Assembly: GCF_900163755.1 (NCBI RefSeq)
Contig: NZ_FUKI01000124.1
Location: 1 to 42,966, forward strand
Reading direction: 5' to 3'
Source of the DNA: Crenothrix polyspora
GTDB lineage: Bacteria; Pseudomonadota; Gammaproteobacteria; Methylococcales; Methylomonadaceae
DNA: 42,966 nucleotides
In this document: piece by piece, positions 1-42,966 of the stretch
Layout of the letters: every line of letters starts with the position of its first letter
Position numbering within the stretch: the stretch's first letter is position 1
Program-made: the position numbers and the translations under genes
The notes under the pieces: generated by a model
Databases searched by the model: none
Seen by the model: only the letters and a program-made list of their open reading frames with translations
Told to the model about the DNA's origin: nothing

Positions 1-108
1 AGTGTATCCACTTTATATTACTGATGGCCAATCATCCTTCGATAAACTCAGGACGAACGGTAGTGTGTTTCAAGTTGCTCGACTTATTTCGTAGACGTTC
101 CTTAGCCG

Positions 109-190
109 CATAGGTTGGGTTGCCTTCTTTTCGCAACCCAACACATGAGGCGATAAATGTTGGGTTGGAACAGCATCAACCCAACCTACG
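109..190. repeat. palindromic GTAGGTTGGGTT element, copy 1
   Basis: About 82 bp bounded by inverted ends (left TAGGTTGGGTTG, right CAACCCAACCTACG). Inside are two further inverted copies of the core, CAACCCAAC and GTTGGGTTG, so the element can fold into nested hairpins. The left end carries one mismatch (A110) against the other copies. It is a dispersed, non-coding, MITE- or REP-like repeat; no transposase is nearby. Confidence 0.85.
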
Positions 191-310
191 TAACTAAAAT
201 TTAGTGTATCCACTTTATATTACTGATGGCCAATTATCCTTCGATAAACTCAGGACGAACGGTAGTGTGTTTCAAGTTGCTCGACTTATTTCGTAGACGT
301 TCCTTAGCCG

Positions 311-392
311 CGTAGGTTGGGTTGCCTTCTTTTCGCAACCCAACACATGAGGCGATAAATGTTGGGTTGGAACAGCATCAACCCAACCTACG
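311..392. repeat. palindromic GTAGGTTGGGTT element, copy 2
   Basis: An 82-bp element with perfect 14-bp inverted ends: CGTAGGTTGGGTTG at 311 and its complement ending at 392. It forms the end of the second 202-bp unit. Same internal layout as the copy at 1824-1905. Confidence 0.88.
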
Positions 393-432
393 TAACTAAA
401 ATTTTCGGTTTTTTCCGCACTTTTTAACTGTA

Positions 433-464
433 TAAGTTGGGTTGCAAGCTTTTGTAACCCAACA
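433..464. repeat. partial GTAGGTTGGGTT-type element
   Basis: A short diverged version (TAAGTTGGGTTGC ... GTAACCCAAC) that contains only the first hairpin of the full element. A similar partial copy lies at 1227-1259. Both adjoin the duplicated hicA 3' end. Confidence 0.6.
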
Positions 465-545
465 TTTCAACGGGCTACAGCATCATATTAAGCAACACAA
501 AGGATAGCTCTTACAAATCATTTGGACTCAATCCAGTATGCTTAG
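457..545 (-). pseudogene. duplicated 3' end of hicA (direct repeat, left copy)
   Basis: Bases 457-545 match 1252-1340 with three differences. Read on the minus strand, 545-511 encodes KHTGLSPNDL and a stop, identical to the C-terminus of the HicA toxin at 1306-1524; the rest is the sequence downstream of that gene. At 541-545 the copy stops at CTTAG and joins a GTAGGTTGGGTT element preceded by the same CTTAG, as also seen in the 202-bp repeat. This suggests recombination at short homology. It is a remnant, not a gene. Confidence 0.85.
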
Positions 546-548
546 CCG

Positions 549-671
549 CGTAGGTTGGGTTGCCTGCTGTTTGGCAACCCAACACATGGGCTAAACGTTG
601 GGTTGAAACAATATCAATCCAACACTTGGCGCAATTAAATGTTGGGTTGGAACAGCATCAACCCAACCTAC
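549..671. repeat. palindromic GTAGGTTGGGTT element, expanded copy
   Basis: A longer version of the element (123 bp) with the same inverted ends, CGTAGGTTGGG and CCCAACCTAC. It has an additional internal block containing another TGTTGGGTTG / ATCCAACA pair. It lies immediately downstream of the RelE-type toxin gene on the minus strand and could act as its transcription end, though no T-run is obvious. Confidence 0.8.
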
Positions 672-684
672 TCGCTTTTGAACG

Positions 685-954
685 TTAATCCCGCTTGAGA
701 TCACGGTAAAAATTTTCATGCGGCCCCAATCCAAGCAGCATCAGCAAACTATCAGAATACTCGTAAGCCAGGAGGTAAAGCTGATTGATGCAATCAAATT
801 TATAAACCCATACACCTTTAAGATCACCACGCTTTTCGTCCCCAATAGAGGGCGTTTTTAGGATGGATCGAATAACGTCATCAACAATTTTCCGTTGATT
901 TGGATGTAACTTCCGGTAACTACGCCGAAAAGTGGGTTTTTGTTCAATGCGCAC
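685..954 (-). CDS. RelE/ParE-family type II toxin
   Basis: An 89-residue basic protein resembling RelE/ParE-superfamily toxins. Family members are mostly ribosome-dependent mRNA interferases or gyrase poisons; which activity applies here cannot be read from the sequence. The N-terminal RIEQKPTFRRSYRKLHPNQR and the later DLKGVWVYKF and LLLGLGPHENFYRDLKR segments fit the family's compact fold and C-terminal basic/aromatic residues. The start is GTG at 954, two bases after the antitoxin stop, which is typical translational coupling. It follows the ParD-like antitoxin gene in one transcription unit. The gene lies between two copies of the hicA 3' end. It appears intact. Confidence 0.8.
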   Translation of the reverse strand: MRIEQKPTFRRSYRKLHPNQRKIVDDVIRSILKTPSIGDEKRGDLKGVWVYKFDCINQLYLLAYEYSDSLLMLLGLGPHENFYRDLKRD

Positions 955-956
955 AC

Positions 957-1166
957 CTAGTCACCAAATTCAAATGGCTCGGACTCTTCTTGTCGAGCAA
1001 CCAGCACATCACGCACAAATTCAACCGGCAAGTCTGGATTATCTAAAGAAGCACGTCCAATGCTAGCCCAAAATTCTATTTGTCCTTGTACAGAACGAAA
1101 TTCAGCCTTGGAACGTTGTTTGGCAGCCTCATATAATTGATCATTGATGCGGATGGAAACACTCAT
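957..1166 (-). CDS. ParD-like antitoxin
   Basis: A 69-residue protein starting MSVSIRINDQLYEAAKQRSK. It matches the ParD-like antitoxin family (ribbon-helix-helix-like N-terminus followed by the QGQIEFWASIGRASLDNPDLP segment typical of that family). It should neutralise the downstream RelE-type toxin and repress its own promoter. I chose the ATG at 1166 rather than an upstream codon because AGGGGAG lies at the right spacing before it and the protein then starts exactly like family members. The region upstream holds an inverted TTGTA/TACAA pair (about 1197-1217) that could be an operator. Confidence 0.82.
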   Translation of the reverse strand: MSVSIRINDQLYEAAKQRSKAEFRSVQGQIEFWASIGRASLDNPDLPVEFVRDVLVARQEESEPFEFGD

Positions 1167-1251
1167 AAACACTCCCCTGATGCAATATGCCACAATTGTA
1201 GTACGACCAATTATACAACAGTCGGTTAGGTTGGCTTGCACGCTTTTCGCA

Positions 1252-1340
1252 GCCCAACATCTCAACGGGCTACAGCATCATATTAAACAACACAAAGAAT
1301 AGCTCTTACAAATCATTTGGACTCAATCCAGTATGCTTAG
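1252..1340. repeat. hicA 3'-end direct repeat (right copy)
   Basis: The partner of 457-545. It covers the last 11 codons of hicA plus 54 bp downstream and is followed by a partial GTAGGTTGGG element (1227-1259). Together the two copies bracket the ParD-like/RelE module and one palindromic element, with a repeat-to-repeat distance of 795 bp. Confidence 0.85.
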
Positions 1341-1524
1341 AAATACGAGCAAGCATACGGGATCCAATTTCTTCACCATCGTGGAAGGCGAACACAAAAT
1401 CAGGCCAACCATTCCGCGAAAGGGTACGATGCGACCCAGATTGACGCTTAACTTTCCAACCAATAGCCAGTAGCGCCGCAAGAACACGTTTAGCTTTTAC
1501 CGAAGGCAATGGCTCACGCAGCAA
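1306..1524 (-). CDS. hicA: HicA-family mRNA interferase toxin
   Basis: About 72 residues. HicA toxins are small double-stranded-RNA-binding-fold RNases that cut mRNA. The visible family signature is REPLPSVKAKRVLAALLAIG, then KVKRQSGSHRTLSR, which contains the catalytic His of the conserved GSH motif, and a C-terminal KHTGLSPNDL. No ATG exists at the expected N-terminus; TTG at 1524 (or TTG 1527, CTG 1521) fits best. The gene then overlaps the end of hicB, implying coupled translation. An ATG further upstream (1638) would add about 38 unlikely residues inside hicB. The order antitoxin then toxin is the less usual one for this family. The 3' end is duplicated at 457-545. Confidence 0.82.
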   Translation of the reverse strand: MLREPLPSVKAKRVLAALLAIGWKVKRQSGSHRTLSRNGWPDFVFAFHDGEEIGSRMLARISKHTGLSPNDL

Positions 1525-1720
1525 CAAAATCAATGCAGATTGGCATCGGGAGGCTTTCTTTTGTTTCAATTCGCTCGGCAAGTACGCGAAGCGCCAATAC
1601 CTCAGCTTTGGCCATCGCCTCATTAGCGGTAGCGCCATAAGTAAGTACGCCCGGAATTTCAGGAATCTCCGCTAACCAGCGACCATCATTTTCTTGTTCG
1701 TATTCAATATGAAAATTCAT
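1514..1720 (-). CDS. hicB: HicB-family antitoxin
   Basis: A 68-residue protein, MNFHIEYEQENDGRWLAEIP and onwards, with the HicB partial RNase H-like fold signature: an E-x-D-G-RW-x-AEIPE-x-PGV stretch and a following A-T-x-x-E-A-x-x-x-A-E helix. It should bind and block HicA. The ATG at 1720 is preceded by GGAG; a codon nine residues earlier is possible but has no such signal. It is short and lacks the C-terminal DNA-binding extension of longer HicB proteins, so autoregulation may rely on the complex or be absent. It overlaps hicA by about ten bases. Confidence 0.83.
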   Translation of the reverse strand: MNFHIEYEQENDGRWLAEIPEIPGVLTYGATANEAMAKAEVLALRVLAERIETKESLPMPICIDFVAA

Positions 1721-1823
1721 ATCATCTCCAGATAGGACAACACCCATATTTTACGCTTGCCATCGGAAAATGCATAATGTTGCGTTGAGGCGCGGCCATT
1801 CTCCACTTCTATAACAGCAGCTG

Positions 1824-1905
1824 CGTAGGTTGGGTTGCACGCTTTTCGCAACCCAACACATGAGGCGATAAATGTTGGATTGGAACAGCACCAACCCAAC
1901 CTACG
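1824..1905. repeat. palindromic GTAGGTTGGGTT element, copy upstream of hicBA
   Basis: An 82-bp element with inverted ends CGTAGGTTGGGTTG and CCAACCCAACCTACG and the same internal hairpins as 311-392, with a few substitutions. It lies between the hicBA module and the methyltransferase 3'-end remnant. Confidence 0.88.
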
Positions 1906-1917
1906 TAACTTAACGAG

Positions 1918-1983
1918 TCAGTACGGTTTAACCACCAACATTTCATTACCACCACGCTGAAATTCATAAGCCACACGCCGAAT
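1918..1983 (-). pseudogene. duplicated 3' end of methyltransferase gene (direct repeat, left copy)
   Basis: Bases 1928-1983 match 2626-2681 with two differences over 56 bp. On the minus strand the segment reads RRVAYEFQRGGNEMLVVK in frame, continuing PY and a TGA at 1918-1920. The intact gene ends EMLVVKAL instead. It is a remnant or displaced end of the methyltransferase gene, separated from it by the Phd/RelE module. Confidence 0.85.
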
Positions 1984-1994
1984 TGTACAGAAAA

Positions 1995-2288
1995 TTAAAC
2001 TTTAGCCCTGTTTGCTGCTGTCTTATAAACCTCGTTATTTTCTCTTTTTCCAACAGCAATAACAAAAACAATAATTTCTTGATTATCAACTTCATAAACA
2101 AGCCGATAACCTGCTGAGCGTAGCTTTATTTTGTAAGCGCACTCAAAGTGACTTAATCGATTGGCCTCAATATGGGGATTTTCCAAACACTTTTTCAGCT
2201 TGTTTTTAAATTGTATTTTGATGCCGTTATCCAGTTTGTCTCATTCTTTTTTTGCGCTCAGCAGAAATTTTAATTTATAAGTTATCAA
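1995..2288 (-). pseudogene. RelE-family toxin interrupted by an in-frame TGA
   Basis: The reading frame from a TTG at 2288 gives MITYKLKFLLSAKKE, then TGA (2241-2243), then DKLDNGIKIQFKNKLKKCLE and on to a normal RelE C-terminus containing YKIKLRSAGYRLVYEV and VIAVGKRENNEVYK. In RelE proteins the interrupted position is usually Trp (a KKEWDKL motif), so a single TGG to TGA change explains the stop. The rest of the frame is open for 97 codons and overlaps the antitoxin stop region, as expected for a coupled toxin. The toxin is probably inactive unless translation restarts at an internal codon (TTG at 2186), which would drop the N-terminal helices. The antitoxin remains intact. Confidence 0.85.
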
Positions 2289-2526
2289 GCGTAACTTCAA
2301 TTGCCAAGGGCTTTTCTGCTTGCCTAGCGTTAACTATTTCACCTAATTCATAATCTTCCAATTTACTCAGCAACAATTCATAAACACCCGCAGGAACAAG
2401 ATAAGCGGTAGGCAAATTATGGTTGAGAATGGCAATTACTTCACCATCAGCTTTGTTTAACAAGGCTGTTGGATTTTTCTTTAATTCAGAAATGCTTGCG
2501 CTAAAAGAAGCGAATATTTGTTGCAT
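2275..2526 (-). CDS. Phd/YefM-family antitoxin
   Basis: An 83-residue protein starting MQQIFASFSASISELKKNPT. This is the Phd/YefM N-terminal DNA-binding fold (ISELKKNPTALL, then DGEVIAILNHNLPTAYLVP, then VYELLLSKLEDYEL). It normally binds a RelE-type toxin and represses its own operon. ATG at 2526 is chosen over a TTG four codons upstream because GGGG lies at suitable spacing. Just upstream (about 2537-2560) the heptamer TAAGTGC occurs twice, inside an ATAAG...CTTAT inverted pair, a plausible operator. Its partner toxin gene carries a nonsense codon. Confidence 0.82.
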   Translation of the reverse strand: MQQIFASFSASISELKKNPTALLNKADGEVIAILNHNLPTAYLVPAGVYELLLSKLEDYELGEIVNARQAEKPLAIEVTLDNL

Positions 2527-2536
2527 CTGTAACCCC

Positions 2537-2560
2537 AATAAGTGCCTAACTAAGTGCTTA
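2537..2560 (-). promoter_or_regulatory. possible operator of the Phd/RelE module
   Basis: Two direct copies of TAAGTGC within 20 bp, bounded by an inverted ATAAG/CTTAT pair, directly upstream of the antitoxin start. Phd/YefM antitoxins bind short repeated sites at this position. This is inference from position and repeat only. Confidence 0.35.
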
Positions 2561-2615
2561 TATTAGCCCTTAATTAGAAAAACTCAACTCTGATTTAGAT
2601 ATGCGTAACAACGCA

Positions 2616-3299
2616 TCAGAGAGCCTTAACCACCAGCATTTCATTACCACCGCGCTGAAATTCATAAGCCACACGCCGAATCTCAGCACAGAAGCCCTGT
2701 TTTGCTAGTGCATCCATAATGGCAGCAAGATGAGGGGAAGGTTCGCCAGCCAGCGTAAGTACAGGAAACACCCTGACTTCCTGTGCTACCCGCAACATCT
2801 CCAATAACGCTTGCAGGTGAAACTCAGCGGATAAATGCTCACTGTACAAAAACAAAAAATGCGACGACAAGGCAATATCAAAGCTGCCGCTATCAAAAGG
2901 CAGCAAGGGTAATTCCCCTGCAATATAACGACCTTCATTTTTCCCCGCCGCATAATCTGACAGGAATGCATCCATTGCCAACATGCGAACCCGTCCAAGT
3001 TCATCAACCGACGTAATCGCTGTCCACACAAAATCAGCTTGATTTTTGCGTACTTGGCTCAGCACGGTATCGTAAGTTTCAGTAATGCGACTTTTGATGT
3101 GTACAGCGTCGAAGGCATAAACAGGATCGATGGAAACAACGTGGCCACCACGCGCCGTCAATGCCGCATTGAAACCGGCTGGCCCATCACCACAACCCAG
3201 TATGCGACCTTGCAAATCGGCTTCGGTAAGAGCAAACATGTTGACGTACTCTTGATAAGAACGTCCCCAAGGTACGACTTTATCGAGGGTAAATGCCAT
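2616..3299 (-). CDS. class I SAM-dependent methyltransferase-like protein
   Basis: A 227-residue protein. It has a Rossmann-type SAM site: motif I is RILGCGDGPAGFNAAL at about residues 32-47, with an acidic motif II, VVSIDPVYAF, about 20 residues later. A later segment, LPFDSGSFDIALSSHFLFLY, resembles the motif IV region of class I methyltransferases. The substrate is unknown. The ATG at 3299 begins MAFTLDKVVPWGRSYQEYVNMF, a start common in this family. The protein ends VVKAL, whereas a duplicated copy of its 3' end 698 bp downstream would end VVKPY. No partner gene is obvious. Confidence 0.75.
   Translation of the reverse strand: MAFTLDKVVPWGRSYQEYVNMFALTEADLQGRILGCGDGPAGFNAALTARGGHVVSIDPVYAFDAVHIKSRITETYDTVLSQVRKNQADFVWTAITSVDELGRVRMLAMDAFLSDYAAGKNEGRYIAGELPLLPFDSGSFDIALSSHFLFLYSEHLSAEFHLQALLEMLRVAQEVRVFPVLTLAGEPSPHLAAIMDALAKQGFCAEIRRVAYEFQRGGNEMLVVKAL
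2626..2681. repeat. methyltransferase 3'-end direct repeat (right copy)
   Basis: The partner of 1928-1983 (56 bp, two differences) and part of the intact methyltransferase gene. The two copies bracket the Phd/RelE module with a spacing of 698 bp. Slightly beyond the matching block both sides contain GCCCTGTTT (2005-2013 and 2694-2702), which may mark the recombination point. Confidence 0.85.
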
Positions 3300-3452
3300 T
3301 TCTATCCAAAAATAGCCATAAGCCGTTAAATACGTTCCACTAACAATTCTCCAGCATCCAATTTGACTTTAATAAGACACGAAAAATGGCTTTATATTGC
3401 GTGTTTTTCGTAAATAATCTTTTTGATAGCTTCATTATTAAAAATCACTCAA

Positions 3453-4016
3453 TTACTCTGGATGCTGCACTTGTTCATTATGCCGACGCGGATGACGACC
3501 CTGGTGACCATGCCGTGCGCGATGCAAATCATCCGTATGACTCTCGCCAAATAGCTGATGTTCCTGATTACCACTGTACATTTTATCCTGCTGCTGTTGA
3601 TCATAATGATGCTGTGGCTCATACAAACTATTATTCGCATTGAGTCGATTTTGCCGCTCTATTTGTCCAGCTAACGCTTGCGTCGCCAAAGCCTGCTGCT
3701 CGGCTGCTGTGGCAGTACGAACAGCCGCATTTAATGCAATTTTTTTATCTACTTCAGCTTGCCGTGCTTTAGCAACCGCCAGTTTTTGTTTTTTATCTGC
3801 CTCTTGTCTCTCTTGCCAAGCCTGTAAACGCATTCGTGCTTGCTGTTCTTGCTGTGGATTTTTAGCTTTTATAGCAAGTACCGCCTGCTCCGTATCTAAA
3901 GGCGCACACGAACCTGATTTGTATTCCAATCCCCCACTGGGGGATTGGCACTTAAACACCGCCGCATTGACCGAAACCGTTGTTACTGCCAATACTACAA
4001 ACAACATCTTTTTCAT
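3453..4016 (-). CDS. exported DUF4124-type protein with His/Gln-rich tail
   Basis: 187 residues. A signal peptide (MKKMLFVVLAVTTVSVNA) is followed by AVFKCQSPSGGLEYKSGSCA, the short DUF4124-like segment with two Cys and a Y-x-S/Q pattern. Next is a long charged Ala/Gln/Lys-rich helix (about 60-120). The last 50 residues are rich in His and Gln (YEPQHHYDQQQQD, HRARHGHQGRHPRRH) and might bind metal. AAGGAG precedes the ATG. It is the last gene of a four-gene minus-strand unit (gap of 40 bp from its paralogue at 4057-4473). Function unknown; periplasmic location is inferred from the signal peptide. Confidence 0.8.
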   Translation of the reverse strand: MKKMLFVVLAVTTVSVNAAVFKCQSPSGGLEYKSGSCAPLDTEQAVLAIKAKNPQQEQQARMRLQAWQERQEADKKQKLAVAKARQAEVDKKIALNAAVRTATAAEQQALATQALAGQIERQNRLNANNSLYEPQHHYDQQQQDKMYSGNQEHQLFGESHTDDLHRARHGHQGRHPRRHNEQVQHPE

Positions 4017-4056
4017 TGTTTCACTCCTTGAAAGCCTGCGTTAAATCACAATAGTT

Positions 4057-4473
4057 TTATTTACCTAAGATCACAGCATTGTTATCATTAGACGCTTTGG
4101 TTTTATTTTGCGGCTTTGCCACAACCACTAATGGCTGTACCGTGGTGGTTTGTTGCCCTGCGACGGCGGCCTTAAGTGACGTAACCGACAAGCCAAGCTT
4201 TTTGTCGCGCTCCGCTTGCCGATCTTTTTTTAGGTGTTTTTTTGCCGTACCGTGGGTGTCTTGTTTTTTGTACCATTCTTGTAACTTTAACCGCGCCTGC
4301 TCTTCTTGCTGTGGGCTCAAGGGCTTAACATCAACAATTTTTTGTTGTGTTTTTGGGGTTATACACGGTGTTGACTGATACTCAGCTGCACCACTGGCCA
4401 ACGTGCATTTAAATACCTCCGCTTGTACCGCAGATGCCGTTATTGCCAATAATATCAACAGTGTTTTATTCAT
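4057..4473 (-). CDS. exported DUF4124-type protein
   Basis: 138 residues from MNKTLLILLAITASAVQAEV (signal peptide). A two-Cys segment follows (FKCTLASGAAEYQSTPCITP) and then a Gln/Lys-rich helical region. It is a clear paralogue of the next gene downstream: both share AEVFKC/AAVFKC, the spacing of the second Cys and a PQQEEQARLKLQEW-type block. I start it at 4473, where GGATGAG precedes ATG. An upstream start would add 25 residues before the signal peptide. Function unknown. Confidence 0.8.
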   Translation of the reverse strand: MNKTLLILLAITASAVQAEVFKCTLASGAAEYQSTPCITPKTQQKIVDVKPLSPQQEEQARLKLQEWYKKQDTHGTAKKHLKKDRQAERDKKLGLSVTSLKAAVAGQQTTTVQPLVVVAKPQNKTKASNDNNAVILGK

Positions 4474-4519
4474 GGTCTCATCCTTATCATCACAGCATAA
4501 GCATAGCTTATGGTAACTA

Positions 4520-5626
4520 TTACGACACAGGTTTAACGGCAGGTGCATCTTTATTAGCTATCATCAAGCGGGCTAATTGCCGCAAACCATCCGATGACAA
4601 TTCTAATCCTAAAGGCGCACCTATTTTATCTAATTCATAGATAACATCAGTAGCGGCAATAAAAGTTGCATAACGCAAACCTTGTATTTCCGGTAAATCT
4701 TTAGATAACGCGTGTAATTGCGGTGCCAATTGCTCCCAGGTCTGGGTAAAAAATGCGCGTACCGGATCATTGTTAGGATCATGGCTTTGCAAGCCGGCTT
4801 TAAAGGCAATACGTGATTGCCCCAAAATCGTCGTTAAGGTTTTACGCAGTGCCGGTGACTTCGTATCATGGGTCGCTTGCTTAATCGCCCGTGTTAAAAA
4901 CGCATCCCATTCTTTCCACGATGCTTGCCATTGTGTTATCTCAGCTGCGCTAAACGCTGCCACCGGTTTTTTAACCGCTGTTTTTAGCGGTGCATCAAAC
5001 GCTAATTTAATGGCAACGCCGTTATCGTTAGCCTCTGCACTGCCAAACTTTAAACTGTCTAGCATAGTCTTAACAGCAGGTGCGTTTTCTTTAGGCACAA
5101 ACTTAGTTAAGGTTTTCTCAATATCCGCGCGTGAATGATTTAAGTCTATTTTTATGTCAGCCAGCTTTGGCGCGGCAACTTTTTTAATTAGCTCCTGTAA
5201 TTTATCAATCGTTAACTGATGGCCGGTTTGATCATAGGCATTGACTTTGCTTACTGGCAAGCTCAGTACCGAATGATCAGTATTTAACGTTGGTTGCTGA
5301 AAGGTTTCCAGTACGCCCTCCCATTTTAAAACTGTTAAACATTGGCCACCTATAGACGTACCAAACTGCGCCTGAACATCATTTAGCATACGAATCTGAC
5401 CTTTAACACCGTTAATTTTAGGGTTGGTCAGATTTAAAAAACTACAGCCGTGCTTATCATTCCACAACTGTGCAGAATGATTTTGACCGGTAAATAATTG
5501 GCTCACCAAGGCTTTTTTAATCAGACTGTAATCCAATTGAATGGGCAGGTTAACCGGATTTGCACGCGTACCGGTGGAAAACAACAACACTAAACCACTT
5601 GCGGCCAGAGCAACATATTTTTTCAT
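4520..5626 (-). CDS. exported protein of unknown function
   Basis: A 368-residue protein that I do not recognise. It has a signal peptide (MKKYVALAASGLVLLFSTG, cleavage likely near TRA-NP). A mature domain then starts NPVNLPIQLDYSLIKKALVS and contains two Cys (HGCSFLNL and GGQCLTVL) that could form a disulfide. The C-terminal half is mostly helical. The start at 5626 has GGGAG upstream. It is 36 bp downstream of the LTA-synthase-like gene and 46 bp upstream of the first DUF4124 gene, so the four are probably cotranscribed and may act together in the periplasm. Confidence 0.75.
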   Translation of the reverse strand: MKKYVALAASGLVLLFSTGTRANPVNLPIQLDYSLIKKALVSQLFTGQNHSAQLWNDKHGCSFLNLTNPKINGVKGQIRMLNDVQAQFGTSIGGQCLTVLKWEGVLETFQQPTLNTDHSVLSLPVSKVNAYDQTGHQLTIDKLQELIKKVAAPKLADIKIDLNHSRADIEKTLTKFVPKENAPAVKTMLDSLKFGSAEANDNGVAIKLAFDAPLKTAVKKPVAAFSAAEITQWQASWKEWDAFLTRAIKQATHDTKSPALRKTLTTILGQSRIAFKAGLQSHDPNNDPVRAFFTQTWEQLAPQLHALSKDLPEIQGLRYATFIAATDVIYELDKIGAPLGLELSSDGLRQLARLMIANKDAPAVKPVS

Positions 5627-5662
5627 TCCATACTCCCAAAAAATCACGATTAGAGTTTTATA

Positions 5663-7504
5663 TTACGGCTGCACCGTAGGCGCTGCTAATGGCAGGGCAA
5701 CCGGCGCTGGCTCAGTTAATGCTTTGGAAATCTCAGTCACCTGTTTAGGGCGCGAAAACTGCCGCCCAATAAACAAATCATTACTGACCACATTCACATC
5801 ACTCAACCACCGCGCCGAATTTTGACACGTATTAAGGTAAGGAGGTTCTTTGCAAACTTCAATTTTATTGTTTTGCAGCACATTAAAATGCAAGCCTGGC
5901 AACGGACGCACCCGTACATCGGGTGGCGCTGAGGTATAGTCCATAATGCTCGGCTCATTAAAATTGAGCAGATTCAAAAGCAATTTAGGCACTTGGTATA
6001 AAGGCATACTACCTAATTTAAGCGGGCCACGCTTACCGTCAATAATAATTATCGGCGTACTCACATACAATCGGAACATAGCGGGAGTAAACTCACCGCG
6101 CTGCGCTGCCAATACGCCAGAATCAACATAACCGGCAAAATTTTCCCCCAAAAACGGCAAGTGATCACCAAATACGGCAATAATGCTGTCTGGGTCGCGT
6201 TTGCGCATATCGTCAATAAAGCCCATCAATTCACGGGATTTGTAATACACGGTATTGGCATACGTTGTCACCTCTTCCACTTTAGAGGCCGATTTAACCT
6301 TGCTAGGCCGATTAGCGCCCAATGGATAATTCCAATGACCAAAATAGGTGACGATATAATCCAAAATAGGCTGCTTTTTTTCTAAAGAATCGGAAATTTT
6401 CTCAGTGACTTGCCGGTACAAAGTAGAATCCGCCATAAATTCGCGATTCATATCATCTTGCACAAAATCTTTAATCGACCAATAGGTTTGAAAACCTATG
6501 TTACGGTACACATTGACCCGATTCCAAAATACCGGCACATTGGGGTGTGATGCCACGGTGCGATAGCCCTTATCCGCCAAAATATGCGGTAAGCACGGCA
6601 CGGAATTCAATAATTGCCGTTCAAACTTAACGTTATCTTTCACCACCGGAAAACCACACAGTACTTCAAATTCCGAATTGGCTGTGTAACCACCAAACAC
6701 CGGCGGCATGGCATGTGAATATTCTGCGCTTTTCCACAGCTTACGAAACTCTGGCGATAACGGATTGGGAGTGTATTTGGCTTTTTTCAATTCACTGGGA
6801 TCCCAGAAAGATTCTAATAACACCAAATGAATATTACGCGGCGTAAAAGCTTTAGGCGGCTCTGTCGTTTTGGCTATATTATTCAGCAAATTTTCAGCAG
6901 ACTGCTGCACACTGTCTTGATCGGGTGGCGCATCGGCCAAAGCAAAATAACGCGAGCCTTCCTGCAAGGTATAAACAGTTGCGCCATGCCACAAGTAATT
7001 AGAGCGTTGATCCCAAACAGAGCTGCCGGTGTATTTATCTAGGGGGGTAAGAATAGATACCGGTTTATAAACCACCGTAATACCCAGTAACACCGCAATC
7101 GTACTGGCAAGATATGCACTCCAATGGCGCATAGAAAAATTAAATACCAACAAACACGCTATGGCGGCCAAAGGAATCGCGGCGGCAAAAAATCGCCAGC
7201 CCTCTAATATTAATAACAATGATCGTAACGCGTACACATCATCCGGCATAATCGGACCGCCAAAAAATGATATTTTGACAGCATTACCGATATACAAAAT
7301 ACCCATGATCAACGTCTGAATGATCAAAAAAATCCACAGCCGTCTGGACAAGGCATACAAAATATAACTAAACCCCAGCTGGACTAAAAAATCAAAGGGG
7401 ATGGCTTTAGCCTGAATCTGAACGTCAAACTTAATGCTACTTACAAAATAAAAAATACTGTACAGCAAGGCTGTCGAAATAAGCGGCAATGATTTTTTTA
7501 ACAT
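5663..7504 (-). CDS. LTA synthase family / sulfatase-fold membrane enzyme
   Basis: 613 residues. The N-terminal 150 residues hold about five membrane segments. A periplasmic sulfatase/alkaline-phosphatase-fold domain follows from about residue 222. Visible metal and catalytic positions are NIHLVLLESFWD (Glu231), FGGYTANSEFE (Thr274, the usual nucleophile) and FGDHLP (Asp447, His448). Family members transfer phosphoglycerol or a similar headgroup from lipid to a periplasmic glycan, as in Gram-positive LtaS or enterobacterial OpgB; the acceptor here is unknown. It is the first gene of a unit with three genes for exported proteins. No clear ribosome-binding site precedes the ATG. Confidence 0.85.
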   Translation of the reverse strand: MLKKSLPLISTALLYSIFYFVSSIKFDVQIQAKAIPFDFLVQLGFSYILYALSRRLWIFLIIQTLIMGILYIGNAVKISFFGGPIMPDDVYALRSLLLILEGWRFFAAAIPLAAIACLLVFNFSMRHWSAYLASTIAVLLGITVVYKPVSILTPLDKYTGSSVWDQRSNYLWHGATVYTLQEGSRYFALADAPPDQDSVQQSAENLLNNIAKTTEPPKAFTPRNIHLVLLESFWDPSELKKAKYTPNPLSPEFRKLWKSAEYSHAMPPVFGGYTANSEFEVLCGFPVVKDNVKFERQLLNSVPCLPHILADKGYRTVASHPNVPVFWNRVNVYRNIGFQTYWSIKDFVQDDMNREFMADSTLYRQVTEKISDSLEKKQPILDYIVTYFGHWNYPLGANRPSKVKSASKVEEVTTYANTVYYKSRELMGFIDDMRKRDPDSIIAVFGDHLPFLGENFAGYVDSGVLAAQRGEFTPAMFRLYVSTPIIIIDGKRGPLKLGSMPLYQVPKLLLNLLNFNEPSIMDYTSAPPDVRVRPLPGLHFNVLQNNKIEVCKEPPYLNTCQNSARWLSDVNVVSNDLFIGRQFSRPKQVTEISKALTEPAPVALPLAAPTVQP

Positions 7505-7881
7505 AACGGGAAGGCGATTTTTAACAGCGACAATACAACTGTCAGGCTGAACAAGGAATGAATGTACTTCATATTATCATAGAATTCATAGCGAGAACCT
7601 GTCTAACCCTGTATGACTAAGGCCGTATACTGCTCAGCGCTATCGTAAGCGACACACTACAAAATACCGGTAATACAGACTCGGTACAACGGCTTTTAAA
7701 CAGCAGCTTGCTGCGCTTAAATTACCTGACCGGCCATTTCTAAAAAAATCAATTTGTGATATTATTTTCTATCTTATTAAAAAACAAATACTTATGTAAA
7801 ATTGCACTGATCTTTATGTATTACTGCCCTTGTTTTCAAATCCACAACAGCCATTATTCTTAAAAATATACCGTATTTACA
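7505..7881. other. divergent intergenic region, LTA-synthase-like gene / tonB
   Basis: 377 bp with no gene that I can support. It must carry the divergent promoters for the minus-strand envelope operon and for tonB. I looked for a Fur-box-like sequence (GATAAT-type hexamers) because of tonB and found no convincing one. The right half is AT-rich. Confidence 0.6.
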
Positions 7882-8814
7882 ATGACCTATATTCGCAACA
7901 GCGCACAAGAATCAACTTTATTGGTAGCTCTGACCCGCGAAATCAATCATCGAATGCTACTAGGTTTATTGGCCATACTGGTGGTTTTTCTGCATATCAT
8001 CGCCATTTTTTGGCTACTACAGCAAAGCCATGCGGTTAAAGAAAATAAGTCGCGTAAACTGGTGCAAGTATTACTCATGGCTCAACCTGAACCTAAAATC
8101 AAACCAGAACCACCCAAACCCAAAATCGAACCCAAACTCAAACCCAAACCATTAACGCCTGAACAACCCAAGAAAATACCGCCTAAATTAACAGCCGGTA
8201 AATCCCATGTTAAAGCCAAAACACCTGACATTGTTAAGCCTGTTGTGGCGCAAAAATCAACACCTGTTCGTAAACCCCAGGTGCAAAAAACGCCTGTTAT
8301 TGCCCATAAAATCAGCGAACCGGTGACACCTAAAAGCCCAAGCCATAAAGTAGCAGACTTACCCAGAACACCAGCAGTGCTTACCAGCAAATCGGTCGCG
8401 CATTCAACAACAGTGTTTAATCGTTCGTCTTTAAAACCTTATACACAAGTATCTAAACCAAGCCCAGCGTTTTCAAGCGCCAAAACAGCGCCAAGTAAAC
8501 CAGTGCAACAAGCCGGCAGTAGCGGCCAAGATAATAACACCGTGTCTTCTGGCGTGGTTGAATTAGCACAAGCCAAACCCACGTATCCAATGCGTGCTAA
8601 AAGCCGCAATATTGAAGGTTGGGCTAAAGTTGAATTTACCGTGACCGCATCAGGTGAGGTCACTAATGCCCATATCGTTAGCGCATCGCCACCGGGTATA
8701 TTTGACGCATCGGCTTTAGAAGCCATACAAAAATTCAGATTTAAAGCCAAAATGGTGAATGGCAAAGCGGTAAATGGTAGCGCAACGAAAAAATTTAACT
8801 TTAATCTAAATTAA
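7882..8814 (+). CDS. tonB: TonB energy transducer
   Basis: 310 residues. Short cytoplasmic N-terminus; one membrane segment (about 25-48, LLGLLAILVVFLHIIAIFWL); a periplasmic Pro/Lys-rich spacer with repeated EPK/KPK units (about 70-110). The C-terminal TonB domain (about 225-310) has YPMRAKSRNIEGWAKVEFTV and FDASALEAIQKFRFKA. It couples the inner-membrane proton gradient to outer-membrane receptors. The neighbours exbB and exbD follow on the same strand. The first ATG (7882) lacks a clear ribosome-binding site; a Met at residue 25 is too close to the membrane segment to prefer. Confidence 0.9.
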   Translation: MTYIRNSAQESTLLVALTREINHRMLLGLLAILVVFLHIIAIFWLLQQSHAVKENKSRKLVQVLLMAQPEPKIKPEPPKPKIEPKLKPKPLTPEQPKKIPPKLTAGKSHVKAKTPDIVKPVVAQKSTPVRKPQVQKTPVIAHKISEPVTPKSPSHKVADLPRTPAVLTSKSVAHSTTVFNRSSLKPYTQVSKPSPAFSSAKTAPSKPVQQAGSSGQDNNTVSSGVVELAQAKPTYPMRAKSRNIEGWAKVEFTVTASGEVTNAHIVSASPPGIFDASALEAIQKFRFKAKMVNGKAVNGSATKKFNFNLN

Positions 8815-8898
8815 CATTTTTCTGTTCTGTTTTAAGGTAATTCCCACAAAAGAATACCCCAAATAAAACTTTCGTGTTTTTCGCAGACAACCCTTTCG

Positions 8899-8925
8899 GT
8901 AGGTTCATTATTAACATAAACCTAC
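8899..8925. repeat. short inverted repeat between tonB and exbB
   Basis: GTAGGTT (8899-8905) and its complement AACCTAC (8919-8925), separated by 13 bp, in the 208-bp gap between tonB and exbB. No T-run follows, so it is not a clear terminator. It might be an attenuator or a degenerate end of the GTAGGTTGGGTT element. Confidence 0.4.
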
Positions 8926-9022
8926 GTATGCAGCCTGAACTAATTAGCTAACGATACTTAAAAAGGCGAAAAGTGGCTCGCCTGCCCATTTAATTTTTTT
9001 ACTGACCTAAAAAGGCATTTTC

Positions 9023-9688
9023 ATGTTTCAACATATCACCCCTACCCTGATTATTGATGGCACGTTATATGTGCTATTGATTTTTTCAATCATCACCTGG
9101 ACATTAGTTATCTTTAAATCCTGGCAATTTTGGCAAAACAGTGCGCTCAATCAACGTTTCAATACAATTTTCTGGAATACAGCTTCATTGGCAGGCACGC
9201 AGGCGCTACCAGAAAACACCTTCGCCGGCCCACAAGCGCGTATTGCAAAGCAAGGCCTCGCCTGGTTAACCGAGAGTCGAAAATCAGTAGGTAAAGTGCT
9301 AAAATTTCAGGGCAAAACCGATGAATTATTGGAGCAACATCTGCTCGTGCAAATGCAAACAGAAGCACGCCAAATGGAAAGCGGCCTAACCATTTTGGCC
9401 AGTATCAGCAGCACCGCACCGTTTGTAGGCTTATTTGGCACGGTATTAGGCATTATGCACGCCATGCACCAAATTACTGCAAGTGGCTCAACCAGTTTAG
9501 ATGTGGTCGCAGGACCGATTGGTGACGCACTGATCGCTACCGCCGTCGGCATTGCTGTCGCCGTACCTGCGGTGTTGGCGTATAACTTTTTCTTACGCCG
9601 CGTTAAATTACACCGTGTGGGCTTAGAAAATTTCGTGGTCAGCTTTATGCACGCCGCATTAAGCTCAGACAACCAAGCAAAGGTGTAA
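9023..9688 (+). CDS. exbB: ExbB/TolQ-family proton channel subunit
   Basis: 221 residues with the three membrane segments of the MotA/TolQ/ExbB family: LYVLLIFSIITWTLVIF near the N-terminus, then ASISSTAPFVGLFGTVLGIM and DALIATAVGIAVAVPAVLAYN. The TAPFVGLFGTV...GIMHAM and GPIGDALIATAVG stretches are the conserved pore-lining motifs. With ExbD it converts proton flow into force on TonB. AAGG precedes the ATG. It is followed after two bases by exbD, and the tonB gene lies 208 bp upstream. Confidence 0.92.
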   Translation: MFQHITPTLIIDGTLYVLLIFSIITWTLVIFKSWQFWQNSALNQRFNTIFWNTASLAGTQALPENTFAGPQARIAKQGLAWLTESRKSVGKVLKFQGKTDELLEQHLLVQMQTEARQMESGLTILASISSTAPFVGLFGTVLGIMHAMHQITASGSTSLDVVAGPIGDALIATAVGIAVAVPAVLAYNFFLRRVKLHRVGLENFVVSFMHAALSSDNQAKV

Positions 9689-9690
9689 TC

Positions 9691-10101
9691 ATGGCATTTA
9701 AACCACAATCTGACAGTGACGGTGCGCTGAGCGAAATTAATGTTACCCCGCTGGTTGATGTTATGTTGGTATTAGTGATTATTTTGCTGGTGACAGCACC
9801 GTTGTTAACGCAATCTGTCCATGTTACCTTACCTAAAACCGCCTCAACCAGCGCCAATATAGATGCACAGCCATTGCAACTGGGCATTGATGCGCTAGGT
9901 GTTATAACATTAAACAAACAGCCCGTTATAAACCTTCTCGCCTTGGAAGCCACGCTGAAAGCAGAATTTACTAAAAATAAAGATGTCGGTGTGCATTTAT
10001 ATGCCGATCAAGCCGTGGTTTATAAAAAAGTAGCAGAAGTCATGGCCACAGTGCAGCAAGCAGGAATTGCTAAAATGGCCTTTGTGACAGTTGAGGAATA
10101 A
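9691..10101 (+). CDS. exbD: ExbD/TolR-family protein
   Basis: 136 residues. One N-terminal membrane segment contains the conserved proton-path Asp (PLVDVMLVLVIILLV, Asp23). It is preceded by the typical LSEINVTP leader and followed by a periplasmic domain ending in a YKKVAEVMATVQQAGI helix. It is the partner of ExbB in the TonB motor. Almost certainly cotranscribed with exbB, which ends two bases upstream. Confidence 0.92.
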   Translation: MAFKPQSDSDGALSEINVTPLVDVMLVLVIILLVTAPLLTQSVHVTLPKTASTSANIDAQPLQLGIDALGVITLNKQPVINLLALEATLKAEFTKNKDVGVHLYADQAVVYKKVAEVMATVQQAGIAKMAFVTVEE

Positions 10102-10202
10102 TTTTTTAGCGACTAAGTTACGCTGATTTTAGCGTGTCATATTCATGATAAAGTCGGCGCTGTCATCAATTGCCAAAATTACAATAACCCCCCAGCATCA
10201 CG

Positions 10203-10232
10203 TAGACGAAAGACTACAAATTTTGCTATAAT
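10203..10232 (+). promoter_or_regulatory. probable promoter of gap (extended -10)
   Basis: TGCTATAAT at 10224-10232 gives a perfect TATAAT with an extended -10 TGn. A weak -35 (TAGACG, 10203-10208) lies 18 bp upstream. A small GGGTA/TACCC hairpin (10245-10258) lies in the presumed leader before gap. Based on sequence match only. Confidence 0.5.
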
Positions 10233-10301
10233 CAAAAGCTTTACGGGTATTTTTACCCATTCAGCAAACGTTTTCAATCCATCAGTCTCAGGAGACACTC
10301 A

Positions 10302-11315
10302 ATGCCAATTAAAGTTGCAATTAACGGTTATGGACGCATCGGCCGCAATGTCATGCGTGCGCTATACGAGTCTGGCCGCACCAATGAAATTCAAGTAGTT
10401 GCCATTAACGACTTAGGCGATTCCAAAACCAATGCACACTTAACCAAATACGACACCGTACATGGCAAATTCCCATTTGATGTCAGCGTTGACGGTGATT
10501 ACATCGTTATTAATGGCGACAGAATCCGTGTTTTTGCCGAAAGAGATCCGTCTAAATTACCTTGGGCTGAATTAGGCATTGATGTGGTACATGAATGCAC
10601 TGGTTTCTTCACCAGCAAAGCCAAAGCCTCTGCACACATTGCAGCTGGCGCTAAAAAAGTCATCATCTCAGCGCCAGGCGGCGATGACGTTGATGCGACG
10701 ATTGTTTTTGGTGTTAATCACAATACCTTAAAAGCCTCTGATACCGTTATTTCTAACGCGTCTTGCACCACCAACTGTTTAGCGCCTTTGGTTAAACCTT
10801 TAATGGATGCTATCGGTGTTGATCACGGTTTGATGACCACCATCCACTCCTACACTAACGACCAAGTATTAACCGACGTATACCACAGCGACTTGCTACG
10901 CGCCCGTTCTGCTACCCAATCCATGATCCCCACCAAAACCGGTGCAGCGGCAGCCGTAGGTTTGGTATTGCCAGAAATGAAAGGCAAATTAGATGGTTTC
11001 GCCATGCGCGTACCCACCATCAACGTTTCTGTTGTGGATTTATGCTTCCAGGCTTCACGCCCTACCACTAAAGAAGAAATCGACAGCGTATTAAGAGCCG
11101 CCGCTGCCGGTTCTTTAAAAGGTATCTTGGCGATTAATGATGAGCCATTGGTGTCATCAGACTTTAATCACAACCCGCATTCTTCAATCTACGAATCAGC
11201 GTTAACCAAGGTTACCGGCGGCAACTTTGTTAAAGTTCTGTCTTGGTACGATAACGAATGGGGCTTCTCAAACCGTATGTTAGATACCACTGTTGCGTTA
11301 TTTAACGCTAAATAA
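10302..11315 (+). CDS. gap: type I glyceraldehyde-3-phosphate dehydrogenase
   Basis: 337 residues, the normal length. It oxidises and phosphorylates glyceraldehyde 3-phosphate in glycolysis/gluconeogenesis. NAD-binding N-terminus [17 protein letters not shown]; Asp37 in AINDLGD favours NAD over NADP. Catalytic Cys155 lies in [13 protein letters not shown] and the partner His182 in [16 protein letters not shown] precedes the ATG. The pyruvate kinase gene follows 15 bp downstream, so the two form a lower-glycolysis operon. Confidence 0.95.
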
Positions 11316-11330
11316 GGATTCAAAAACCTA

Positions 11331-12779
11331 ATGTTAAGAAGAACCAAAATTTTAGCAACATTGGGGCCTGCGACAGACAAGCCAGGTGTCCTAGAAGAAC
11401 TGATTCGCGCCGGTGTTGATGTAGTCCGTATGAACTTTTCACACGGTTCTGCACAAGATCATATCAACAGAGCCCAAATGGTGCGTGATCTGAGCCAAAA
11501 AACCGGACGACGCGTCGGTATTCTTGCCGACTTACAAGGCCCTAAAATCCGTATCGCCCGTTTTAAAGACACCAAAGTCAATCTGGTTGAAGGCCAAGAC
11601 TTTGCTCTGGATATTAATTTCGATCCGTTAGCGGGCGATAATACTCAAGTCGGCATTACCTACGAACCCTTAGCCCTGGAAGTTGTACCTGGCAGCCGTT
11701 TATTACTGGATGATGGCCGCATCGTGCTGGACGTGGTGAATGTTGTCAACATGCGGGTTAATTGTACCGTGGTTGTCGCAGGCGATTTGTCCAACAACAA
11801 AGGCATTAACCTAATGGGCGGAGGCCTTTCTGCTGCCGCGTTAACAGACAAAGACAAAGAAGACATCAAAACTATCGCAGTAATGAAGTGCGATTATGTG
11901 GCGGTGTCTTTCCCACGTTGTGCAGAAGACTTGAATGAAGCACGTCGCTTATTGGTAGCGGAAGGCTGTTATGCAGGCATCGTCTCTAAAGTGGAACGTG
12001 CCGAAGCCATCGTACCTGATGTCATGGATGAAATCATTCTGGCATCCGATGCGGTAATGGTAGCGCGTGGCGATTTAGGCGTTGAGATTGGCGACGCTAA
12101 CTTGCCCGCCGTACAAAAAATGCTCATTAAACGCACCCGTGAACTCAATCGTGTGGCGATTACGGCGACGCAGATGATGGAATCAATGATTGAAAACCCG
12201 ATTCCAACCCGCGCCGAAGTATTTGACGTAGCCAATGCAGTGTATGACGGTACCGATGCCATTATGTTGTCTGCGGAAACGGCCTCAGGTAAATACCCTG
12301 TTAAAGCGGTTGAAGCCATGCACCGTATTTGTATAGAAGCTGAAAAACAACGCAGCGTGCGCGAATCGGATCACCGCATCAATATCCAATTTGATCGCGA
12401 TGATGAAGCGATTGCTATGTCGGCTATGTATATGGCCAACCACAGTAAAATTAAAGGTATTGTCGCTTTAACTGAGTCGGGTTCAACCCCGTTGTGGATG
12501 TCCAGAATCAGCTCCGGTATTCCTATTTTTGCCATGAGCGACCGTGAAAAAACCCTGGGTAAAGTGACTTTGTTCCGTGGTGTTTTCCCTATCCACTTTA
12601 CGTTAAATGAACATCATGACCACGCCGAAGTTAATCGGGATGTTGTGAAAGAATTGCGTAAATGGAATCTGGCCAAAGACGGCGATAAGTTTATCATCAC
12701 CAAAGGTGATTTAACTGGCGTAGAAGGCGGCACTAACGCATTAAAGGTGATTGTTGTTGGTCAGGGCTTAACACCTTAG
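11331..12779 (+). CDS. pyk: pyruvate kinase
   Basis: 482 residues. It converts phosphoenolpyruvate and ADP to pyruvate and ATP. Conserved parts: RRTKILATLGPAT and VVRMNFSHGS at the N-terminus, DLQGPKIR, the metal-site stretch VARGDLGVEIG, and ATQMMESMIENPIPTRAE. A C-terminal allosteric-type domain ends in GGTNALKVIVVGQG. Cotranscribed with gap (15-bp gap). The unit is closed by the hairpin terminator at 12838-12869. Confidence 0.95.
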   Translation: MLRRTKILATLGPATDKPGVLEELIRAGVDVVRMNFSHGSAQDHINRAQMVRDLSQKTGRRVGILADLQGPKIRIARFKDTKVNLVEGQDFALDINFDPLAGDNTQVGITYEPLALEVVPGSRLLLDDGRIVLDVVNVVNMRVNCTVVVAGDLSNNKGINLMGGGLSAAALTDKDKEDIKTIAVMKCDYVAVSFPRCAEDLNEARRLLVAEGCYAGIVSKVERAEAIVPDVMDEIILASDAVMVARGDLGVEIGDANLPAVQKMLIKRTRELNRVAITATQMMESMIENPIPTRAEVFDVANAVYDGTDAIMLSAETASGKYPVKAVEAMHRICIEAEKQRSVRESDHRINIQFDRDDEAIAMSAMYMANHSKIKGIVALTESGSTPLWMSRISSGIPIFAMSDREKTLGKVTLFRGVFPIHFTLNEHHDHAEVNRDVVKELRKWNLAKDGDKFIITKGDLTGVEGGTNALKVIVVGQGLTP

Positions 12780-12837
12780 ATTTGATCACCGCACTGGAAC
12801 GATTTAACCCATTGCTAACGAATCGGTTAAATTAATT

Positions 12838-12869
12838 AAAAAAAAGCCACCCCATAGGGTGGCTTTTTT
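12838..12869. terminator. bidirectional rho-independent terminator
   Basis: A perfect stem GCCACCC / GGGTGGC with a CATA loop (12846-12863). It is flanked by an A-run on the left and a T-run on the right, so it can end transcription of pyk (plus) and of the convergent YidB-LysM gene (minus). Confidence 0.92.
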
Positions 12870-12922
12870 GGGTCAAACGATTGCTGTTTAAAGCCAAGCT
12901 TCGCGTTAGTACCTTGTTAAAA

Positions 12923-13654
12923 CTAAGGAATACGCAGCACTTGCCCAGGAAATATACGATCAGGATCAGTTAACTTGTCACGATTCGCTTCAAAAATTTG
13001 CGACCAGTGACTGGCATCACCGTACACATGCTTGGATATTTTTGACAAAGAATCACCCGAAGCCACAGTGTAAGTTCTACCTGCTGTGACTGCAACTGGT
13101 TCAGCAGCGGCCACATCAGACACAGCGCTCCCCATAGAGGCGCCTGCATCCGCCATAACACCATTGTCAGTACTGACCGAATTTTCATTATGATTATTAT
13201 AAGCAGAGGCCGCAGCTTTGGCTGCCATTGCCACACCCGCCGCACCCAAGCCACCCAATATAAGTTTAGATAACATACCAAACTTATGCGGCTCTGGAAT
13301 TTCACCATCAGGGGTCATCTCATTAACCACCGTAGGCAAAACTTGTGCCAATACCTCAGCGCCTTTTTCTTCAGGGATGCCCGCTTCTTTAGCAAGTTCA
13401 GTGACTTTCTCTTGCCCTAACACCTCCACAACTTGCTCAGGACTTACCACCTTATTATCCCCTGTTCCTACCCAAGACGCGGCAACATCTCCCAATCCAG
13501 ATTTTTGAAATTTTTCCACCAAGCCTGTCAAACCACCAGTAGAGTTTTGTAACATACCTATAACACCAGTGACCAGATTTTGAGTTTGGCTTTGCCCGCT
13601 CCCACCTAGCGCACTTTGTATTGCAACTTGTGCCAGACTACTTAATAGACTCAT
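12923..13654 (-). CDS. YidB-like (DUF937) protein with C-terminal LysM domain
   Basis: 243 residues. The N-terminal 130 residues resemble YidB/DUF937: [12 protein letters not shown], a Gly/Gln-rich stretch, and [34 protein letters not shown] and [17 protein letters not shown] hydrophobic Ala-rich segment (about 130-152) and a low-complexity linker follow. A LysM domain closes the protein (about 194-243, [19 protein letters not shown] ... FPGQVLRIP). LysM binds peptidoglycan; the role of YidB is not known. No signal peptide is seen, so how the LysM part reaches the wall is unclear; the hydrophobic segment could be a membrane anchor. Confidence 0.83.
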
Positions 13655-13899
13655 CGTTTTTTCTCCTACCTAATCAAATAAAGTAAAACCAATAAGGCCA
13701 GACTAATCAGACTGCCCTAGCCGTTATGATATAGCAAACTATTGAATACTGTCGCAAAAATTACCGGTATGTCGCCGTTTAAATGGGTATTGTTGTATTT
13801 TTGATTAACCCCGCAGCACTCAATAAACTAAAATGTAGCAAAGTTTTAAACACAGGGGGTAATCATTGAAAAGTGAGACTTTAAAAATTAACGTGGCGT

Positions 13900-14589
13900 T
13901 TATTCTTCGGTACTACCTATAATTTTATAAATAACAGCCCCTAACACTGCACCAATAATAGGCGCAACCCAAAACAACCACACCTGTCCTATCGCCCAGT
14001 CGCCTGCAAAAACAGCAACACCCAAGCTTCTAGCGGGATTGACGGACGTATTAGTCACAGGAATACTGATTAAATGAATTAACGTTAGACCTAAACCAAT
14101 CGCAATTGGCGCTAAACCTTGTGGCGCTCTGCTGTCGGTAGAACCTAAGATAATCAATAAAAACATCATGGTCATAACCACTTCAGTGACCAAACAAGCA
14201 AGCAAAGAGTAGCCGCCTGGTGAATGTATACCAAAACCATTAGATGCAAAACCATTGGCTAAACTGAAATCTGCTTTACCACTGGCAATTAAATATAAAA
14301 CACCGGCACCTGCAATACCGCCTAAAACTTGTGCGGCAATATAGGGTAATAATTTACTCGCAGGGAAGCGACCCGCTACGCAAAGACCAATAGATACAGC
14401 TGGATTAAGATGGCAACCTGAAATATGCCCGATGGCAAAAGCCATTGTTAACACAGTTAAACCAAAAGCAAACGATACCCCCAATAAACCAATGCCCACG
14501 TCCGGAAATGCAGCCGCTAATACGGCACTGCCACAGCCGCCTAAAACCAACCAAAATGTTCCAATAAATTCAGCTAAGCTCTGTTTCAT
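13900..14589 (-). CDS. aqpZ: aquaporin Z
   Basis: 229 residues with six membrane segments and the two half-helix NPA signatures of the MIP family: [17 protein letters not shown] and [21 protein letters not shown]. The latter matches the AqpZ water-channel form rather than glycerol facilitators. The N-terminus [20 protein letters not shown] is typical. It is a monocistronic minus-strand gene; no obvious terminator follows. Confidence 0.93.
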
Positions 14590-15113
14590 AATCGTTCCTT
14601 CGTAAGTAAAAAATAATGAATTAAATAAATACTATCCCGTAGTTTGTTAACTTTATTCTGTCGAGTATTACACAGAGACCTACGCGGCTTTAAAAACCTC
14701 ATAGAACCTCACGCGGGTCAAAAATATACCCGACATATCAACTTTAACGGCGCACTAGATTTAGGTATATAAATGCTAAAAAGCATCTTTAAGCATAGTA
14801 TAATTTACAAATGTTGAGCAAATACTTTGAATTACCTACCATCACAAGCAAAATAAGTAAAGAAATAACCACAAAAATAAACAGAAGATGAGTTTGTGCG
14901 TGAATAGCAATCATAATTTATTGCCTAATTACCCAAATAGCAACCCATTTTAATCTAACCTTAAAAGTGAGCGGCAAAAGCAAAGTTTCACTCGCTCTCA
15001 CAACAATCCACCATAACGTGAAATAATAGACTTATTGCTCTAAACGCAGCGTCTCACATTTTGAATGCTTATTATCGCAATACTTTTCTTATCCTTTAGT
15101 TAAAAATATCATT
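14590..15113. other. divergent intergenic region, aqpZ / ettA
   Basis: 524 bp without a gene that I can support. It is AT-rich and carries one small hairpin (ATGC-TAAAAA-GCAT near 14772-14785). It must contain promoters for aqpZ and ettA; I could not identify a convincing -35/-10 pair. Confidence 0.5.
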
Positions 15114-16778
15114 ATGGCGCAATACATTTATTCAATGAATCGGGTGGGTAAAATAGTCCCACCCAAAAAATATATTCTAAAAGACATTTCGCTGTCTTTT
15201 TTTCCTGGCGCAAAAATTGGCGTATTGGGTTTAAACGGCTCAGGAAAATCCACGCTACTTAAAATCATGGCTGGCATTGATAAAGAAATTGAAGGCGAAG
15301 CAATTCCGCTTAAAGGTATCAATATCGGTTATTTATCACAAGAGCCACAACTTGATGCCACTAAAACGGTACGCGGCAATGTTGAAGAAGCGGTTGCCCC
15401 TATTAAAGCGGCTTTGGAAGAGCTGGATGCGGTGTATCAGGCTTACGCTGATCCCGAAGCCGATTTTGACAAACTGGCAGCAGATCAAGCGCGACTGGAA
15501 GATATTATTAATGCCTGTGATGGGCATAATTTGGATCGTCGACTGGAAGTTGCAGCCGATGCGTTACGCTTACCAGATTGGGATGCCGATGTCACCAAGC
15601 TATCCGGTGGCGAAAAACGCCGCGTGGCACTGTGCCGCTTACTGTTGTCTAATCCAGATATGCTGTTACTGGATGAGCCAACCAACCATTTAGACGCTGA
15701 ATCGGTCGCGTGGCTGGAACGTTTTTTACATGATTATCCAGGTACTGTGGTTGCTGTAACCCATGATCGTTATTTTTTGGATAATGTCGCTGGCTGGATT
15801 TTAGAACTGGACAGAGGATCAGGGATTCCGTGGGAAGGCAATTACTCCAGCTGGCTAGAACAAAAAAGTGCGCGCTTATTACTGGAAGATAAACAAGAAA
15901 GCAACCGCCAAAAAGCCATGAAAGCCGAACTGGAATGGGTGCGCTCCAATCCTAAAGGTCGCCATGCCAAAAGTAAGGCGCGTTTGGCCAAGTTTGAAGA
16001 GTTATCATCGATTGATGTACAAAAGCGTAACGAAACCCAGGAGATTTATATTCCACCAGGACCGCGCTTGGGCGATGTGGTGTTTGAAGCCAACAATATC
16101 AGCAAAGGTTTTGGCGATCGCTTATTAATTAATAACTTGAACTTTAAACTGCCGCCTGGTGGCATTGTTGGCATTATTGGCCCTAACGGTGCGGGTAAAA
16201 CCACCTTGTTCCGTATGATGGCAGGGCTTGAACAACCGGATTCCGGTACGCTAACCATTGGCCAAACCGTAGAAATGTCTTATGTTGACCAATTGCGCGA
16301 TGACATGGATGCTAAAAAAACGGTGTGGGAAGAAGTATCGGATGGCCTTGATATGATTACTGTGGGCAAATATGAAACACCCTCTCGTGCTTATCTTGGA
16401 CGTTTTAACTTTAAAGGCGGCGATCAGCAAAAACGTATTGGTGAATTGTCCGGTGGTGAACGTAACCGTGTCCACTTAGCCAAATTACTTAAAACCGGCG
16501 GCAACGTGCTGTTGCTCGACGAACCCACTAACGATTTAGACGTGGAAACCTTACGAGCGCTAGAAGACGCATTGCTCAACTTCCCAGGTTGTGCGGTGGT
16601 TATTTCGCATGATCGTTGGTTTTTAGACAGAATTGCCACGCATATTCTGGCGTTTGAAGGCGACAGCCATGTGGTATGGTTTGAAGGCAATTACGAAGAT
16701 TACGAAGCCGACAGACATCGTCGCTTAGGCAGCGATGCGGATACACCACATCGCTTAAAATATAAAAAACTGTCTTAA
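15114..16778 (+). CDS. ettA: energy-dependent translational throttle protein EttA (ABC-F ATPase)
   Basis: 554 residues, the normal length. ABC-F proteins bind the ribosomal E site; EttA gates the first steps of elongation according to ATP/ADP level. Two ATPase domains are seen: the first Walker A is GLNGSGKST (39-47), followed by [15 protein letters not shown] and [11 protein letters not shown]; the second is GPNGAGKTT (356-364), with [15 protein letters not shown] and [11 protein letters not shown]. The N-terminus [19 protein letters not shown] is diagnostic of EttA among ABC-F proteins. It appears to be a single-gene unit. Confidence 0.95.
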
Positions 16779-17396
16779 CGCACCAAGGTTAATGCGTTAA
16801 AGGCATCTTCAACAAAGCCTAAGCGCATTAACCCACTCACAACAAAATCAGGCATCAAAACACACTTCACTCGGTTTTTTCGTTAGAGAAAAAGCGTGTC
16901 CTGCCATTGCCGATATTTAAATTAACTGCCAAAATTTGTCAGCTCCTAAGCTATTTTTGAGTACGCTTATGACAAAATTTGTCACAATGTGACGCAAATT
17001 ATTGTCATTGTTGGCGGTATTGCCCCAGAATTATTGTTAGCAGACTCAAAAAGCCAAACTATCTCACTCTCACCTACAATAACAATAGTAAACAAGCGTG
17101 ATTTTCATAATTTTTGTACTGTATACACAGCACGTATCTTGCAAAAAATTGTAAATAAATGGCGTTTTATGTCACTTACTCCGCAAGCATATAAGCCTAC
17201 GCACTACTCAATATGGCATTGTTTGTGCTTATGATTAACTGCACACACGGTGCGCCTAATTATCTAACCCTACCAAGACCACCTGAAAATCAGCTCAATT
17301 TTCCCTTCAAAACTGAAGCTAAAATCCCGTGTAACTTAATTTTTATTCGCATCAATATAACACCCTTTATTTATTGTTCCCCTGTGGAGAGTTTTA
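16779..17396. other. intergenic region, ettA / PEP-CTERM gene
   Basis: 618 bp without a gene that I can support; short open frames here lack family resemblance and ribosome-binding sites. It contains an imperfect hairpin just after ettA (TTAACGC/GCGTTAA, about 16775-16801) and the cluster of palindromes at 16970-16993. Confidence 0.5.
16970..16993. promoter_or_regulatory. overlapping palindromes, possible regulator site
   Basis: TGACAAAATTTGTCA (16970-16984, 7-bp arms around one base) overlaps GTCACAATGTGAC (16981-16993, 5-bp arms). A third half-site TTTGTCA occurs at 16935-16941. The cluster looks like a dimeric regulator site. It lies about 400 bp upstream of the PEP-CTERM gene and 190 bp after ettA. 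The regulator is unknown. Confidence 0.4.
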
Positions 17397-18200
17397 ATGA
17401 ATCTGAAAAAAAACACAATCTTAGCAGCGCTAGCTGCTGGCTTTTTAATAACTGCATCTGCACATGCTAAGTTGATCCCTATTGATGATTTTTCTGTACC
17501 GCATGCAACTGTAAAAGATACTACCTTACAAACAGTACCTAAAGTATCAGGTTCTGGCACTCAGGAAATATCCGACGGTGGCGTTTCAACTATTGTAAAT
17601 AACGTTAATTCAATTATTCCTTCAATACATAGAACGCTAACACACGAATTATTCGCAACGCCTTTTCCTGTTAATGCCGCCGCACCCTTTAACTATAAAC
17701 CAACTGCTTTTGCTGAAGTTGTACAACCTGGCGGCGGTTATTTACAAGTAATTAACGGTGCTGGTGAAAACAGCACCGTGTCTGTTGCTTGGAATGTGGC
17801 TGCTGATTTCGTGCCTGAAAATACTTCCGCACAATTCCAATTTTTTGTTAACAATACGGATTCTAATCCTACCTTTGTAGATTTCTACTTTGGCGATGGA
17901 AGCACTAACCCACTGCAACTTATTTCTGGTCATAATACATTGGGCGCAAACTTATTAAACGCGGATGTGTTTTTTAATCTATCGTTTGATGGTATAGCTA
18001 AAATTAACAAAGGCGGCATTATGACTATGGTGATGAATGGCAGTAATGGCTGGGATATGAATATTGATACTTACGGTATTAACTACATTCCCGTGCCAGA
18101 AGCTAATTTAATGGGCTTAATAGCTTTGGGTTTGGTCGGTTTTGACTTAACACGTAAAAGAACAGCAAGCTTATTAAGCAGCAGCCAATTCGCTATTTAA
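17397..18200 (+). CDS. PEP-CTERM sorting domain protein
   Basis: 267 residues. Signal peptide MNLKKNTILAALAAGFLITASAHA. A secreted body of beta-rich, Asn/Thr-rich sequence follows without a family that I recognise. The C-terminus has a VPEA motif, then a hydrophobic stretch (NLMGLIALGLVGF) and a basic cluster (TRKR). This is the tripartite PEP-CTERM signal cut by exosortase, which directs proteins to the cell surface or matrix in exopolysaccharide-producing Gram-negatives. GGAGAG precedes the ATG. The tail after the basic cluster (TASLLSSSQFAI) is longer than usual. No exosortase gene is in the window. Confidence 0.82.
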   Translation: MNLKKNTILAALAAGFLITASAHAKLIPIDDFSVPHATVKDTTLQTVPKVSGSGTQEISDGGVSTIVNNVNSIIPSIHRTLTHELFATPFPVNAAAPFNYKPTAFAEVVQPGGGYLQVINGAGENSTVSVAWNVAADFVPENTSAQFQFFVNNTDSNPTFVDFYFGDGSTNPLQLISGHNTLGANLLNADVFFNLSFDGIAKINKGGIMTMVMNGSNGWDMNIDTYGINYIPVPEANLMGLIALGLVGFDLTRKRTASLLSSSQFAI

Positions 18201-18777
18201 TTACGACGCTATAACAGCTATTATTAATATTATAATCAACTACTTACAGCGCTTTCAACTTAAGACAGTTACAGCCACCGTTCGTGCTGAGCTTGTCGAA
18301 GCATGAACGGTACACTTCGACAAACTCAGTGCGAACGGTTACGCTGTGACTATTGAACTATGAAAACGTTGTATGTTTATTTTTTAACCTACAAACACCA
18401 TCATCAATTTAGTTCTCTCTTAAATTGTGTTCTTTGCTAAGAAAGCACGTAAAGAATCACTAACAGACTATTTCATCCAGGTCGTTTACCGTGTAAAAAG
18501 CCTGGATTTTTAGCCATAACTTCCGCTAAAATCTGCCGTTTACTGATAACGTATTTCTCCTCATGCTAGGCGCAACCTATTTATTCCTCCCGATATAGAA
18601 AATAATTAGCTACGCACTATTCACATATTCCTTGCCTCGCTATTTTCTAAACTCGCCAAGTGTCATCAAATACTTTTGCCAGATAGCCAGTTACCGTTAA
18701 GATAGGGCAACCGGTTGACATAACCGTCAGCATTTTACTATATACATTCCGTTAACAGAACTCAAAAAACCACTATC
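18201..18777. other. intergenic region, PEP-CTERM gene / Hsp70-like gene
   Basis: 577 bp without a gene that I can support. It holds the long inverted repeat at 18277-18339. I see no clear terminator or promoter. Confidence 0.5.
18277..18339. repeat. REP-like long inverted repeat
   Basis: The left arm (18277-18301, beginning ACCGTTCGTGCTGAG and ending TTGTCGAAG) and the right arm (18315-18339, CTTCGACAAACTCAGTGCGA then ACGGT) are complementary over 25 bp with few mismatches, around a 13-bp loop. This is the widespread intergenic CTTCGACAAGCTCAG-type repeat of proteobacteria. A single arm of it also sits in each 202-bp unit at the left end. Confidence 0.88.
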
Positions 18778-21549
18778 GTGCAAGCTCACACTCCAAAATA
18801 TCTGGTAGGTATCGATTTAGGTACTACACACACGGTTGTTGCTTTTGCTTCAGCTGATAACCACCACCAAGCGATTGAAATTTTTCCCATAGAACAACTG
18901 GTAGCGCCGGGTCAAGTCGCGGCCAGATCGTTATTGCCTTCGGTGCGCTACCATCCGGCACAAGGCGAATTATCCGACAGCGACACCGTGTTTGCAGCGC
19001 CAGGTGAAACCGGCGTAGTCGGTATGGCGGCACGCATGTTGGGCGCAAAAAGCAAGGGGCGTTTTGTCACCAGTGCTAAAAGTTGGCTATCGCATCCGTC
19101 GGTAGATCACAGCGCAGAAATTCTGCCTTGGGGAGGCGGTGATGATGTCAATAAAATATCGCCAATTGATGCCAGTGCCAGTTATTTGGCGCATATCCGC
19201 ATGGTGTGGAACCACCGCTTCCCCGATGCGTTATTAGAACAGCAAGATTTGGTCATTACCGTGCCCGCCTCCTTTGACGAAGCCGCACGCTCATTGACAT
19301 TAGAAGCGGCCAAGCTAGCAGGGCTCACCCGCGTGCGTCTGCTGGAAGAGCCGCAAGCCGTGTGTTACGACTGGCTACGCCGCAACCACGACAACCTGCA
19401 TCAGGCTTTGGCCGATGTGCGCTTGCTGCTGGTGTGTGATGTCGGCGGCGGCACCACCGATTTAACCTTGATTGAAATACAGCACAGCAACCAAGCCGAT
19501 GTCGAACCCAAATTAACCCGTATTGGTGTGGGTGACCACTTAATGCTCGGTGGTGATAATATCGATTTGGCGTTAGCGCATTTGGCGGAAAGTCGCTTGG
19601 GTGGTGCGGATAAGCGTTTATCGGTCGCGGATTTATCGCAATTGCTAGAACAATGCCGCATTGCCAAAGAAAAGCTATTGGCCGACGATGCGCCCGAACA
19701 AATCAAAGTGACTTTATTGGGCGGTGGCGGCAAGTTAATCGGCGCGACGCGCTCAGCCGTGTTAAGTCGTGATGAAGTGCGGGAAATTGCCCTGAATGGG
19801 TTTTTCCCCTTGTCGGGTTTAGATGAACTGCCAGACAGAAAACGCAGTGGCGTAGTGGAATTCGGTTTGCCGTATGCCGCAGAACCTGCTATCAGCAAGC
19901 ACATCGCAGGGTTTTTAAAACAGCACAAAGACCGGGCACGCTTGGCTTTAAAAGGCGAAGGCATCGTTCCTGATGCGTTATTATTGAATGGCGGGGTATT
20001 TCGTAGCCAACCCATTACGCAAAGAACCATAGATTTAATCAGTTCCTGGTCGTCCAAACCGCCGGTGTTACTGGAGAACAACCACCCCGAATTGTCGGTC
20101 GCCTTTGGTGCGGTCAGCTATGCGATTGCACGGCGCGACAAAAAGCTCAAGATTGGCGGCGGCGCGGCGCGAAGTTATTTCTTGTTAGTCGATACCGACG
20201 ATGATGCACAGCAACGCGGCGTGTGCATTTTGCCGCAGGGCAGTGAAGAAGGCGATGAAGTGGTGTTAAAAGATCGTCGCTTTGCACTGCGTTTAGGCCA
20301 GCCGGTACGTTTCCATTTGGTGTCAATGTCCGGTGACAGCCAGTTTAACCCCGGGGACATTACCGACATTACTGACCAGTTTCATTCCTTGCCCCCGTTG
20401 GCGGCGGCGTTTGAAGGCGATGACAGCAGCGCTAATACCGAAGTCATTGTACAGTTAGCCGTCACCCAAACCGAAGTGGGTACGCTGAAGATTGAATGTG
20501 TGTCGGCACAAGACAGCCAGCAACGCTGGAATGTCGAATTTCAAATCCGCAAAAAAGGCCGTAGTGGCGCAGTGCAAGTCGATGCGGCTTTACCGCACAA
20601 TATCAATGCGATTATTGAAAAAATCCAGACCAGCTACGGCTCAAAATCCAAACAGGTTGATCCCAAAGCCGTTAAAAATCTGCGTGTTGATCTGGAAAAG
20701 TTGATTGGCTCGGCGCGTCCTGAATGGCCAACACCGTTGCTGCGAACTTTGTTCGCCACGTTTTTGGAGGGTGCGAAATACCACAAACGCTCGGAAAGCC
20801 ATGAAAAAATCTGGTTGAGCTTAACCGGTTTTTGTTTGCGACCAGGCTTTGGTTACCCACTGGATGACTGGCGGGTGGAGCAACTGTGGAAACTTTACCC
20901 GCAAGGCATCCAGTTTGTGAATGAATCGCAAAATTGGAGCGAATGGTGGACGTTGTGGCGGCGCATTGCCGGTGGCCTGAATGTGCAGGCGCAAGAACAG
21001 TTGTTTGCCGATATTGAAAAGTACATTAATCCGGCGGCGGCGCGGCAACCGGGCGTGCTCAAGCAACTTAAAATTCGCAGTTATGATGATATTGTACGTT
21101 TGGCGGCGGTGTTGGAACGTCTGCCCGTGGACAAGAAAACCCAGCTCGGTGAATGGCTGTTAACGCGTTTGCAAAAACCCAGCGAATCGACACAAACCTG
21201 GTGGGCGGTCGGGCGTATCGGCGCACGCCACCCGTTTCATGGCAGCAGCCATAATGTGATTCCTGCGGATGTTGTTAGTGACTGGCTAACACGCATGTTG
21301 AGTGAAGATTGGCGAAAATCCCCGCATATAGGCTTTGCTGCTACACTTATTGCCAGAATGAGCGGTGACAGAGCCAGAGACATTAATGACACTGTTCGCA
21401 GTCTCGTCATTGATAAATTGAAATTAAGCAAAGCGCCGCAAGCCTGGGTAGACATGGTGGAGCAGGTGAAAGTACTGGATGAAAAAGAAGAGAAACAGAT
21501 TTTTGGCGAAGCCTTACCGCCAGGATTAAAATTAATTGACGATGCATAA
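18778..21549 (+). CDS. Hsp70-family protein with DUF3731-type C-terminus
   Basis: 923 residues. The N-terminal ATPase domain of the Hsp70 fold has LVGIDLGTTHTVVAFAS (phosphate-1), CDVGGGTTDLTLIEI (phosphate-2) and LLNGGVFRSQPITQRTIDLI (adenosine site). In place of the DnaK peptide-binding and lid domains comes a long region (about 480-923), whose last part resembles the DUF3731 domain of large Hsp70-like bacterial proteins. The client is unknown. The start codon is GTG (18778). It is followed after 18 bp by a small membrane protein gene, which in turn overlaps the fimV-like gene, so it may assist assembly of an envelope structure. Confidence 0.85.
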   Translation: MQAHTPKYLVGIDLGTTHTVVAFASADNHHQAIEIFPIEQLVAPGQVAARSLLPSVRYHPAQGELSDSDTVFAAPGETGVVGMAARMLGAKSKGRFVTSAKSWLSHPSVDHSAEILPWGGGDDVNKISPIDASASYLAHIRMVWNHRFPDALLEQQDLVITVPASFDEAARSLTLEAAKLAGLTRVRLLEEPQAVCYDWLRRNHDNLHQALADVRLLLVCDVGGGTTDLTLIEIQHSNQADVEPKLTRIGVGDHLMLGGDNIDLALAHLAESRLGGADKRLSVADLSQLLEQCRIAKEKLLADDAPEQIKVTLLGGGGKLIGATRSAVLSRDEVREIALNGFFPLSGLDELPDRKRSGVVEFGLPYAAEPAISKHIAGFLKQHKDRARLALKGEGIVPDALLLNGGVFRSQPITQRTIDLISSWSSKPPVLLENNHPELSVAFGAVSYAIARRDKKLKIGGGAARSYFLLVDTDDDAQQRGVCILPQGSEEGDEVVLKDRRFALRLGQPVRFHLVSMSGDSQFNPGDITDITDQFHSLPPLAAAFEGDDSSANTEVIVQLAVTQTEVGTLKIECVSAQDSQQRWNVEFQIRKKGRSGAVQVDAALPHNINAIIEKIQTSYGSKSKQVDPKAVKNLRVDLEKLIGSARPEWPTPLLRTLFATFLEGAKYHKRSESHEKIWLSLTGFCLRPGFGYPLDDWRVEQLWKLYPQGIQFVNESQNWSEWWTLWRRIAGGLNVQAQEQLFADIEKYINPAAARQPGVLKQLKIRSYDDIVRLAAVLERLPVDKKTQLGEWLLTRLQKPSESTQTWWAVGRIGARHPFHGSSHNVIPADVVSDWLTRMLSEDWRKSPHIGFAATLIARMSGDRARDINDTVRSLVIDKLKLSKAPQAWVDMVEQVKVLDEKEEKQIFGEALPPGLKLIDDA

Positions 21550-21567
21550 TCGCATAAGAAGGTCACA

Positions 21568-21915
21568 ATGAAAGCGCAGAGTATTGTTATCGGATTAGGT
21601 TTGATATTGTTGTATTTTGTTGATGCGGCGTTGAAAATACAGCTATTTACCCCAGAAATGTTAACGCATAGTGGCATACGATTTTTTACCGGTTTTGTTA
21701 TTTTAGGTATTGGTGTTTTTTACGAGCATATCATCAAGCTAAAAATGGCTATCATTATTGTGTTAATGCTGGCTCTAGCCGATGATGCGCTGGATTATTA
21801 CCGCCATGTCGATAGTTTTCATTTTGAAGTGCTGTTGCACGGTCTTTATATGATGCTGTGGGGGGCTGTGATGGGTTATACGCTTATGAAAAGCTGGAAA
21901 GTTAAGCGTTTATGA
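21568..21915 (+). CDS. small integral membrane protein of unknown function
   Basis: 115 residues with about four membrane segments (IVIGLGLILLYFVDAALKI, GFVILGIGVFYEHII, AIIIVLMLALADDAL, HGLYMMLWGAVMGYTLM). I do not recognise a family. AAGAAGG lies before the ATG. It begins 18 bp after the Hsp70-like gene and its stop overlaps the next start (ATGA), so it belongs to that operon. Confidence 0.75.
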   Translation: MKAQSIVIGLGLILLYFVDAALKIQLFTPEMLTHSGIRFFTGFVILGIGVFYEHIIKLKMAIIIVLMLALADDALDYYRHVDSFHFEVLLHGLYMMLWGAVMGYTLMKSWKVKRL

Positions 21916-23252
21916 GCGGACAAAGTAAAAAAGCCATTATGGTGCGTTTTATTAAAGCAACAGGAATTTGCTTGTTATTGGCACATAATTCGGCGCAGGC
22001 ACTTAATATCGGCAATATTCGGGTTAAATCTGCACTTAATCAAAGCTTTAACGCCGATATTATGCTGTCTTTAAATACAGGGGATAACGCTGGCGATATT
22101 CATGTACAACTGGCACCTTACGATAAGTTTTCTGAGCAGGGTGTGCCATGGGATAGGGAACTGCTTAAGCTGCATTTTAATACCGTCCAAAGTACCGGTA
22201 ATTCTGTGTTGATTCGGGTAAAATCTAGCGGTGTTATTTCAGAACCGGTATTGGTTTTTTTACTGCAAGCCAGCTCACGAAAAGGCACAATTTATCGACA
22301 GTTTACCGTGTTACTCGATCCGCCTGCCAATTATGAGTCCGTGCGTATTACACGGCGTGCAGAAGCTGAAATAACTGCCCCAAGACAATATCGCGAGCCA
22401 CGCAGTGGTTTTTATACCCCCTCAGCGCAAAGAAAAAGAGCCTCTGCATATACACCCGTACCTGCGCGCGCTAGATTTGCCACTCCAATGCCTGTGGTTA
22501 AAAAGAAACCGGATTGGGTAGCTGTGCGCTCTAACGATAGCGTATCAAAAATAGCCAAGCGTCTGTATGGTAGCGTTAACTATGAACACATGGCTATCGC
22601 ATTATATAACGCCAATCCAAAAGCGTTTTTCAGCCCCAATATTAATGCCTTAAAAGCCGGACAGTCGTTGCGTGTACCAGAGCGCAAAGATTTGAACAGT
22701 CTCAGTGCGTTTGCAGCACGGGCTGAGTTTTACCGCCAGAACAGAGACTGGAAAGAACACAGGGTAACTCCGCCCCCACCAGAACCTCAATCAGCAACTG
22801 CTGTTGGCGAAACGCCGATACCGGTACAAAAAAAGTTGACCTTATCCGCACCCGCAGATGCCGCTTTAGATCTTAATGCCTTGTTATTGAGTGATGAAAT
22901 AAATGCCGCGATAAAACCGTTAGCGCGTATAGATGCGTTAAATGAAAAAATGCAAAGTTTGCAAGATCGTTTGAATAAAATGGAAGAACAAATGTCCGGC
23001 ATGCAAAAAATGCTACTGGTAAAAGACAAACAATTAGCGTTATTGCAAAGCCAACAAACACATGAAGCTAACGCCACTGTATTACCGTCTTGGTTAACTG
23101 AATTTATACATAACATTATGCCGAATTTCGTCGAAAATCGCAGTGTAATGTATATGCTGGTTGGTTTAGCGGAGCTTATTGGCTTGGGTTTATTAAGCTT
23201 TTACGCAACTAAAAAATTCAAAACCAAAAAAATTCAGTTGGATCGCTATTAA
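21912..23252 (+). CDS. short FimV-like protein with LysM domain
   Basis: 446 residues. A signal-like N-terminus is followed by the FimV N-terminal domain (about 30-140: LNIGNIRVKSALNQSFNADI ... ISEPVLVFLLQASSRKG ... RQFTVLLDPP). A LysM-type segment follows (about 197-250: WVAVRSNDSVSKIAKRLYGS ... LKAGQSLRVPE). Then come a coiled coil (about 335-385) and one membrane segment near the C-terminus (about 412-432). FimV proteins bind peptidoglycan and support type IV pilus and polar assembly. The long cytoplasmic TPR tail of Pseudomonas FimV is absent. The ATG overlaps the upstream stop codon. Confidence 0.83.
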   Translation: MSGQSKKAIMVRFIKATGICLLLAHNSAQALNIGNIRVKSALNQSFNADIMLSLNTGDNAGDIHVQLAPYDKFSEQGVPWDRELLKLHFNTVQSTGNSVLIRVKSSGVISEPVLVFLLQASSRKGTIYRQFTVLLDPPANYESVRITRRAEAEITAPRQYREPRSGFYTPSAQRKRASAYTPVPARARFATPMPVVKKKPDWVAVRSNDSVSKIAKRLYGSVNYEHMAIALYNANPKAFFSPNINALKAGQSLRVPERKDLNSLSAFAARAEFYRQNRDWKEHRVTPPPPEPQSATAVGETPIPVQKKLTLSAPADAALDLNALLLSDEINAAIKPLARIDALNEKMQSLQDRLNKMEEQMSGMQKMLLVKDKQLALLQSQQTHEANATVLPSWLTEFIHNIMPNFVENRSVMYMLVGLAELIGLGLLSFYATKKFKTKKIQLDRY

Positions 23253-23611
23253 AACACGGGCACAAAATATCCTGAGCGAACACGTTATTAGTGTCACAAA
23301 AACTCGAATTCAATACGTTAATAATAGCGCCATCAATAGCAAATATCATTGCATATCCTTATGGCATACTGCAAAAATAAATCTGCTTTTACCGGTATTA
23401 CTGTAAAATTTTAAATCAAAATTCCATAGTTACTTTATTAGTATGTCAAAAGAATATAGTCGCACTATATTTCCAATAACTAGCAGTACATTTAGTCAAA
23501 TTTTAGAGTTATACTGCGCTAACTATAGGATAGTTTAAATACAGCGGTTTGCAATATAACCGACAATTTAGCTATTTTCCCCCAAGCATTTTTCCCTTAA
23601 AAAAATAGGTT
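23253..23611. other. intergenic region upstream of pilW
   Basis: 359 bp with no gene that I can support; very AT-rich. It presumably holds the promoter of the minor pilin unit. No -24/-12 (RpoN) site is convincing. Confidence 0.5.
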
Positions 23612-24826
23612 ATGACCGCTTTTTGTTTTCGTGACCGTCGGTTGAGCAAAGGTTTTACCTTGGTAGAGCTTATGATAGCGATGCTACTAGGCGCATTTTT
23701 TTTAAACGGGGTGTTACATATTTTTAGTGCGGCCAAACAAAGCTACCGCACGCAAGAAAATTTAGCACGCTTACAAGAAAATGGTCGTTTAGCCTTGGAT
23801 TTTATCAGCCAAGATGTACGAATGGCGGGCTATTGGGGCTGTAGTAAATCAGCACCTGAGACAGATCACTTTGACAAGAAAAATTTTTTTTATCAGTTTA
23901 CCAAGGAGGATTCTAATAAAAAAAAATTGGGAAAAGCACTGGAAGGTTTTGAGGCAATAACACCAGTGTCGGCAGGCTTATCAACGTCGGTAGAAAATTG
24001 GGCTCCCAAATTAAACCCCATAGATGAAGACTTTGATATAACGTCGCCAGATAATCTTTTAGAAGGTTCGGATGTGTTAACAATTCGCAAAGTAAATCCC
24101 CAAGGCTTTTTAATTACGTCCATTGACCTAAAATCAAAATCTTTGCAAGTGAATGCAAACGCTAACGAATTAGCTTCCGCTGGTATCACCAAACCCACGC
24201 CTGCTAACGATGGCGTGGCTGTTGTCGCGGTATCTGCTGATTGTGCATCTGCGCAGGCTTTTCAAATAACAAACGTATTATCAACCGGTGTTATTGAATA
24301 TAAGGATATAGCATCTAAAGCAGGGAGTGCTTTAATCGCTGCAAGACCGGGTAATAAAGCCATTCCTGCGCTCACGACCTATAAAGGTGGTACTGTTCAT
24401 CTTGTAAACACTGCCAGTTATTACGTGGCGACAAAAAATAACGAAAAACTGTTGTATCGAAAAACAAACACAGACGTGGCGGAAGAATTGGTTGATGGTG
24501 TCGAGCAAATGCAGATTCTCTACGGTGTAGACAGTGATTTTAAGCCTGCGGTAGGAAATTATTCCGCACCCAATTATTATGTCACCGCTAATAAGGTAGA
24601 GGTAGGCGAGATTAACTGGGATAACGTTGTCAGTGTGCGTGTTAAGTTATTGCTAGCCACAGCCGACAATGTGGCAGCCCATCGGTTACCGTATATTTTC
24701 AATGCCGATCTCAGCGATCTCACCGAAACAATACCACCGGATAAAGAAGATAAAAAAATTAGACGTGTATTTACAGCAACGATTGCCATTCGTAATCGTT
24801 TAGCGCAACCCATAGCAACGCAATAA
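23612..24826 (+). CDS. pilW: minor pilin PilW
   Basis: 404 residues. Class III-type prepilin leader with cleavage at Gly14-Phe15 (SKGFTLVELMIAMLLG) and the conserved Glu at mature position 5. A hydrophobic helix follows, then the PilW signature TQENLARLQENGRLALDFIS and QDVRMAGYWGC. A long globular domain comes after it. PilW is a minor pilin that primes type IV pilus assembly and helps carry PilY1 to the tip. First gene of a pilW-pilX-pilY1 unit; pilX begins 8 bp downstream. Confidence 0.9.
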   Translation: MTAFCFRDRRLSKGFTLVELMIAMLLGAFFLNGVLHIFSAAKQSYRTQENLARLQENGRLALDFISQDVRMAGYWGCSKSAPETDHFDKKNFFYQFTKEDSNKKKLGKALEGFEAITPVSAGLSTSVENWAPKLNPIDEDFDITSPDNLLEGSDVLTIRKVNPQGFLITSIDLKSKSLQVNANANELASAGITKPTPANDGVAVVAVSADCASAQAFQITNVLSTGVIEYKDIASKAGSALIAARPGNKAIPALTTYKGGTVHLVNTASYYVATKNNEKLLYRKTNTDVAEELVDGVEQMQILYGVDSDFKPAVGNYSAPNYYVTANKVEVGEINWDNVVSVRVKLLLATADNVAAHRLPYIFNADLSDLTETIPPDKEDKKIRRVFTATIAIRNRLAQPIATQ

Positions 24827-24833
24827 TGTAACA

Positions 24834-25376
24834 ATGCTAGCGAAATCTCCTCTACCCTGCTCGCAAAAAACCCCAGCACACCACCGTCAGTCCGGCGTGG
24901 TGTTGGTAGTCAGTTTGATTATATTAAGCTTATTGACCCTTCTAGGCTTAACAGCAGTGCAAGTAAGCAGCCTTGAAGAAAAAATAGCCGGTAATATGCG
25001 CGCTAAAAACACAGCATTTCAGGCCGCTGAAGGCGCATTACAAGCGGGTGAAAAATATATTCAAGCTTTAAATGATAAAGAAATAGGTGGCTCATCTATT
25101 ATTTGCCCCGCCGGAAAAAATGATGGCCTAACAAATGAAGACCCTAATACACCTGTAATAGGCGCTTGGTTAAAAAACGACGACTGGTGTGACGATAGCA
25201 CTTTAACCCAATGCGCATTTAATAAACAAAAATTGGATAAACCGCGATTTATTGTCCAGTGTTTAGGGAACAAAAACGGCTTATATCGCATTACCGCTTA
25301 CGCAAAAGGTACAACACCTGATGCCAGCGTCATATTGCAATCCGTGTATGCCCTCGATGTGGCCAGCCTGCTATAA
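24834..25376 (+). CDS. pilX: minor pilin PilX
   Basis: 180 residues. The leader ends RQSG (Gly21), followed by VVLVVSLIILSLLTLLGLTA. Mature position 5 is Val, not Glu; this is known for some PilX-like minor pilins. The following block, SLEEKIAGNMRAKNTAFQAA EGALQ, is the PilX signature. Paired Cys (about residues 90-140) may form disulfides. It works with PilW and PilY1 in the pilus tip complex. The ribosome-binding site is weak, in keeping with coupling to pilW. Confidence 0.88.
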   Translation: MLAKSPLPCSQKTPAHHRQSGVVLVVSLIILSLLTLLGLTAVQVSSLEEKIAGNMRAKNTAFQAAEGALQAGEKYIQALNDKEIGGSSIICPAGKNDGLTNEDPNTPVIGAWLKNDDWCDDSTLTQCAFNKQKLDKPRFIVQCLGNKNGLYRITAYAKGTTPDASVILQSVYALDVASLL

Positions 25377-25563
25377 CATCATGCAAAACAATATATTACA
25401 GTCATTAGCTTAAGCTACACCGCGACTGTCGCTTGAAACAAAGTAACGATCCTCCCAAACTGCCACACCCGTTGAAATGACTGTCACCACGCGACTACTG
25501 CATTATGCATTGCTTGTCCCATTTTAAATTGAAAGCTTGTTTTACTATACCGCAGCCCTTGTG

Positions 25564-28500
25564 ATGAGTATTTTTACTATGAATAGCTTTATTGTTTCAC
25601 TATTTTCTATACTCAAAAACGGCTTAATAGCCCTATTATTAAGCTTGTTACTGCTGCCGAAAGTTTTTGCAGCATTAAATATTGCTCAAACACCGTTATT
25701 TTTAACACCCTCAGCATCGCCACTTGTCATGCTCAGCATGCCCAAAGATCATCAGCTGTATATTAAAGCCTTTGATGATTATTCTGACCTGGACGGTGAC
25801 GGCATCATTGAAACCACCTATAAACACGACTTCAATTATTACGGCTATTTTGACAGTTACCGATGTTACGACTACGTGAGTAATCACTTTGAGCCATCTT
25901 CAATCACGGTTAGCAAATATTGCACAGGGCGCTGGAGCGGTAATTTTTTAAACTGGGCCAGTATGACGCGTATCGATAATGTACGTAAACTACTCTATGG
26001 CGGATTGAGAGCCAGCGATACCGACACCGAAACCCTATTGGAACGCAGTTACTTACCCAACGATGCCCACAGTTTTGCAAAATTTTATGACGGGCTTGAC
26101 CTAGACAGACTCACGCCTTTTTCCGAACCGCTTGGCATCACATTGTGTAATACGACCGTCTCTAAAAGCACATTTTCACAAGATGTCACCGATCCACCAC
26201 TGCTGCGGGTAGCAGCAGGTAATTATAATTTATGGGCGGCTAATGAGCGCTGGCAATGCCTTTGGACGGAAGAGGAAGCCGCCGGAGATAAGCGAGTATG
26301 GGATTTTGCGTTAAATAAACTAGGCCCTGTTGGCAATGGGAATCCCAACCCAGAATCAGAAATACTGGATAGTATTCATGACGCTAAAGCGACCAATCCC
26401 AGTAAAGCCGGTAACGGCGTAGATAACGGTAACAGCGACTTTATTGTACGGGTTAACGCCTGTGTTGATGACGGCCTGCAAGATGCTGAACATTGTAAAA
26501 GTTATTACAATGCACGTACCGGTAAACGTACCCTAAAACCTGTCGGTCTACTGCAAACTTATGGCGATAATGGCCACGTACATTTTGGTTTGATGACAGG
26601 CTCTTACGGTAACAATAAATCCGGTGGCATACTGCGAAAAAATGTCAGCGCCGTAACCGATGAAATTAATGTCGATACCGATGGTACGTTTAAAGCGGCA
26701 CCCTCAACAGGTGGCATTATTAATACACTGAATAAATTGCGTATTTATGGTTATCGCCACAGCGGTGGCACATTGGCGACTAACGGAACCTACGCCAACC
26801 AACCTCAAATGCCAGGTGATGATAATTGTCCCTGGGGCTTAGACATTTTTAAGAATGGCCAATGCAGTAACTGGGGCAATCCTCAAGCAGAAATATTTTT
26901 GGAATCCCTGCGCTATTTAGCCGGTAAGAAGGCATCGCCTGCTTTTGTAACCGAGACCAATGATTCAGATCGCATTAGCGGCTTAACGGGGGCAAGCGCA
27001 ACCGATCCGTTGATCAATAAAGACTACTGCGCGTCACTGAATGTGATGCACTTTAATGGCTCTAACAGCAGTTACGATGCCGATGGACTGATCAGCGCAA
27101 CCGACATTCGCATCACGGATGTCAATAGCCTGATTGATACGGTCGGTAATAATGCCGATATTAACGGAAAGCGTTTTTTTGTTGGCGCAGTAACCGCCAA
27201 GGACAACCGGCTATGCACTGCAAAAACCATTACTGCGTTAAGTAAAGTACGCGGCTTATGCCCAGAAGAGCCCAGGCTGGATGGCTCATATGCGCTCAGT
27301 GGCCTGGCACATTATGGCCATATCACTGACATGCGCCCCAATAAAACCATTCTGAATGCACAAAAAATAACAACTTATGGTGTTGCACTGTCTCATCATA
27401 AGCCAGCAGTTGTGATTAATGTTCCTGACAGCACACAAAAAATAACATTATTACCCGCGTGTCGTAATACCGAAGTTAATGGCAATTGTACGCTGGTGGA
27501 TTTTAAAATAGTTAAGCAAACCAATACTGCGGGTAAACTCTATGTCAACTGGGAAGACAGTGAGCAAGGCGGCGATTTCGATCAAGATATGTGGGGGATT
27601 ATTAATTACCGCATAAGCGCCAATACGATTACCAACCGCATAAGAACCAATACGATTACCATCAGTACCGACGTGATTGGACAATCGACAATTTACCCCA
27701 TGGGATTTGGTTACATTATTAGCGGCACCAATGACGATGGCTTTCATAGCCACTCAGGGATTAATAAATTTACTGACGCAGAGGCTTTGTGTACACCGTG
27801 TCTTGTTACTGACCCTGCAAAAAGTAAACCCTATACCATTACAGGCGACAGCGCAGACTTTTTGCAAACACCGTTATTTTATGCGGCGCAATGGGGTGGA
27901 TTCAATGACAGCAATGACAATGATAAACCCGATCAACAAAGCGAATGGGACAGTATTAATAATGCCACCGGATTACCCCCTGGCGACGGTATTCCTGACC
28001 AATATTTTTCCGCAATTCAGCCTAAACGCACAGAAGCCGCATTAGATAATATATCCACTGAAATCACTCGCACAACCGGCTCATCAGCACCTGTTACCAG
28101 TAACTCTTTTGGCATTAATAGCAATACCGTATTATACCAAGCTAAATTTAATAGCACCGATTGGACGGGACAATTGTGGGCGTATACGGTTGCCACTGAT
28201 AATATTGCTACTATTGCACAATGGGATGCCGGGCTTGCACTGTCCGCGCAAAAAAACCGCGCTATTTTTAGTTATAACCCTATGCTGCAACAAAACAAGG
28301 GAATTGATTTTATTTATGAACAACTCAATGCCGATCAGCAATCATTATTAACCCAAGCGCAATTGCGTTATATCCGTGGTGAAGCCATCGATGGTTTACG
28401 AACCCGAACCAGTGTACTCGGCGATATTATTAACTCGGCACCGCTGTTTATAGGCCCTGTTAATAATGGTTACCGGGTATTACCCAATACCGAAGGCAGC

Positions 28501-30081
28501 GACTATTCAAATTATATTGGCAGTTCTGCCATGCTCAATAGAACGCCTATGCTGGCTATTGGTGCTAACGATGGTATGTTACATGTATTTGATGCCGCCC
28601 TCGCCCATAATGGCAAAGAACTGTTTGCCTATATACCCAATACCGTCATGGGCAATCTGGCCGCATTAACATCACCCAGTTACACAACCGCAGGGCAACA
28701 TAAGTATTTTGTTGATGGCTCAGCCGCTGTAGGGGATGCGTATTTTGACGTAGATCACGATAACCATAAAGAATGGCGCACCATATTAGTTGGTACATTA
28801 GGTGCGGGCGGCAAAGGTGTTTTTGCCTTGGATATGAGTTTTTTAAGCCCCGCTGATCAAACCTATAAAACCCCTGAGCCTGATTTTTCGACCCAACGTA
28901 TTTTGTGGGAAATCAATGATCACAGTACGCCTTTTGAAGATAACTTAACAGATAAATTAACCAGCACGCCCAAGCAATATGGTTACACGCATTATTTAGG
29001 TTATACCCTAGGGCAAGCCAGTGTGATACGACTGGCGAATGGCCAGTTTGCCGCTATTTTTGGCAATGGTTATAACAGCCAGAGCGAAACAGCTGTGTTA
29101 TATATTGTTAATATACAAGATGGTCGTTTAATCCGCTCTATTAATACCCATGCCAGTGGCGATAATGGCTTATCGACACCATTGGCAGTCGACGTTAACA
29201 ACGACGGCATTACCGATGCCATTTATGCCGGTGATTTGCAAGGTAACTTGTGGAAATTTGATGTCAGCACCAGCAATCCAGATAATTGGGATGTTGCCTA
29301 TACAAACAATAACGCCCCTGCACCGTTATTCACCGCTAAAATTGATAATCAACCAAGACAACCGATCACTATTAAGCCAGCGTATGGTGTACAGACAGCT
29401 AATGGCGGCATTTCGTTGTTTTTTGGTGCTGGCAGCTATTTTCAAACCAGCGACAATAAAATTGACACAGCCCCCACACAATCTTTTTATGGCATATGGG
29501 ACGAATGTGTTAATTACATTGGCATCCCAAAAAACTGTACCAGCAACCCTGTCAACGGGCGCTCGGCTTTAGTTGCACAAACAATTGATGACGAATTTTT
29601 AGAAAATCAACTGGCCATCCGAAAAACTTCTAGCAACACAGTATCTTACCCTAGCCAAAAAGGCTGGTATATGGATCTTATTAAACCACCACAGCCGGGT
29701 AACTCTTTAGGGGAACGGGTGGTCAGCCAAGCAGTATTGCGTAATCACAGCATTATTTTTATCACCAACATCCCTAATGATCAATCCTGTAAAACCGAAG
29801 GTGGCGCATGGTTAATGGAGTTAAACCCACTAACAGGTGGCAGATTATCGCAAACCCCGTTTGATATAAGCGGAGACAATCAGATTGATACAAAAGATCA
29901 AATCAAAGACAATGATAAAGTCAGTCTTATTGCCGCCTCAGGTTATCATGTTGACATGAACACCGTATCGATTACACCTGGCTTTAACACAGTTACAAAT
30001 AAAAACGGTAACAATCTTAAAATAATTGTTAAAAAATTAAAGACCACAGGCCGTAGGCAATCTTGGGCGCAGTTACGTTAA
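25564..30081 (+). CDS. pilY1: PilY1-family pilus tip adhesin
   Basis: About 1505 residues (ATG at 25564; a TTG at 25537 and an ATG at 25579 are alternatives, and the signal peptide ends at KVFA-AL in any case). The N-terminal part carries PLVMLSMPKDHQLYIKAFDD, then an EF-hand-like loop, DDYSDLDGDGIIE. The C-terminal third is the PilC/PilY1 beta-propeller, with the Ca-binding loop DVNNDGITDAIYAGDLQGNL (about residue 1209). Two more acidic loops occur near residues 781 (DSNDNDKPDQQSEWD) and 1434 (DISGDNQIDTKDQ). Known PilY1 proteins act as adhesins and control pilus extension through calcium. A 27-bp in-frame tandem repeat lies at 27609-27662. The usual N-terminal von Willebrand A MIDAS motif is not evident. 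Confidence 0.9.
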   Translation: MSIFTMNSFIVSLFSILKNGLIALLLSLLLLPKVFAALNIAQTPLFLTPSASPLVMLSMPKDHQLYIKAFDDYSDLDGDGIIETTYKHDFNYYGYFDSYRCYDYVSNHFEPSSITVSKYCTGRWSGNFLNWASMTRIDNVRKLLYGGLRASDTDTETLLERSYLPNDAHSFAKFYDGLDLDRLTPFSEPLGITLCNTTVSKSTFSQDVTDPPLLRVAAGNYNLWAANERWQCLWTEEEAAGDKRVWDFALNKLGPVGNGNPNPESEILDSIHDAKATNPSKAGNGVDNGNSDFIVRVNACVDDGLQDAEHCKSYYNARTGKRTLKPVGLLQTYGDNGHVHFGLMTGSYGNNKSGGILRKNVSAVTDEINVDTDGTFKAAPSTGGIINTLNKLRIYGYRHSGGTLATNGTYANQPQMPGDDNCPWGLDIFKNGQCSNWGNPQAEIFLESLRYLAGKKASPAFVTETNDSDRISGLTGASATDPLINKDYCASLNVMHFNGSNSSYDADGLISATDIRITDVNSLIDTVGNNADINGKRFFVGAVTAKDNRLCTAKTITALSKVRGLCPEEPRLDGSYALSGLAHYGHITDMRPNKTILNAQKITTYGVALSHHKPAVVINVPDSTQKITLLPACRNTEVNGNCTLVDFKIVKQTNTAGKLYVNWEDSEQGGDFDQDMWGIINYRISANTITNRIRTNTITISTDVIGQSTIYPMGFGYIISGTNDDGFHSHSGINKFTDAEALCTPCLVTDPAKSKPYTITGDSADFLQTPLFYAAQWGGFNDSNDNDKPDQQSEWDSINNATGLPPGDGIPDQYFSAIQPKRTEAALDNISTEITRTTGSSAPVTSNSFGINSNTVLYQAKFNSTDWTGQLWAYTVATDNIATIAQWDAGLALSAQKNRAIFSYNPMLQQNKGIDFIYEQLNADQQSLLTQAQLRYIRGEAIDGLRTRTSVLGDIINSAPLFIGPVNNGYRVLPNTEGSDYSNYIGSSAMLNRTPMLAIGANDGMLHVFDAALAHNGKELFAYIPNTVMGNLAALTSPSYTTAGQHKYFVDGSAAVGDAYFDVDHDNHKEWRTILVGTLGAGGKGVFALDMSFLSPADQTYKTPEPDFSTQRILWEINDHSTPFEDNLTDKLTSTPKQYGYTHYLGYTLGQASVIRLANGQFAAIFGNGYNSQSETAVLYIVNIQDGRLIRSINTHASGDNGLSTPLAVDVNNDGITDAIYAGDLQGNLWKFDVSTSNPDNWDVAYTNNNAPAPLFTAKIDNQPRQPITIKPAYGVQTANGGISLFFGAGSYFQTSDNKIDTAPTQSFYGIWDECVNYIGIPKNCTSNPVNGRSALVAQTIDDEFLENQLAIRKTSSNTVSYPSQKGWYMDLIKPPQPGNSLGERVVSQAVLRNHSIIFITNIPNDQSCKTEGGAWLMELNPLTGGRLSQTPFDISGDNQIDTKDQIKDNDKVSLIAASGYHVDMNTVSITPGFNTVTNKNGNNLKIIVKKLKTTGRRQSWAQLR
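27609..27662 (+). repeat. 27-bp in-frame tandem repeat inside pilY1
   Basis: Bases 27609-27635 and 27636-27662 are near-identical 27-mers (CCGCATAAG, then GCGCC or GAACC, then AATACGATTACCA). They encode RISANTITN followed by RIRTNTITI, so the duplication keeps the frame and adds nine residues. Confidence 0.88.
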
Positions 30082-30171
30082 AAACCGCTAACTGCGTTAG
30101 ACTAATGCGTGTTGTTTCGAGTTGTCATATAATGCGGGTGTTTATTTATACATTCCCATAAGGAAGTCATT

Positions 30172-30747
30172 ATGAAAAAGAATTTATTACTGTTACCCGC
30201 CTTGTTACTTGCTGCCAGCGCCGTCAGCGCACACGGCCCTGTGCGCCAAAAAGCCGACGAAAAAATCACCATTAACGCACCCGCCGCTAAAGTATGGGGC
30301 ATTATTAAAGATTATGGTGATATGTCTTGGCTACCGGCGGTTAAAAATACCACAGCGGATAAAGCAAATACACCGGGTTCAATTCGTGTACTAACATTAC
30401 AAGACGGCGGCAGCATTACCGAAGAATTAAAAAAATACGATGCCGATAAAATGTCTTATGGCTATAAAATAACCGAGATGAGTAGCGCCAAAACCATTAC
30501 CCATGCCGGTGCAGAATTAAAAGTACCGGTATTGCCGGTAGATAACTACACCGCCAATATTGACGTAGAAGCACAAGGTGACACATCGGTTGTAACCTGG
30601 CATGGTGCGTATTACCGCGCTTACACCAATAACATTGACCCCAAAACCAATGAACCCAAAGACATGAACGAAGACGCGGCAAACTCAGCTGTTAAAGCTG
30701 TTTTTACCAGTGGCTTGGCCAATTTAAAAATCTTAGCTGAAAAATAA
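30172..30747 (+). CDS. MxaD-like SRPBCC-family exported protein
   Basis: 191 residues. Signal peptide MKKNLLLLPALLLAASAVSA, then an SRPBCC (START-like) domain: KITINAPAAKVWGIIKDYGD, WLPAVKNTT, a central beta-strand set, and a C-terminal helix VKAVFTSGLANLKILAE. This is the form of MxaD, which in methylotrophs aids the methanol dehydrogenase-cytochrome cL interaction, but no methanol dehydrogenase gene is in the window. AAGGAAG precedes the ATG and a TATAAT lies at 30128-30133. A YVTN propeller gene follows 10 bp downstream. Confidence 0.8.
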   Translation: MKKNLLLLPALLLAASAVSAHGPVRQKADEKITINAPAAKVWGIIKDYGDMSWLPAVKNTTADKANTPGSIRVLTLQDGGSITEELKKYDADKMSYGYKITEMSSAKTITHAGAELKVPVLPVDNYTANIDVEAQGDTSVVTWHGAYYRAYTNNIDPKTNEPKDMNEDAANSAVKAVFTSGLANLKILAEK

Positions 30748-30757
30748 GGCCGGCTGC

Positions 30758-31717
30758 GTGCTACACCCAAAAAAGCTATCGACGCGGCTTATTCTACTGG
30801 CAAGCTTACACTGCCACTTAAGTGTGGCAGCGCCGTTTGCCTATATCAGTAATCAGTTGGGCGATAGCGTGTCGATTATTGATACGGCAAAACGCACCGT
30901 TGTTGATACCGTGACGGTAACAGGCAAACCTGCGGGAGTCGCGGTCGCGCCAGCAGGCGATAGAGTTTATATTAGCACCCCTGAAAACCAAGGCTTTGCC
31001 GTAATTGATACCCAAAGCCATAAAGTATTAAATACCGTCAAAGTCAGTGCTGGGGCACTGGGTATTACCGTAGCACCGGATGGTCAACGTATTTATGTCG
31101 CAGATTGGTATGCCAATACCGTATCTGCGGTAAGTGCTAAAACGTTAACGGTTTTACAGACCATCACTGTAGGAGAATCACCGTCCGGCTTGGTAGTCAG
31201 TCCTGATAATCGCTGGTTATATGTGGCCAATCGCGGCAGTAATTCAGTGTCTAAAATAGCAACCGATACCTTAACGGTTAAGCAGACGACAGCGGTCGGA
31301 ACTCACCCGTTTGGTATTATTGCCACACAAAGTGGTGATCGGCTTTACGTGGCTAATGTTGAAAGCGATGATGTCACTGTCTTAGCAACCGCAACGCTAA
31401 AAGTGATTGCCACAATTAAAGTGGGCAACCTGCCTTACGCGGTTGCTTTGGCACAAAATGACAGCCGCCTGCTAGTGACTAACCAAGTGGATAATACGGT
31501 GTCCGTAATTGATACCGAAAGCTTTAAATGCGTTGCAGTGATTGATGTCGGCGAAAAACCAGAAGGTATCGCAACGCACCCGAATGACCGACTGGTGTAT
31601 GTCGCCAATTGGTTTGACAGCACAGTGTCGGTGCTGGACGCAAAATCTTTAAAAACTGTCGATACCATTAAAGTGGGTGAAGGTGCGCGTGGCTTTGGTC
31701 AGTTTTTTAGCAAGTGA
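30758..31717 (+). CDS. YVTN-type beta-propeller exported protein (YncE-like)
   Basis: 319 residues starting at GTG with AAGG upstream. Signal-like N-terminus (LILLASLHCHLSVA) followed by about seven repeats of a 40-residue blade, each with a form of VYVAN/IYVAD...TVSVID...VGxxPxGIA. The blades fill residues 27-319, giving a closed seven-bladed propeller. Similar YncE/PQQ-associated propellers occur near alcohol or methanol dehydrogenase genes, where their role is not settled. It is cotranscribed with the MxaD-like gene (10-bp gap), which suggests a joint periplasmic function in methanol oxidation; that is inference. Confidence 0.83.
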   Translation: MLHPKKLSTRLILLASLHCHLSVAAPFAYISNQLGDSVSIIDTAKRTVVDTVTVTGKPAGVAVAPAGDRVYISTPENQGFAVIDTQSHKVLNTVKVSAGALGITVAPDGQRIYVADWYANTVSAVSAKTLTVLQTITVGESPSGLVVSPDNRWLYVANRGSNSVSKIATDTLTVKQTTAVGTHPFGIIATQSGDRLYVANVESDDVTVLATATLKVIATIKVGNLPYAVALAQNDSRLLVTNQVDNTVSVIDTESFKCVAVIDVGEKPEGIATHPNDRLVYVANWFDSTVSVLDAKSLKTVDTIKVGEGARGFGQFFSK

Positions 31718-31766
31718 TGGTACACTTGTAAATCAATAAACATTATTTGTATGATACAGAGGGAAC

Positions 31767-32057
31767 ATGGCTGAAACTGTCGATGAATTGACTGTCACTT
31801 ATCTGGATGACAGCATTGAAACAATCAAAGAGCTGGATAAAAAAATACTCACCAAAGGTGCGTGGGCAACGGTAATGTACCGTTATCAGGAATGGAATCG
31901 CGCGAAACAAGAATACAGCGCTGATAAATATACGATCCGTCGTTACCAGAAACAAAACGGTGAATACAAGCAAAAGTCCAAATTTAATATTTCCAGCAAA
32001 GATCAGGCTAAAAACATGATCGCTGCATTAACTGAATGGGTTGATCTACAAGAATAG
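31767..32057 (+). CDS. small protein of unknown function
   Basis: 96 residues, highly charged, no signal peptide or membrane segment. It contains GAWATVMYRYQEWNRAKQEY, then YTIRRYQKQNGEYKQKSKFN and a final helix (DQAKNMIAALTEWV). A strong AGAGGG site precedes the ATG and the composition is that of a real protein. I do not recognise a family. It stands alone, 49 bp after the propeller gene. Confidence 0.7.
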   Translation: MAETVDELTVTYLDDSIETIKELDKKILTKGAWATVMYRYQEWNRAKQEYSADKYTIRRYQKQNGEYKQKSKFNISSKDQAKNMIAALTEWVDLQE

Positions 32058-32116
32058 CTCGCCGCGCTGACTTTCGTTTTCATACGCCGTGTTGTCGCCA
32101 TTACGTTAAAAATCCC

Positions 32117-32134
32117 CCTCTCCTACTGGAGAGG
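32117..32134. repeat. short perfect hairpin
   Basis: CCTCTCC-TACT-GGAGAGG in the convergent gap between the 96-residue gene (plus) and the H-NS gene (minus). It has no T-run on either side, so it is a poor terminator; it resembles common dispersed CCTCTCC intergenic repeats. Confidence 0.5.
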
Positions 32135-32188
32135 ACTGGAATGAAAAATATTAAATACCTGTCATCCCTGCCTCTCCACACCAGAATA

Positions 32189-32524
32189 CTACGCGTTTAT
32201 TACCGGTTGAATTAAAAATTCAGAACGATCATGCCCCGCATCAACCAGCGCTCTTAACCACGTAGGCATAACACCACGGCCTGTCCAGGTTTTTTCCGCA
32301 TCATCAGGATGGCAGTATTTAACAGGCACAGGATTACCTTTACGAACCAACGACTTTTTATCAGTTTCAACAATTTCTACAGAGACATTGATGGAGGCCG
32401 CTAATTCTTTCATTTGTGCCATAACATCTTTACGTCGATTAACGTGTAAATTACGTAACGCTTTTTCAGCATTTTCAATAATGTCTTTTAATTCTTTCTC
32501 ACTCATTTTTTGGAAATCTAGCAT
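32189..32524 (-). CDS. H-NS family nucleoid protein
   Basis: 111 residues. An N-terminal coiled-coil oligomerisation region (EKELKDIIENAEKALRNL ... KELAASIN) is followed by a linker and the C-terminal DNA-binding motif YCHPDDAEKTWTGRGVMPTW. TWTGRG is the H-NS hook that binds AT-rich minor grooves. It represses AT-rich and horizontally acquired DNA and could therefore act on the toxin-antitoxin patch at the left end (inference). The start may be at 32524 or at an in-frame ATG six codons on. Single gene. Confidence 0.88.
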   Translation of the reverse strand: MLDFQKMSEKELKDIIENAEKALRNLHVNRRKDVMAQMKELAASINVSVEIVETDKKSLVRKGNPVPVKYCHPDDAEKTWTGRGVMPTWLRALVDAGHDRSEFLIQPVINA

Positions 32525-32675
32525 TGTATAGCCTTTTTAATAGTTAACGTTACCCTGTCGATTATAACAGTATATATAATAATTTTACTACAGTATACTT
32601 TGAATATAAACGGTCAATAGTTAATATTCTGGTTACCAGCGCATTATTTTCACCCTAGATAGGTATTAATTAAAT

Positions 32676-33593
32676 ATGTCACAAAAATATTTACCACTAA
32701 AAGATCACGATACCCCCATCAAAGTATTATTTACCGGTTATTTATCTGCGGTAGGTATTGGTTATTTTTTTGCTTTATTACAAATATTATTTACGCACGG
32801 CATGGCAGATGGAAAATTTGGCTTATCCGTTGATGATATTGTCTACAGTTATTATGGTAACCGATCTGGTTCAGTATTAGAAACTCAACTGAACGGCGCT
32901 ATGAAACAAAATGCCTCTACAGAGCAACGTTTTAAAATCATTCAATGGGTAAGAGACGGTGCCGAATTAAACACCTATAAAGCCGATGGCATTGAAGCCA
33001 TTGTTGAAGAGCGCTGCGTAATGTGCCATAACGCACAAGCGCCAGCCGGCATGCCAGATTTTAATAAATTTGAAAAGTTAAAAGCCTTAACCACGCAAGA
33101 TACCGGCGCGACATTTAACTCTTTAATACGTGTCTCGCACGTTCATCTATTTGGTATCAGCTTTATTTTTATGTTTGTGGGTTTGATATTTAGCTTTTCT
33201 GAAACAACATCAACAAAATACAAATGTATTGCTGTCGGCATGCCTTATATATTTTTAGTAACTGATATTTTATCTTGGTGGCTAACAAAAATAAATCCGC
33301 TGTTTGCCTGGCTGATTATTCTAGCCGGCATGGGCATGGGGATTTCGTTTATGTTTATGTGGGCAATATCACTGTCGGAAATGTGGTTGTATAAGAAAAT
33401 ATATATTGAAGCAGGTGGTGTATATGGCCAAAAATTACGCACTCTCTACAGAACTATTTTTCCACCTGAAACAGGTAAAAATCTATTACCTATGCTTTCT
33501 GTAGTAGCAAAAAAAGCTTATGAGCAATGGCAACATAACGTGCTGCCCTTGTTTAAAAATCTGCTAAATCGCCTAAACAAGCCTACTAAATAA
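32676..33593 (+). CDS. membrane protein with c-type heme motif
   Basis: 305 residues that I cannot assign to a named enzyme. One N-terminal membrane segment (about 17-40) is followed by a periplasmic stretch of about 110 residues containing a CXXCH heme site, EERCVMCHNAQAPAGMPDF (Cys114, Cys117, His118; Met126 is a candidate distal ligand). Four further membrane segments (about 155-260) follow, with His155 and His157 at the start of the first. A cytoplasmic basic tail ends the protein. The layout suggests a membrane-anchored electron carrier or quinone-linked redox protein. It stands alone on the plus strand. Confidence 0.75.
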   Translation: MSQKYLPLKDHDTPIKVLFTGYLSAVGIGYFFALLQILFTHGMADGKFGLSVDDIVYSYYGNRSGSVLETQLNGAMKQNASTEQRFKIIQWVRDGAELNTYKADGIEAIVEERCVMCHNAQAPAGMPDFNKFEKLKALTTQDTGATFNSLIRVSHVHLFGISFIFMFVGLIFSFSETTSTKYKCIAVGMPYIFLVTDILSWWLTKINPLFAWLIILAGMGMGISFMFMWAISLSEMWLYKKIYIEAGGVYGQKLRTLYRTIFPPETGKNLLPMLSVVAKKAYEQWQHNVLPLFKNLLNRLNKPTK

Positions 33594-33916
33594 GCGAAGA
33601 CATTAAAAACAACACTGCATAATAAGCGTCATTTTAAAATAAATGAGTTACTATTCTGATACGTACGGCAGTGTTATTACTGCAACATAATTAACTAACC
33701 TCACAGGCCAGTTGCTATTGCTAATCTACACATTTTTTATCGATTGGGGATGCATCACACTGTGTATTGATGATATTAACAGCTTTTTAACATGGACTTA
33801 GCGGTCTAATTAAGCGTTCATATCAGTAAGTTTAGCTAAATAAAGCCGCCATTGCCGACTGTTTGTTGCTGGTTTAACTGACAAATTAATTTCACTACTG
33901 ATTCACTGTCGACAAT
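33594..33916. other. convergent intergenic region
   Basis: 323 bp without a gene that I can support. It contains an inverted pair AACACTGC (33610-33617) and GCAGTGTT (33668-33675), separated by 50 bp; no T-run follows. Confidence 0.5.
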
Positions 33917-34231
33917 TTAGCGATTAGGTGCCTCTTGAGTGTTTTTTTGAACGCCCTTGTCTAAACCCTGTGCCTTTGGAATGTCACTACTGGGCACTGG
34001 CGCACTTAATACAGTAACAGGTGCAATAGCGGGTGTTGCAGCGACATTAGTTTGTTGATGTGTTAAAAAAAAATACCCGCCTAATCCCACTAAAGCGACA
34101 ATAACAGCTAACGCCAAGACGATACGGGTATAATTCCATTCGGTAATGACATTAGCCGCTGGAATTTTTTTTCCAGACATCTGCCCAGTAGGGAATTTTA
34201 ATTTAATAACAATATGTTTTTTTTCGGCCAT
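33917..34231 (-). CDS. single-pass membrane protein of unknown function
   Basis: 104 residues from ATG at 34231 (a GTG five codons upstream at 34246 is an alternative; neither has a strong ribosome-binding site). Basic cytoplasmic N-terminus (MAEKKHIVIKLKFPTGQMSG), a membrane helix (about 37-58, IVLALAVIVALVGLGGYFFL) and a short Pro/Ala/Gln-rich outer tail. The N-terminal half resembles the anchor region of longer envelope proteins; here no globular domain follows, so it may be shortened. Function unknown. Confidence 0.6.
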   Translation of the reverse strand: MAEKKHIVIKLKFPTGQMSGKKIPAANVITEWNYTRIVLALAVIVALVGLGGYFFLTHQQTNVAATPAIAPVTVLSAPVPSSDIPKAQGLDKGVQKNTQEAPNR

Positions 34232-34381
34232 AGAATTTATATTCACTCTGGTTTAAAAGGAAAAGGCATACTTGCTGTTTTACGCAAGCCAGCATGTTTT
34301 TTTGGGGCAATGCGTTACACTTGGTAATATACCACTAGCACAGAAAAAACCCCGCGCAGAATTTACCGGATAACTATCAAA

Positions 34382-37210
34382 ATGAGTGAGCTGCTTAAAT
34401 TTTTTCAAAATTCATCAAGTTTATATGGCAGCAATGCCAGCTTTATTGAAGATTTGTACGAACACTATTTAAATGACCCTGAGTCTGTTGATGCCAGCTG
34501 GCAAAAAGAGTTCCATGACATTCATCAAAACGCAGGTTACGAAACCCCGCACAGCCCCGTTGTAGAACGCTTCGCTCAACTGGCAATAAAGTCACCCAAT
34601 CGACTGGTACAGCTACAAGGCTTCACCGAGGAAACGGTTAAAAAACAATCGGCCGTTGCCCGCTTGATTAATCATTATCGGGTACGTGGCCATCAAATTG
34701 CTCAAAACAATCCGTTGGGGAAAACAACTGTCATACCCGCCGATCTTGAACCTGCCTATTACGGCTTTTCCGAACCCGATATGAATACCATGTTTGATAC
34801 CGGTATTATTTACGGTGTCGATCGTATGGTTTTACGCGATATTATTGCCAGCCTTAAAAATATTTACTGCGGCAGCATTGGTTCGGAATACATGCATATT
34901 GTGGACTCCAATATTAGACGCTGGATCATCAATCGTCTAGAGAGTTCTCGTACAAATCTTGTCATTAATGCAGAAAAAAAATATTTTTTGTTAAAGTTAC
35001 TGACAGCTGCTGAAGGTATTGAAAGTCATTTACAGAATAAATTCGTCGGGCAAAAGCGCTTTTCTTTGGAAGGCAGCGAATCTTTAATCCCTGTTTTAGA
35101 TGAATTAATTCAAAATGCCGGCACTAAAGGCGTTAAAGAAATTGTCATCGGCATGGCGCACCGTGGCCGCTTGAATGTATTAATTAACATTTTAGGCAAA
35201 AGCCCCGCCAGTTTATTTGATGAATTTGCCGGCATTTCCACACCTAATCCGGGTGTCAGTTCCGGTGATGTGAAATACCACATGGGCTTTTCCTCGGATG
35301 TGGCAACGCCTGGCGGCGCAGTGCATTTAACGTTGGCATTTAATCCTTCGCATTTAGAAATTATTAATCCGGTAGTGGAAGGTTCGGTTAAAGCGCGGCA
35401 AGATCGTGCCGGTAAAGACGGTATCCACACCGTTATTCCGGTATTAATTCACGGCGATGCGGCATTTTCTGGCCAAGGCATTGTCATGGAAACCCTGAAT
35501 ATGTCGCAAACCCGCGCCTTTTCCACCGGCGGCACGGTGCATATTGTCATCAACAACCAAATTGGCTTCACCACCAGCAACCCGCAAGATGCCCGCTCTA
35601 CTTTGTATTGCACTGATGTGGCGGGCATGGTTCAAGCACCGGTATTCCACGTTAACGGCGACGACCCTGAAGCGGTATTATTTGTCACCAAACTGGCGAT
35701 TGATTACCGCATGACCTTTAACAAAGATGTGGTGATAGACCTGATTTGTTACCGGCGTTTAGGCCATAACGAAGCCGATGAGCCGGCCACTACGCAGCCT
35801 ATCATGTACAAGAAAATTCGCAATCACAAAACCACCCGCAAATTGTATGCGGAAAAATTGATCAACGAAACGGTCATTAGCTTAGAACAATCGATAGACC
35901 TGGAACAAGATTACCAAAAGCGTTTGGATGCCGGTCACATTGTCTCAAGGCCCGTATTGGCAGATACCGAGTATTTGTACACCGCGCAATGGAATGAATT
36001 TCTCAACAAAGACTGGGATATAGCCAGCGACACCACAGTGACAATGGAACGTTTACGCTTTTGCAATGAGCGTCTGCAACGTTTGCCAGTGGGCTTTGAA
36101 TTGCATCCTCGCGTGGCTAAAGTCATGGAAAATCGCCGTAAAATGGCCGCAGGCGCTATGCCAATAGACTGGGGTTTTGCCGAAAACATAGCCTATGCCA
36201 CTTTACTCATGGAACAATACGACGTGCGCTTAACCGGCCAAGATGTCGGACGCGGCACGTTTGTGCATCGCCACGCCGTGCTGCACAACCAGCTGAATAA
36301 TAAAACTTATACGCCACTGCGCTATCTGGGCAAAGATCAAGGCCGCGTGCAAATTTACGATTCTTTATTATCAGAAGCCGGTGTGCTGGGTTTTGAATAC
36401 GGCTACAGCACCACCATGCCCAACTCATTGGTGATATGGGAAGCGCAATTTGGCGATTTTGCCAATGGCGCACAAGTGTTAATCGACCAGTTTATCAGTT
36501 CGGGCGAAACCAAGTGGGGACGCTTATGCGGCCTGGTGATGTTATTGCCGCACGGTTACGAAGGCCAAGGCCCCGAACATTCTTCAGCCCGATTAGAACG
36601 CTATCTGCAACTGTGTGCCGAACACAACATACAGGTGTGTACACCGACCACGCCCGCGCAAATTTTTCATTTATTACGGCGGCAAATGCGGCGCTGTTTC
36701 CGCAAGCCGTTAATTATCATGAGCCCCAAAAGCTTGTTGCGGCATAAGCTGGCAGTATCAACACTGGAAGAACTCACCGAAGGCCAGTTTCAACCCATTA
36801 TTGGCGAACAAGACGCGCTGGCTGCTGAACAGGTCACCCGCATCGTGTTTTGCGGCGGCAAAGTCTATTACGACTTACTGGAAGAGCGTCGCCAGTCCGA
36901 TGCCTTAGCGCATGTCGCAATTGCCCGCATTGAACAGCTATACCCTTTCCCCGATGTGTTGTTCAAAGCAGAAATTGCCAAATACCCACAGTTGCACGAT
37001 TTTATCTGGTGTCAGGAAGAGCCTAAAAATCAAGGCGCGTGGTATCAGTCCAGACATCACTTTACCGATAATTTACCCGCCACCATTCGGGTGACGTATG
37101 CAGGCCGCGAAGCCTCAGCATCGCCTGCGGTGGGCAAGTTTCATATTCACATAGAACAACAAAAAGCCGTCGTACAGTCGGCTCTTTATGGCGATCCTTC
37201 AGGAAATTAA
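34382..37210 (+). CDS. sucA: 2-oxoglutarate dehydrogenase E1 component
   Basis: 942 residues, the normal length. A thiamine-diphosphate enzyme that decarboxylates 2-oxoglutarate and passes succinyl to the E2 lipoyl arm. N-terminal segment [20 protein letters not shown] binds the E2 core; the catalytic region has [35 protein letters not shown] and [12 protein letters not shown] (cofactor site). The later [20 protein letters not shown] and C-terminal [10 protein letters not shown] parts are conserved. No frameshift or loss of key residues is seen. sucB starts just after the stop (one base apart). Confidence 0.95.
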
Positions 37211-37211
37211 C

Positions 37212-38453
37212 ATGAGTATTGACGTTGTAGTTCCCCAGTTACCCGAATCCGTGTCCGATGCTACCTTGATTAGCTGGCATAAAAAAACCGGCGATGTTAT
37301 CCAAAAAAACGATCATTTAGTGGATTTGGAAACCGATAAAGTAGTCTTGGAAGTGACCGCGCAAGAGACCGGTATACTGGGTACCATTTTTAAAAACGAC
37401 GGCAGTATTGTCACGGCAGGTGAAGTACTGGCGTTACTGGAAACGCAGGCTACGCAAAATACGCCGCCGGCCAGCACCCCAAATACGCCCATCGCCGAAA
37501 CACCCACGCCAAAAACCACCGACATCCCGTTAAGCCCTTCGGTCAGGCGCTTGGTGCATGAAAATACCTTAGACCCTGCGGCGATTACGGGTACTGGCAA
37601 AAGCGGCCGTTTAACCAAAACCGATGTACTGGAACATTTGCAGCAACAAGAAACGGTTAAAAGTGCCGAACCTACGCCGCCGCCCGTAGCACCTGTGGCT
37701 AAAGCCAGCAAAGTAGCGCCCAAAACCGAGCCAAGCAGCGCCGCCAGCAACCTGCGCCCAGAACAGCGCGTACCCATGACCCGTTTACGCGCCAAAGTCG
37801 CCGAACGTTTGCTACAAGCGCAGCAAAACGCCGCCATGTTGACCACGTTCAATGAAGTCAATATGCAAAACGTGATTGACCTGCGTAACCAGTACAAAGG
37901 CCGCTTTGAAGAAAAACACAAAGTCAAACTGGGCTTTATGTCGTTTTTTGTCAAAGCTTCGATAGAAGCCTTAAAGCGCTTCCCCGCCATTAATGCCTCG
38001 ATAGACGGCAACGACATTATCTACCACGGTTATTACGATTTAGGTATCGCTGTCAGTACGCCGCGTGGTTTAATCGTACCCGTGTTACACGATGCCGACC
38101 AGCTCGACTTTGCCGGTATTGAACGCAGCATTGCAAACTACGGCGAAAAAGCCCGTGCTGGGACATTGGCGTACGATGATTTAAAAGGCGGCACATTTAC
38201 CATCACCAATGGCGGCGTGTTTGGCTCTATGCTATCCACACCGATACTTAACCCGCCGCAATGTGCTATTTTAGGTATGCACGCCATTAAAGAGCGTGCA
38301 GTGGTGGAAAATGGCCAGATTGTCATCCGTCCCATCATGTATTTGGCCTTGTCTTACGACCATCGTTTGGTGGATGGCCGTGAAGCGGTACAATTTTTAG
38401 TCACCATTAAAGAATGCCTGGAAGCGCCCGCCCATCTCTTACTGAATATCTAA
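37212..38453 (+). CDS. sucB: dihydrolipoyllysine succinyltransferase (E2)
   Basis: 413 residues. Lipoyl domain (about 1-78) with the modified Lys in [11 protein letters not shown]; a Pro/Ala/Thr linker; a peripheral subunit-binding domain (about 107-147, [11 protein letters not shown] ... [17 protein letters not shown]); then the catalytic domain ending with the active-site motif [20 protein letters not shown] precedes the ATG at 37212; an upstream start inside sucA is not needed. The E1 gene lies directly upstream and the E3-like gene 5 bp downstream. Confidence 0.95.
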
Positions 38454-38458
38454 AACTT

Positions 38459-39904
38459 ATGCCACATACTCAAACACACTATGATGTTATTGTCGTTGGC
38501 GCAGGGCCTGCGGGCTATATCAGTGCTATCCGCTGTGCGCAGCTGGGCTTTAAAACCGTGTGTATTGACAATGGCCATAACAAAAAAGGCCAGCGCAGCT
38601 TGGGCGGGGCACATCTTAATGCCGGGTGTATTGCCAGCATCGCGTTGCTGGAATCGTCAAAAATTTATTACTTATTAACCCACGCGATTAATGAACACGG
38701 TATTTTTGCCGATAATATATCGCTGGATATTGGCCAGGCCGTTGCCCGTAAAGACCAAATCATTGAAACTTTTGAAGGCAAAATTACCGACCTGTTTATA
38801 CATCACGGCATTGAATATATTCACGCCAAGGCCAAATTACTTAATGCACGTCAAGTGGAAGTGATCTCCCATGATTGTCCTGCACCCTTCGTGCTGGAAG
38901 GCAAACATATCATTCTGGCGACCGGTTCGTCACCGACCGGCCTGGCATGTGCGCCTATTGATGGTGAGTTTATTATCGATACCGCCATCGCGTTAAATCT
39001 GAATGCTGTGCCTGATACGTTAGCTATTATTGGTGGCGGTGTCATGGGTCTGGAGCTGGGTGGTATTTGGAATCGGTTTGGCGCAAAGACTATTTTGCTG
39101 GAAGCCCAAGACCGCTTTTTGTCGCTAGCCGACCATGACATTGCCCGTGCGGCGTATCAGATTTACAGCGACCAAGGCATTGATATACGTCTTGGCGCAC
39201 GAGTAATTAGCGCAAAAGTCCACAACAACAAAGTCACCTTACGCTACCAAGATCAACACGGTACACACAGTTTGTCTGTTGATAAGCTTATTGTTGCCTC
39301 AGGCCGCAAGCCCAATACCGAAAACCTGGCCGCACCAGAAGCCAATTTATTACTGGATGAAAACGGTTTTGTCCACGTTGATGAAAACTGCCGTACCAAC
39401 TTACCTGGCGTTTATGCCATAGGCGATTTAACCGTACTAGGCCCTATGTTGGCGCACAAAGGCATAGAAGAAGGTCTCTTTGTGGCGGAACAGATTACCG
39501 GCATGCACAATCTCATCAATTACGATGCCCTGCCCAGTGTTATTTATACCGACCCTGAAATTGCCTGGGTAGGCCAAACCGAGCAAGCCTTAAGAGCTAT
39601 TGGTGAGCCTATTAAAGTAGGTATTTTTCCGCTCACGGCTAATTTACGGGCACAAGCCGAAGGACAGCAGCACACTGAGAGCATGGTTAAAATAATCGCC
39701 CATGCCGAAACCGATACCATTTTGGGCGTGCATATTATGGGTACCCATGCGTCGGAAATATTGGCCGAGGCGGTGTTGGCGATGGAGTTCTCCGCCAGTA
39801 GCGAAGATTTGGCGCAAACTATCCATGCACATCCCACGTTTTCTGAAACCTTGCACGAAGCCGCGCTGGCACTTAAAAACCGAGCGCTGCATTTGCCGTT
39901 GTAG
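38459..39904 (+). CDS. lpd: dihydrolipoamide dehydrogenase homologue lacking one active-site Cys
   Basis: 481 residues. FAD site VIVVGAGPAGYISAIRCAQL (10-29), NAD site IIGGGVMGLELGGIW, the second FAD motif GVYAIGDLT and the C-terminal dyad HAHPTFSET (His458, Glu463) are all present. The redox centre is not: family members have GGTCLNVGCIPSK, whereas this protein has GGAHLNAGCIASI (49-61). His52 replaces the first Cys, Cys57 remains, and the usual Pro and Lys are Ala and Ile. The DNA reads cleanly through this point (GCACATCTTAATGCCGGG), so it is not a frameshift. It should not be able to cycle a disulfide as E3. Position right after sucB still marks it as the complex's E3 gene by descent. Confidence 0.9.
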   Translation: MPHTQTHYDVIVVGAGPAGYISAIRCAQLGFKTVCIDNGHNKKGQRSLGGAHLNAGCIASIALLESSKIYYLLTHAINEHGIFADNISLDIGQAVARKDQIIETFEGKITDLFIHHGIEYIHAKAKLLNARQVEVISHDCPAPFVLEGKHIILATGSSPTGLACAPIDGEFIIDTAIALNLNAVPDTLAIIGGGVMGLELGGIWNRFGAKTILLEAQDRFLSLADHDIARAAYQIYSDQGIDIRLGARVISAKVHNNKVTLRYQDQHGTHSLSVDKLIVASGRKPNTENLAAPEANLLLDENGFVHVDENCRTNLPGVYAIGDLTVLGPMLAHKGIEEGLFVAEQITGMHNLINYDALPSVIYTDPEIAWVGQTEQALRAIGEPIKVGIFPLTANLRAQAEGQQHTESMVKIIAHAETDTILGVHIMGTHASEILAEAVLAMEFSASSEDLAQTIHAHPTFSETLHEAALALKNRALHLPL

Positions 39905-39937
39905 ATTTTTCACGCACTACCATTATCCGTAGGTGTT

Positions 39938-40105
39938 ATGAATAGCCAGTCTTTATTTACCCGTTTTAAATGTGCGGTCGTTTTATTGCTTTTTGCAGTA
40001 CTGGGGCTTGGGCCGTTTCCCATTACCAGTCTTTTGGGCGTGTACGTGGTTATTTTTAGGCCGCAGTGGTTTAAGAATTTAGTAGCTCGGATTTATGCGG
40101 ACTAA
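39938..40105 (+). CDS. 55-residue membrane protein
   Basis: An open frame of 55 codons: MNSQSLFTRFKCAVVLLLFA, then VLGLGPFPITSLLGVYVVIF and RPQWFKNLVARIYAD. The central part is one long or two short hydrophobic segments and the tail is basic and amphipathic. AGG lies five bases before the ATG. It lies 33 bp after lpd and could be translated from that transcript. I recognise no family; it may take part in membrane or lipid functions because pgpA follows. Confidence 0.6.
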   Translation: MNSQSLFTRFKCAVVLLLFAVLGLGPFPITSLLGVYVVIFRPQWFKNLVARIYAD

Positions 40106-40215
40106 ACCCGCGATTTTTCTGACACGATGAAAATGGAACATAGCTACAAAATGGCATACTGCAATACCAACACAAGCCATAAGACACAGACACCTACTCT
40201 TGGAGGCAATCCATT

Positions 40216-40713
40216 TTGAATACCTTTATTAATACACGCTACGGAAAAAACAAGCTTACGCCCAAGCAAATCCTCACTGACCCTGTGTTGTTTTTGGCGT
40301 TTGGGTTTGGTTCTGGTTTAGCCAAAAAAGCCCCCGGTACGTGTGGCACGCTAGCAGCTATTCCTGTTTATTGTTTGTTTGCGCAAACACCGTTACTTGT
40401 CTACAGTCTGTTAACTATAGCCGTTACACTGCTCGGCATCAGTCTGTGTGGTATCGCTGCTGATAAATTAGGTGAACACGATTTTGGTGGTATTGTCTGG
40501 GATGAAGTGGCGGGGTATTTAATTACGCTATGGTTTGTGCCTTTTAGCTGGCAAGCTACGCTAGTCGGTTTTATTTTATTCAGAATTTTCGATATTATTA
40601 AACCGTGGCCTATTAAATGGGTAGATCAGAAAGTACATGGCGGCTTGGGTATTATGCTGGATGATGTGTTGGCGGGAATTTTTGCCGGTTTGATATTACT
40701 GTGGATTTTTTAA
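40216..40713 (+). CDS. pgpA: phosphatidylglycerophosphatase A
   Basis: 165 residues, about the family's usual length. It removes phosphate from phosphatidylglycerol phosphate to give phosphatidylglycerol. Motifs seen: FGFGSGLAKKAPGTCGTLAA near the N-terminus, HDFGGIVWDEVAGYLI in the middle, and FRIFDIIKPWPIKWVDQKVHG and GIMLDDVLAGIFAG at the end, with acidic residues expected to hold Mg. About four membrane segments. The start is TTG at 40216, supported by a strong GGAGG nine bases upstream. Confidence 0.92.
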   Translation: MNTFINTRYGKNKLTPKQILTDPVLFLAFGFGSGLAKKAPGTCGTLAAIPVYCLFAQTPLLVYSLLTIAVTLLGISLCGIAADKLGEHDFGGIVWDEVAGYLITLWFVPFSWQATLVGFILFRIFDIIKPWPIKWVDQKVHGGLGIMLDDVLAGIFAGLILLWIF

Positions 40714-40760
40714 GCCATTGTTTACAAAATTAAATTATCCAGCACACCGTTTGCCAGCTT

Positions 40761-42086
40761 ATGAATAATATTTTTCCGATCATTATCGCTTTGTTGCTCG
40801 TTGCTCTCAACGGCTTTTTTGTAGCCGCTGAGTTTGGTCTTGTTAAACTGCGACAAACGCGTCTTCGCGCAATTATTAAAACACAGGGCTTTCGTGGCCG
40901 CATTCTAGGTAAGGTACACGCAAAGCTTGATGCGTATTTATCAGCATGTCAGCTGGGTATTACTCTTGCTTCGCTAGGCCTTGGCTGGATTGGCGAACCG
41001 GCATTTGCCAGCCTATTAGAACCCGTGTTCATCAGAATCGGTGTCACCTCAGCGGAACTGATACACGGTATCTCATTTGCTTTCGCTTTTTCTACCATCT
41101 CATTTTTGCACATCGTCGTCGGCGAACTTGCACCCAAATCAATGGCCATTCGTAATCCTGAGCAAATTGGTTTATGGAGCGCTGTACCGCTGTACGGATT
41201 TTATTGGCTGATGTACCCTGCGATCTGGTTACTTAACTCCAGCGCCAATTTGGTATTGCGTGTGTTTGGTCTGAATAACACCCACGGTAACGATGCGCAT
41301 TATTCGGCCGACGAACTTAAACTTATTTTACGCAACAATTGCCCAGATGGTCGTTTTAGCCGTGACGAATGGAATATTTTGGCGAAAACACTTGATTTCA
41401 GCGAACTTGAAGTGTCCGACCTGATGCGTCCTATCCACGAACTCACCGCGTTGTATCGCAACCAGTCATTACAGCAAAATCTGCACACTGTCGCTCAAAA
41501 TCGCTACAGTCGTTACCCTTATTTCGACACGAACAACGTCGATGTTTTAGGGGTCATTCATTTAAAAGATTTGTTTTTTACACAGCAAGAAGGCAAAGTA
41601 ATTGAAGATTTAACTACCTACCTGCGACCAATTCAATACATCTCACCCAGCACACCTTCGCTTGCGTTATTCCGTCATTTCCGTATGGGGGCATCCCATT
41701 TTGCTATCATTGGGCAAAAAGGACACAAGCCACAAGGCTTTATTACGCTGGATAACCTGTTAAGTGCTATGGTCGGAGAAATACGTGACGAGTTCCGTCA
41801 TAACAAGCATGATTGGATTCGGCTGGATGACGGCACGCTGACCGGTAAAGGCAGTTTACCGATTTTCTCATTGGAACGAATTTTGGGCATCGACATTGAG
41901 AATGAAGAGCTTGAATTGGAAAACGAAGTCTCAATCGGTGGCCTTATCATGGCCAAACTACGTGATATTCCCGTAAAAGGCCAGAAGATTGAATTCAATC
42001 AATTCAATGTCGTCGTTGAAAAGATGCATGGATCACGCATTGCTTTTGTCAAAATATATCCTATTGAAACAACTGATTTAGGGTAA
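40761..42086 (+). CDS. CorC/HlyC-family (CNNM + CBS) membrane protein
   Basis: 441 residues. An N-terminal DUF21/CNNM transmembrane domain of about four segments (about 1-190) has NGFFVAAEFGLVKLRQTRLR and LGITLASLGLGWIGEPA. A CBS pair follows (about 215-335; DLMRPIHELTALYRNQSLQQ, then VLGVIHLKDLF). The C-terminal CorC_HlyC domain (about 350-437) ends GHKIEF-like QFNVVVEKMHGSRIAFVKI. Members are often labelled hemolysin-like but serve in Mg/Co efflux or related transport. A terminator hairpin follows the gene. Confidence 0.88.
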   Translation: MNNIFPIIIALLLVALNGFFVAAEFGLVKLRQTRLRAIIKTQGFRGRILGKVHAKLDAYLSACQLGITLASLGLGWIGEPAFASLLEPVFIRIGVTSAELIHGISFAFAFSTISFLHIVVGELAPKSMAIRNPEQIGLWSAVPLYGFYWLMYPAIWLLNSSANLVLRVFGLNNTHGNDAHYSADELKLILRNNCPDGRFSRDEWNILAKTLDFSELEVSDLMRPIHELTALYRNQSLQQNLHTVAQNRYSRYPYFDTNNVDVLGVIHLKDLFFTQQEGKVIEDLTTYLRPIQYISPSTPSLALFRHFRMGASHFAIIGQKGHKPQGFITLDNLLSAMVGEIRDEFRHNKHDWIRLDDGTLTGKGSLPIFSLERILGIDIENEELELENEVSIGGLIMAKLRDIPVKGQKIEFNQFNVVVEKMHGSRIAFVKIYPIETTDLG

Positions 42087-42097
42087 GTGTCTTCACT

Positions 42098-42124
42098 TTC
42101 CCCTTTGAAAAAGGGGAATTTATT
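42098..42124 (+). terminator. rho-independent terminator after the CorC-like gene
   Basis: TTCCCCTTT (42098-42106), GAA loop, AAAGGGGAA (42110-42118), followed by a T-rich tract (TTTATTT). It lies 12 bp after the stop codon of the CorC/HlyC-like gene. Confidence 0.75.
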
Positions 42125-42316
42125 TAAAAATCGCCCCTCACTCCTCTTTTTCAAATACGCGCATGCGTTGAGTATAGGCACAATTGGTGACAAACGATCA
42201 GGTTCCTGATTTACAGTCATCTCTTTAAGCTGTAACAAACAACCCAATTTACTATCCTGAGTGTTATTATTTTTTCTCCTGTATTTAAATTAGTTGCCTT
42301 ATTTTTAAACATCATC

Positions 42317-42955
42317 ATGACGCAACTCAAATATTCACGTCGCCATTTTCTGCAACTCGCTGCCACGGGCTTAATTAGCTACAGCAGCTCAGCGCCAGCA
42401 CTGTTTAGGCTTGCTAATGCCTGTCTTGATCCATTGAAAACACCAACAACAGCCTTAGAAACACTGGCATGGCAAGGTATTAATCCTGTTAATTACTGGG
42501 ATTGCCACACCCATATTGTAGGTTCTGGTGATGGCGGTAGCGGCATTACCATGAGCGCAGATATGAATGCCCCACTGCTGCACCCCATTCAAACGATTCA
42601 ACACTGGGCTTATGCCAATGCCGCGTGTACAGGAAATAGCGGTGGGCAAGATATTGCTTTTGTTAAACGCTTATTGGCATTACTGGAAACCCTGCCACAA
42701 GGCGCTAAAGCCATGTTGTATGCCTTCGATAAAGCCCACGGTGCTAACGGCGATGCTAACCATGCCAACACGTCTTTTTTTGTACCTAACGACTATGCAA
42801 TGTCCTTGGCACAGCGCTACCCTGAGCGTTTTGAATGGGTCGCCAGCATTCATCCTTATCGGCACGATTGTGTCCGTGTTTTAGAACAAGCAGCAGCTGG
42901 CGGCGCTAGGAGTGTGTCGGTCTTACAGTTATCCAGTAGTATTGAGTTAAAATAG
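42317..42955 (+). pseudogene. truncated amidohydrolase-like protein with Tat signal
   Basis: 212 residues to the stop at 42953-42955. The N-terminus has a twin-arginine signal (YSRRHFLQLAATGLIS). The mature part starts WDCHTHIVGSGDGG, whose DCHTH is the first metal motif of the amidohydrolase (TIM-barrel metalloenzyme) family, and continues through VASIHPYRHDCVRVLEQAAA. Resemblance fades after GGARSV, where family members carry on through the rest of the barrel; here SVLQLSSSIELK and a stop follow. The protein has only about half a barrel, so it is broken by a frameshift, a stop, or an inserted element whose remainder lies past the right edge. Confidence 0.7.
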
Positions 42956-42966
42956 TCGACCACCCC

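What the first reader, a model, noticed from the sequence alone, without database searches (positions are those of the whole stretch)
457..2681. Two toxin-antitoxin modules lie between direct repeats of the neighbouring gene's 3' end
The ParD-like/RelE module is bracketed by 89-bp repeats (457-545 and 1252-1340) that include the end of hicA. The Phd/RelE module is bracketed by 56-bp repeats (1928-1983 and 2626-2681) that copy the end of the methyltransferase gene. Repeat-to-repeat distances are similar (795 and 698 bp). In both cases the displaced copy still encodes the C-terminus and a stop, and in the second the two ends differ (VVKPY versus VVKAL). This is what one expects if short TA cassettes enter at gene 3' ends and rebuild them, without any visible recombinase. 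Duplication plus deletion at short homology (CTTAG at 541-545) is the simpler alternative.
Basis: partly seen in the sequence, partly recalled or inferred. Interest (0 to 1): 0.75.

Follow-up and report, generated by a model that had tools for sequence, protein, structure and literature searches.

The report
Toxin-antitoxin modules at duplicated gene ends
In this methane-oxidising bacterium and some of its relatives, small toxin-antitoxin gene pairs have repeatedly settled at the end of an ordinary gene, leaving a second copy of that gene's last few dozen bases on their far side, which hints at how such genes spread without a dedicated enzyme of their own.

Summary
In detail: the hicA 3' end (457-545 / 1252-1340) and the methyltransferase 3' end (1928-1983 / 2626-2681) each occur twice with a toxin-antitoxin (TA) module between. 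G001 (matches Crenothrix polyspora) has one methyltransferase 3' end and no Phd/RelE there; G002 has one hicA 3' end and no ParDE there. In both, the displaced copy is the one joined to the shared downstream flank.

The layout recurs. By hand I read 14 loci with a displaced gene 3' end: 11 in Crenothrix, 3 in other genera; 13 enclose TA-type genes, one a DUF29-like gene. proA gives a third empty site. At 75% identity or more, 17 of 1049 gene 3' ends in TA-centred DNA pass the filter (some are not TA insertions), against 0 of 408 control ends.

Best reading: TA modules acquired by recombination that duplicates roughly 30-190 bp of target, often a gene's last codons, resembling 'insertion with long target duplication' of restriction-modification systems. 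Whether both copies come from one allele, or one arrived with incoming DNA, differs between loci and is unresolved. attC-like and REP-like repeats flank other TA modules.

The parts
2616..3299 (-). methyltransferase-like gene (Methyltransf_11), target of the first insertion
2626..2681 (-). attached copy of the methyltransferase 3' end; the protein ends VVKAL
1928..1983 (-). displaced copy of the methyltransferase 3' end; would end VVKPY
   Evidence: in G002 the displaced copy runs into the flank shared with G001
2275..2526 (-). PhdYeFM antitoxin gene
   Evidence: PF02604, 30.3 bits against a cut-off of 29.8
1995..2285 (-). RelE/ParE toxin gene, broken by a premature stop and an altered start codon (start position approximate); the open part is 1995-2186
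1514..1720 (-). HicB-like antitoxin gene
   Evidence: 24.2 bits, below the cut-off of 27
1306..1638 (-). reading frame holding hicA (HicA domain in the C-terminal half; the true start is probably inside the frame), target of the second insertion
1252..1340 (-). attached copy of the hicA 3' end (35 coding bases with the stop, plus 54 bp beyond)
457..545 (-). displaced copy of the hicA 3' end, joined to the flank that follows hicA in G002
957..1166 (-). ParD_like antitoxin gene
685..954 (-). ParE-like toxin gene
541..545 (.). CTTAG joint between displaced hicA sequence and a REP-like element
1227..1259 (.). REP-like half shared with 433-465: the homologous side of the second insertion
4..105 (-). 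flank that follows the methyltransferase 3' end in G001 and the displaced copy in G002; second copy at 206-307

Best explanation
Two independent acquisitions of a type II TA module beside an existing gene, each with a long duplication of the target (about 56 and 89 bp). Shown: gene, one repeat copy and the flank beyond the displaced copy are contiguous in a same-genus genome that lacks the TA, so the module and the extra copy go together. Shown: the same structure at other genes of the genus and at a few in other genera. Inferred: direction (gain rather than loss by recombination between the copies) and mechanism. I think no dedicated recombinase acts: one end joins by homology (the gene's own 3' end, or a REP-like element at hicA), the other by an illegitimate or ligated joint (CTTAG at hicA), as in homology-facilitated illegitimate recombination or single-crossover integration of a circularised fragment. 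The duplication lets the module land beside a gene without destroying it; addiction by the toxin may help to keep it.
For: Empty sites: methyltransferase in G001, hicA in G002, proA on G002 contig C446 against occupied C370 and G000 C116. Recurrence: 14 loci read by hand. Ends with a TA hit within 1 kb: 13 of 251 against 9 of 798 (p 4e-4); at 75% identity or more 12 of 251 against 5 of 798 (p 5e-5), and 17 of 1049 against 0 of 408 control ends (p 0.004). Only TA genes were recognised in the two inserted stretches. REP-to-REP joint and CTTAG joint at hicA.
Against: Each empty site could be a loss by recombination between the repeats. The 17 ends count the methyltransferase event in two genomes and the L107 event from both sides, and include ends that are not TA insertions on reading (L105 7345, L105 11143 a doubtful frame, L134, L138 3805, L187). 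At the looser filter 5 of 408 control ends also pass. L109 and L166 enclose a DUF29-like gene, so cargo is not only TA. A 5' end (sufU-like gene, L115) shows it too. Only hicA has a joint that suggests a mechanism. serB in G001 is followed by hicAB with no displaced copy found.
Confidence: 0.6

Rival explanations
1. The incoming DNA carried its own allele of the neighbouring gene's 3' end: TA modules move between related species attached to the end of a core gene, recombine in that gene, and leave the recipient's own 3' end downstream, as proposed for effector-immunity and Rhs C-terminal displacement.
For: Pooled over 15 rows (14 loci) the copies differ at 73 synonymous of 135 sites, against 36% expected if one copy decayed neutrally and the other was fully constrained (p 2e-5); 78 of 135 at third positions. 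htpG: 9 displaced-specific and 10 attached-specific changes with G001 as outgroup (p 7e-4 under decay), each copy as far from the other as from G001; 999-aa methyltransferase 6 of 6 synonymous. The repeat ends from 25 bp before to 4 bp after the stop at 11 of 14 loci, where homology between species would end. The TA coding windows are 0.91-1.00 identical between G000 and G002, the methyltransferase windows 0.84-0.96.
Against: serB (10:2 and 9:2) and proA (9:2) fit duplication of one allele with later decay; at hicA the two copies share 5 differences from G002; the methyltransferase is inconclusive (3:3 in G002, 2:0 in G000). Coding repeats stay recognisable longer, which may explain part of the clustering at stops. 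Rows are pooled and the methyltransferase is in twice.
Confidence: 0.35
2. Tandem duplication of the whole neighbouring gene, followed by replacement of the second copy's 5' part with a TA module.
For: It would give the same layout with coding-like divergence.
Against: No tandem full copy at the three empty sites; 3' ends with similarity running on upstream of the repeat were filtered out.
Confidence: 0.07
3. REP-like or integron repeats moved the modules and the gene-end repeats are incidental.
For: REP-like elements flank the window's ParDE and TA pairs on contig C99; TA homologues in G005 and G028 lie between attC-like repeats (recognised from memory); a Y1_Tnp gene is in the genome.
Against: The gene-end repeats are low-copy (2 to 5 matches in the sampled DNA) and I see no attC-like sequence in the two window pairs; the methyltransferase joint has no REP at the gene.
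Confidence: 0.08

Closest known systems
Insertion with long target duplication of restriction-modification systems (Nobusato 2000, Furuta 2010; known here only as cited in PMC3874152 and PMC3031569, passages)
   Same: addictive gene pair, flanking direct repeats of variable length in the order of 100 bp, empty site in a relative, no mobile element recognised
   Different: cargo is type II TA; the repeat mostly lies in the last codons of a gene and often ends near its stop
Homology-facilitated illegitimate recombination, and circularisation with single crossing-over (PMC3240628, abstract; proposed for effector-immunity modules in PMC5361080, passages)
   Same: one homologous and one non-homologous joint would give this structure; the old end is pushed downstream, as proposed for effector-immunity and Rhs loci
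   Different: seen here only as scars at unrelated genes; no experiment
TA modules as integron cassettes (PMC2654758, passages)
   Same: small TA units bracketed by direct repeats (G005 L063, G028 L071)
   Different: those repeats look like attC to me; the window's do not

Membership tests
insertion with long target duplication | direct repeats of tens to hundreds of bp flanking the insert | tested here: met
insertion with long target duplication | related genome with a single copy and no insert | tested here: met
   three sites: methyltransferase, hicA, proA; the other loci gave no unbroken match
insertion with long target duplication | both copies derive from one target allele | tested here: inconclusive
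   serB, proA, hicA agree; htpG does not; methyltransferase undecided
homology-facilitated illegitimate recombination | one homologous joint and one joint with short or no homology | tested here: inconclusive
   hicA: REP-to-REP similarity and CTTAG; not resolved at other loci
integron cassette | attC recombination sites at the borders | tested here: not met
   by eye in the two window pairs; attC-like repeats seen in L063 and L071
integron cassette | integron integrase in the genome | not tested
   no search made
type II TA module | toxin and antitoxin of known families, adjacent, same strand | tested here: met
   one toxin broken, HicB below its cut-off
type II TA module | toxicity and neutralisation | not testable with these tools
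   needs a bench test

The most novel reading that the evidence does not exclude
TA modules in this family act as recombinase-free mobile units that travel attached to the 3' end of a neighbouring core gene: the incoming allele replaces the gene's last codons and pushes the recipient's own end downstream, so that 3' ends of many unrelated genes serve as homology docks for addictive modules.
Probability: 0.28. Interest if true: 0.85.

Novelty: new variant of a known kind. Interest (0 to 1): 0.62.

Why it matters
How small chromosomal TA modules spread without a visible mobile element is an open question. A recurring scar, a displaced copy of the neighbour's 3' end, is a signature that can be counted in any genome, dated by its divergence and reproduced by transformation. 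It would also tie TA modules to restriction-modification systems, the other addictive gene pairs said to leave long target duplications.

Tried and rejected
Integron cassette for the window: rejected, no attC-like sequence by eye. REP alone: rejected for the methyltransferase, kept as homologous side for hicA. One fixed cassette-borne end: rejected, homologues of the same modules have other flanks. A near relative of the window's ParDE: in 60 relatives only partial matches of about 56-92 bp in 5 genomes. The 5'-end test gave 14 rows from 961 ends; most are the same repeats seen from a neighbouring frame, one looks real (sufU-like gene, L115). Two repeat pairs round TA genes in L102 lie in no intact gene that I recognise and stay unexplained. 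Short or weak 3'-end hits (L106, L115, L147) were not counted among the 14; L166 (vapC-like gene end, DUF29-like gene between) and L146 were seen and also not counted. Print: searches found no paper on TA modules with this scar in the held library; one search returned no paper at all; Furuta 2010 is not held. In some searches hicA was measured over its 35 coding bases only. Of the ten modelled empty sites only six were searched.
Full report
What is there. The window starts a contig of a 3.92 Mb genome, G000. The same-genus genome G001 matches Crenothrix polyspora RSM_CP2: contig NZ_FUKJ01000196.1 has the same length (10129) and the same place of the match. On the minus strand the window reads: methyltransferase gene (3299-2616), Phd antitoxin and a broken RelE/ParE toxin (2526-1995), displaced methyltransferase 3' end (1983-1928), REP-like element, hicBA (1720-1306), REP-like half, ParD/ParE-like pair (1166-685), REP-like elements, displaced hicA 3' end (545-457), flank.

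Empty sites. In G001 the methyltransferase has one 3' end (VIRCC) and no TA module; after an insert that looks MITE-like to me it is followed by a flank which in G002 follows the displaced copy. G002 carries the same Phd/RelE with both copies (VVKAL attached, VIRYC displaced). For ParDE, G002 is empty: its hicA runs straight into the sequence that in the window follows the displaced copy, window 396-545 matching at 93% over 150 bp, and G002 has no match to the window's ParDE. So in both cases the displaced copy holds the junction shared with the empty genome and the attached copy a private one. A loss by recombination between the copies would leave the same empty site, so the direction is inferred.

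Recurrence in the genus. Searches gave 138 hits of PF05016, PF02604 and PF07927 in G000-G002; 104 regions (833,486 bp) hold 136 of them, and the window's ParDE was added by hand. Of 1049 gene 3' ends, 22 have a displaced copy that is low-copy, without similarity running on upstream, and at least 400 bp away: 13 of 251 ends with a TA hit within 1 kb against 9 of 798 without (p 4e-4); with 1.5 kb, 17 of 320 against 5 of 729. At 75% identity or more, 12 of 251 against 5 of 798 (p 5e-5), 17 ends in all. These 17 hold the methyltransferase event in two genomes and the L107 event from both sides, and also ends that are not TA insertions on reading (L105 7345, L134, L138 3805, L187) or are doubtful frames (L105 11143). 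Control: 20 stretches of G000 not chosen for TA plus window 12001-42966 (430,857 bp), none holding a hit; 5 of 408 ends pass the looser filter (8 rows, three of the ends in one repetitive stretch, L325) and none at 75% identity; 17 of 1049 against 0 of 408 gives p 0.004.

Loci read by hand in Crenothrix: methyltransferase, hicA, serB/hicAB (L196), GNAT/Phd-ParE (L138), 999-aa methyltransferase/HigBA-like and others (L173), DUF433/Phd-RelE and others (L178), htpG/ParDE with two matched stretches of 125 and 46 bp spanning about 185 bp between convergent genes (L107), proA/HigBA-like and another gene (L195), YebC with a partial HicA hit between (L119), 933-aa methyltransferase/BrnTA-like (L130), and L109 with a DUF29-like gene between. 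Family names without a Pfam hit (HigBA, BrnTA, DUF29, DUF433, YebC, serB, proA, htpG, thpR, SDR, GNAT) are recalled from the protein sequence.

A third empty site. A query of gene, displaced copy and flank for six loci found G002 contig C446 matching the whole proA part at 83%, while G002 C370 and G000 C116 are occupied with the same spacing of 1634 bp. For the other five loci no unbroken match was found; serB orthologues in G000 and G001 match gene and repeat only. serB in G001 is followed by hicAB without a displaced copy, and in G000 by a hicB-like frame.

Other genera. Of 40 TA regions in 15 other genomes of the family, picked by me from the list, 3 show a gene 3' end displaced beyond a TA pair: thpR with 95.6% over 68 bp (L274), an SDR gene (L281), a membrane protein gene (L305, 31 bp). 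A fourth, after guaA (L301), is terminator-like at 73% and weak. Other repeats there are REP-like, CRISPR-like, or TA paralogues or gene families. Homologues of the window's own TA modules lie between attC-like repeats in G005 and G028 and between or near dispersed repeats in G019 and G001; for the others looked at no flanking repeat was found.

How it may work. Two models give gene-copy-module-copy-flank. In the first the module inserts and duplicates its target; the copies start identical and the displaced one decays. serB (10 displaced-specific to 2 attached-specific changes, or 9 to 2 with the other outgroup) and proA (9 to 2) fit; at hicA the copies share 5 differences from G002. In the second the incoming DNA brought its own gene end. 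The synonymous excess (73 of 135 against 36% expected, p 2e-5), htpG (9 to 10, p 7e-4 under decay) and the 999-aa methyltransferase (6 of 6 synonymous) fit that better. The methyltransferase is undecided (3 to 3 in G002, 2 to 0 in G000). The repeat ends from 25 bp before to 4 bp after the stop at 11 of 14 loci; hicA and htpG run beyond it and the 999-aa methyltransferase ends 45 bp before. Coding repeats stay recognisable longer, so part of this is bias. At hicA one joint is REP to REP and the other CTTAG. Between G000 and G002 the TA coding windows are 0.91-1.00 identical, with 220 identical columns at the toxin's end, the methyltransferase windows 0.84-0.96; I infer exchange of the module after the lineages parted.

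Known work. Target duplications in the order of 100 bp are described for restriction-modification systems (PMC3874152, passages; PMC3031569, passages); the original papers were not read. A TA review cites that work in a sentence on restriction-modification systems and describes TA cassettes in super-integrons (PMC2654758, passages). Homology-facilitated illegitimate recombination, and circularisation with single crossing-over, are in PMC3240628 (abstract) and are proposed for effector-immunity modules in PMC5361080 (passages). I found no paper on TA modules with this scar in the held library.

Verdict. Real, recurrent, partly explained.

Noticed in passing
window 1-404: 202-bp tandem copy, 99% identical, at the contig start; contains the flank that follows the methyltransferase in G001.
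   Followed up: partly
G000:C41:1-760: The hicBA pair and flank that follow this locus in G001 and G002 begin another contig of the same genome, so the window probably continues there.
   Followed up: no
G000:C99:52590-55152: Cluster of REP-like elements with TA genes between them, about 700-900 bp apart.
   Followed up: partly
G005 L063 1296-2607; G028 L071 2231-2990: TA modules homologous to those of the window lie between attC-like repeats.
   Followed up: no
L166 13340-13780; L109 6548-6988: DUF29-like genes lie at displaced gene ends in the same way as TA modules.
   Followed up: no
G001 and G002, query 1780-1907: A repeat of about 105 bp beside the 999-aa methyltransferase locus has many matches in G001 and one in G002; perhaps a short mobile repeat.
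   Followed up: no
L062 2570-2835: MITE-like insert with inverted ends and a repeated GTTAACACTAA after the G001 methyltransferase.
   Followed up: no
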